Origin: a virus | Strand: one strand, 5' to 3' | DNA: 37,049 nucleotides | Virus record (IMG/VR): IMGVR_UViG_3300044858_005681 | Location: 1 to 37,049 of that record | In this document: piece by piece, positions 1 to 37,049 of the stretch | Position numbering within the stretch: position 1 is the first letter of the stretch | Layout of the letters: each line of letters begins with the position of its first letter | Position numbers and translations under genes: made by a program | The notes under the pieces: generated by a model | What the model was told of the DNA's origin: nothing | The model's input: only the letters and a program-made list of their open reading frames with translations | Database searches by the model: none

Positions 1-1440
1 GCGCGTATCGTCATTCACCAGCGCCTGGCGCGTCAGCGCCACCAGGCGGCCGCGTTCCTGCACCGCATAGGTCTGGCCTTCTTCCGCGATCGAGCCGTAG
101 GTATAGGGTGCGCCTTCAGAAATGGCGGCCACTTCCGGGAATTGGCCAGCAAAGGCAGAAGTGATGGTTTTGAAATCCGCCACATCAACTTCGCGCGTCC
201 AGGAAGCCCAGGTGTTCGGGTACTGGCCAAACAGGCCCTGCACAGACTTATTCGCGGAATTGACAAGAATCAGCGGGAAGTCGCTGGTGGAATGCTGCGC
301 GTTGATCCGACCGGACAAAACCATTTCCGCCAGATCGGCACCGGACATGCGGTGCACGTCCTTCACACCATTGGCCACTGCGATTTCACGCATCAGGCCA
401 TGGAAGCCCATATTGGCGAATTCGCGGCTTTCCGCCGGCGGCGCCTGGTTGGAAAGCTGCGCGGAAAGCGCACCAGTCCAGCGGGCGCGCAGCGTATCGC
501 GTTCATCACGGATCACGCTGACCACCGAAGAATTCGGCATGATCGGGGCGGGGCTGCGCGCCGCCACCGCTTCAAGCGCAGCTTCAAGCGCGGCTTCGCG
601 CGTGGCGCCGCGTTCAATCTGCGTCAGCGCAAATTCGGCCGGTAGGCCGTTGCGTTCGGCAATGCCGCGAACCTCAGCAATGGAAGCCGCCGCCGGCACA
701 ACCGGGGCAGGGGTTTGGGCCGGGCTATTCCCGCCGGCCTGGGCGATGGATTCGGACATGCCGATCTCCTTGGCTACTGCCGGCGAAATTGCCGGCGGGT
801 TGGAAACTACCGGCGCCGCTACCGGCACCGCATCGCGCGCCGCGCGCACCAGCCCACAAAAGGCTGCGGGCGCGGCGGCGTAACGATTGGGGTCAAGCGC
901 CGCGAAGGCGCGAATTTCTGCGGGCTCCGCGGTTTCACTGGCAAAACCTTCCGCCACGGCCATATCCGCATCAAACCAGGTTTCGGCGCGCATCAGCGCG
1001 GCCACGGCTTCTTCATCCTTGCCGGATTTTCCGGCATAGGTACGGCGATAGGCGCTGCTGATCTGGTCCAGCACATCGGCCTGTTGGCGCATGGTTTCCG
1101 CATCGCCCAGCGCGCCGCCCCATGCTTCATGGATCATCAGGAAGGCATTGCCCGGCATAATGATCCGGTCGCCCGCCATGGCGATCAGGCTGGCCGCTGA
1201 TGCGGCAATCCCTTCCACAATCACGGTCTTCGGCCCGGCGTGGCGCGCCAGCATGTTATGAATGGCGATGCCCGCCAACGCATCCCCACCATAGGAATTG
1301 ATGGAAATGGTCAGCGGTTGATTGGCGGAAAGCTTTTTCAATTCCGCCGCGACACCGGCGGGCGTGATTTCCCAACCGACATCACCCAACAGCGAAAGCA
1401 CCGCGGCCTGTTCGGCTGCAGCGCGCATTTGCACTGGCAT
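1..1440 (-). CDS. ClpP-like head maturation protease / major capsid fusion, N-terminal part (runs off the window at position 1)
   Basis: The ATG at 1440 follows a strong ribosome site (AAAGGGGG) just after the portal stop, and the frame stays open for 480 codons to position 1. Residues about 40-190 are a ClpP/S49-like prohead protease: INSYGGD, the nucleophile in GIAAS (Ser81) and MIHEAWG (His104). A proline/alanine-rich linker follows. From about residue 330 it matches the Mu-like capsid half, with STSDFPLILVNSANK, DFKTI and LTRQALVNDD. The protease matures the prohead and the capsid half builds the shell. The C-terminal 178 residues of the same protein are at 36512-37049. A direct end-to-end join is out of frame, so a short piece is absent from the window. 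Family assignment is firm; the size of the missing piece is inferred. Confidence 0.92.
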   Translation of the reverse strand, partial: MPVQMRAAAEQAAVLSLLGDVGWEITPAGVAAELKKLSANQPLTISINSYGGDALAGIAIHNMLARHAGPKTVIVEGIAASAASLIAMAGDRIIMPGNAFLMIHEAWGGALGDAETMRQQADVLDQISSAYRRTYAGKSGKDEEAVAALMRAETWFDADMAVAEGFASETAEPAEIRAFAALDPNRYAAAPAAFCGLVRAARDAVPVAAPVVSNPPAISPAVAKEIGMSESIAQAGGNSPAQTPAPVVPAAASIAEVRGIAERNGLPAEFALTQIERGATREAALEAALEAVAARSPAPIMPNSSVVSVIRDERDTLRARWTGALSAQLSNQAPPAESREFANMGFHGLMREIAVANGVKDVHRMSGADLAEMVLSGRINAQHSTSDFPLILVNSANKSVQGLFGQYPNTWASWTREVDVADFKTITSAFAGQFPEVAAISEGAPYTYGSIAEEGQTYAVQERGRLVALTRQALVNDDTR

Positions 1441-1451
1441 AGAAGCCCCCT

Positions 1452-3095
1452 TTAAGCGTTTGTCGCCGCAAGCCCCGTGGCGGCGATTTCAATGGCGGAA
1501 TTGACCGCCGCATCCTGCGCGCCGCCGGAAGCATTGGCGCGGCGCGGGTCAGCATCCAGGATCAGACCCAGATCATCATGCAGCGCGTTGTCTTCGGCGA
1601 TCTGCTGCGCGATGGTGGTGGGGTCATAGCCCTGTTCCGTCACCGCCTGGCGCCAGGTCTTCAGGCCCATGCGGATCATGGCCTTGGTCGCCAGCGCGTC
1701 CTTCATTGGGTCCACAAATTCGAACACAGGCGGGCCCCAGGCTACCGGGTAGGCGTGCGGCGCGGGCGACAGCACACTGGCACCAAGCGCGGATGCCACC
1801 CAGGCCCGCCAGATCGGTTCACACATGCCAGGGACCAGCAAATGCCACTGGTCCTGTTCCAATTGGCGCTTGAAGGCCAGGCGCCCAGCGCGGAGCGATG
1901 AATAATTTGCGCCGGAAAGATCACCCGTCAGCAAATCATAGGTCAGGCCATAAGCGGCGGCGATAGCGTGAAGCTGGTGCTTCGCCAATTCATTGAAGCC
2001 GCCGGTGCCGGATGGCGTGGCAAAGGAAACATCTTCACCAGGCAGCAGCCGTTCGATCATGCCGGGCGAGAAGGTTTTAAGCGCATCGCCGGTTTCAACA
2101 TCAGTGCCTTCCAGCGGGCCGCGACCAGGCGCGGCGTCACTGGTGATGAAAGCCGCCAGGCAGGCTTGCACCTTGGCTTGCTGCAACGCCGCGTCTTCCA
2201 ATTCATCCAGCGCCATCAGGCGCGTGATGATCGGCGCTGCCACCGGCACACCGCGCACCTGGCCGGGGCGCGTGGCCTTGAACAGGTGGATAATGTCGGA
2301 AGCCGGCACACGACGGCGCAGCATGGTTCCACGGCCAAAGGTGGCGGCTTCACCGGGGTGACGATCAAACAGCCAATACGCCACGGGCGCGCCCATGGCG
2401 TTGTATTCCACACCATTGGCAATCAGATTATCTTCGGGCCGGCGACGTTCTTCGTTGTAGGTTTCATCAAGCAAATCCGGTTCCAGCACCTGCAAGGCCA
2501 GCGGCACATTCAAGCCGCGCCGGCGCTGTTCGGCAGGCGTCAGGCGGATCAACTGGATCAGCACTTCACCGGCTTCAGCGCGCGTACGGGCGGCCAGTGC
2601 TTGCAACCCGTAAAAATCCATCTGGCCCGTGATGTCACATCGCGCGGCCCATGCTTCAAACGCCGCATCAACCTGCGCATTTACAGCCGCCACCTGATCA
2701 CGACTTTCAACGTAAACCTGGAAACGGCTCAACCATTTTGCTTTAGCTTGCTCATCGTCCCGCAACGCCTTCATCAGAGGCGTGGGCGCTGAAACCCTGC
2801 TTTCAATCGCCGAACGCGGCGTGATGCCAGTGCCGATCTGGTATCCGATCAAGGTATCCAGCGCGGAAACCGCCCAGGCATTGTTGCGCACCAGGTCGCG
2901 CGACCGGTCGCGCAGTGTCTTCAAGCCTTCCTGCACTTCGGCGCGCGGGCCATTGGCGCTGGAAAGCCGCCCCATGCGGCGCGACCGGCGCGCGCCATCA
3001 TAAGCCGCCTGGATGCCCTGCAGCGCCAGGCGCGCGCGCGCACGGCGCAGCGCGGCTTCCGGCGCAAGGCTGGCAAGCAGGCGGTCAAACCACAT
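1452..3095 (-). CDS. Portal protein, lambda gpB family
   Basis: This 547-aa protein has the hallmarks of the lambda-type portal family. The N-terminus is basic and helical, followed by DRSRDLVRNNAWAVSALDTL and GTGITPRS. The middle contains DFYGLQALAARTRAE and the late part HAIAAAYGLTYDLLTGDLS followed by NYSSLRAGRLAF. The portal forms the dodecameric ring at the capsid vertex through which DNA is packaged and to which the tail connects. It lies between the gpW-like joiner gene (7-nt gap) and the protease/capsid gene (11-nt gap), the classical lambda order. Length is normal for the family and no disruption is seen. Confidence 0.95.
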   Translation of the reverse strand: MWFDRLLASLAPEAALRRARARLALQGIQAAYDGARRSRRMGRLSSANGPRAEVQEGLKTLRDRSRDLVRNNAWAVSALDTLIGYQIGTGITPRSAIESRVSAPTPLMKALRDDEQAKAKWLSRFQVYVESRDQVAAVNAQVDAAFEAWAARCDITGQMDFYGLQALAARTRAEAGEVLIQLIRLTPAEQRRRGLNVPLALQVLEPDLLDETYNEERRRPEDNLIANGVEYNAMGAPVAYWLFDRHPGEAATFGRGTMLRRRVPASDIIHLFKATRPGQVRGVPVAAPIITRLMALDELEDAALQQAKVQACLAAFITSDAAPGRGPLEGTDVETGDALKTFSPGMIERLLPGEDVSFATPSGTGGFNELAKHQLHAIAAAYGLTYDLLTGDLSGANYSSLRAGRLAFKRQLEQDQWHLLVPGMCEPIWRAWVASALGASVLSPAPHAYPVAWGPPVFEFVDPMKDALATKAMIRMGLKTWRQAVTEQGYDPTTIAQQIAEDNALHDDLGLILDADPRRANASGGAQDAAVNSAIEIAATGLAATNA

Positions 3096-3101
3096 GGCGG
3101 G

Positions 3102-3299
3102 TCAGTCCTTTCTGAACGCTGAAAGCGTGGTGCGGTTCATCGGCACGGAAAGTTCGCGGCGTAGCGCGGCAATGGCTTGGCTCATTTCCGTGATGCTGCG
3201 ATACTTCACTGATCGGCCATCGGAAAAGCGCACTTCCATCACCGCGCCGTTCTGCGCCATGGCGGCGGTCAGCGCGTCAATATCGGCTTGCGTTGCCAT
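3102..3299 (-). CDS. gpW-like head-tail joining protein
   Basis: A 65-aa protein starting MATQADIDALTAAMAQ. The start at 3299 is preferred over an upstream in-frame start because AAAGG lies 6 nt upstream, overlapping the end of the terminase gene. It has an N-terminal helix, a VRFSDGRSVKYRS beta-hairpin and a C-terminal helix (TEMSQAIAALRREL). This pattern is typical of gpW-type joiners encoded between the large terminase and the portal. It should seal the portal after packaging so that the tail can attach. Identification rests on this pattern plus position. Confidence 0.8.
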   Translation of the reverse strand: MATQADIDALTAAMAQNGAVMEVRFSDGRSVKYRSITEMSQAIAALRRELSVPMNRTTLSAFRKD

Positions 3300-3309
3300 G
3301 GTGAACCTT

Positions 3310-5292
3310 TCAAATCCAGTCGGATCGGCGTTCAAACCAGCCACCACTTCGGGGGGGCGCGGCGGGCTTTACTTGTGGTGGCGGCGGTGCTGCCACAGCG
3401 GCCAAGGTCTTCAAATCGGGCTGCCAAAGGGCAGCCATATCAGCTTGCGCATCTTCAGGCCTGCCCACACGTTCCGCGATCAGCTTTTCCCAATGTGCAT
3501 CAGTCAGGTTCGCGGTTTCATGCCGCGCCAAGGCGCGGGCATAAACGGCGATATCCCATTGCTCGTTGCGGGGACGCACCTTGCGCCATTCCCGCCTGGT
3601 GAAGCCCGCGCGGTTGCCGATTTCCACACAGGCTTCGGCGGTAATCTGCTCGAAAAACCCAAGGTCCAGGGCTTGCGGAAAATGCGCCGCGCCCTTTGGC
3701 CAGGCGCCGGTAGCGTCAGGCCCCATTTCCGTGAGCCTGAGCGCCGCTGCCACTTCCGTCTTCAAATCCCAGGTACCAACCGGCCAAAGCAGGACCGATC
3801 CAATTTTCTTGCCGTTGTAATCCACATCTTGCGGCTTCGGCATGCCAAGCGGCGGTTCACCCCACTTGGCGCGGCCATCCAGCGCCATGATGCGCGGATC
3901 ACGCCTGGCGGCGTGGCGGCGGGCATAGGCATAAACCCGCTGCGGCAGATAGCCCGAGTCAATCCCGCAGCAGATCGGCGCCCATTCACGCCCCCAGGCG
4001 TCGCGGTAGGTTTTGCCGACCACTTCATCCAAAGCCAACCACACCGGATCAAGCGCCGGGTCACCTTCCAGAATGCCGCCGTCGATCCACCAGGAAGACA
4101 GATGGCGATCCCAGCCATACACGCCCCATTCCAGGCGATCACCTTGCACGTCCACCGCTGCTGTCAAAAACAACACGCCGGGCGGAATACGCCGCGGCGG
4201 ATAGGCTTCGCGCCGGCGCCACAGCAATTCATGGCTCGGCAAATCGTAGCGCGGTTCATAAGGCAAGCCGAGCACCTGCTGAGTGAACACCTTGTCCAGC
4301 AGCGGATCATCCTGGCTGCGTTCGCGCTGTTCTGCGACCCAGGCCCAAGACACAAAAGGCGAATACAGCGCATTCAGCGCGAAGCTTGCGTGATGCACCA
4401 ATAACTCGGGCCGCTCATGCACCCATTTGCCAGCGGCCAGCATGGCAGCCTTTTGGCGATGCTCGATCCCGACGCCGCACGCTGAACAATGATAGAGCGC
4501 CGCGCTTGGCTCCCCCTTCGGCCAGCGCAGATTCTCAAAAATCAGCGGTTGCTCGGTGCCGCAATCGGGGCAAGCCACATGGAACCGGCCTTGGCTGCCA
4601 TCTTCATACCGTGCCGATATGCGGCACTGACCTTTGATGCCGGGCGTGGATGCCGCGGCGATTTTCTCCCGCCCCGTCCATGCCATGGCGCGGGCTTCGG
4701 CCATGGAAACCGGATCGCCGCGCCCATCCACATCCATCGGAAATTCTGAGACTTCATCCAGCAGGATCACCCGCTTGGTGACCATCTGCAGGCCCTTGGA
4801 GGAATTCGCCCCCGTCAGGTCAATGTTCCCGCCGGCAAAAATCTTTCGCTTGGTGGTGCTGCCGGTTTCATCCCGGCTCACCAACGCCCGCACCTTGGCC
4901 GATACCGCCGGGGAATTCGCCAGCATCGGTTCCAGCTTGTCGCGGTTGAACTTCTGCGCTTCATCCAGCGAAGGCAGCACCCAAAGCACTGTGGTCGGCG
5001 TTTCCGCGATGATCTGGCCCGCCAGGTTCAGCAGCGCCATTGTTTTACCAACCTGGGCGGACGCCATCAGCGTCACGCGCCGCGCCGGATGCGAAAGGCT
5101 TAGGGCATCCATGACATCGCGCAGGTAGGGCACTCGGTCAGTACGCCAGCCGCCCGGGAAAGGCCCTTCTTCCGGGCCCAGGACGCGCTCTGCGTCGGCC
5201 CAGGCCGAAACCAGACGTTCGGGCGGCGAAGCCAGGCCGCGCGCCCAAGCCCGGCGAAGCACCGGGCCAGCATCAGGCAGCGCTTGGAACAT
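3310..5292 (-). CDS. Terminase large subunit, GpA family
   Basis: A 660-aa DNA-packaging motor. Residues about 70-200 form the ATPase, with a Walker A-like loop MASAQVGKT (76-84) and Walker B ILLDE (176-180) followed by VSEFP. Around 230-280 is a CPDCG...CSACG cysteine pair set, seen in GpA-type terminases, probably a zinc knuckle. The C-terminal half is the nuclease, with DVQGDRLEWGVYGW as its first acidic strand and CGIDSGYLPQRVY further on. It cuts concatemeric DNA and drives it into the prohead. Its start overlaps the small terminase gene by 20 nt, implying coupled translation. Full family length and intact. Confidence 0.96.
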   Translation of the reverse strand: MFQALPDAGPVLRRAWARGLASPPERLVSAWADAERVLGPEEGPFPGGWRTDRVPYLRDVMDALSLSHPARRVTLMASAQVGKTMALLNLAGQIIAETPTTVLWVLPSLDEAQKFNRDKLEPMLANSPAVSAKVRALVSRDETGSTTKRKIFAGGNIDLTGANSSKGLQMVTKRVILLDEVSEFPMDVDGRGDPVSMAEARAMAWTGREKIAAASTPGIKGQCRISARYEDGSQGRFHVACPDCGTEQPLIFENLRWPKGEPSAALYHCSACGVGIEHRQKAAMLAAGKWVHERPELLVHHASFALNALYSPFVSWAWVAEQRERSQDDPLLDKVFTQQVLGLPYEPRYDLPSHELLWRRREAYPPRRIPPGVLFLTAAVDVQGDRLEWGVYGWDRHLSSWWIDGGILEGDPALDPVWLALDEVVGKTYRDAWGREWAPICCGIDSGYLPQRVYAYARRHAARRDPRIMALDGRAKWGEPPLGMPKPQDVDYNGKKIGSVLLWPVGTWDLKTEVAAALRLTEMGPDATGAWPKGAAHFPQALDLGFFEQITAEACVEIGNRAGFTRREWRKVRPRNEQWDIAVYARALARHETANLTDAHWEKLIAERVGRPEDAQADMAALWQPDLKTLAAVAAPPPPQVKPAAPPRSGGWFERRSDWI

Positions 5293-5770
5293 CTGCCGCG
5301 CTCAATTCGCCCGCCAGCCCATCCAGGGCCCGGCGCAAGGCTTGTGTGATCGTGGCCTGGATGGCGATCTCGTCACCCAGCCTGGCGCAATCTGCCGCCA
5401 CTTCCTGCGGGATCTGCAGCAGCCGATCGCGCAGCTTGCGCGCCATGTCTTCTTGCTCGGCCTCTACTCGCGCCGCTTCGAGTAGCTTGCCCTGCTGACG
5501 CCCAAGCTCCAATTCCGCAAGCTGAGCATCAGCAGCCATCTTGCGAAGCCGCTCTGCCGCGAGGCCAGATTCGGCATCGCCTTGGCTCAGGCCGGCATTG
5601 CCCGTGGTCTGCAGCAGCGGATCAAGCCCGGACTTCCGCAGCGCCAGGTAGGAATCGAGGTCCACCTTGCCATCCGCGCCGACCAACCCGTGCTGGCGCA
5701 CCTGGCGCGAAACGGTTGATTTGTGCACCCCGGCATGGGCCGCGATTTCGGTTATGCTGAGCCGTGGCAT
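5273..5770 (-). CDS. Terminase small subunit, Nu1-like
   Basis: This 165-aa protein begins with a helix-turn-helix (about residues 4-25: ITEIAAHAGVHKSTVSRQVR) followed by a charged, probably coiled-coil helical region with AERLRKMAADAQLAELELGR and a helical tail. A DNA-binding head plus oligomerising coiled coil next to a GpA terminase is what is expected of a Nu1-type small subunit that recognises the packaging site. The product could also be described simply as a DNA-packaging HTH protein. It is the first gene of the head block. The ATG at 5770 follows a weak GGGG site. The upstream 250 nt carry palindromes and a hairpin but no gene. Confidence 0.82.
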   Translation of the reverse strand: MPRLSITEIAAHAGVHKSTVSRQVRQHGLVGADGKVDLDSYLALRKSGLDPLLQTTGNAGLSQGDAESGLAAERLRKMAADAQLAELELGRQQGKLLEAARVEAEQEDMARKLRDRLLQIPQEVAADCARLGDEIAIQATITQALRRALDGLAGELSAADVPSAA

Positions 5771-5806
5771 TTACCCCAGGCTCCCAATACCGATTTGCCG
5801 TTTCAT

Positions 5807-5845
5807 GTTGCGCAACAAAGAGAAATTTGTTGCACCCTTCTGCAA
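5807..5845. promoter_or_regulatory. Palindromes upstream of the small terminase gene
   Basis: Two dyads lie 37-75 nt upstream of the small terminase start: GTTGCGCAAC (5807-5816, perfect) and TTGCA-6 nt-TGCAA (5830-5845). Both share the TTGC/GCAA half-site of the repressor operators near 12100 and 12600, but the spacing differs. They may be weak operators for the head/late promoter. No convincing -35/-10 pair was found, so this is tentative. Confidence 0.35.
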
Positions 5846-5915
5846 TTTCCCCACTACCAATGCCAGGCGCGCAAAGCCGCCCGCATACAAAATCAGGCCG
5901 GAAGGACCCGCGAGG

Positions 5916-5937
5916 GGCACGGCGCAAGCGCCGTGCC
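5916..5937. other. Perfect 9-bp hairpin between the DUF6456-like and terminase genes
   Basis: GGCACGGCG-CAAG-CGCCGTGCC is a perfect 9-bp stem with a 4-nt loop. A degenerate copy of its left half (GGCACGCCGCTTGCG on the minus strand) lies about 20 nt away toward 5962. There is no T-tract on either strand, so it is not a standard intrinsic terminator. It may slow transcription, process the message, or take part in cos/pac recognition, since it sits directly before the small terminase gene. Confidence 0.5.
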
Positions 5938-6024
5938 AACGCGATACGCAAGCGGCGTGCCAAAGTGATAGAAGGATTTTCTGAAAGCTTGAAGGCGCCG
6001 GGCGCACTTCTGAGCGATAGGTAT

Positions 6025-6822
6025 TCATAGCATCGAAACGTGGTGGGATGTCAAGCGGGTATTTTCACCGCCTGCCCAGCCAGCCCTTTCCACATACCAG
6101 CCCAGGCTTTGCCGTAGCCGAGCCAAGGCGTTGCGCTGGTCAATCCGCAGCGCATCGGCCACTTGCCGCACGCCGCGCCCCTTCACCACCACCAGGCGCG
6201 TCAGGTCTTCGATGGTTTCATCTGACCGCCGAGGCAGCCGCCGCGCCGGCAAGCGCCGCGCCCAGCCGCGCCAGGGGCCGAAGCGCTCACGTTCCGCTTC
6301 CTCGATCACCATCAGTTCCCCGGTGCCGTCCGAGCCGCTGGCCAAGCGCTCAGCGAACTGGCTGCGCACCATCGGCACGCGCCCGCCATCCAGGTATTCC
6401 ACCACCAGCCTGATTTCCTGACCCGCGCGAAACTCGATCGGCGTGATCTTGCCCGCATCCCGCAGCCCAGCCAGCTTATCCGCCCGCACCACCCGCTGAT
6501 GCACCACCCGCCGCGCCTGCCCTTCCGCAGCCCGCACAGCCGCTTCAGGGTCATAACCCACCGGAAGCCTGAACGCGGGGTCTGGACGGCACTGAGCCGC
6601 CAGCGCCCGGGCTTCTTCGGCCATCGCACGGGCATGGGCCATTTCCACCACGCGCCGCGCCATGCCATCGCCAGTGACCCAGGCGCCGCCAGATTGAATG
6701 CTTCCCACCCTATCCGTCAGCTTCACACCCTGTTCACACCCACCTTCACACCTTTTTTCTTTTATTTCATTGAAGGTGTGAAGGTGTGAAGGGTGTGAAG
6801 GCGAATATACACGCGCGACCAT
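6025..6822 (-). CDS. HTH protein resembling DUF6456, candidate late-gene regulator
   Basis: A 265-aa protein. The ATG at 6822 is supported by AGGAGAA 8 nt upstream, so the repeat-encoded N-terminus (SHPSHLHT about residues 10-17, CEGGCEQG about 25-32) is probably translated. The central part (ITPIEFRAGQEIRLVVEYLDGG) and the C-terminal DNA-binding-like part (TIEDLTRLVVVKGRGVRQVA, ALRIDQRNALARLRQ) resemble the alphaproteobacterial DUF6456 type. It stands alone between the replication genes and the terminase, where lambdoid phages keep their late regulator. A late-switch role is an inference from that position. No enzyme motif is seen. Confidence 0.6.
   Translation of the reverse strand: MVARVYSPSHPSHLHTFNEIKEKRCEGGCEQGVKLTDRVGSIQSGGAWVTGDGMARRVVEMAHARAMAEEARALAAQCRPDPAFRLPVGYDPEAAVRAAEGQARRVVHQRVVRADKLAGLRDAGKITPIEFRAGQEIRLVVEYLDGGRVPMVRSQFAERLASGSDGTGELMVIEEAERERFGPWRGWARRLPARRLPRRSDETIEDLTRLVVVKGRGVRQVADALRIDQRNALARLRQSLGWYVERAGWAGGENTRLTSHHVSML
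6722..6799. repeat. Iteron-like array A, 3+3 inverted TTCACACC octamers
   Basis: Three TTCACACC copies (6722-6729, 6733-6740, 6745-6752) are followed, after a T/A-rich spacer, by three inverted copies GGTGTGAA (6775-6782, 6783-6790, 6792-6799). The array can fold into a long imperfect hairpin and lies within the 5' end of the DUF6456-like gene. With array B and the nearby helicase gene it looks like an origin of replication with initiator-binding iterons. Confidence 0.7.
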
Positions 6823-6881
6823 GATACACTTCTCCTATAGGGTTACCGCTTCATGCCTCACGCGCACGTGAGGAAAATTGC

Positions 6882-6957
6882 TTCACACCCTTCACACCTT
6901 CACACCCTGAGTATTTTCAACGAAAGAAGGTGTGAAGCAGGGTGTGAAGGGTGTGAT
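6882..6957. repeat. Iteron-like array B, 3+3 inverted TTCACACC octamers
   Basis: Copies of TTCACACC at 6882-6889, 6891-6898 and 6899-6906 face GGTGTGAA at 6929-6936, 6941-6948 and a variant (last base changed) at 6950-6957. The arrangement is the same as in array A, about 80 nt away. It fills most of the 146-nt gap between the helicase stop (6969) and the next start (6822). No other clustering of this octamer was noticed in the window. Confidence 0.7.
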
Positions 6958-6968
6958 CCTTCCCCCTT

Positions 6969-8855
6969 TCAGAAGGGGGGCGCGGGGGGATGCTCCGGCT
7001 CTTCAGGGTCCAATACGGCCACGGGCACACAGAATGCGCGCCCCGAATATGCCTTGCCCATGCGTAGATTCCCGATACTCCGCTTGGCATGCGGCATCTG
7101 TTCCATCGCCCGCCACCAAGCTTCGCCCGCAAATTCTGTCCCGGCATAAAGCCGCCGTAATTCCTGGTGCTGGCGCGCAAACCACACCACACGCAAAGGC
7201 AGCCCGCCCAGCGCCTTGGCATCATCATCCGTCCAGACATCTCGCAGCAGCTTCACAGCATCATCGGGCGACAATTGCTGAGGCTTCAGCCCAATGCGCC
7301 TGAGCTCCCCTTCCGGGTCTCCGACGGCATCATGGTCGAAGCATTCGCGCACCAGGTCGCCAACCGGAACGCGCACCTGCCCAGCGGCGCGCGTGATGCT
7401 GGTGGAAGCCAACATCACCCATGCCCGCCGCCCGGCGCTGTCTTCCCGCTGCGCCGCCGCACCGCCGATAAAGGCCGATGCTTCGCGCACCAAGGCCGAT
7501 GCCTCAGCATCCGTGGCAACCGCATCACTGGCCAGCAACCACCAACCCGCCAACAGCGCGCCCACCTGGTCCGCTTCGCGCGCCGTGGCGCCAGCCGCCA
7601 CCAAAGCCGCGCGCATGGCGCGCAGATTGCCATCCCATCGCGGAAAAGCCTTAATCACGCGCCCCAACATTGCCGGGCCCAAGCGATGGCCCTTCGCAAT
7701 GGCGGCATCAATCGCGTCCTTATTGTCGCGCCCCGCTGGCATTAGCGTGATTTCGGTGAAGCGCCCCATGTGTTCGGGCTTCAACACCGGCGGATGAATG
7801 GCCGCATAGCAAACCGACCCCAGCACACTGAAGGACCGGCCACGTCCGTCCGGGCTACCCCGCAACCCGCGCGACCCTTCACCACCTGACGCCGGCAGCA
7901 TCATATCAAACAACGCCGCGGCGCCCGAGCGATCCCCCTGGGCCGCTTCATCGACGACAATCGGCCCAGGCCGATCCGTCACCCGCGATTCAAGACCAGA
8001 TTTAGTGGTGTCATTGCTGTACGCATGCACCGGCAATAGGCCGCGCAGCACATTCATCAGGCTTGTCTTGCCCGTGCCGGTACCACCCAACACCACCAAA
8101 TTCGGCCGCCAGCGCACTGCCGCACCAAGCGACGCAACCGCGCACCAGCCCATCGCCAACATGGCCGCCGCCGGGCCATCGCGGAACACCCATAAATCCG
8201 CAATATCGCGGCGCAGATCATCAATATCCGCTGGGGGGCATGGGGGCGCAGGCTGGCGGCGCACGGAAGGTTCGCGCACATAAACGTGCCGTTCCGTGGC
8301 ACCTTCCACTTCCACATTCACCACAATGCCAGCGGCTTCCGCCCGGCCATCTGCAAAGACTAGGCGCCCGCCCAAATGCAACAGCGGCGCGCCCTTGTCA
8401 TCCGCCCAGATACCCGTGCGGCGCGGCGGATTGCCCACCGGATCGTAAGGCCCAAGCAGGAAGCAAGCGCGCATAATGGCCTTACCGACCTTATCCCAAT
8501 CCTTCACCACCAGCACACCAAAATCATTGCTGACGCCAAAGCGCTGCGCCAGCCACACATCATCCGCGCCGAACAAATCCAGCAGCGTGCTTTTCTGCAT
8601 CATGTCCCGCGCCGGCACCGCGCGGAAATTCCCCCCGGCATCCACCAGGTAATAAAACCCCGGCGCCACGCCGATCGGCACAATGGGCGAGCCTTCAAAA
8701 TCCATCGCATCCGCAGGCGGCGGCATCCGCACCGGCGTGCCATCGCCCGCCGCTTTCTTGCTGGCCTTCTTCGCGCCCGATTCCTTCTGCCGCTGGGCAT
8801 CCGCCATTGCAGCATTGAAGGGGTCAACAACCTCAGCGGCTGAGCTCTGCGACAC
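6969..8855 (-). CDS. AAA-type replicative helicase / primase-helicase-like ATPase
   Basis: About 628 aa from a GTG at 8855, preferred because AGGAGG lies 7 nt upstream; an ATG at 8876 is possible but has no such site. Walker A GGTGTGKTS is at about 257-265 and Walker B IVVDEA at about 299-304, with a likely sensor region (SVLGSVCYAAIHPPVLKPEHMGRF, in two parts) near 345-370. The N-terminal 200 residues resemble the front of phage primase-helicase proteins (WLAQRFGV, LGPYDPVG) but no primase catalytic motif is certain. It probably unwinds DNA at the adjacent iteron arrays. It is the last gene of the leftward early operon. Confidence 0.75.
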   Translation of the reverse strand: MSQSSAAEVVDPFNAAMADAQRQKESGAKKASKKAAGDGTPVRMPPPADAMDFEGSPIVPIGVAPGFYYLVDAGGNFRAVPARDMMQKSTLLDLFGADDVWLAQRFGVSNDFGVLVVKDWDKVGKAIMRACFLLGPYDPVGNPPRRTGIWADDKGAPLLHLGGRLVFADGRAEAAGIVVNVEVEGATERHVYVREPSVRRQPAPPCPPADIDDLRRDIADLWVFRDGPAAAMLAMGWCAVASLGAAVRWRPNLVVLGGTGTGKTSLMNVLRGLLPVHAYSNDTTKSGLESRVTDRPGPIVVDEAAQGDRSGAAALFDMMLPASGGEGSRGLRGSPDGRGRSFSVLGSVCYAAIHPPVLKPEHMGRFTEITLMPAGRDNKDAIDAAIAKGHRLGPAMLGRVIKAFPRWDGNLRAMRAALVAAGATAREADQVGALLAGWWLLASDAVATDAEASALVREASAFIGGAAAQREDSAGRRAWVMLASTSITRAAGQVRVPVGDLVRECFDHDAVGDPEGELRRIGLKPQQLSPDDAVKLLRDVWTDDDAKALGGLPLRVVWFARQHQELRRLYAGTEFAGEAWWRAMEQMPHAKRSIGNLRMGKAYSGRAFCVPVAVLDPEEPEHPPAPPF

Positions 8856-9333
8856 GCGGCACCCTCCTGTAGCCATTGGCGCGCAGCAGCGCGGCGCAGG
8901 CCTGATAAATGTCCAAGTCCTTCATGAAGGCCATCAGGCTGGCAAAGCGTTCACCGCGCGCGCCGCCCGTTTCCGTGATCCAGTTACCGGACGCAGTGCA
9001 GACATAAATGGCCGAGGCATCAGGCCGCGCCATCAGCATCACGCGCCATTCCAGCTTGTCCAACTGCAATTTGAGGGAAGACAAGCGGCTGAGCGGCGCC
9101 GTGAATTCCATGAGCGGCGTGGCAATGCGCGCATGTTCCGAAATCTTGCGCGTGAAGCCCATGGCAACAAAAGCGCGCGCCAGATGCGCATCCGAAAACC
9201 GCGTGACTTCTTCAGCCAATACCCAGGCCAGCGCATCACCCGCCTTGGTGCCCCGCTTGGGCAGCGGCGCGTAAATGCCGGTGTCCAGGCCACGCGCAGG
9301 GCGTTGATCCGGCAAGGCCGAAGCGGCGCTCAA
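8833..9333 (-). CDS. Unrecognised replication-operon protein, 166 aa
   Basis: No family recognised. It starts at a TTG (9333) that overlaps the previous stop (TTGA), and it overlaps the helicase start by 23 nt, so it is tightly coupled in the operon. The protein is soluble and mixed alpha/beta, with segments such as GDALAWVLAEEVTRFSDAHLA, split around 30-55, and a C-terminal helix. Residues about 45-110 look helical with basic patches. Position just before a helicase suggests a loader or single-strand binding accessory, but this is only context. Confidence 0.6.
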   Translation of the reverse strand: MSAASALPDQRPARGLDTGIYAPLPKRGTKAGDALAWVLAEEVTRFSDAHLARAFVAMGFTRKISEHARIATPLMEFTAPLSRLSSLKLQLDKLEWRVMLMARPDASAIYVCTASGNWITETGGARGERFASLMAFMKDLDIYQACAALLRANGYRRVPRVAELSR

Positions 9334-9587
9334 GCTTCCACACTTTCCAGCAAGGCCCGCATATCCGCATGGCAGCGCGCGACTTCTTCATGCCTTTGCT
9401 TCTGCCGCCAGATTTTCGCTTGATTCAGCAGCTTGAAAAAATCCATTTCAATGCTGGGCAAAGGCAAATCCAGCAATTGAACCATCTCCGCATGCGCCAA
9501 GGCCAAATCATCGTAAGCCCGCATCTTCAGCCACACTTCCGCCAACGTCAGAAGCGTCAGCAACTTCGCAGCCAAAACCGCGCTCAT
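9330..9587 (-). CDS. Small helical protein, unrecognised
   Basis: An 85-aa protein from the ATG at 9587 (MSAVLAAKLL), overlapping the stop of the upstream 32-aa ORF. It is strongly helical. Two similar helical stretches stand out: DDLALAHAEMVQLLDLP and EEVARCHADMRALLES, which suggests an internal duplication (AHAEM/CHADM). No signal peptide or enzymatic motif. Function unknown. Confidence 0.6.
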   Translation of the reverse strand: MSAVLAAKLLTLLTLAEVWLKMRAYDDLALAHAEMVQLLDLPLPSIEMDFFKLLNQAKIWRQKQRHEEVARCHADMRALLESVEA

Positions 9588-9682
9588 GAAAACACCGCCC
9601 ACTGAGCCAGACGATTGATCACCACAGCGGCGGCGCAAATCGCCACCACCACCCCAACGGAAAACCCCACACCCTCCATCAT
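9584..9682 (-). CDS. 32-aa single-span membrane peptide
   Basis: An ATG at 9682 overlaps the GcrA stop (ATGA) and the frame ends at 9584, overlapping the next start (ATGA). The 32-residue product is almost entirely one hydrophobic span (GFSVGVVVAICAAAVVI) followed by a short NRLAQW tail. Two perfect start/stop overlaps make translation likely despite its size. A membrane micro-protein; role unknown. Confidence 0.5.
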   Translation of the reverse strand: MMEGVGFSVGVVVAICAAAVVINRLAQWAVFS

Positions 9683-10302
9683 GCCGCTTCCTTCATCTTG
9701 GCAAAGCACCGCGCATGATGGGCTTCGCAATACGCGCTATCCTGCCGGCCTTCCTTATTGCGTCGTGGGGCCGCATCACAGAAGCGCATATCTTCCAGCG
9801 CCACGCGCACCCCATGCGGCCATAACGGAAACTGACAGCCCCGCGCCTGAAACACCTGCGGCCTGGGCTGCGCCGCCACCTTTTCCCGCTTCGCCTCTGC
9901 CCCATCCAAAAAGCCCCGCGCTGGCGACGGGTTTGTTAAGCGCGCCGCCAGCGCAGGGAAGTTGGACAGGGAGGAAACGACATCCCGCGCGGAGAAAGCC
10001 GCCGCGCCCGGCCTTGGGGCACCCGTGGCGCCCAAGCTTGTTGTGGCGGCGGATGCAGGAGGAAAGACCACACCCGCCGCCGCGCGCCGCACCACAATAC
10101 CCCCATGGCGCGGCGCGCTATTCTGCCGCTGCCCTACCTTGATAGGCGAAGGGCGCGCAGGCAGGCGCAGCCGATGCGCCCTGCCCACCACGGCGTTTTT
10201 CGTGATGCCCATCTCCTGGGCAATTTCCGTTCCGGTATCCCCACGCAGCCAAAGCTGGCGCAGCAGATCATCCTTTTCCTGAGGCCATTTTTCGCCACTC
10301 AT
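9679..10302 (-). CDS. GcrA-family transcription regulator
   Basis: A 207-aa protein with the two-part GcrA architecture. The N-terminal helix-turn-helix (residues about 5-50) includes DDLLRQLWLRGDTGTEIAQ and ITKNAVVGRAHRLRLPAR. A long disordered Pro/Ala-rich linker follows. The C-terminal part has a cysteine/histidine pattern: C156-QFPLWPHG, FC175DAA, YC192EAHH. In Caulobacter, GcrA binds sigma70 RNA polymerase and activates promoters carrying methylated GANTC. A phage copy may redirect host polymerase to phage promoters or disturb the host cycle; this is inference. It sits in the early leftward operon, coupled by ATGA overlaps on both sides. Confidence 0.85.
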   Translation of the reverse strand: MSGEKWPQEKDDLLRQLWLRGDTGTEIAQEMGITKNAVVGRAHRLRLPARPSPIKVGQRQNSAPRHGGIVVRRAAAGVVFPPASAATTSLGATGAPRPGAAAFSARDVVSSLSNFPALAARLTNPSPARGFLDGAEAKREKVAAQPRPQVFQARGCQFPLWPHGVRVALEDMRFCDAAPRRNKEGRQDSAYCEAHHARCFAKMKEAA

Positions 10303-10412
10303 GCGCGCCGCGCCTTACGCGCCCGGCGATCAGCCCAATCCGAAGCATCCAGCACCGCGAAACCAACGCTGCGCAGCACGCTTTCCACCATCCGCCAAAA
10401 CCGCGCCTTCAT
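10299..10412 (-). CDS. 37-aa basic peptide
   Basis: The ORF begins at an ATG (10412) overlapping the CII-like stop and ends in an ATGA overlap with the GcrA start (10302). The product is amphipathic and very basic at the C-terminus (DRRARKARRA). It may simply maintain translational coupling between its neighbours or be a small nucleic-acid-binding peptide. No homologue recognised. Confidence 0.45.
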   Translation of the reverse strand: MKARFWRMVESVLRSVGFAVLDASDWADRRARKARRA

Positions 10413-10861
10413 GCCGCCGCCCTTTCCTTGGCAATGGCAGCAACGGACATGGCCAGCCCCGCCACCTGCAGCGCTTCCAGCGCCAACCCTTGGAAATCTT
10501 CCGCCGAAAGCTTCCCATCCGCATGGGCCTGCGCGAATGCCGCGCTGAGTTCCCCATATTCGCGGGAAAGCTTCACCACCTGGCTGATGAAATCCCCACC
10601 CAGCGCCGCCTGCTGAACCAGCGCAAAGCCCTGCAGCGCCGCCAGGTGGCGCGTCAGCACCGGGTCACCCGCCGCGCGTTCCAGCGCCAGCATGCAATCA
10701 ATTGGCATGAAGCGGTCTGGCGTATGCGGATCATAACACGCGGCCAGGCTGGTTTTGGAAAGCCGCGCCGCAGCGCTGCCCGCTTCCACCCCGCCACAGG
10801 CCTGCACTAAGGCGCGCGTGACTGTTTTAAGGCCGATACCATCAGCCGAGGCCAAATTCAT
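10409..10861 (-). CDS. Phage regulatory protein CII (CP76) family
   Basis: A 150-aa protein resembling the phage CII/CP76 regulators of proteobacterial prophages. Its N-terminal part has LKTVTRALVQACGGVEAG followed by ARLSKTSLAACYDP, the HTH-like region, and then DRFMPIDCMLALERAAGDPV. The C-terminal 60 residues are helical and probably oligomerise. It opens the leftward replication operon and diverges from the membrane-protein pair. The 100-nt intergenic region holds two dyads with a shared half-site, which it may bind. Whether it promotes lysis or lysogeny cannot be told from sequence. Confidence 0.75.
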   Translation of the reverse strand: MNLASADGIGLKTVTRALVQACGGVEAGSAAARLSKTSLAACYDPHTPDRFMPIDCMLALERAAGDPVLTRHLAALQGFALVQQAALGGDFISQVVKLSREYGELSAAFAQAHADGKLSAEDFQGLALEALQVAGLAMSVAAIAKERAAA

Positions 10862-10881
10862 GCTTTCCCCCCATGAATGGC

Positions 10882-10951
10882 GCGGGAAGGCTTCCCGCTG
10901 ATTTGCGTTGTGCCGGCGAATATGATCCGCTTCCCGAAAAGGAACGGGAAG
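10882..10951. promoter_or_regulatory. Two dyads with CGGGAAG/CTTCCCG half-sites in a divergent promoter region
   Basis: GCGGGAA-GGC-TTCCCGC (10882-10898) and CTTCCCG-8 nt-CGGGAAG (10930-10951) give four copies of one half-site in both orientations. They lie between the divergently transcribed CII-like gene (start 10861) and membrane gene A (start 10964). This is a good candidate operator pair for the CII-like protein. A TATGAT at 10921 could be a -10 element, but no matching -35 was found. A GAATC (GANTC class) lies at 10953-10957. Confidence 0.55.
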
Positions 10952-10963
10952 GGAATCAACATC

Positions 10964-11389
10964 ATGGATAAATCAATGGATCGCACCGTGGCCTGGCTGG
11001 CCTTGGCGCTGACGGTCATTCTGACAATCCTGTCAGCAACCACGGTGCACCAAGCAATCAACGCGCCGATCGACCCCACCAAGCGGATGGAGCATTTCGC
11101 GGCCTGCACCACCTGGGCCGCAGGCCAAGCCGTGGCCGGGCGCGTCTGGGCTGATTGCCCGCAACCCCTGGCCGATTGGCACATGGGCCAGCTTTTGGCG
11201 GCGGGCTTCGGCGGGATCATGGCGCTGCTTTCGCTTGGCTTCACCATCCGCCAATTCCAGCGGGCGCGGCCTGATGCCCTGCCGCGCGACGGGGACGAAA
11301 CCATCATCGCCCGCGAAACATCACGCCTGAAAACGCTGAAGGCGCAGGAAGCGATTGCCGAAGAACGCCGCAAACGCGGCGAGGGGTGA
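10964..11389 (+). CDS. Two-TM membrane protein A of a paralogous pair
   Basis: 141 aa from the ATG at 10964, which follows a purine-rich GGGAAGGGAA. TM1 spans about residues 9-28 and TM2 about 76-94. Between them is a roughly 45-residue loop with DPTKR (37-41), C48 and C65, placed outside the inner membrane if the N-terminus is inside. The tail after RQFQ (96-99) is charged and helical. It aligns without gaps to its neighbour B. No known family recognised. It faces away from the lytic operon, so expression from the prophage is plausible and a superinfection-exclusion or conversion role is possible (inference). Confidence 0.7.
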   Translation: MDKSMDRTVAWLALALTVILTILSATTVHQAINAPIDPTKRMEHFAACTTWAAGQAVAGRVWADCPQPLADWHMGQLLAAGFGGIMALLSLGFTIRQFQRARPDALPRDGDETIIARETSRLKTLKAQEAIAEERRKRGEG

Positions 11390-11392
11390 GCC

Positions 11393-11824
11393 ATGACATC
11401 CGAATCATACCGCTCTACCGCCATCGGCAGCCTTGGGCTTGCGCTTTTGCTGCTGATCGGCGCGGCCATCGCATTCCACGCGTCACTGAACCCAACGCCG
11501 GACCCAACCAGGAAAGTGCTGCACGAAGCGGCCTGCCTGCAATTGGCCAGCGTTGCCCGCATTGCCGGGCGCCCATGGCCTGAATGCCAAGTGGTCACCG
11601 CCAGTTGGGATGCCGGGCTGGTAACCCTGTTTGGCGCGCTGCTTGTCTCAGGCTTACTCACGCTGGGCTTCGCGGTTCGGCAATTCCAACACGCGGCAGA
11701 ATGCGCCGCTGAGGGCGACGCCAAACCCGCAACCGATGCGCCACCAACCCCGGAAGAGGCAGAACGCCTGCGCGCCCTTGCGGAGGACGACGCGCGGCTC
11801 AACGCGCGGGGCAAAGCCAGATGA
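11393..11824 (+). CDS. Two-TM membrane protein B of a paralogous pair
   Basis: 143 aa, starting 3 nt after the stop of A, with GAGGGG overlapping that stop as ribosome site. TM1 is at about 11-29 and TM2 at about 75-94. It shares with A, at identical residue numbers, DPT (37-39), C48, W62, C65, W72, LGF (91-93) and RQFQ (96-99). The conserved cysteines could form a disulfide in the outer loop. The acidic tail (PPTPEEAERLRALAEDDARL) differs from the basic tail of A, so the two may pair. A tandem duplication that has diverged; function unknown. Confidence 0.7.
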   Translation: MTSESYRSTAIGSLGLALLLLIGAAIAFHASLNPTPDPTRKVLHEAACLQLASVARIAGRPWPECQVVTASWDAGLVTLFGALLVSGLLTLGFAVRQFQHAAECAAEGDAKPATDAPPTPEEAERLRALAEDDARLNARGKAR

Positions 11825-11858
11825 TAGCCCCTGACACCATGGCAATGCCAAAATGACA

Positions 11859-12080
11859 TCATGCGGCGATCTCCCGCGCGACCGCCGCAACCAGCACCTC
11901 TGGCTCCACGCCGGTCATTTCCGAGATCACTGCCAGGGCCTCCGAAGGAATCGGGGTGCCTTGCCGCTTATCCACCACCCAAGCGAACCAGCGGCTTACG
12001 TTACTTTCAGACACGCCAAGCCGCTGCGCCAAATCGCGCTGGCGGTATCCATTGGCTTTGAGTTTGTCACGAAGGTCCAT
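11859..12080 (-). CDS. Cro-like XRE/HTH regulator, 73 aa
   Basis: Starts at ATG 12080 (MDLRDKLKANG); a longer frame to 12116 would cross its own promoter. The HTH is clear: YRQRDLAQRLGVSESNVSRW, recognition helix SESNVSRW, followed by a short helical tail. The size fits a Cro-type dimer. Its predicted promoter ends at 12089, so the message would begin within a few nt of the ATG, effectively leaderless like lambda cI from PRM. The promoter carries the 15-bp operator, implying self-repression or control by the opposing repressor gene. No stretch of usable length separates its stop from the convergent gene B. Confidence 0.8.
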   Translation of the reverse strand: MDLRDKLKANGYRQRDLAQRLGVSESNVSRWFAWVVDKRQGTPIPSEALAVISEMTGVEPEVLVAAVAREIAA

Positions 12081-12088
12081 GCCCCTAT

Positions 12089-12116
12089 GTTGCACCACGT
12101 GCAACTTGCATGTCAA
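12089..12116 (-). promoter_or_regulatory. Leftward promoter with 15-bp operator overlapping its -10
   Basis: On the minus strand, TTGACA (12116-12111), a 16-nt spacer and TGCAAC (12094-12089). The spacer/-10 carries TTGCACGTGGTGCAA (12104-12090), an imperfect dyad with TTGCAC/GTGCAA arms. A repressor bound here would cover the -10. It drives the Cro-like gene. Confidence 0.7.
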
Positions 12117-12173
12117 ACAAAATTTGATTGTCGTTTTATGGCGCCCTGGCGCTCGGTTCTGGCATCATGAGCC

Positions 12174-12557
12174 ATGACTGAAAAAGATGAACTTCGCACG
12201 CTTTCGCCCGAAGTTAGGGCGGCCAGGCTGGCGGCGCAGCGCGCATTGCTGCAATTTATTCCTGCGTGGCTTAGGTATCGCGGCCTAAGAAAGAAACATA
12301 TTGCGAACATCCTTGAAGTGTCGCAGAGTGTCGTTTCGCGATACTTTTCAGGGGAGGCAATGATGCCGGCCGGGGCGCTCGAACAAATAGCAATTTTGTT
12401 GCAGGCCGACCGCGGCGCAATCCTACACCCCCCTCCCTCTGGCGTTTTGGGGCCAATGATGGACGCAACCATTCAAGAGATGGAACGCCTCGGCCCGGAG
12501 CAATGGCAGAAAGTGCTGGAAGTAGCCCAGGCCATGCGGGAACCCACCAAGGCATAA
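12174..12557 (+). CDS. XRE-type repressor-like protein, 127 aa
   Basis: An HTH occupies about residues 36-62: RKKHIANILEVSQSVVSRYF. An N-terminal helix (PEVRAARLAAQRALLQFI) precedes it, and a helical C-terminus (TIQEMERLGPEQWQKVLEVA) could serve for dimerisation. There is no S24/LexA-type autocleavage domain, so induction would not be by RecA-stimulated self-cleavage. The start has almost no ribosome site. Base composition is more A+T-rich than that of neighbouring genes. Divergent from the Cro-like gene and flanked on both sides by the same operator, it is the best candidate for the lysogenic repressor. Confidence 0.7.
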   Translation: MTEKDELRTLSPEVRAARLAAQRALLQFIPAWLRYRGLRKKHIANILEVSQSVVSRYFSGEAMMPAGALEQIAILLQADRGAILHPPPSGVLGPMMDATIQEMERLGPEQWQKVLEVAQAMREPTKA

Positions 12558-12608
12558 TTGCACAAGGCGCAACTTTTCGCTTGACTTAAAATTTGCACGT
12601 GGTGCAAT
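12558..12608 (+). promoter_or_regulatory. Rightward promoter with two operators
   Basis: TTGACT (12581-12586), a 16-nt spacer and TGCAAT (12603-12608). TTGCACGTGGTGCAA lies at 12593-12607, in the same position relative to the promoter and with exactly the same 15 bases as in the leftward promoter. A second, related dyad (TTGCACAAGGCGCAA, 12558-12572) lies just upstream of the -35. It should drive the gapless operon from 12640 to the integrase. Confidence 0.72.
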
Positions 12609-12639
12609 GTAGCCCCATCCAACATCGGAGGGGCCGAAA

Positions 12640-12903
12640 ATGCTCACGCTTTTACCCCCGCCCACATGGGCGGAAATCCAAGCCAAGATTGAAGACTTGC
12701 CGCCACCCATCGCGGCTTTCGCGCTGCGCTTCCTGAACACCGCGCACCCCATGCCGGACGCCGCGCTGATTCTGGCCGACGCCGCCGATGAAGCGGCGCG
12801 GGAACTGGATGCCATCAGCCACGCCACCACGAATGACTGGCGCGCCCTGGCCAACCTGGCCCGCGAAGCCGCGCCCCTGTTTGAACGGAGGGCGGCGGCA
12901 TGA
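12640..12903 (+). CDS. Unrecognised first protein of the rightward operon
   Basis: An 87-aa helical, acidic protein starting 10 nt after a good GGAGGGG site and about 30 nt after the operator-controlled promoter. It has a Pro-rich start (LLPPPTWAEI) and helices rich in Ala and Asp (PDAALILADAADEAARELDA). No family recognised. Being first behind the repressed promoter, it should be the earliest rightward product after induction. It could be an anti-host or anti-repressor protein, but nothing in the sequence proves that. Confidence 0.6.
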   Translation: MLTLLPPPTWAEIQAKIEDLPPPIAAFALRFLNTAHPMPDAALILADAADEAARELDAISHATTNDWRALANLAREAAPLFERRAAA

Positions 12904-13319
12904 CCTGGGCCGACGTTCCGCAGACCATTTCGCATCACCGCACACGCGGCGAAGCCCGCATGCGCCTTGGCAACGGCAAAGGCGGCGATGTGCTTTGGGT
13001 GACCCTGCCGAATAACAAACTGCGCGCCGCAGGCCTTGCTGAGGGCGATACGCTGGCGCTGTCCATCGGCACCGGGCGCAATAGCGGCTTCTTGCGCCTA
13101 AGCAAGCGTGAAGGTGGACGCATTCTGAAACGGTTGGGCCGTTCCAAAACCTGCCTGACCGTGATGTTTGTTCCGCCGGACGCGTGGTGCGGCTTCACCT
13201 GCGAATGCACCATTGTGGAAGCCGGCGCCGAACTTGGCGCCATCACCATAGCCATCCCCTGGGATTTCTCCGAAGCGGAAACCGGCACCGGCCCGGCGGG
13301 CCATGAGGTGCATTCATGA
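12900..13319 (+). CDS. Unrecognised protein with an AbrB-like stretch
   Basis: 139 aa, ATGA-coupled to the preceding gene. Residues about 24-62 (WVTLPNNKLRAAGLAEGDTL followed by ALSIGTG) resemble the swapped-hairpin beta-barrel of AbrB/MazE-type DNA binders: a strand, a short helix, then GL-x-EGD and a further strand. The C-terminal half is beta-rich with CGFTCECTIVEAG. The AbrB similarity is weak pattern matching; the function is not known. Confidence 0.5.
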   Translation: MTWADVPQTISHHRTRGEARMRLGNGKGGDVLWVTLPNNKLRAAGLAEGDTLALSIGTGRNSGFLRLSKREGGRILKRLGRSKTCLTVMFVPPDAWCGFTCECTIVEAGAELGAITIAIPWDFSEAETGTGPAGHEVHS

Positions 13320-13630
13320 ACCCGGAATCAATCACCCGCGTCATGGAAATGACCACCGATATCATCAGCAACACCCTCACCAAAGGCGGCGGCGTGGTGG
13401 TGTGTGCGGTCACTCAGGATGCCACCGGCTTCATCACCCACTACGCCGGACGCAACACCCCGCGCAGCATGGCCCACATGGCGCTGACGCTACTGCGCCA
13501 GGCGCAGGATGATCTGATCAGCCGCGACCAATCAACGCCGCTGGATGAAGATGATGAAGCCTCCCTGACCGATCTGGCCAACATCATCAACGACCTGGAA
13601 TTCTACGCAGACCCGGAGGCAACATCATGA
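13316..13630 (+). CDS. Unrecognised 104-aa protein
   Basis: ATGA overlap with the previous stop. An N-terminal helix (ESITRVMEMTTDIISNTL) is followed by beta strands (GGGVVVCAVTQDATGFITHY) and an acidic C-terminal helix (DEDDEASLTDLANIINDLEF). The charge pattern suggests a small soluble interacting protein. No family or motif recognised. Confidence 0.55.
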   Translation: MNPESITRVMEMTTDIISNTLTKGGGVVVCAVTQDATGFITHYAGRNTPRSMAHMALTLLRQAQDDLISRDQSTPLDEDDEASLTDLANIINDLEFYADPEATS

Positions 13631-13758
13631 TCACCGGCGGTTTCTACCCAGGCGATTTGCCCACCCGAGACCCCATCCCGCTATGGGGCATCGCCGCCAT
13701 GGCGGCCAGCGCCACCATCAGCATGGGCCTGATCTTCGCCGCATGGTGGCTGGCATGA
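13627..13758 (+). CDS. 43-aa single-span membrane peptide
   Basis: A short ORF with ATGA overlaps at both ends. The first 18 residues are polar with several prolines (YPGDLPTRDPIP); the rest is one transmembrane span (GIAAMAASATISMGLIFAAW) ending WWLA. Translation is likely because of the coupling. A membrane peptide in an early operon may be a small holin-like or envelope-targeting protein; this is unproved. Confidence 0.5.
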   Translation: MITGGFYPGDLPTRDPIPLWGIAAMAASATISMGLIFAAWWLA

Positions 13759-14036
13759 TCGCGCCCGATATTCGCGGCGCGATTGCCGTAGCCTATGATG
13801 CGCTGGCAGCAGCGGAACGCGAACCAAACCGCATGACGCAGCTTCTCCACCTGCGCCGCGCCAGCCTGGCACTGCAAGCGATGGAAGCGGCGGCTGAGCG
13901 TGTTTCCGCCATGGAACATTCCCCCATCCCGCCGCACTGGCGCCAGCAGCCGGTAGCCCTGGCCGATCTGCCGCCGAATGTAGTGCCCATCCGCCCCGTG
14001 CGGTGCATCCTTATCCATCATGGGGGCGCGGCATGA
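13755..14036 (+). CDS. Unrecognised helical 93-aa protein
   Basis: Starts at ATG 13755 (MIAPDIRGAIAVAYDALAAAE), overlapping the previous stop. A long, mostly helical N-terminal half is rich in Ala and Arg; the C-terminal third is Pro-rich (HSPIPPHWRQQPVALADLPP). No recognised domain. Gene size and coupling fit the rest of the operon. Confidence 0.5.
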   Translation: MIAPDIRGAIAVAYDALAAAEREPNRMTQLLHLRRASLALQAMEAAAERVSAMEHSPIPPHWRQQPVALADLPPNVVPIRPVRCILIHHGGAA

Positions 14037-14755
14037 TCAGTCTTGAAGAACGCGTGGCCCGCCTGGAAGCCCAGGTGGCGGCGTTAGTGGCGCCGCGCAC
14101 CATCGCCCGCGTATTCACGCCGGAACGCGACGCATTGCTGACGCAGGATTGGCAGGCGGGCAAGCGCGCCACGGAAATCCTGCCGCGGCTGAACGCGCTG
14201 CCCGGCGCGGCGCCAGTGGCAAGCGTGCAAGCCGTGACATCGCGCGCCATGAAGCTGCACTTAAAAAGGCCGGCAGGCTGGAAAGCGGCCACCTTATCCG
14301 ATTCCGCCACCACAGTCTGGCATCAGGAACGGCAGGCGCTACTCCGCGCCGAATATGGCCGCATGAAGCCGCAACTGTTGCTGGAAGCGATCAACGCCCT
14401 ACCAGGGCAGCGGATTGAAAGCGTGGATTCACTCCGTCGCGCAGCTGCGCGCTTCCGCATCAAAAGCGCGCGCCTTCTGGTGCCAAGCAAGGCAGCGCCA
14501 CCACCCGCACCCAAACCGCCGCGCGCCTGGCCCGTAACACCAGCGCCGGAACCAGAACCGGAGCCCTTGACGCCCGAAGAACAGGAAGCCGCGGTGGCGG
14601 ATGCCTGGACGCGCAAACACGCCCGAGCGATGGAATTGTTCGGCCAAGGCAAATCGGCCGAGGCTGTATCCGCCAGCATCAAGGTGCCGCTGCGCGAAGC
14701 CTTTCGCCTGCTTGGCGAATATCGCAACCAGGCAGCGCAAAGGAAGGCCGCGTGA
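14033..14755 (+). CDS. Protein with two SANT/GcrA-like DNA-binding repeats
   Basis: 240 aa from ATG 14033. A short coiled coil (SLEERVARLEAQVAALV) leads into two similar modules: FTPERDALLTQDWQAGKRAT followed by EILPRLNALPG (about 28-58), and VWHQERQALLRAEYGRMKPQ followed by LLLEAINALPG (about 101-131). Each is followed by a basic helix (VTSRAMKLHL; SLRRAAARFRI). This resembles the Myb/SANT-like head of GcrA-type regulators in duplicate. A Pro-rich linker and a third helical region with an HTH-like look (GKSAEAVSASIKVPLREAF) end the protein. Probably a DNA-binding regulator; target unknown. Confidence 0.55.
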   Translation: MISLEERVARLEAQVAALVAPRTIARVFTPERDALLTQDWQAGKRATEILPRLNALPGAAPVASVQAVTSRAMKLHLKRPAGWKAATLSDSATTVWHQERQALLRAEYGRMKPQLLLEAINALPGQRIESVDSLRRAAARFRIKSARLLVPSKAAPPPAPKPPRAWPVTPAPEPEPEPLTPEEQEAAVADAWTRKHARAMELFGQGKSAEAVSASIKVPLREAFRLLGEYRNQAAQRKAA

Positions 14756-15177
14756 TGATGCACCAGGCACTTCAACAGGCGCCGCTATTCGGCCAGCGCT
14801 ACATCGAAGAAATCCGTCAAAACCTGAATCGCAGCCATCGCGCATGGAGCTTCCAGGGCAAGAAAAGCCGCCACTTCGCGCATATTGATCTGGCGCAGGA
14901 TGCGCATGGCGGCTGGTGGGCGGCGTGGCATTGGTCCATCCACACCATCCCCGATAGCTACAGCGGCACCATCGGCGGCGGAGGCCCAAAGGATTACGCG
15001 GGCCGAAGCAAGCACCGCGCGCTTATTGATGCGCTGAACGCCATCATCAGCCGCCTGCCCGAAAGCAACTGCGGCGCAGGCAAGGAATTCGATGCCATCC
15101 GCTTAGCTACCCGCGGCGCTTTGGGCGATGCGTTGCGCGCGCGTTTTGCCGAGATCGAGCGAAAGGAGGCCGCGTGA
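14755..15177 (+). CDS. Unrecognised 140-aa protein
   Basis: ATG 14755 is favoured by AAGGAAGG 6 nt upstream; a GTG at 14752 is the alternative. The middle is Trp/His-rich (HGGWWAAWHWSIHTIPDSYS) with Gly-rich turns, and the C-terminal half is helical. No family recognised. Intact and coupled on both sides. Confidence 0.55.
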   Translation: MMHQALQQAPLFGQRYIEEIRQNLNRSHRAWSFQGKKSRHFAHIDLAQDAHGGWWAAWHWSIHTIPDSYSGTIGGGGPKDYAGRSKHRALIDALNAIISRLPESNCGAGKEFDAIRLATRGALGDALRARFAEIERKEAA

Positions 15178-15410
15178 TGGCTGACATTTACCTGGATGCA
15201 ATAGACGTTCACCGCGCCTTGGCCGCCGCCTGCAAGCGCGCCGGCGGCCAGAAGGCATTCGCCGATACGCACCACCTATCCAGCACTTACGTGAATGACG
15301 TGCTGCATGGGCGGAGGGACGCGGGCGACGGAATCCTTGACGCCCTCGGCCTTGTGCGGGTGGTGCGGTATAAACGGATGAACCCCAAAGCAAAGCAGGG
15401 GGCGGCGTGA
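15177..15410 (+). CDS. Small Cro/XRE-like HTH protein
   Basis: 77 aa from ATG 15177, placed 7 nt after a perfect AAGGAGG (15163-15169). The body is an HTH: RAGGQKAFADTHHLSSTYVN, then DVLHGRRDAGDGILDALGL, typical of small phage Cro-like proteins in which LSSTYVNDVL is the recognition region. Strong translation and a mid-operon position suggest a second-tier regulator acting after rightward transcription starts. Confidence 0.65.
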   Translation: MADIYLDAIDVHRALAAACKRAGGQKAFADTHHLSSTYVNDVLHGRRDAGDGILDALGLVRVVRYKRMNPKAKQGAA

Positions 15411-16069
15411 TGAAGAGCATCGTTGAACGCCCGATCCTGTTCAGCGCCGAAATGGTCCGCGCCATTTTGGATGGCCGCAAGACGCAAACGCGGCGGGTGA
15501 TGAAGCCGCAGCCTTATGTTGATGCGAATGGAAACGCGCGCTGGAAAAACATAAACTTTGGCCAGGACTTGAAGCGAGCACCCTTATTTAAGGCGCTGGC
15601 ATCGCCCATCCCATGCAGCAGCACAAAGCGCGTTCTCTGCCCCTACGGCAAACCCGGCGATCTGCTTTGGGTGCGGGAGACATGCGCGATTGTTGGCAGC
15701 GTGGACCCAGGCTGGGTTCTTTACCGCGCGAGCGGCTACGAGGCCGAGTGTGAGCGGTATGGTTTCGATAGACCCTACCCTGACGAGAAACTGGTGCGCT
15801 GGCACCCTTCGATCCACATGCCGCGCTGGGCATCGAGGATTACGCTCCGCATTACGGATATTCGCGTGGAACGGTTGCACGAGATTACGGAAGACGATGC
15901 GCGGGCGGAGGGCTGCCCATATTCAGCCGAGTGGGCGGGGAGATTTGCAGACCGCGACGAGACGGCAAAAACTTGGTTTAAAAGCCTCTGGAACAAGATC
16001 AAAGGCCCCGGCGCATGGGACGAAAACCCCTGGGTGTGGGTGGTGTCGTTTGAAAGGGTGGAGCCATGA
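15410..16069 (+). CDS. ASCH-domain phage protein
   Basis: 219 aa, start ATG 15410 (a GTG lies 3 nt upstream). It has the signature of phage ASCH-like proteins: RPILFSAEMVRAILDGRKTQ-TRR at the N-terminus, GKPGDLLWVRETC near residue 83, WHPSIHMPRWASRITLRITD-IRVERL, ITEDDARAEG and finally NPWVWVVSFERV. The ASCH/PUA-like fold binds RNA or modified nucleotides. Its role in phage biology is not established; a link to RNA handling or modified bases is possible. Confidence 0.75.
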   Translation: MKSIVERPILFSAEMVRAILDGRKTQTRRVMKPQPYVDANGNARWKNINFGQDLKRAPLFKALASPIPCSSTKRVLCPYGKPGDLLWVRETCAIVGSVDPGWVLYRASGYEAECERYGFDRPYPDEKLVRWHPSIHMPRWASRITLRITDIRVERLHEITEDDARAEGCPYSAEWAGRFADRDETAKTWFKSLWNKIKGPGAWDENPWVWVVSFERVEP

Positions 16070-16296
16070 GCAATCGCAACACCCCCACGGCGCTGTCACT
16101 GACCGGGCCCCCAAGGTATGAACCCGCGCCCTGGGTTGATCCCTTCGGCGGCTGCCCTGCCTTGTGGGGGCTGGTGAACGAAAGCGTAAGCAGCAGACCG
16201 CGCGCCATAAAGATAGGCGACGGCATCCTGACGCAGCGATCCCGCGAGGAAGTGGCGCGCATCACGCAAAGGCTGGGCGGGAAGGCGAGGCCATGA
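16066..16296 (+). CDS. Unrecognised 76-aa protein
   Basis: ATGA overlaps join it to the ASCH gene and to the excisionase-like gene. The first half is Pro/Gly-rich (TGPPRYEPAPWVDPFGGCPA) and may be disordered; the second half is basic (QRSREEVARITQRLGGKA). No motif recognised. Confidence 0.5.
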   Translation: MSNRNTPTALSLTGPPRYEPAPWVDPFGGCPALWGLVNESVSSRPRAIKIGDGILTQRSREEVARITQRLGGKARP

Positions 16297-16676
16297 CTGA
16301 CCGCCTCCGCACCATGGCAGACCTGGCCGCGCTTCTCCAATGCGCCCCAAAAACAGCGCGCCGGCGGCTGAATGACGCCATGGTGAAGGACCTCGGCTTG
16401 CATGTCACGCGCCGGGGCCGCACCATTCTATTTACTGACCAGCAATTTCACCGGGTAATTCAAGCTCTCCAATGGCGATGCACCTCCGAAAACGCGGCGC
16501 GATCTGGTATGCGTCCGGCACCGTCAGGGTCGGGCGGGAAAGCCATGCGGTCCGGGAATTCAGCACAGGAGCAAGTGCGCGAATTGACGCAGAGGCTGTT
16601 GCAGCAGCCGAAGAATCGCGCATCAGGCAAGCCGCGCTTGCAGGCCCTGCCGGGCGGGCGCGCGGCCTTACCATAG
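16293..16676 (+). CDS. Excisionase-like HTH protein overlapping the integrase
   Basis: 127 aa from ATG 16293. Residues about 6-60 form a winged-helix/AlpA-type HTH: TMADLAALLQCAPKTARRRL, then GLHVTRRGRTILFTDQQFHRVIQAL. The arrangement DNA-binding protein then integrase is typical of xis-int. From about residue 61 on, its codons overlap the first 68 codons of the integrase in another frame for about 205 nt, and this tail looks non-globular. An earlier natural end cannot be seen, so the overlap is probably real but unusual in length. Confidence 0.65.
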   Translation: MTDRLRTMADLAALLQCAPKTARRRLNDAMVKDLGLHVTRRGRTILFTDQQFHRVIQALQWRCTSENAARSGMRPAPSGSGGKAMRSGNSAQEQVRELTQRLLQQPKNRASGKPRLQALPGGRAALP

Positions 16677-17497
16677 CCGCGGCGATCCAAGCCTATCTGA
16701 CCCGCCCCGGGGGCGTCGCGCGGCAGGATGTTCAAAAGCTGGCCCGCGTGAATGACGCCATAGGCGCCTTCACCCTGGCCGATACCGCCGCCGCCTGGGC
16801 AGCATGGCAGGCAGAAAACCCCGCCCATAGCCCCGCCACCGCCACCCGCTACCGCGCGCTGCTGACCGCTGCCATCCGCACCGCCTGCGCCGGCATAGGC
16901 GCCGATGCGCCCGCGCTGCCCGCCGTGCGGCACCGCAAGCGGGAAATCCTGGCGCACCTGACCGATACCGAACGCGCGGCCCTTCTGCGGTCCTACAGCC
17001 CCCACGCCGCCTGCTCGGTGCTGCTTTTGGCCTATCAGGGGATGCGCACGCGGGAAGCCCTTAGGCTGGACTGGCGCGATGTGGATTGGGCCACAGAGAC
17101 CTTACGGATACCTGCCCAGCGCGCCAAGGCAGGCCGCGCGCGGGCCGTGCCAATGCACCCGCGCGTCAGGATGCTGCTTTATGGGATGTGGTGTGCCGTC
17201 GGCGAACCCCAGGCCGGCACTGTGTTCCTGAGCGCGCGGGGCGAACCCTATGCCGACACCCGCGACATAGGCGGCAATCCCCTGGCAGCCGCACACCGCA
17301 CCGCCTGCCGGAAGGCTGGCGTGAAGGGCTTCAGGGTGCATGACTGGCGCCATGACTGGGCCGCGCGCATGGTGCTGGCCGGTGTGGATCTGGTGACGCT
17401 GATGGAAATCGGCGGCTGGCAGTCCCTGGCCATGGTCCAGCGCTACGCGACGATCCGGGCAGACCATCGCCGGGAAGCAATTGCCCGGCTGGCGTAG
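16472..17497 (+). CDS. int: Tyrosine-family integrase
   Basis: 341 aa (ATG 16472, alternative 16478). The N-terminal 60 residues form a small arm-type binding domain (RKRGAIWYASGTVRV). The core-binding domain covers about 62-155 and the catalytic domain about 160-341. Active-site residues visible: Arg192 in YQGMRTREAL, a Lys at about 219, His290 and Arg293 in VHDWRHDW, Trp316 in GGWQSL and the nucleophile Tyr325 in MVQRYAT. It recombines attP with a tRNA-Met gene: the tRNA half-gene lies 160 nt downstream. It is the last gene of the rightward operon and is expected to be silent in the lysogen. Confidence 0.95.
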   Translation: MAMHLRKRGAIWYASGTVRVGRESHAVREFSTGASARIDAEAVAAAEESRIRQAALAGPAGRARGLTIAAAIQAYLTRPGGVARQDVQKLARVNDAIGAFTLADTAAAWAAWQAENPAHSPATATRYRALLTAAIRTACAGIGADAPALPAVRHRKREILAHLTDTERAALLRSYSPHAACSVLLLAYQGMRTREALRLDWRDVDWATETLRIPAQRAKAGRARAVPMHPRVRMLLYGMWCAVGEPQAGTVFLSARGEPYADTRDIGGNPLAAAHRTACRKAGVKGFRVHDWRHDWAARMVLAGVDLVTLMEIGGWQSLAMVQRYATIRADHRREAIARLA

Positions 17498-17500
17498 GGG

Positions 17501-17630
17501 GCCATTTTGCTGATGTCAGGAAAATGGTACCGAATCACTGCCGAGATTTTGCCGGGTTGAGATGGCCAAAACAGGCAAAAACCGGGCAAAACTGGCCTCA
17601 AATGGCACTTTGAATTTCGGGCCATTTTGC
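17501..17630. repeat. Candidate integrase arm-type sites
   Basis: The decamer GCCATTTTGC occurs at 17501-17510 and 17621-17630. Related inverted or variant copies lie between them: GGAAAATGGT (17519-17528), GGCCAAAACAGGC and GGGCAAAACTGGCC. CCATTTT and AAAATGG (17502-17508, 17521-17527) also form a dyad. Repeated short sites flanking a core beside int are what P-arm integrase/IHF sites look like. No T-tract, so not a terminator. Confidence 0.5.
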
Positions 17631-17658
17631 AAAGTCCTGTTATATTCTAAGGAGAAAT

Positions 17659-17709
17659 TGGTAGCGGCGAGCGGACTTGAACCGCTGACCCCGGCATTAT
17701 GAGTGCCGG
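17659..17709 (-). other. attP core: 3' half of a tRNA-Met(CAT) gene
   Basis: Read on the minus strand from 17709: anticodon stem CGGCA/TGCCG around loop CTCATAA (anticodon CAT), a 5-nt variable region, T-stem AGCGG/CCGCT around TTCAAGT, acceptor strand CGCCGCT, discriminator A and CCA ending at 17659. The 5' half (acceptor and D-arm) is absent upstream of 17710. This is the usual integrase target segment carried in a phage attP, which restores the host tRNA on integration. It could also serve elongator Met or the modified tRNA-Ile(CAT). Confidence 0.85.
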
Positions 17710-17774
17710 TGGTTCTCGTAAATTGTCGCCTGATTTTATATACTTAACCGGCTACCGTATAAGCTTTGCCGAGA

Positions 17775-18536
17775 TTATGCCGGAAACCTCACCTTCCACG
17801 CATCCAGCACCCGCGCAAACAGCGCGCGCCGATCTACCAAACCATGCAAACCACCATTCACGCGGCGCGTGATAGGCTCCACCATCACCCCGCCGCCCTG
17901 ATCCGCCATCTCATTTAGCCCAGCATCGGCCCACCACCAGGTGCTACCCAGCGCGGCACCAACCGGCGTGGCCAGGCGGGCCGACGCGTCTTCAGCTTCA
18001 CCCCAGCCAAGAGCATGGGCCATGCGCTCATGATTTTCGCGGCCCGTTACCTGGATCAGCCCGTGGCCACGGAATCGCCAGCCGTCATTCGGGAACACAT
18101 TACCCATGCGCCCGCCATACACGCGATTCGCCAGCGCCTGGGGCTGGCGCACGAAGGGCATGGCATCAGCTTCCAGCGGGAAGCGCTTCGGCCAGGTGGC
18201 GCAGATGCGCCCTGGGGTGGAATACATCATGTCTTCCACCAGGCGCGTCAGGCCGGCGCTTTCATGCCCCACCTGCGCCAGGAAATGCGCGATGCGGAAG
18301 CGGCTGGTGATGTGATAGGCGGCCATGGCGGCGGAAAGTGCTTCAGCATAGGCGGCGGCGTCCGCGCGCGGGAAAACCTCAGCCACGAAACCACGCGAAA
18401 GCAGCGAGGCGAGCGGCTTGGGCGGCGGTGAATATTCACTGGCAGGCACCGGGTTTGCGCTGGATGGCGGGATCTGCAGGGGCGCGGGCGGCGGTGAATT
18501 TTCACTGGCGCGACGGCCAAAGGGCCACCACTTCAT
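17775..18536 (-). CDS. Endolysin, GH19 chitinase/lysozyme family
   Basis: 253 aa from ATG 18536, overlapping the o-spanin stop. A short N-terminal leader (MKWWPFGRRAS) and a proline-rich linker containing two SE(N/Y)SPPP repeats precede the GH19 domain (about 45-253). Catalytic Glu92 is in QVGHESAG, and FRGHGLIQVTGRENH is the conserved substrate-cleft segment. It cleaves the glycan strands of peptidoglycan at the end of infection. There is no clear signal peptide, so release probably needs the holin. Last gene of the leftward late transcript, next to attP. Confidence 0.92.
   Translation of the reverse strand: MKWWPFGRRASENSPPPAPLQIPPSSANPVPASEYSPPPKPLASLLSRGFVAEVFPRADAAAYAEALSAAMAAYHITSRFRIAHFLAQVGHESAGLTRLVEDMMYSTPGRICATWPKRFPLEADAMPFVRQPQALANRVYGGRMGNVFPNDGWRFRGHGLIQVTGRENHERMAHALGWGEAEDASARLATPVGAALGSTWWWADAGLNEMADQGGGVMVEPITRRVNGGLHGLVDRRALFARVLDAWKVRFPA
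18421..18509. repeat. Pair of 23-bp direct repeats inside the endolysin linker
   Basis: A 23-mer at 18421-18443 recurs at 18487-18509 with one mismatch. Each contains a dyad (GTGAATATTCAC, perfect, in the first; GTGAATTTTCAC in the second). In frame they encode the SEYSPPP and SENSPPP linker repeats, so protein-level duplication explains them. A regulatory role is not needed. Confidence 0.5.
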
Positions 18537-18772
18537 GGCCGCACCATGCCGCGCACGGCGCGCAGCTTGCCGCGGCAATCCGCCCCGGCTTCCACCAGGT
18601 CTATGATGAATTCGGCCAGCAGCGGATCATTCACCTGCCCGGCCAGGCGCGGTTCATCTCGGCACACCAGCAGGCTATCGGGCACGGTCACCGCCGGCGC
18701 CTTGGCGCAGCCCGTCCAGAACGGCGCGAATAGCAGGGCTATCAACGCAGGCAGTGGTTTTCGGTGCGGCAT
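18533..18772 (-). CDS. Rz1-like outer-membrane spanin lipoprotein
   Basis: 79 aa. A signal peptide (PLPALIALLFAPFWTGC) ends in a lipobox-like cysteine at about residue 22. The rest carries the conserved pattern of o-spanins from alphaproteobacterial phages: VPDSLLVCRDEP in the middle and AGADCRGKLRAVRG at the end. The gene starts inside the i-spanin gene in another frame, the classical Rz/Rz1 nested arrangement. With Rz it fuses the two membranes in the last lysis step. The -3 lipobox position is Trp, which is unusual. Confidence 0.78.
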   Translation of the reverse strand: MPHRKPLPALIALLFAPFWTGCAKAPAVTVPDSLLVCRDEPRLAGQVNDPLLAEFIIDLVEAGADCRGKLRAVRGMVRP

Positions 18773-19007
18773 AGATCACCCTTCGGATTGGTTCGATTCG
18801 CGCGGCCTGGGCAGCGGCTTCAGCCGCCTGCGCTTCCAGCGCGGTAATGGCGCGGGCTTTTGATTCCGCCTGCGCTTCTGCGGCTTCCGCCCGGGCCGTG
18901 GCAGCGTGCCGCCCGGCGCGTTCCAGCCAGGCCCAACCGGAAAGCGCAGCCAGCACACCAGCCATGGCAACCCAGCGGCCAATGGGGGAAAGCAGAAGAG
19001 CGATCAC
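18675..19007 (-). CDS. Rz-like inner-membrane spanin
   Basis: 110 aa. An N-terminal transmembrane anchor (about 10-27, GRWVAMAGVLAALSGWAWL) is followed by an Ala/Glu/Arg-rich periplasmic coiled coil (AEAQAESKARAITALEAQAA) and a C-terminal segment with TTACVDSPAIRAVLDGL. Starts in an ATGA overlap with the methyltransferase stop. The o-spanin gene begins within it. Architecture and nesting are diagnostic. Confidence 0.82.
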   Translation of the reverse strand: MIALLLSPIGRWVAMAGVLAALSGWAWLERAGRHAATARAEAAEAQAESKARAITALEAQAAEAAAQAARIEPIRRVIYAAPKTTACVDSPAIRAVLDGLRQGAGGDRAR

Positions 19008-19686
19008 GCCACCGCATCCCGGAACATATCGCCTTGCCGCTGCGCTTCTTCTATGCGGCGGCAGGCTACATCGAAGTAGCGCGGCTCGATCTCAATTCCG
19101 GTGAAGGGATGCTTCATTGAAATCGCCGCAAGGCCGGTCGGCCCAGAACCCATGTATGGGTCAAGGATAACGCCGCCCGGCGGAACTTTTGCCTGCTGAA
19201 TGCACCAACGCATCAATTCAACTGGCCTCTGGGTAGGATGCGCGCCCCTTCGATCGGCGGGCTCAGAACTTCCAACAGCGCCACCGGCGGAAAAAAGCGG
19301 CTTCACGCGCACCACCTGGGCGCGATTGATCCAAGCCATTTCTGCATCCCCTTGATAATTGTAGCCCCGCCCACAACGCTTATCCCGCACAAGCCAACCA
19401 CCGGCTGGCACGCAATTTGCGGGGGGGGTAGCAAATTGTAAAAATGATGCGCGCCCCAAAGAACTACGCGATCTGCAAAAGCAAGCCATGGCGCCGGATC
19501 AAACGCCGCGTCATCGCCAAAGATGGCTGGCCATTCATTCCAACCCCCACTTTTGTTTTGCCGAAGCGCTAAGGCCTGCCCATAAGGCGGATCACTAATC
19601 ACCGCCGCTGGCCGATCCAGCCCCGGCGCAATCTCCCGGCAGTCGCCCAGGTACAGCGTCGCCAGCCCAATCTTTTCAACGCGCAC
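19004..19686 (-). CDS. Beta-class DNA methyltransferase, frameshifted at a C8 tract
   Basis: A site-specific DNA methylase in two frames. The first part, from a GTG at 19686, has LYLGDCREI and the catalytic SDPPYG (motif IV) and runs to GAHHFYNLLP. The second part, in another frame, resumes with ANCVPAGGWLV, then HPTQRP and DPYMGSGPTGLAA (motif I, SAM binding). Motif IV before motif I marks the beta class, as in CcrM-type enzymes, so the target is N6-A or N4-C. The break is exactly at eight Gs (19421-19428 of the plus strand); nine would give one open frame. It could be assembly error, phase variation or ribosomal slippage. It sits inside the lysis cassette. Confidence 0.8.
19421..19428. repeat. 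G8/C8 homopolymer in the methyltransferase gene
   Basis: Eight consecutive Gs on the plus strand (Cs in the message). One more base would join the two reading frames of the methyltransferase. It looks like a slipped-strand phase-variation tract, but such runs are also common assembly error sites. Confidence 0.75.
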
Positions 19687-19687
19687 C

Positions 19688-19867
19688 TTACTTCCGCTCC
19701 GGCAAAACGGCGGACACAAGGCCCAGCAACACCCCGCATGACAGCGCGATATGCGTCACCGCCGTATCCCCCGTGTCCAGGCCAGCCACGGAAAGGCACA
19801 CCCAGATTAGGCTGCGCATGGTGCCGGGCTCAGCCAGGCGCGCGCGCAGATAGTCAATCGCTTTCAT
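19688..19867 (-). CDS. Holin-like two-span membrane protein
   Basis: 59 aa from ATG 19867, with AAGGGAAA 7 nt upstream; an in-frame ATG at 19888 would add MDEREIV. Two hydrophobic segments (about 17-31, SLIWVCLSVAGL; about 38-54, IALSCGVLLGLVSAVL) are joined by a short acidic turn (DTGD) and end with PERK. Size, two spans, basic tail and position before spanins and endolysin fit a small holin that triggers lysis. Confidence 0.65.
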   Translation of the reverse strand: MKAIDYLRARLAEPGTMRSLIWVCLSVAGLDTGDTAVTHIALSCGVLLGLVSAVLPERK

Positions 19868-19916
19868 CACGATTTCCCTTTCATCCAAATTGTCAGCAAG
19901 GCGCCGATCGGCGCGG

Positions 19917-20126
19917 TTAAGGCGCTTCCATGCGGCTGCGATGGCGGGACATCACAAACCAGGCAACATCGGAACCCGCTTCCTGCAAGCGCTGGCGCGC
20001 CGCTTCCTTGAACGCGGCTTCAAGCGCGGCCTGCATTGCCAGAAAATCCAGCCCGCCACCGGCCTCAGCCATGGCGGTAATGGCCGCGCGCACAATGGCA
20101 TCGCGGCTTTCCTGCCAGGGCTCCAT
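19917..20126 (-). CDS. Unrecognised 69-aa protein of the lysis region
   Basis: A helical protein (ESRDAIVRAAITAMAEAGGG, then LAMQAALEAAFKEAARQRL) without membrane span. It starts in a TGATG overlap with the upstream XhlA-like gene, which supports translation. No family recognised; it could assist the neighbouring holin. Confidence 0.5.
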   Translation of the reverse strand: MEPWQESRDAIVRAAITAMAEAGGGLDFLAMQAALEAAFKEAARQRLQEAGSDVAWFVMSRHRSRMEAP

Positions 20127-20371
20127 CAGTGCCAGGAGAATTTCACGAAGGACGACACCACTTGAAACGCCGCGACGATGGCGGCGATCACAATCGCCCA
20201 GGCACGCACCAGGCCTTCCATCTTCACACCACGCTGCGCCAGTTCAATTCTGATATTCGAAATGCCGTCATTGATTCCCTTGTACCGTTCCTCACACACC
20301 GCTTCATGCACGGCCTGGCGGCGTTCCACATCATTCAACCTGGCGCCAAGGCTGCTTTCCGGCGGGCCCAT
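20126..20371 (-). CDS. XhlA-like coiled-coil/TM protein
   Basis: 81 aa. The N-terminal 50 residues are a coiled coil (ARLNDVERRQAVHEAVCEER, then GISNIRIELAQRGVKMEGL) and the C-terminus is a single span (VRAWAIVIAAIVAAFQVVSS) with a short polar end. This is the layout of the haemolysin XhlA/holin-accessory family. It is the first lysis-module gene, ATGA-type coupled to the fibre-adaptor gene. Confidence 0.6.
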   Translation of the reverse strand: MGPPESSLGARLNDVERRQAVHEAVCEERYKGINDGISNIRIELAQRGVKMEGLVRAWAIVIAAIVAAFQVVSSFVKFSWH

Positions 20372-20373
20372 GA

Positions 20374-20670
20374 TCAGCGGTCCCGCACGTATAGCCGGGC
20401 GGAGCGCTCAATGGTGCGCCCGCCCGTGGTGGTGATCCGGCAGGCCAGCACGTAATCAGATCCCGCGACGCCGCCCGAAAGGAAAGTGGAAGCCTTCGAA
20501 CCGATGATTTGTTGTACCCCGGCGGTAAGCCCCGCCGGCACAGTCCAAACAGCAGTTGCAATGGTGTCAGCGGGGGAAGAAAGGGCAAGCTCAGCCTCAA
20601 AATCAATTGCCCAATCTGTCACGTCAGATGGGTCTTTATCATCCTCGAAGCGCGGAATGGGCAGAGACAT
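20374..20670 (-). CDS. Phage fibre-tail adaptor-like protein
   Basis: 98 aa, AAAGGTGA 6 nt before ATG 20670. It has the beta-sandwich pattern of small phage tail-fibre adaptors: DPSDVTDWAIDFEAEL, TIATAVWTVPAGLTAG, FLSGGVAGSDYVLACRITTT and GGRTIERSARLYVRDR. It probably connects receptor-binding parts to the tail tip. It lies at the 3' end of the tail genes, before the lysis module. Confidence 0.65.
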   Translation of the reverse strand: MSLPIPRFEDDKDPSDVTDWAIDFEAELALSSPADTIATAVWTVPAGLTAGVQQIIGSKASTFLSGGVAGSDYVLACRITTTGGRTIERSARLYVRDR

Positions 20671-20685
20671 GTCTTCACCTTTCTT

Positions 20686-21537
20686 TCAGACAGCGGCGGG
20701 AATGCGAATCACTCGGCCAGCAGCCCGCACCGCCAATTCACGGGGCAGCGCTTCCAGCAGCACCAGGCGGCCAGCAGTTACCCCCACCATTTCACGCGGA
20801 AGGGCCTGCAACAGCACCAAACGGCCTGCGGTTGTTACAGCCAGCACGCGACCATCAGGCGGTAAGGTCGGGAATAATACAGAAAGGCCAACATCCTGGC
20901 CCACTAAGCTGAACGCACCCCCATCCACCAACAGGCGCCGGGCGGCCTGCAGCGCGGCATCTTGCCCAGCCAGGCCAAAGGCGCCCGCATCAGCCGCCAA
21001 GCGCCGCGCCAAGACCAGCGCCACATCGCCACCAGTCAGGGCGAAGGCCGCCGCATCCACTACCAGGCGCCGCTGGGCCGATAAGGCAACATCCTGCCCG
21101 GCCAAGGCAAAGCTGGCGACATCAGCAACCAAGCGCCGAGCCGCGCGCAAGGCCACATCCTGCCCGGCGAGAGCAAACGCGCCAGCATCAGCGGCCAAGC
21201 TATAGCCACCCGCCGGCGTATAGATCAGGCCAACATCCTGCCCGGCCAAGCTGAAGCTGGCGGAATCAGCCACCAGCCGCCGCCCAGCCCGCAGCGCCAC
21301 ATCCCGCCCAAAAAAGGCAAAGGCGCCAGCATCAGCCGCTAGGCTATATGCGCCAGCGGGCGCCAATTGCAGCGAAAGCGCACCATCACCCGCGCGTAGA
21401 AGAACCGTGCCAGCTACGGGCGAAGCAAGCCGCGCGCCATACAACGGCGAACCAAACAGGCGGAAACCTTGGACGGGGGCAGGCGTTCCAAGCGCCCGTT
21501 TTAGGATTAACTCACCGCCGCCAAGCCGGAGGGCCAT
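20686..21537 (-). CDS. Tandem-repeat structural protein (22-25 aa units)
   Basis: 283 aa. Residues about 63-222 consist of seven degenerate units of 22-25 aa with the consensus RRLVADAGAFALAGQDVAL. The C-terminal 50 residues carry a second short repeat (AGRLVLLQALPRE / AGRLVLLEALPRE). The N-terminal 60 residues are unique. Repeats of this type occur in putative fibre or virion proteins of alphaproteobacterial phages; a fibrous beta structure is likely. It lies between the large structural protein and the fibre adaptor. No ribosome site is evident, so coupling to the upstream gene is likely. Confidence 0.65.
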   Translation of the reverse strand: MALRLGGGELILKRALGTPAPVQGFRLFGSPLYGARLASPVAGTVLLRAGDGALSLQLAPAGAYSLAADAGAFAFFGRDVALRAGRRLVADSASFSLAGQDVGLIYTPAGGYSLAADAGAFALAGQDVALRAARRLVADVASFALAGQDVALSAQRRLVVDAAAFALTGGDVALVLARRLAADAGAFGLAGQDAALQAARRLLVDGGAFSLVGQDVGLSVLFPTLPPDGRVLAVTTAGRLVLLQALPREMVGVTAGRLVLLEALPRELAVRAAGRVIRIPAAV

Positions 21538-21539
21538 GA

Positions 21540-23681
21540 TTAAGCAATCGTGATGCGAGCGTAGAGATCAACGCCAGATGGCAGGCTACCAGTCGGCACG
21601 AAGCGGCGGCGGCGGCCAACCGTATCAGCGCCGATACCATTGTCCCAAGCCGACCCGTTCCAGTATTGGAAATTGCCATTGGTAGTACCGCTGCTGGCCT
21701 GGGTCAGCACCAGTGCATTGGTGTCGGCGCGGTAAATCTCAATCGTGTGAACGCCCGGCGTAGCGCCGAACAGCGTCATCTGCACCCATGCGAATGTACC
21801 GTTGCTTTGATCAAGATCAGCCGCGTTCCATTGATACTGGCTGGGCAGCGCATCATCCGTTTCATAAAGCACAGCAAGCGAAAGGATGCGCGCGGGCAGC
21901 ATAATCACGCCTGCCGTGCGGAAGGTGAAGGCGAACTGAATGTTGCTTGCGGTGCTGATGCCGGAAAGATTGCCAGATTGCGGCACATCCCCCCAAGCGC
22001 CGGAATTGTCATCAATGCCGCTGGTGCGAACCTGAATGCGATAAGCATCGGGGCCGACGCCCATGGTGTGGTCGCCCAGGTTTTCCATGGCGTTCACCAG
22101 CACCCGATAAAACTTCGCGGGCGTGGCGCCAAGCGTGATCTTTGGGCAGATTATCCGGTTTGGCACATCGGCCAGATATTCAGAATCCGCCGCAAGCGGA
22201 TAAACAGTAAGCGCGTTGATGGTCGAGGTTGTGGATTGGGTATAATTCCAGAAAAGCCATCCATCCTCAACCCACACGAAGGGAATATTCACGCTGATGT
22301 TGTGAACAAAAATGGGAATGTCCGTGTCCCGTAAGGCAGACGGATTTTGGGTTGCAAGGCAGCCAGCGCGGCGGTCTATCTGCTGGCCACCAGTATAGTA
22401 GTCAGTCACGTAGATTGCCCCGAAGCCCGAAGCTCCGGTAATGACCAGCTTATCGAGCGACTCAGCAATATCGAGCGACGTAAAGTTGTTCGTACCCGCG
22501 TTACTATTCGTCCCGCCCGGAGGCACCTCCGACATGCTATCAGCCACGAAAGTCGTTGAACCTGCGATGACGCTGGCTAGCGGCACCCGGAGGATGCGTG
22601 TTGAGGTAAACAGATAAAGCGACGGCACGCCATTGCCTGGGCCATGCGCCAGGGTGGCAACACGGCCATTATTGGCCTGCGAAATCGTGCCGGTCACGGT
22701 CTGCGCTCCCGTGATGACAATATCGGTGCCGGTCAGCGTGAAGGCGCCCGACGTAGGCGTCAGCGCCGCACGGATGTTATAGCGATACAAAATTAGTGAA
22801 CTCGCAGCCCCTTCGATGCAATAGACATACTGCTGTGCCCATGTGTCGCGGTCGCCAAGGGCGCATCCGCCGATCACGTCATTGGTAATGGTCGCAGCAT
22901 CGCGCAACCAGTAAGTGGCCTTGATCCTATCTACCGTGGTCGCAATGGGGACTGTGAAGGCAGGATTTTGAAAATCTGCGTATTGAAGCCCTTTGGTCAG
23001 GAACAACCCGCCATTGGTGACTGTGGCATTTGTGGTCGCCTGAACGATCATCAAATCCTGAATGACGTAAGGCGTGCCGGCAGTAATCGTGCCAGCGCTG
23101 GCCGCTAACGTGATCCCAGTGTCGGAACCGATGGCACTGATCTGATACCAAGTCGTGATCTGCGTCGGATCAGTGCTGCCAAAACCAATGCGCGAGCCGA
23201 CAGAAAGGCGGTCAGTGTTCCAAGCCGTTCCGCTGCCGGTGACTGCGGTGCCAGAAACCCCCACCGTGCCAGCTGTGTAGTTTTCCAGAATCGCCCGGAA
23301 GCCGCGCACGGTATGAGTTGTGGCGGTTGGAAATTGAACAGTGATCGCACCCACGAAAGTATATGTATTGGTGGACGGAACCCAAGTCCAAAGCTGAACG
23401 CGCCGGGTCGCCGCCGCCGATGTCCCATCCGATCCAAAAATCCAAAACAAGTCGTTAGTGATTTTTACGGGATGCACAAACTGCGACACAATAGCGAGCG
23501 AGCTTTCACCGAAATTCGCCACGCCTAACGGCGCAGGGCCAATGAAGTTATCAAGATCACCAGCGCCCAGATTGAACTGCCCCGTGTGCTTGCCGCGATT
23601 GATAAGGCTTGCGTCATAGGCCGCGCCGATGGCCGCTTGCGAAAGGCTACCGTTGAAGATTTGTTCAAATGCGGCTTTCAT
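21540..23681 (-). CDS. Large beta-rich virion protein, probable receptor-binding/tail component
   Basis: 713 aa from ATG 23681 (AGGGGAG 8 nt upstream, ATGA overlap with the 62-aa gene). Thr/Ser/Asn/Gly-rich and apparently all beta, with YDASLINRGKHTGQFNLGAG near the start and an extended middle (SGTAVTGSGTAWNTDRLSVG). The C-terminus ends with RRRFVPTGSLPSGVDLYARI. DNA composition is visibly more A+T-rich than in flanking genes, common for host-range modules acquired by exchange. No enzymatic motif. Tail position suggests host recognition; this is an inference. Confidence 0.6.
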   Translation of the reverse strand: MKAAFEQIFNGSLSQAAIGAAYDASLINRGKHTGQFNLGAGDLDNFIGPAPLGVANFGESSLAIVSQFVHPVKITNDLFWIFGSDGTSAAATRRVQLWTWVPSTNTYTFVGAITVQFPTATTHTVRGFRAILENYTAGTVGVSGTAVTGSGTAWNTDRLSVGSRIGFGSTDPTQITTWYQISAIGSDTGITLAASAGTITAGTPYVIQDLMIVQATTNATVTNGGLFLTKGLQYADFQNPAFTVPIATTVDRIKATYWLRDAATITNDVIGGCALGDRDTWAQQYVYCIEGAASSLILYRYNIRAALTPTSGAFTLTGTDIVITGAQTVTGTISQANNGRVATLAHGPGNGVPSLYLFTSTRILRVPLASVIAGSTTFVADSMSEVPPGGTNSNAGTNNFTSLDIAESLDKLVITGASGFGAIYVTDYYTGGQQIDRRAGCLATQNPSALRDTDIPIFVHNISVNIPFVWVEDGWLFWNYTQSTTSTINALTVYPLAADSEYLADVPNRIICPKITLGATPAKFYRVLVNAMENLGDHTMGVGPDAYRIQVRTSGIDDNSGAWGDVPQSGNLSGISTASNIQFAFTFRTAGVIMLPARILSLAVLYETDDALPSQYQWNAADLDQSNGTFAWVQMTLFGATPGVHTIEIYRADTNALVLTQASSGTTNGNFQYWNGSAWDNGIGADTVGRRRRFVPTGSLPSGVDLYARITIA

Positions 23682-23866
23682 GGTTGCGGCTCCCCTTCTG
23701 CTTCGCCCGCGACAACAAAAGCCAGGAACATGCAATTCGGCCCATTCGTGTCAATCTTGCGGCGGCATAAAACAAAACCCAAAGGCTGAAACGTTCCGCC
23801 TTCAACCACGATATAGTCAAGGTTCCCTTTAACTTCGTCGCCAACAGCGAAACTGTATTCAGACAT
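23678..23866 (-). CDS. Unrecognised 62-aa protein
   Basis: A small beta-rich protein (EYSFAVGDEVKGNLDYIVVE, then FVLCRRKIDTNGPNCMFLAF) ending in an ATGA overlap with the 713-aa gene. It may be a co-folding partner or small virion protein. No family recognised. Confidence 0.55.
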   Translation of the reverse strand: MSEYSFAVGDEVKGNLDYIVVEGGTFQPLGFVLCRRKIDTNGPNCMFLAFVVAGEAEGEPQP

Positions 23867-23884
23867 TGCCCCGCGCCCCTTCCA

Positions 23885-24310
23885 TCAAGCCAGCGTCAAC
23901 ACGCCATTAGTCGGGTCTGCATCCCAGGTGATGCTTTCCCCATTGGCCAAGGTCAGCGCTGATCCATAATCCCACCAACCAATCAGCGGATCGGCGGGCG
24001 ATGCGGGCGTGTCATTGTAAAGAACCGCGTAGCGGAAGGGGCCGATGCTGCCGCCGCTGGCGGTTATCACCACATCACCCAGCACCAGCTTATAGGTGCC
24101 GCCTGTCTGGCCAGATGATGTGATGCTGGCCGCAATGCCGCCTGCCGTATAGCCATTGCCCGCCGCAATTTCAGTCAGATTCGCACGCACGGTATTGGTG
24201 GCGACTGGCGCGGTATTGGTCAGCAGAACCTTTAGCGTATCCGCGCCCAGATTATGCACGCCTTCCGCCAGATGCTCGACAAAGGCATGGAATTTATTGA
24301 AGGTGGCCAT
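23885..24310 (-). CDS. Virion-associated protein, tail-fibre neighbourhood
   Basis: 141 aa from ATG 24310 with AAGGAA 6 nt upstream. It resembles a widespread small phage structural family: AEGVHNLGADTLKVLLTN, AVATNTV-like and TEIAAGNGYTAGG stretches, GTYKLVLGDVV and IGPFRYAVLYNDT, then PLIGWWDYGSALTLANGES. Beta-sandwich; likely part of the tail tip or fibres. First gene after the intrinsic terminator, so it may have its own promoter or rely on readthrough. Confidence 0.65.
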   Translation of the reverse strand: MATFNKFHAFVEHLAEGVHNLGADTLKVLLTNTAPVATNTVRANLTEIAAGNGYTAGGIAASITSSGQTGGTYKLVLGDVVITASGGSIGPFRYAVLYNDTPASPADPLIGWWDYGSALTLANGESITWDADPTNGVLTLA

Positions 24311-24326
24311 CACGGGTTCCTTACAC

Positions 24327-24358
24327 AAAAAAGGCGCCAACCCTGCCGGGCGGCGCCT
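24327..24358 (-). terminator. Intrinsic terminator for leftward transcription
   Basis: On the minus strand AGGCGCC (24358-24352) pairs with GGCGCCT (24338-24332), with an inner CCC/GGG extension around GGCA, followed by a T6 run (24332-24327). It sits between the 262-aa and 141-aa tail genes, inside what otherwise looks like one late operon. Confidence 0.8.
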
Positions 24359-24382
24359 GGTTCAACTGATTATCGGCTGGGG

Positions 24383-25171
24383 TTACAGCCGTTCCTGAAT
24401 CCTGAAAGCGCGGCTGCTGAGCGGCAGATTGTCGCGCGATATCGCGGCATCCTCACCAGGCGCATTGACTGCCCCCCAGATGGCGCGGCGGTTCCGTTCG
24501 GCCATGCCGTCATTCAATTCCGCGATCCAAAGCGCATCACCTGCCGCGCCAAGGGCGCGCAGCAGGGCGCGGTGCTGCGTGCGCGCTTCAGTCAAGGAAA
24601 GCGATGGCAGCGTGAAAGCAGCGAAACGCGGGTTGGCGATGGCCGGCACGGGGAATTCAGCGCCAGTGAAGGGGTTGCGGTCCCGCCTGTCCAGCATCAC
24701 GCGCCCTTCGCGAATGCCATAAGCCGTGCCGCGCAAAGCGCGCCACAGGGCACCCACCGCCAGCACGCCGGCATCCATAAGGCTGGCAGCGCCATCAACC
24801 AGATCGATCCGCACATAGCGCGCGGTGATGGCGCTGGGCAGCACCACCACAACGCTACCCTGGCCTTCATCCTGCGCTTCAGCGGGAATGGTACCGGTAT
24901 CGGCCAGCAGCACAGAAAAATCCGCCACATTGGCCAAGCGCACGCGGATGGTTGCGCTGGCGGAAAGCGTGGTCGAAATCAGCGCCACGCAATCCACATC
25001 ACGCGCCGCCAAAAGGTCAGCATCAAGCGTAGCGGTGCCCGAGGCAAACCGCACTCGGCGCCGCGGTTGCGGGTCTTGCAGATTGCCGACCGGCATACTG
25101 GCCACCGTAGCCTGCGCGCTGGTCAACACCGCGGCAGTCGCCATGTTGCTGTAAAGGAATGCGCCTGGCAT
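24383..25171 (-). CDS. Tail-tip associated protein, 262 aa
   Basis: ATG 25171 overlaps the previous stop (TGATG); an ATG 15 nt upstream is possible. N-terminal region MPGAFLYSNMATAA, then a jelly-roll-like discoidin-type middle (ATIRVRLANVADFSVLLADT, ITARYVRIDLVDG) and a C-terminal part with RDRNPFTGAEFPVP and DALWIAELNDG. A carbohydrate-binding fold is suggested by the RYVRIDL strand but not proved. Coupled to the 519-aa tail-tip gene, and followed by the terminator. Confidence 0.55.
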   Translation of the reverse strand: MPGAFLYSNMATAAVLTSAQATVASMPVGNLQDPQPRRRVRFASGTATLDADLLAARDVDCVALISTTLSASATIRVRLANVADFSVLLADTGTIPAEAQDEGQGSVVVVLPSAITARYVRIDLVDGAASLMDAGVLAVGALWRALRGTAYGIREGRVMLDRRDRNPFTGAEFPVPAIANPRFAAFTLPSLSLTEARTQHRALLRALGAAGDALWIAELNDGMAERNRRAIWGAVNAPGEDAAISRDNLPLSSRAFRIQERL

Positions 25172-26730
25172 CAGCCTGCCCCCCATAGCGTGATTTCAAG
25201 GCGCCGCGCCGATAGGCTTTCCCGCCAGCCGACCACAACGCCCGCGAAGCCATTATCAAGCCCGAATGCCGGGTATGTGATGCGCCCAATGTGGCCGATT
25301 TCCACCTGCCCAAGCAGCCGATCCGTCACCACCCGCACCATGCGCGGCCCGGCTTCAAGCAGCGTGCGCCATTTCTCAGCCCGCGCCAGCGCTTCGCTTT
25401 CGTTCCAGTATGAACCCGGAAAGCTGACATCGCGCTGTTGCGCCACGCGCGACGTGATTAAGGCGCTTTCCGCTCGTGCGAAGCTGCCTTCTTGCCCCAA
25501 GCGCTGCCGATCAGCCGCCGCAACAGACCCCGCGATATTGGCCAACGGCGCATGGTTGCGCTGCCACCGCACCGCCACGGCGCGCGGCAATGGGCGGAAG
25601 TTCACCGGCAGGGCCAAAGGCTCGCACGCCAGAATGCAAGATGACGGTAGATCGAATTGCGCGGTATCAGTCGCCAAAGGATCAGCCAGGCGCAGCTTGC
25701 CGCCTCGGCTACCCGATAGCATAGCGCCGGAGCCTGACAGGACGCTTTCCACCGCAGATAGTGTGCTGGTTCCAGTAGCGCCTTGGTAAAAACCAACCAC
25801 GCCCGGCAGGTCAATTTCAGCAAAGCCCCATGCGTCTTCGTCAAATTCAGCAGTGACAAAGGCGCCGCCAAGGCTTTCCAGCATCCGGCGCAAAATGCCG
25901 CCCGTGCTGTTCGGGTAATTCGACACCGCATCCCCGCGCGCATCGGCGGTTACGTCGCCATCCGGGGCACCGCCAAGCTGGAATAGGCCGATCGCCGGGA
26001 AGTCTCGCGCCTGCCCCACGGTAGGGGTGCCGCTAATGACGATAGCCTGCGCCACGCCGCGAATGCGGATAGCGTCATGGCCGGCCATTGCACGCCAATG
26101 GCTTTGATATGTCGGCAGGCTGCTCGCGCCCAGATCCACATTGCCAAGAAATACGGGCGAGATATTGAATACCTGCCCAAGCGTGACGGGCTTGGGGCGG
26201 CCCTTCAATTCTGCGCCGCCTTCCTGCCCGCCCGTGCCTTGATAAAGCGTCGGCTGCAATGGCGTCGCCATGCGTTCCGTCAAATCGTTCAGGGCGATGC
26301 GCGACGTAAAATCGCCGGTGCGATCTATGCTGCGAAGAACCCCGATGAACGGCACCGCCGCGCTGGCGAGGGTGGCGCCGAAATCACTGGCGCGCTGGTT
26401 CACAACCGGCAGGGATAGCACCCGCACCGCGCGCCCATCCGCCCCGCCATACCGCGCCAGATCAGCACTGAAGCCATCAGCATCGGCCAAAGCAATCTCA
26501 GACACGGTAAGCGCCACGCGCCCGCCCACGCCCACCGCATCGGCGGCAGATTGGCCTATTTCAATCTCGCCCAAGATGCGCGGTTCATAGAATGTCAGCG
26601 CCGGGCTATCTGCAACGCCCGAGACAAACCCGGCAGAGGCAAGCCGCAGCGTGGCGATGTTCTGCGGCGAGACAAACGCATCCGGCAGGAAGGCCGGGGC
26701 GATAAATGCCGGGGCGTCGAAGGCCATCAT
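25171..26730 (-). CDS. Putative tail hub / tail-tip protein, 519 aa
   Basis: Starts ATG-ATG at 26730, ATGA-coupled to the 52-aa gene. It opens with APAFIAPAFLPDAF, followed by LRLASAGFVSG and FYEPRILGEIEIGQSA. Later features are PVTLGQVFNISPVFLG, SNYPNSTGGILRRMLES and FPGSYWNESEALARAEKW. These occur in tail-tip proteins of siphovirus-like prophages of Alphaproteobacteria; the gpJ/gp27-like hub role is inferred from size and order after the tape measure. No protease or lysozyme motif seen. Confidence 0.6.
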   Translation of the reverse strand: MMAFDAPAFIAPAFLPDAFVSPQNIATLRLASAGFVSGVADSPALTFYEPRILGEIEIGQSAADAVGVGGRVALTVSEIALADADGFSADLARYGGADGRAVRVLSLPVVNQRASDFGATLASAAVPFIGVLRSIDRTGDFTSRIALNDLTERMATPLQPTLYQGTGGQEGGAELKGRPKPVTLGQVFNISPVFLGNVDLGASSLPTYQSHWRAMAGHDAIRIRGVAQAIVISGTPTVGQARDFPAIGLFQLGGAPDGDVTADARGDAVSNYPNSTGGILRRMLESLGGAFVTAEFDEDAWGFAEIDLPGVVGFYQGATGTSTLSAVESVLSGSGAMLSGSRGGKLRLADPLATDTAQFDLPSSCILACEPLALPVNFRPLPRAVAVRWQRNHAPLANIAGSVAAADRQRLGQEGSFARAESALITSRVAQQRDVSFPGSYWNESEALARAEKWRTLLEAGPRMVRVVTDRLLGQVEIGHIGRITYPAFGLDNGFAGVVVGWRESLSARRLEITLWGAG

Positions 26731-26885
26731 GCTTCAGGCGCCTTTGCCGCGATTTCCAATAACAGCACGGTCGCGCCCGGTTGCGCGCCGAGCGTCAAGG
26801 CGGGCCGCGTTGCCAGCACCGCATTGGACATGGACGCCGCCAGCATGGCCGGCGCATCCATCCCTGGCGCGTCATCAGCCAGCAT
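26727..26885 (-). CDS. 52-aa Ala-rich peptide between two tail genes
   Basis: The ORF starts at ATG 26885, overlapping the upstream gene by 11 nt, and ends in an ATGA overlap with the hub gene. It is Ala/Met-rich (DAPAMLAASMSNAVLATRPA) with a hydrophobic end (GATVLLLEIAAKAP). Coupling argues for translation. Function unknown. Confidence 0.45.
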   Translation of the reverse strand: MLADDAPGMDAPAMLAASMSNAVLATRPALTLGAQPGATVLLLEIAAKAPEA

Positions 26886-27273
26886 TGCCGGCGCCCTTTA
26901 GTCGCGCGGAAACGCCAAGCCACAAGCCAACGCCAGCGGCCAAAGCAGCCGCGACGAACAGCCGCTCATGCCCGCCCGCGATGGCAACCACCAAGGCCGC
27001 GCCAGTTGTCACGAAAGGCGCATCCTGCACGCAGTCGCGCGCATTGGCCCAGGTGCGGGCTTGCAGGAAGTCAGGCAGTTCTTTTGCCAGCGCATAGCCA
27101 AGCGCCGCCAGCGCGAAGGCCCAACCCGGCGTCAGCACAAACAGCAGGCCACCCGCCAACACCGCGCCGATCAGGCCATGCGCCATTTGCCCGGCTGCCC
27201 AGGCGAACCAACTGTCACGCTGCGCCGATGGCGTATTGAGTTCGGCCAGGATCAGGCGCAGATTCGCAATCAA
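26875..27273 (-). CDS. Membrane protein with about three spans in the tail module
   Basis: 132 aa from a TTG at 27273 (TTGA overlap with the previous stop). Hydrophobic segments at about 31-50 (HGLIGAVLAGGLLFVLT), 50-64 and 85-117, with a polar loop KELPDFLQARTWANARDCVQ. No signal peptide. Similar small membrane proteins appear among phage tail or lysis genes; it could be an additional holin or an injection/exclusion factor. Family not identified. Confidence 0.55.
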   Translation of the reverse strand: MIANLRLILAELNTPSAQRDSWFAWAAGQMAHGLIGAVLAGGLLFVLTPGWAFALAALGYALAKELPDFLQARTWANARDCVQDAPFVTTGAALVVAIAGGHERLFVAAALAAGVGLWLGVSARLKGAGNAG

Positions 27274-27596
27274 GGGATCGTCCTCGCGGTTGCCATTATG
27301 GCGTCAATTTCAGCTTGACCAAGCGGCGGATTATGCGCGGCAGCGAAGGCCATCAGAAGCGGTTCATTGCCATGCACCTCCCGAAGGTTTGGCCATGTTG
27401 CGCGCGCCACAATACGTTCCGCATCCGTCATACCAGCCAGCACAGGCAGCACAACGGCGGGCAGATCGGGCGAGACCATTTCTGCCTCAGTAATCACGCC
27501 AGCCAGGGCCAGCGCTGCCTTGAATTGCCGCCCGGAAACAGGCGGAAGCTTCTGCCGGTCTATTTCCGCCATCTTGATAGGATCAATGCTAATCAT
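27270..27596 (-). CDS. Unrecognised 108-aa protein
   Basis: ATG 27596 overlaps the preceding stop (TGATG). N-terminal half helical (PIKMAEIDRQKLPPVSGRQF, AALALAGVITEAE), C-terminal half with AHNPPLGQAEIDAIMATART. It resembles short phage tail-region proteins that follow fibre genes and might be a fibre-assembly helper. Low certainty. Confidence 0.5.
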   Translation of the reverse strand: MISIDPIKMAEIDRQKLPPVSGRQFKAALALAGVITEAEMVSPDLPAVVLPVLAGMTDAERIVARATWPNLREVHGNEPLLMAFAAAHNPPLGQAEIDAIMATARTIP

Positions 27597-27853
27597 CAAA
27601 CAGCCCCCTGCGCCATCTGCTCTAATCGCCAGGCTGCATCGCCTATGCCGTAGCCGTCTGGGTCAGAGAAATCCAAAGTCCAAGCATCGCGATATGTGCG
27701 ATCCGATGGGATGTCTGATGCCTGCAAAATGCGAAAGGGAACCCCAGATGGCACATCCTTTCTTGCAATCTCATGCAATGCGATGCCGGAATTTTGCACA
27801 GGCAAAATGATGGAGATGCCACCTGCCGGGTTTGGAAAAACAATGCGTTGCAT
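27596..27853 (-). CDS. Small tail-fibre-associated protein
   Basis: 85 aa. Shows a pattern seen next to tail fibre genes: VFPNPAGGISIILPV, ALHEIARKDVPSGVPFRILQ, SDIPSDRTYRDAWTLDFS. Probably a fibre assembly or chaperone-type protein. It lies directly behind the 465-aa fibre gene. Confidence 0.55.
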   Translation of the reverse strand: MQRIVFPNPAGGISIILPVQNSGIALHEIARKDVPSGVPFRILQASDIPSDRTYRDAWTLDFSDPDGYGIGDAAWRLEQMAQGAV

Positions 27854-27868
27854 TGCACAACTCCTTCT

Positions 27869-29266
27869 TTAGCGGAAAATTCCACAAAAGATTGACGTCT
27901 GATCCTGCACAGACCCGCCTTGGTTTGCCACCATAATCCTGACCGCGCTGGCAGTCTGTGCGGTCAACTCAGAAACAAACGCTTGGGCGCCATTATTTCC
28001 AGAAAGCCGCGTAGGCGTCACGAAAACTGCGTAATCCGCATCCGGCATTGCAGTGGTAAAGTTCACCGTATAGTCGCCCACACCATTATCGGTGATGCTG
28101 CTGACATTTCCGCTGGCGCGAATTGCCACCGTGCCACTACCGTTGAAATTCACCCATGCTCGGCACTTGAATTCGGGCAAAAGCGTGCTGCCACCAGGGA
28201 TAACAGAAAGCTGTGAACCATCTGCGGCGATTTCATGCCGCGCCACCCCACTTGTCGCAAGCTGAAGGCGATTTGCGCCCGGCGAAAGCGCCCCGGTGTC
28301 AGGATCACCCGAGAAAGAAACTGAAGGCGTAGCCGCACTACCAAGCGGCACGACGATGTTACCCGCCGCCCGCGTATAGCTTTCCAGCACCCAATTCCCA
28401 GACCCCAGCGACCGCGCCACCGCCGTATCGCCTGCCGCCGTGGTGATGTTTGCCGCCCCCGGCAAGATCAAGCTGGTGGCATTATGTGTCAGCGTCAGCG
28501 CCGCCGCGAAGGCCAGGAAGCGCCGCGTGCCCGCCGCCACCGTGCCAAAGCTGGTGATTGTGGTTGTGCCCGTCACGCGCACATTCGGCGAAGCCGATGC
28601 GCCAATATCCGTGGTGGCGGCGCTGGCAATATCCACCGGCGCACCGCTGGCGCTGTCAGCGATAACCGCGCTACTGGCAGGCTGACCGGCGATGATACAC
28701 TCCCAAGCCGTTCCGCCGTCGAAAATAAAAGCCGCCTGGCCCGCCTGCAATACCAGCGTGGAAGCGCCGTTGATCGTCTCTGCGCCGCTCGGGTCAATCG
28801 TCAGCGCCGCCGTGCCCGCATTGCGGACCATCCAGCCCGATCCGGTCGGCGCGGTCGCCACGGCGGGCAGATTAAGCGTGGCAGCGCTGGCGCCCGTGAA
28901 CACCACCGCATTGCCAAGATCAGCAAGCGTCAGCGTTGCCGTGCCGGAGATGGCCACCACCTCACGCGCCGCAGGATCAAACACGGCAAAGACATCCTTG
29001 GTGCCTGCCGGCAGCGTCACCAAGGCGCCAGCATTGGAAGACGCCAGCACCGTGGCGCGCGTCAGGTTTCCGGGCGTGCCGCCATCGAAATCGCCAAGGC
29101 CAATTTCAAACCCGGCGGACCATGCAATAGCATACATGACGCGCCGCGCCGAAGCGCCATAGGCTGCGCTGAAATTGCGCGCGTTCGTTTCTGCCGCCGC
29201 AAGCACAATAGTCCCGGTGCCGGTTGTGTTTGTGCTTTGCTTGGCGCGATAAGCCGGAATTGGCAT
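27869..29266 (-). CDS. Tail fibre protein
   Basis: 465 aa, AAGGAAAG 5 nt before ATG 29266. The N-terminal domain is the common phage fibre head: TNTTGTGTIVLAAAETNARN, FEIGLGDFDGGTPGNLTRAT and VLASSNAGALVTLPAGTKDV. The middle has Ala/Thr/Gly repeats typical of beta-helical or fibrous shafts, with GDPDTGALSPGANRLQLATS near residue 330. The C-terminus (FKCRAWVNFNGSGTVAIRAS, then DYTVNFTTAMPDADYAVFVT) matches receptor-binding tips. It lies directly after the tape measure gene, earlier than usual for fibres. Confidence 0.82.
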   Translation of the reverse strand: MPIPAYRAKQSTNTTGTGTIVLAAAETNARNFSAAYGASARRVMYAIAWSAGFEIGLGDFDGGTPGNLTRATVLASSNAGALVTLPAGTKDVFAVFDPAAREVVAISGTATLTLADLGNAVVFTGASAATLNLPAVATAPTGSGWMVRNAGTAALTIDPSGAETINGASTLVLQAGQAAFIFDGGTAWECIIAGQPASSAVIADSASGAPVDIASAATTDIGASASPNVRVTGTTTITSFGTVAAGTRRFLAFAAALTLTHNATSLILPGAANITTAAGDTAVARSLGSGNWVLESYTRAAGNIVVPLGSAATPSVSFSGDPDTGALSPGANRLQLATSGVARHEIAADGSQLSVIPGGSTLLPEFKCRAWVNFNGSGTVAIRASGNVSSITDNGVGDYTVNFTTAMPDADYAVFVTPTRLSGNNGAQAFVSELTAQTASAVRIMVANQGGSVQDQTSIFCGIFR

Positions 29267-29277
29267 ATTGCTTTCCT

Positions 29278-32200
29278 TTATGTGCTGGCGCGGGCCAGGA
29301 TGGCTTCATTCTGCGCGGTCAGGCGCTTCAATTCAGTGAGAAGGCTTTTCAGCACTTCAGTTTGCGCCGTGCCGGTGCCGATGACGGCCAATTCCAGCCG
29401 ATCCGCGCCCGCAACCTGAGCCTCAAGCAGCGCGCCAAGGTTGGCCGGATCACTGCCAGGCGCAGCGGTGCGAAGTGTGCGGGAAACGTCCGCAACCAAT
29501 TCGGCGAAGCTGCCAGACACGCCCAGAAAGTCTTTGGCAATCGGCAAGGCAATCTGCGCCACGCGCGCAAATTCGGCCAATTCTTCCGGCGTGGCGCCAT
29601 CCATCAAGGGGCGCTGCGCCGCTGACAAGCTGGACAGCGCCGCGCCATAGCGCGCTTCAGGCGTTAGCCCGCCCAGGTCGCCAAGCGTAAGCTGTTCCAG
29701 CAGCCCTTGCGAAATGCCGCGCATCTGGTCGTCAAATTTCCGCATGACGGCAAGGCGTTCATCTGCGACAAGCTGCTCGATTTCCACCATGCGCCGCGCG
29801 AAATCCTGCCCGGCTTCGTCAAAGCCAAGATTGCGAAGCTGATCCCGAAAAACTCGGTTTTCTTGTTCGGCTGCTAAATCGAATTGGGTTAGCGCAACGC
29901 CGCGCGTGTCACCCGCAAGCGCCGCGCGCCGCGCGCCAAGGGTGCGGTCAATGATGTCCAAGTCCCGCGCGCGGTCGGCTTCAAGTTTTGCAGCACGCTC
30001 CGCGCGCTGCGCTGTCAGTCCGGCTTCAGATAGGCCAAGATCGCGCGCCTTGGTAATGGCTTCGTCATACGTCTTGGTCAGCGCTTCCATGGCGTCTGTG
30101 AAATTGCTTGTTTTTTCCACCGCCTTGCCAAGCGGTTCAAAAATCTGCGTGATAAAATCCGCCGCTTGCAGCGCTTGTTCCAGATTGCCGCCGCGCCCGG
30201 CAAGCGTGCCGAAAGCCGTCATCTGGTTTGCGTTACTGCTGCGAAGCTGGCCGACAAGGCTGGTCATGGACAATTCGCGCGGCGAGCCGGAAGCCTGGCC
30301 AAAGCCAATCGCCGCTTGCCCAGCGCCGGCAAAGGTCAGGCCGCGTGCGCTGGTTTGCGCGTTGATAGCGTCAAGCTGCTGTTGGACTGCTGCCCGCGCT
30401 GCGCCTTCGTCAAACCGCTTGCCACGCGCGCCGGTAATGGTCAGCATCCCGGCTTCATCAGTGCCAAGGAAGACATCACCGCCGGATCGTGCGGCCATGC
30501 CTTTTTTGGTTGGGCCAAATAGGCCGCCGATAGTGCCGCCGATTGCGCCGCCGACAACAGGCCCGAGCGGACCCAAAACAGGGATAAGCGCAAAGCCTGC
30601 CGCCGTGCCAATCGCCGCGCCGATAGCGCTACCTGCTGTTGGGTCAGCCGTGCCGCGCAAACTACCTGAAATGCTGCCGCCAGCCATACCCAGGCCGAAA
30701 CCTGCTGCGCCAGCGCCAAGAGCGCTGCCGACACTCATTCCCGGAAGTCCCACGGCTGCTGGTGTGGCTGGACCCATCATGCCGTTTGGCATGGCTGCGA
30801 GCGCGCTGTTTGTGGCACTCGCTTGCGCTGCGGACCCAAAGATCGGCTGCGCCAAAAAACTACTGACGCCAGCGCCAACACCGCCCAGGCCAAGCATTTC
30901 CATGAACCCACCACCGCCGCCGCCGGAAATGGATTGCCCGGCTTGCATCACTTGGCCGGGGCTGATCCCGGCGCCGGCCGCACCACCCTGCACACCACCA
31001 GGTTGAAATGCGCCGGAAAGCGTTGGCCGACTGGTGCCAAAGACAGCATTGGTGATGGGGGTTACTATGGCAAGCTTCGCCAAATCCGCAGCGATGCTGG
31101 CAATCACGGCCTTGGTCAGGCTTTGGAAATCCAGCGCGGCCTTGCCGCCCATGACGAAGGCGTTCACCAGGCCGGTGCCGATCCGGTCCATAGCGTTTTC
31201 GCCGATCTGCGCCAGGGCATCGCGGGACCGGCGGGCGAATTGTTCCGCCTGCCGCGCGGCCTGTTCCTGCGCTTCACGCGCGGCGCGCGCCGCGGGGTCC
31301 AGCGCGGCCAGGGCGCGGTTATATTGTTCCTGGGTGATGCGCGCGGCGCCCAAAGCGGCATCGAGGGCGAGCACCTGCTGCGCGTAGCGTTCTTGTTCCG
31401 TGGCGGCATTGCCGGCCAGCGAAATGCCGGATTGCACCAGGCGCTGATATTCGCGTTCAGCTTCGGTTAGCTCAGCGCGCGCAGAACGGGCTTCGCGCGT
31501 GGCGCGGGTGGCTTCGGGCTGGTTCAGAACGGAACCGACATTTTCCTGAGACGCCACATATTGGCCAGCGATTTGCTGACGCTCACGCTCCAACCGCGCT
31601 ATCACTTCTTCCCGGCGCGCCATTTCTGCGCGCAGGCGCTGAATTTCCGGGCTGGATTCTGCCCTTTCCCTGGTTCTGGCGATTTCGCGCTGGAGTATTT
31701 CTTCGCTATCAGGCGACAATGCCGCACCACCAAGGCCACGCCGCGCGGCGCTAATGCGCCCTTCCGTCAAACCAATACGGCGATCAATTTCACCTTGGAT
31801 ACTAGTGATTTCACCGCGCAGCGTTTCTTGCGAAAGCGCCACCTGCGCTTGCCGCGCAAAAATGGCCTCACCAGCCAAGCGCGCAGTCTTTTGGGCCGCC
31901 GTTTCAGTAAGGAGATTGTATTCCTTCAATAGTTCATTAGCACGATCCAGCGCAGTAGAATTTTCCCTATAACGCCCAGTCAAGGAATCCATCGCGCTTG
32001 TGAAGCTGGCGGTGATGCGCCCCCAGTTTTCGTAAATGGCATAAGCGGCAGTAGCCGCAGCCACCACCAAGCCAATCGTACCAGCCAAACCCGCACCACC
32101 ACGCAGCGCCCCGGCAAGCTGCACGGTTGAATTAGCAAGGCTTTCAAACTGGCGCTGCGCAGTAGCCAGATCACCATTGATCTGCCCCAACCCCGCGCGC

Positions 32201-32379
32201 AACGCATCGCCCGCCTGGCCGACCGCAGCCACACTCCGACTGGCAGCCTGCCCACCCGTTTCCAGGCGCCGCATGGCGGTATCACCCGCCTGGCCAAGCT
32301 GTTCCAGTTGCGCGCGCGCTTCCTGCGCACCTTCAAAGGAAAGCCGGATGGAAAGGCGCTGATCTGCGGAACCGCTCAT
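29278..32379 (-). CDS. Tape measure protein
   Basis: 1033 aa, the largest gene. N-terminal heptad-like region (FEGAQEARAQLEQLGQAG), a hydrophobic stretch at about 95-118 (GTIGLVVAAATAAYAIY), then long coiled coils with Arg/Glu-rich helices (ARSARAELTEAEREYQRLVQ). A Gly/Ala-rich block at about 560-650 (GSAIGAAIGTAAGFALIPVL, GGAIGGTIGGLFGPTKKG) is likely membrane-active. Lambda gpH-type tape measures set tail length and help DNA entry. With about 1.5 angstrom per residue the tail would be roughly 150 nm, so a siphovirus. Its position after the chaperones is standard. Confidence 0.93.
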   Translation of the reverse strand: MSGSADQRLSIRLSFEGAQEARAQLEQLGQAGDTAMRRLETGGQAASRSVAAVGQAGDALRAGLGQINGDLATAQRQFESLANSTVQLAGALRGGAGLAGTIGLVVAAATAAYAIYENWGRITASFTSAMDSLTGRYRENSTALDRANELLKEYNLLTETAAQKTARLAGEAIFARQAQVALSQETLRGEITSIQGEIDRRIGLTEGRISAARRGLGGAALSPDSEEILQREIARTRERAESSPEIQRLRAEMARREEVIARLERERQQIAGQYVASQENVGSVLNQPEATRATREARSARAELTEAEREYQRLVQSGISLAGNAATEQERYAQQVLALDAALGAARITQEQYNRALAALDPAARAAREAQEQAARQAEQFARRSRDALAQIGENAMDRIGTGLVNAFVMGGKAALDFQSLTKAVIASIAADLAKLAIVTPITNAVFGTSRPTLSGAFQPGGVQGGAAGAGISPGQVMQAGQSISGGGGGGFMEMLGLGGVGAGVSSFLAQPIFGSAAQASATNSALAAMPNGMMGPATPAAVGLPGMSVGSALGAGAAGFGLGMAGGSISGSLRGTADPTAGSAIGAAIGTAAGFALIPVLGPLGPVVGGAIGGTIGGLFGPTKKGMAARSGGDVFLGTDEAGMLTITGARGKRFDEGAARAAVQQQLDAINAQTSARGLTFAGAGQAAIGFGQASGSPRELSMTSLVGQLRSSNANQMTAFGTLAGRGGNLEQALQAADFITQIFEPLGKAVEKTSNFTDAMEALTKTYDEAITKARDLGLSEAGLTAQRAERAAKLEADRARDLDIIDRTLGARRAALAGDTRGVALTQFDLAAEQENRVFRDQLRNLGFDEAGQDFARRMVEIEQLVADERLAVMRKFDDQMRGISQGLLEQLTLGDLGGLTPEARYGAALSSLSAAQRPLMDGATPEELAEFARVAQIALPIAKDFLGVSGSFAELVADVSRTLRTAAPGSDPANLGALLEAQVAGADRLELAVIGTGTAQTEVLKSLLTELKRLTAQNEAILARAST

Positions 32380-33107
32380 GCCAATCTTCCTGCTATTGCT
32401 GCATTCACTTCACGTTTCACCGCCTGCTTCGCGGCTGCCGCCGGGCCAGCAATGTCCAACAATTTCCGCCCCACCACCTGGCGGCGCAGCGCGAAAAGCG
32501 GCAGCGGCTTTTTCTGATCCGGCGCGACAAACACTGCCGTCAGGCCTTCGCCCTTTTTCGCCTTCATAATCACGATGCGGCGGCCTTCGATCGGCGCATT
32601 GCGCCCCTTGGGCTTCGCCTTGGCTACGCGCGGGCCGCGCTTGCCATGCGTGGCGGAAACCACCACCGCGCGCAGCTTTTTGGCCGCCGCGTCAATTTCC
32701 GAAACCTTGCGCAGCGCGCCCGCCGGCACCGTGCCGCCCTTACGGCTTTTCCGCGAATAGCCAAGGCCAAGATGAATGGCGGCCTTCAGGGCAATCACCA
32801 CATATTGCTTGCGCCCGGCGCGCATGATGCGGTTTTCATCAAAGGCGCGGTGCAGGATGGTGCTTTTGGAATACACTACCGCCGCCGGGTCCAGATTCAG
32901 CTTCGATCGGCGCTTGGGGAATTTGTCCAAGCGCCAGGCCTTTTCCAGCCCTTCCCCAAGATTGGCGCGGCGCACTTGGGCGCGCAGCTCCGCCTGCAGC
33001 ACTTCACCCGTGCGGTGAATGCCATCGCGCAAACCAGACGCGAGAATTTCCTGGCGCTGCTTGATTTCATCGGAAATAAGCTTGTCCACCTTGGCCAGGA
33101 TTCTCAT
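32376..33107 (-). CDS. DUF6441-like tail protein
   Basis: 243 aa, very basic. Characteristic pieces: GLRDGIHRTGEVLQAELRAQ, GLEKAWRLDKFPK, VYSKSTILHRAFDENRIMRA and KKGEGLTAVFVAPDQKKPLP. This corresponds to the DUF6441 family encoded between tail chaperones and tape measure in many prophages; a minor tail or tail-completion role is likely. ATGA overlaps on both sides. Confidence 0.7.
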   Translation of the reverse strand: MRILAKVDKLISDEIKQRQEILASGLRDGIHRTGEVLQAELRAQVRRANLGEGLEKAWRLDKFPKRRSKLNLDPAAVVYSKSTILHRAFDENRIMRAGRKQYVVIALKAAIHLGLGYSRKSRKGGTVPAGALRKVSEIDAAAKKLRAVVVSATHGKRGPRVAKAKPKGRNAPIEGRRIVIMKAKKGEGLTAVFVAPDQKKPLPLFALRRQVVGRKLLDIAGPAAAAKQAVKREVNAAIAGRLA

Positions 33108-33412
33108 TCACCACCCCTTCGCCGTTTCTTCGCCGCTTCCAGTTCCGCTTCAATGCCGCCCAAGCTGCGGAAGGCATCGAAAACCCAGGCAGCCTGGTCC
33201 GCCACGCCGCCCGCATCCGGCCAGGCGGTATACCCACCCATGCCGGCACGGCAGGCGAACCAAAGCTGCACAAATTCAATGAATGCCCGCGGCGTGGTGA
33301 TGCGCGGGTTTTCTGCCACTTCTTCATCGCCGATCAGAAACGCGCCCCCATCGGAAGCGTATCGGCCTTCGCCAGCGCCAATGCCGTGAAGTGCGGCAAG
33401 GGCGCCCCTTAG
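33104..33412 (-). CDS. Tail assembly chaperone GT extension (made by -1 frameshift)
   Basis: The frame from 33412 to 33104 has no stop and is the -1 frame of the chaperone G gene beginning at its slippery site. It encodes about 102 residues, among them ENPRITTPRAFIEFVQLWFA and YTAWPDAGGVADQAAWVFDA, then a basic end. An internal GTG at 33319 could start a shorter 71-aa form. By analogy with lambda gpG-gpGT, the fused form links the tail tube subunits to the tape measure during tail assembly and is absent from virions. Organisation and slippery heptamer make this convincing. Confidence 0.8.
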   Translation of the reverse strand, partial: LRGALAALHGIGAGEGRYASDGGAFLIGDEEVAENPRITTPRAFIEFVQLWFACRAGMGGYTAWPDAGGVADQAAWVFDAFRSLGGIEAELEAAKKRRRGGE

Positions 33413-33966
33413 TTTTTTTCCTGCGCCTTGGTTACCTGCATCAGGTCAATCGCGGCACCGGCGATGATGGACAGGTCTTCTTCGCCGCATTCTTCCAGCA
33501 ATTCATCCGGCACCAGGCCGCGCACGCGCTGGAAGGGGGGCAGCAGATCAGATTGCCAGCCGCGCAGCGCGTGCCGCGCGGTCACCAGCGGCATCAGCGA
33601 AAACCAACGCACCTGGTCCGCCAACATGGCGGCATAGGCGGGCACCGCGCGCGCGGCGGATTCCATGACGCGCAGCGCATCTTCATCGGCCTTGGCCATG
33701 GGTTCCGCGCCATCAACCTGCGCCGCTTCAGCGCGGGCAATCACCGCCAGCAAATCAGCCAGGTTATCCGGCGCCAATTCCTTCATGGCGCTGGCCAGGC
33801 CTTCCAGCAATTCAGACCGCATGGGCAAGCGGCAGCCTTCGCGCGCCATATCCGCGCGGTAGGCCGCGCGTTCGCGGATGGTAAGCGGTGCCACTTCATA
33901 AATGCCGCGCTTGCCATCCACCTTGCGGATGGATCGGCGGGACAAAACAGGTTCTTCGGTTTTCAT
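33409..33966 (-). CDS. Tail assembly chaperone G
   Basis: 185 aa in the unshifted frame, ending ...VTKAQEKN at TAA 33411-33409. N-terminus RRSIRKVDGKRGIYEVAPLT, a helical middle (SELLEGLASAMKELAPDNLA) and an acidic end (ECGEEDLSIIAGAAIDLMQV). It occupies the gpG slot between the tail tube protein and the tape measure. The last sense codons GAA-AAA-AAC contain the heptamer A AAA AAC, giving a minority frameshift product with the GT extension. Confidence 0.8.
   Translation of the reverse strand: MKTEEPVLSRRSIRKVDGKRGIYEVAPLTIRERAAYRADMAREGCRLPMRSELLEGLASAMKELAPDNLADLLAVIARAEAAQVDGAEPMAKADEDALRVMESAARAVPAYAAMLADQVRWFSLMPLVTARHALRGWQSDLLPPFQRVRGLVPDELLEECGEEDLSIIAGAAIDLMQVTKAQEKN
33412..33418 (-). 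other. -1 programmed frameshift site A AAA AAC
   Basis: Read on the minus strand from 33418: A AAA AAC, an X XXY YYZ heptamer in the zero frame of chaperone G, immediately followed by TAA. A small hairpin AAGGG-GCG-CCCTT starts 2 nt after it and might stimulate slippage. The -1 frame is open into the GT extension. Confidence 0.85.
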
Positions 33967-33995
33967 GGTGATCCCTTGTCGGAGGGGTTTGGGGT

Positions 33996-34021
33996 GGCGC
34001 AGGGGCCGACACCCCTGCGCC
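33996..34021. other. 10-bp hairpin between chaperone G and tail tube genes
   Basis: GGCGCAGGGG-6 nt-CCCCTGCGCC, a perfect 10-bp stem between the tail tube stop (34093) and the chaperone start (33966). There is no T-run after it on the minus strand, so it would be an attenuator or message-stability element rather than a full terminator. It could lower chaperone levels relative to the abundant tube protein. A second small hairpin (GTTCCG/CGGAAC) lies nearer the tube stop. Confidence 0.55.
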
Positions 34022-34092
34022 GATGCAACGCGCGCCGCGCCGGCAGAAAACGCAGCGCGCGCGGCCTTGTTCCGCTGTCGGACGGAACCGGA

Positions 34093-35274
34093 TTAGAAGG
34101 CGGTCAGGAACACCGTGGCATCAGGACCTTCAGCCTCAAAGCTGATGGTATCCACAACCAAGCCACCCCGCTGACCAGGGTTCATGGCGGTGGCACGGAC
34201 GGAAGGCAGCACAATAGCGAAGCGGTTTCCGGGGGTGCTGCCAAGGATGGCACCAAGGCTCATGTTAATGCCGTTGCGGAAATTGTTGAAGCGCGGGATG
34301 GAAACCGTAGTATCCATTAACGGATCAATGCTGCCAACCACATTGCGCGAAACCGGAACGGCCGGATCATAACCTTCTGCAGCTTCCGGATTTTCAGGGA
34401 GTACCGTGTTGACCCCCGCCTGCACTGAAAAACGCCCCACACGCGCAACGGCACCAGCTAAGCGGCAAGCACCAGCCACAAAACGCGGGGCGGTCGGGCG
34501 GGCTACGGTGTTCCAGCCGACAGGCATCGAAACATTCTCCACCGTTGGCACAAAACTCCCCATAAAGTCAAAGGAAAGGAAGCCAATCCCGCCTGTGGTC
34601 AACTCAAGGGACCAGGTGCCCAAGCAGCCCGTAAAGCGCCAGCGCATACCATCCTGATAAGCATAGATAGTGCAGGTCTTGAACACCGCTTCATCGCTGG
34701 TTGGGCTATAGCGCTGGTTGATCGGGATTTGCGCGGTTTGCGTAGTGGTGAAGGTGGTGCTGACAGTATGGATCAGCGAAGCCACGCGGCCTGTGGTGTA
34801 ATCCGCAATGGCACTCAGCGCCGGCTGATCGCCCGTAATGGCGCCCAGCGCCAGCGGCATCCCGCGATATTGCTGCGCCGTGCTGCCGAAGGTGGCGCCG
34901 AGCGTCACGGCCGAAGCGCCGCCAGCCGTCAGCGCAAGCGGGCTGGCGGGCACGGCGGCGGCGGTCAGTGTTTCCTGCATGGTGGCGCATTGCATCAGCC
35001 GAGCCCATTCCGGCGCGGTGCCAACCGTGCCGGAACCACGCAGCGGAACCGTCAAACGCAAGCGTGCGCGCATACCGCCGACAATGGACGCAGCAGGGTC
35101 CAAACTGCCTGTCATTACAGGGTTTGGCACTGCGGTTTGATCAAATTGAATTTCTCCATTTGTCTCAAGGTAGTCCGCATTTGCCGGCGTCCCGGCAATT
35201 GCGTCAGTACCAGGGGTGGATTCAATCTTGACGGCGATCGCCGCAAAACGCTGACGCACCAGATTCGTGCTCAT
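34093..35274 (-). CDS. Major tail tube protein
   Basis: 393 aa, matching the larger phage tail-tube family. N-terminus STNLVRQRFAAIAVKIESTP, then GTDAIAGTPANADYLETNGE and PAASIVGGMRARLRLTVPLR with GSGTVGTAPEWARLM. The middle has YAYQDGMRWRFTGCLGTWSL and GGIGFLSFDFMGSFV; the C-terminus ISFEAEGPDATVFL. These beta-barrel subunits stack into the tail tube. Extra Thr/Ala-rich domains may decorate the surface. It is followed by a strong hairpin, fitting its need for high expression. Confidence 0.9.
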   Translation of the reverse strand: MSTNLVRQRFAAIAVKIESTPGTDAIAGTPANADYLETNGEIQFDQTAVPNPVMTGSLDPAASIVGGMRARLRLTVPLRGSGTVGTAPEWARLMQCATMQETLTAAAVPASPLALTAGGASAVTLGATFGSTAQQYRGMPLALGAITGDQPALSAIADYTTGRVASLIHTVSTTFTTTQTAQIPINQRYSPTSDEAVFKTCTIYAYQDGMRWRFTGCLGTWSLELTTGGIGFLSFDFMGSFVPTVENVSMPVGWNTVARPTAPRFVAGACRLAGAVARVGRFSVQAGVNTVLPENPEAAEGYDPAVPVSRNVVGSIDPLMDTTVSIPRFNNFRNGINMSLGAILGSTPGNRFAIVLPSVRATAMNPGQRGGLVVDTISFEAEGPDATVFLTAF

Positions 35275-35286
35275 GTTTGATCCTTT

Positions 35287-35730
35287 CTAGGGAGCGTAAG
35301 GGCTGGCCGCCGGCGTCATTGCCAAGGCCTCAAAGCTTGCGTTGAATTCACCCGCCGGAGCGGCTGATTCTTCAATGCTGTAAAGTTCAAACTCCGCGCC
35401 GGTGATGTTCGGCTGGATGGTGGCGGGGCCCAAATCATAATCCTGCAGCGCGGCCACCAGGCGCGCATGCAGCGCGGAAAGCGCCTGTTCCGCCGCCAGA
35501 TCAGTCGCGGCGGTAATGTAGCCAGCCACGGTAAAGCCAATGCGCCATTGGGTTTCACCGAAGGACATATCCTCATCGGCATCCATGCCGGTGCCGGTGA
35601 TGATCACCGCTGGGCATTGGCGCGGATCAAGCGGCGCGCGATGGGCGCGCAGCACCGTCACGCCGGAAAGCTCTGCCTTCAGCCGCGCGGCTACGGCGGC
35701 CAGCACGGCTTCACGAATGGGGGTGGGCAT
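35287..35730 (-). CDS. Tail terminator, gpU-like
   Basis: 147 aa: helix-rich N-terminus (REAVLAAVAARLKAEL), VLRAHRAPLDPRQCPAVIIT, then WRIGFTVAGYITAATDLAAE and LVAALQDYDLGPATIQPNI, ending with beta strands (GEFNASFEALAM). The alpha/beta layout and position between the head-tail adaptor and tail tube genes are those of gpU-type terminators that cap the tail. TCA/ATG overlap with the adaptor. Confidence 0.75.
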   Translation of the reverse strand: MPTPIREAVLAAVAARLKAELSGVTVLRAHRAPLDPRQCPAVIITGTGMDADEDMSFGETQWRIGFTVAGYITAATDLAAEQALSALHARLVAALQDYDLGPATIQPNITGAEFELYSIEESAAPAGEFNASFEALAMTPAASPYAP

Positions 35731-36056
35731 CAGGCTTCTTCCGCCAGCATCAGGCGCCAGGTCAAGCGCAGATCATCACGTTCCGCTGATTCCACGCGGA
35801 AGGTCTCATCACCCATCACCAGCAGATCGCCGGGCGAAGGCTGCGTGGGCACATCGGCCACCAGCACATCCACCACGCAGGCGGGCTGCAGGCTACCCAT
35901 GCCACCGGCCGGGCCAAAGGCTGGCGCGATGGGGGCGGAACGGATTACGCGCAGCGCCTGGCCGGGCCCGGCGCCGCCGGCGTAATAGGTCGCCGCTTCG
36001 GACAGGTTTTGATCCGCATGCAACACGGCGGCTGCGGCGGAAAATGCGTTTGACAT
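35730..36056 (-). CDS. Head-tail adaptor (gpFII-like stopper)
   Basis: 108 aa. After a helical start come strands with ALRVIRSAP, CVVDVLVADVP, PSPGDLLVMGDETFRVESAE and DDLRLTWRLML. This beta-barrel pattern (SGDxxxxxGExFxV) is typical of small phage head-tail adaptors/stoppers. It binds below the portal-joiner ring to connect the tail. A hairpin precedes its start codon at 36065-36088. Confidence 0.72.
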   Translation of the reverse strand: MSNAFSAAAAVLHADQNLSEAATYYAGGAGPGQALRVIRSAPIAPAFGPAGGMGSLQPACVVDVLVADVPTQPSPGDLLVMGDETFRVESAERDDLRLTWRLMLAEEA

Positions 36057-36064
36057 GGAGAAGC

Positions 36065-36088
36065 CCGGGGCGGGCTATGCCGCCCCGG
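36065..36088. other. 9-bp hairpin before the adaptor gene
   Basis: CCGGGGCGG-GCTATG-CCGCCCCGG, a perfect stem filling the 39-nt gap between the DUF2190 stop and the adaptor start. It ends 9 nt before the ATG (36056) where a ribosome site would lie, and no T-run follows. It may dampen readthrough or translation of the adaptor. Confidence 0.5.
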
Positions 36089-36095
36089 TTCAGCC

Positions 36096-36443
36096 TTAGG
36101 CAGCCGTAGCGTTCGGGCGGCCCAAGCGCACCAGGATTTCCGTGGCACCAGAAGCATAGTTGCCCGGCCCAACCGCCCAGCCAATGCAGTTATTGCTGGT
36201 CGTTGTGGTGGTCACGTTGCCGTTGGTATTGTCCCAGAACACCCGCACACCTTCATTGATGGCGCCGCTTGCCTTGGGCAAACGGAACACGCCTTCGGTC
36301 ATGATGGCGACAGGCGCGCCAGACGCGGCGGAATGCACTGCCACGCCAAACATCAAGCCGACCAACACGCCAGCGCCGGAAGCCACCGTAGCCGGCGCCG
36401 TAACGGTGATCACATCAGAATCACCCACCTTGTTCGTAGCCAT
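36096..36443 (-). CDS. DUF2190 capsid decoration/cement protein
   Basis: 115 aa, AAAGGGGT before ATG 36443. DUF2190 signature: VGDSDVITVTAPATVASGAG, VLVGLMFGVAVHSAASGAP, EGVFRLPKASGAINEGVRVF and CIGWAVGPGNYASGATEILV followed by RLGR. Such proteins stabilise or decorate capsids of Mu-like and lambda-like phages and lie immediately after the capsid gene, as here. Confidence 0.88.
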   Translation of the reverse strand: MATNKVGDSDVITVTAPATVASGAGVLVGLMFGVAVHSAASGAPVAIMTEGVFRLPKASGAINEGVRVFWDNTNGNVTTTTTSNNCIGWAVGPGNYASGATEILVRLGRPNATAA

Positions 36444-36477
36444 GGGATAAACCCCTTTCGATCGAATGAATGGAAGG

Positions 36478-36505
36478 AAAAGCGGGCGGCATTTCAGCCA
36501 CCCGC
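36478..36505 (-). terminator. Terminator-like hairpin after the capsid gene
   Basis: On the minus strand GCGGGTGGC-TGAAAT-GCCGCCCGC (one G-T pair) is followed by TTTT (36481-36478), 6 nt past the capsid stop. The T-run is short, so partial termination is likely; it would favour capsid over downstream tail genes. Confidence 0.55.
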
Positions 36506-36511
36506 ATCAAA

Positions 36512-37049
36512 TCAGCCCAGGTTCGCGGCCATGGCGCGCGGCTGCACCGCCGCCGCGCCGAAATCAAACACCACGCGGAAGGTCATGCCGCTGTAGCGGA
36601 TGTCTTCAGCGCTGGTGATGGTGGGCGCGCGCTGGCCTTGGAGATAGGCGATTTCCACGCCGCGAATATCGCCGCGGCACAGGTAGTAGGGATCATTCCC
36701 GGTATCCAGGAAGGGCTCCATGACCAGTGAAGTGCTGGTGCGGTAAGCATCGGGCAGAACCGCGCCAGTCGCGGTCGGCACAATGCGGTTGCCCAGCAGC
36801 TCCAGCGCCGTGTCTTCTTCATCCGGGCCGACCAGCAGCACCATGGAAGAAGGCGGCGGCAGCGGCGCTGCGCTTTCACCGGCGCGGGCGGGGCTGGTTT
36901 GCTTGGTCAGCAGCGCGCGTAGCTCAGAGAAAGTGCCGGCGGCCAAGGCGCCAGCGGTGCCCAGGTTATTACGGCCAGCCGCGAACAGCGCCGTAGCGCC
37001 ACCCGCTGGCCAGTTGGCATTGGCGGTCAGGATGCCGAACACCACGCGG
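36512..37049 (-). CDS. Major capsid domain, C-terminal part (continues from position 1 across the circle)
   Basis: The frame is open from the window end to TGA 36514-36512, giving about 178 residues without an initiation site of its own (the nearest GTG at 37045 is internal). It matches the end of Mu-like capsids: VVFGILTANANW, ATALFAAGRNNLGTAG, FSELRALLTKQTS, SMVLLVGPDEEDTALELLGN, DPYYLCRGDIRGVEIAYLQG and GMTFRVVFDFGAAAVQPR. Together with 1-1440 it makes one protease/capsid polyprotein of about 660 residues plus the missing piece. Confidence 0.9.
   Translation of the reverse strand, partial: RVVFGILTANANWPAGGATALFAAGRNNLGTAGALAAGTFSELRALLTKQTSPARAGESAAPLPPPSSMVLLVGPDEEDTALELLGNRIVPTATGAVLPDAYRTSTSLVMEPFLDTGNDPYYLCRGDIRGVEIAYLQGQRAPTITSAEDIRYSGMTFRVVFDFGAAAVQPRAMAANLG

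What the first reader, a model, noticed from the sequence alone, without database searches (positions are those of the whole stretch)
10964..11824. Gap-free paralogous pair of two-TM membrane proteins
Proteins A and B align without a gap over about 100 residues: DPT 37-39, C48, W62, C65, W72, LGF 91-93, RQFQ 96-99. They diverge only in the cytoplasmic tails, one basic and one acidic. They are transcribed away from the lytic operon, beside the immunity region, where prophages place exclusion or conversion genes. No known family was recognised. A paired envelope device with a disulfide-bearing outer loop is plausible.
Basis: partly seen in the sequence, partly recalled or inferred. Interest (0 to 1): 0.72.

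Follow-up and report, generated by a model that had tools for sequence, protein, structure and literature searches.

The report
Swappable envelope genes nested antisense in operon
The two membrane-protein genes are real, but they are one of several interchangeable sets of small envelope genes that a family of temperate phages keeps backwards between its cro and cII genes, and in every relative a second reading frame on the opposite strand runs unbroken through them and joins cro to cII, as if ribosomes are meant to keep reading through.

Summary
A (10964-11389 +) and B (11393-11824 +) are paralogues: 37/101 identities without a gap, all listed residues correct. The "paired device" does not hold. 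In six related viral contigs A occurs without B, and in two of them cro follows directly. A and B occupy a cargo slot between cro and cII, on the lysogeny strand and antisense to the lytic operon. In 16 contigs, counting the window, the slot holds A, A+B, A+X (one TM, weak WYL match), a 31%-identical two-TM protein A'', A''+X, long A'', or lipoproteins Lp1, Lp2 or both. All cargo is predicted envelope protein. A's outer loop is swapped like a cassette. This resembles the noncontiguous operons in which prophages keep immunity genes, so exclusion or conversion is the likely role (not tested). The unexpected part is a cro-strand frame (window 10858-11862 -) that runs from cro's stop to cII's start, overlapping at both ends. 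It is unbroken in all 16 contigs, over nine cargo sets, five cro types and two cII types. Its protein sequence is not conserved between cargo types; its openness is. Best reading: a translated relay that shields the antisense stretch from Rho and couples cII to cro. Translation itself is inferred.

The parts
10964..11389 (+). Gene A: 141 aa, two predicted TM helices, outer loop about 30-74 with C48/C65, basic cytoplasmic tail
   Evidence: AF2 helices 3-33, 38-57, 72-101, 112-137 at mean pLDDT 66
11393..11824 (+). Gene B: 143 aa paralogue of A, found in no other contig here; lies in a 469-nt stretch (11390-11858) absent from L003 and L007
10858..11862 (-). Bridge frame, 334 codons, fully antisense to A and B; its ATG overlaps the cro-like stop (ATGA, 11859-11862) and its TGA overlaps the cII-like ATG (ATGA, 10858-10861)
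   Evidence: equivalents in 15 related contigs
11859..12116 (-). Cro-like HTH gene (listed from a TTG; the internal ATG at MDLRDK is the likelier start)
   Evidence: HTH_3 E=1.9e-6, phage repressor families
10409..10861 (-). CII-like regulator
   Evidence: phrog_101 E=7e-16, Pfam Phage_CP76 E=1.5e-4 below its cut-off
12174..12557 (+). Putative CI-like HTH repressor, divergent from cro
   Evidence: HTH_31 E=7e-6; orientation
10862..10963 (+). cII-to-A intergenic region: nearly identical in all A-type relatives; holds the perfect palindrome GCGGGAAGGCTTCCCGC (10882-10898) and TATGAT read towards A. Presumed CII-activated cargo promoter
   Evidence: promoter function inferred

Best explanation
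A and B are cargo in a modular, lysogeny-strand slot nested between cro and cII of a temperate phage. Shown: the slot is antisense inside the cro-cII run, its occupants are swapped among relatives and are all predicted envelope proteins, and an open cro-strand frame joins cro to cII across every occupant. Inferred: the cargo is transcribed during establishment and maintenance of lysogeny from a promoter between cII and A, activated by CII like lambda pRE or 186 pE, and acts in the inner membrane and periplasm to exclude or modify superinfecting phages, the outer loop carrying specificity. Inferred: on induction the cro promoter transcribes antisense through the cargo, silencing it. Ribosomes ending cro reinitiate at the overlapping ATG, translate the bridge frame and hand over to cII, so the long antisense stretch is not left naked for Rho and CII synthesis is coupled to Cro.
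For: Slot: cargo is A, A+B, A+X, A'', A''+X, long A'', Lp1, Lp2 or Lp1+Lp2 in 16 contigs including the window. Cargo is coding: dN/dS about 0.1-0.5 in every family with relatives, good Shine-Dalgarno sequences, lipobox LMGC/LTGC. A alone in its relatives. Loop cassette: L003 vs L007 nucleotide identity 0.95 / 0.58 / 0.93 across N+TM1 / loop / TM2+tail. Bridge: clean ORF with overlap at both ends in 16/16 contigs, 0 stops in this frame, while the other two cro-strand frames together hold 5 to 22 stops in each contig; five cro types, cro-side junctions ATGA, TGATG or TAATG, cII-side ATGA, TGATG or a 10-nt overlap. Chance of an open frame given the cargo proteins and phage codon usage: A 0.07, B 0.04, X 0.30, A'' 0.27, Lp2 0.2-0.25, Lp1 0.4; slices of the phage's own genes give 0.30 or 0.09 depending on register. 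Precedent: prophage immunity genes kept in noncontiguous operons (PMC11087260, PMC11364771).
Against: No transcript, ribosome or phenotype data. Shuffling synonymous codons within each gene leaves openness unremarkable (P 0.11-1.0; uninformative for register 0), so part of it follows from low-T, GC-rich codon use. Single-gene cargo swapped at conserved flanks keeps phase automatically, and contigs share ancestry and some junctions (TGATGTCA), so independent events are fewer than 16. In MinM1 the same frame is open but at 74% GC that says little. Rho control and absence of antitermination in this phage were not tested. No exclusion-protein family matched. No sigma-70 consensus promoter was found before A.
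Confidence: 0.55

Rival explanations
1. The bridge frame is a by-product: GC-rich genes with few TCA/TTA/CTA codons have open antisense frames, and compact phage junctions create stop-start overlaps by themselves. Only the cargo slot is biology.
For: Antisense frames are open in 30% of register-0 slices of the phage's own genes; within-gene permutation is not significant for A; overlapping starts follow many stops in this genome.
Against: A, B and A'' sit in a register open in only 9% of control slices, yet are open; the frame used is always the one bounded by overlaps at both cro and cII, over five cro types and nine cargo sets, none broken. Multiplying one value per cargo family gives about 2e-5 before junctions are counted (a rough figure, since families and junctions are not fully independent).
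Confidence: 0.25
2. The bridge frame is a true protein gene overlapping the cargo gene (dual coding), whose product acts in the lytic cycle.
For: Clean start and stop, conserved within a cargo type.
Against: Bridge proteins of different cargo types share at most a short C-terminal stretch (about 25-44 residues) encoded outside or at the edge of the cargo; length ranges 137-352 aa; composition is typical of antisense translation (Ala, Arg, often Ser rich); A and A'' are recognisably related as cargo (E=5e-9) but not as bridge protein.
Confidence: 0.07
3. A and B form an obligate paired envelope device.
For: Tandem, in register, 3 nt apart, homologous with conserved Cys.
Against: A without B in all seven relatives of the same A subfamily that were found; no B elsewhere.
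Confidence: 0.06
4. A and B serve lysis or its timing (holin, antiholin or spanin-like).
For: Small two-TM proteins; an endolysin (17775-18578) and an Rz-like protein (18675-19007) are encoded but no holin was identified.
Against: On the strand opposite to the lytic genes, inside the early region, replaced in relatives by lipoproteins and an X protein with a weak WYL match; no holin family match.
Confidence: 0.07

Closest known systems
Noncontiguous operon (S. aureus menE-menC-MW1733-ytkD; PMC7154746, PMC6358700 as cited there)
   Same: Gene(s) on the opposite strand nested inside a run of co-directional genes, so that the two transcripts must overlap.
   Different: [quoted passage not shown] here that region is an open frame joined to both neighbours.
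Prophage immunity in noncontiguous operons: 80alpha tha/ith (PMC11087260), phi80 tai/ati (PMC11364771)
   Same: Lysogeny-expressed gene and lytic gene on opposite strands at one place, giving exclusive expression.
   Different: No protein kinship known; in 80alpha the nested antisense gene is the inhibitor, in phi80 the immunity gene. The phi80 gap has 6, 12 and 17 stops in its three frames, so no bridge.
P22 SieA, HK97 gp15 and other exclusion proteins (PMC10883804)
   Same: Small prophage-encoded inner-membrane proteins; SieA comes in divergent types.
   Different: SieA has three predicted TM helices and its own putative promoter; no sequence family match here.
Lambda pRE / phage 186 pE establishment promoters (own knowledge)
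   Same: Promoter near cII reading back across the cro side towards cI, activated by CII.
   Different: No membrane-protein genes lie on the lambda pRE transcript before cI; CII activation is not shown here.
Synechococcus phage MinM1 (ON981384), nearest named relative by terminase
   Same: Opposite-strand genes between a cro-like gene and cII, including a two-TM protein with a Cys pair in its loop (UXQ89137).
   Different: No significant sequence similarity to A (hhalign probability 5%); the cro stop is not overlapped by a start codon.

Membership tests
Noncontiguous operon | Gene(s) in opposite orientation inside a run of co-directional operon genes | tested here: met
   cro(-), A/B(+), cII(-) in the window; same layout in 15 related contigs
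Noncontiguous operon | Flanking genes co-transcribed through the nested gene | not testable with these tools
   Needs RNA-seq or RT-PCR across cro-cII; no terminator-like site was found between cro and cII on the minus strand
Noncontiguous operon | Internal stretch opposite the nested gene is untranslated | tested here: inconclusive
   Sequence shows a clean frame bridging both neighbours; translation itself not tested
Noncontiguous operon | Reciprocal regulation of the two transcripts | not testable with these tools
   Needs expression data in lysogeny and induction
Prophage superinfection-exclusion membrane protein | Small protein predicted in the cell envelope, carried by a temperate phage | tested here: met
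   Two TM segments; integrase 16472-17497 E=3.5e-23
Prophage superinfection-exclusion membrane protein | Blocks superinfection of a lysogen | not testable with these tools
   Needs plaque assays
Prophage superinfection-exclusion membrane protein | Sequence match to a described exclusion or defence family | tested here: not met
   Pfam, PHROGs, NCBIfam, PADLOC: no significant match for A or B
Holin/antiholin/spanin | Match to lysis families, or placement in the lysis cassette | tested here: not met
   No match for A or B; A'' to an Rz-like family only at E=0.06; opposite strand and about 6 kb from the endolysin

The most novel reading that the evidence does not exclude
A phage family keeps swappable envelope genes antisense inside its lytic operon and maintains, through every swap, a non-conserved but always open reading frame on the other strand that is translated only to carry ribosomes from cro to cII: a reading frame selected for being read, not for its product, that makes a nested antisense gene compatible with Rho.
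Probability: 0.45. Interest if true: 0.85.

Novelty: new variant of a known kind. Interest (0 to 1): 0.68.

Why it matters
Noncontiguous operons have recently emerged as a way prophages switch immunity genes off during their own induction, but I found no account (in the papers searched) of how a lytic operon gets through a long antisense stretch, where untranslated RNA is the classic target of Rho, in phages without antitermination. This locus offers a candidate answer testable with a few synonymous mutations. It also marks a slot where new small envelope exclusion genes can be harvested by position alone, and warns that gene finders may call the bridge frame as a gene.

Tried and rejected
Homologues of A or B in annotated phages and of A in plasmids: none. 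B-only scan: none. MinM1's two-TM protein as a sequence homologue: rejected (hhalign 5%; no relatives). Solved structures: AF2 model of low confidence (pLDDT 66), no Foldseek match with E below 1. Antisense ORF as the true gene instead of A/B: rejected on dN/dS, codon-position GC, and distance over which each strand's protein stays recognisable. Within-gene codon permutation as a test of bridge openness: too weak to decide. MinM1 as an independent replicate of the bridge: set aside because of 74% GC. Paper searches for translated noncontiguous operons or antisense relay frames found no description.

Full report
WHAT IS THERE. A (10964-11389 +, 141 aa) and B (11393-11824 +, 143 aa) are genuine paralogues: BLASTP E=4e-17, 37 identities in 101 gap-free positions, score 166 against a shuffle maximum of 24. 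Each has two hydrophobic segments, and an outer loop with two cysteines. AF2 gives A helices 3-33, 38-57, 72-101 and 112-137, at low confidence. No Pfam, PHROGs, NCBIfam or PADLOC family matches significantly. The window is a virus record of 37,049 bases with an integrase. The early leftward run is cro-like (11859-12116 -), CII-like (10409-10861 -, phrog_101 E=7e-16) and a primase-like gene (6969-8876 -). A CI-like HTH gene reads the other way. A and B lie antisense between cro and cII.

A IS CODING ON THE + STRAND. Across relatives substitutions fall at third positions (W vs L004: 8, 4, 25), dN 0.032 against dS 0.306. GC by codon position is 0.66/0.52/0.77, as in the other phage genes tested. 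The opposite frame has 0.53/0.65/0.72, unlike any of them.

THE PAIR IS NOT A UNIT. Six viral contigs carry A at 70-98% identity and none carries B; a seventh (L013) carries A with X. In L003 and L007 the A stop is followed after four bases by the cro stop, so the 469 nt with B are a gain in the window or a loss in the others. In L007 the outer loop (residues 43-82) is 58% identical in DNA to L003, while the segments before and after are 95% and 93% identical: a loop cassette.

A CARGO SLOT. Following the primase and CII proteins brought in more distant relatives. Between cro and cII, always on the lysogeny strand, they hold: A'' (L039, 31% identical to A, E=5e-9); A'' plus X (L040); long A'' (L047); lipoprotein Lp1 with lipobox LMGC or LTGC (L043, L044, L046, L048, L050); lipoprotein Lp2 (L045); and Lp1 plus Lp2 (L042). 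X, also next to A in L005 and L013, is a one-TM protein with a weak WYL match (Pfam E=3e-4, just below its cut-off). Each of these families shows purifying selection (dN/dS about 0.1-0.4), and the cargo starts inspected have good ribosome-binding sites. All are predicted envelope proteins. This is the best evidence that A and B work in the envelope of a lysogen; superinfection exclusion is the usual role of such genes, but it was not tested.

THE BRIDGE. On the cro strand of the window one frame (10858-11862) starts with an ATG overlapping the cro stop (ATGA) and ends with a TGA overlapping the cII ATG (ATGA), with no stop in 334 codons. The same was then found in all 16 contigs, counting the window: cro-side junctions ATGA, TGATG or TAATG; cII side ATGA, TGATG, or a 10-nt overlap where TGATG is absent. 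In one of the 16 (L043) the cro start is cut off by the contig end. Cargo length and family, cro (five kinds) and cII (two kinds, about 42-46% identical) differ. The bridge has zero stops; the other two cro-strand frames together hold 5 to 22 per contig. Given the cargo proteins and the phage's codon usage, the chance of openness is 0.07 (A), 0.04 (B), 0.30 (X), 0.27 (A''), about 0.2 (Lp2) and 0.4 (Lp1). In slices of the phage's own genes the two registers used are open in 30% and 9% of cases. The product over families is about 2e-5, before the junctions are counted. Cautions: shuffling synonymous codons within a gene does not single out A (P=0.52); the contigs are related; conserved flanks keep phase for single-gene swaps; the test was made after seeing the pattern. 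Bridge proteins of different cargo types share nothing beyond a short C-terminal stretch, while cargo relationships stay visible. So what is kept is openness and linkage, not a protein.

HOW IT MOST LIKELY WORKS. Between cII and the cargo lies a conserved region with a palindrome (window GCGGGAAGGCTTCCCGC at 10882-10898, the only perfect match in the window; relatives GCGGAA-nnn-TTCCGC) followed by promoter-like hexamers read towards the cargo (ATGACA-17-CATATT in the L040 group; only TATGAT in the window group, read by eye; the consensus scan found none before A). A CII-activated establishment promoter like lambda pRE or 186 pE is the natural reading, from established knowledge and not shown. 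On induction the cro transcript would run antisense through the cargo. Precedents are noncontiguous operons (PMC7154746) and prophage immunity genes kept in them (PMC11087260, PMC11364771). In the general description the internal stretch is untranslated (PMC7154746), and the phi80 stretch has stops in all frames, in an operon where the Q antiterminator acts. Here the stretch is an open frame joined to both neighbours, so I infer a ribosome relay that prevents Rho polarity and couples CII to Cro.

HOW SURE. Cargo slot and antisense nesting: about 0.95 as sequence facts. Envelope role: about 0.85. Exclusion or conversion: about 0.55. Bridge maintained by selection: about 0.7. Relay as its reason: about 0.5. 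A-B obligate heteromer: about 0.06.

Noticed in passing
window 9679-10302 -: A 207-aa protein whose start reads like a GcrA cell-cycle regulator (own recognition, not scanned), kept in the relatives; would fit an alphaproteobacterial host.
   Followed up: partly
L007 6386-8083 and L013 1314-3011: The primase-like gene is replaced by a 27%-identical one while cII, A and the gcrA-like gene stay, so the replication gene is a module of its own.
   Followed up: no
L040 2279-2752 - (also L005, L013): X: one TM helix plus a weak WYL match (Pfam E=3e-4; PADLOC RT-WYL E=1.4e-7; phrog_6785 E=2.8e-7). A membrane-tethered ligand sensor would be unusual cargo.
   Followed up: partly
L030 2663-3313 -: MinM1 UXQ89137: positional analogue of A, two TM with a Cys pair in the loop; its annotated start is probably too early.
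   Followed up: partly
L040, L042-L048, L050 at the cro/cargo junction: The octamer TGATGTCA holds the cro stop, the bridge ATG and often the cargo stop on the other strand, and recurs between different cro and cargo genes; it may be a recombination boundary as well.
   Followed up: partly
window 10931-10951: Second inverted repeat CTTCCCG-AAAAGGAA-CGGGAAG just before A, overlapping its ribosome-binding region; identical in all A-type relatives. Possible control of A translation.
   Followed up: no
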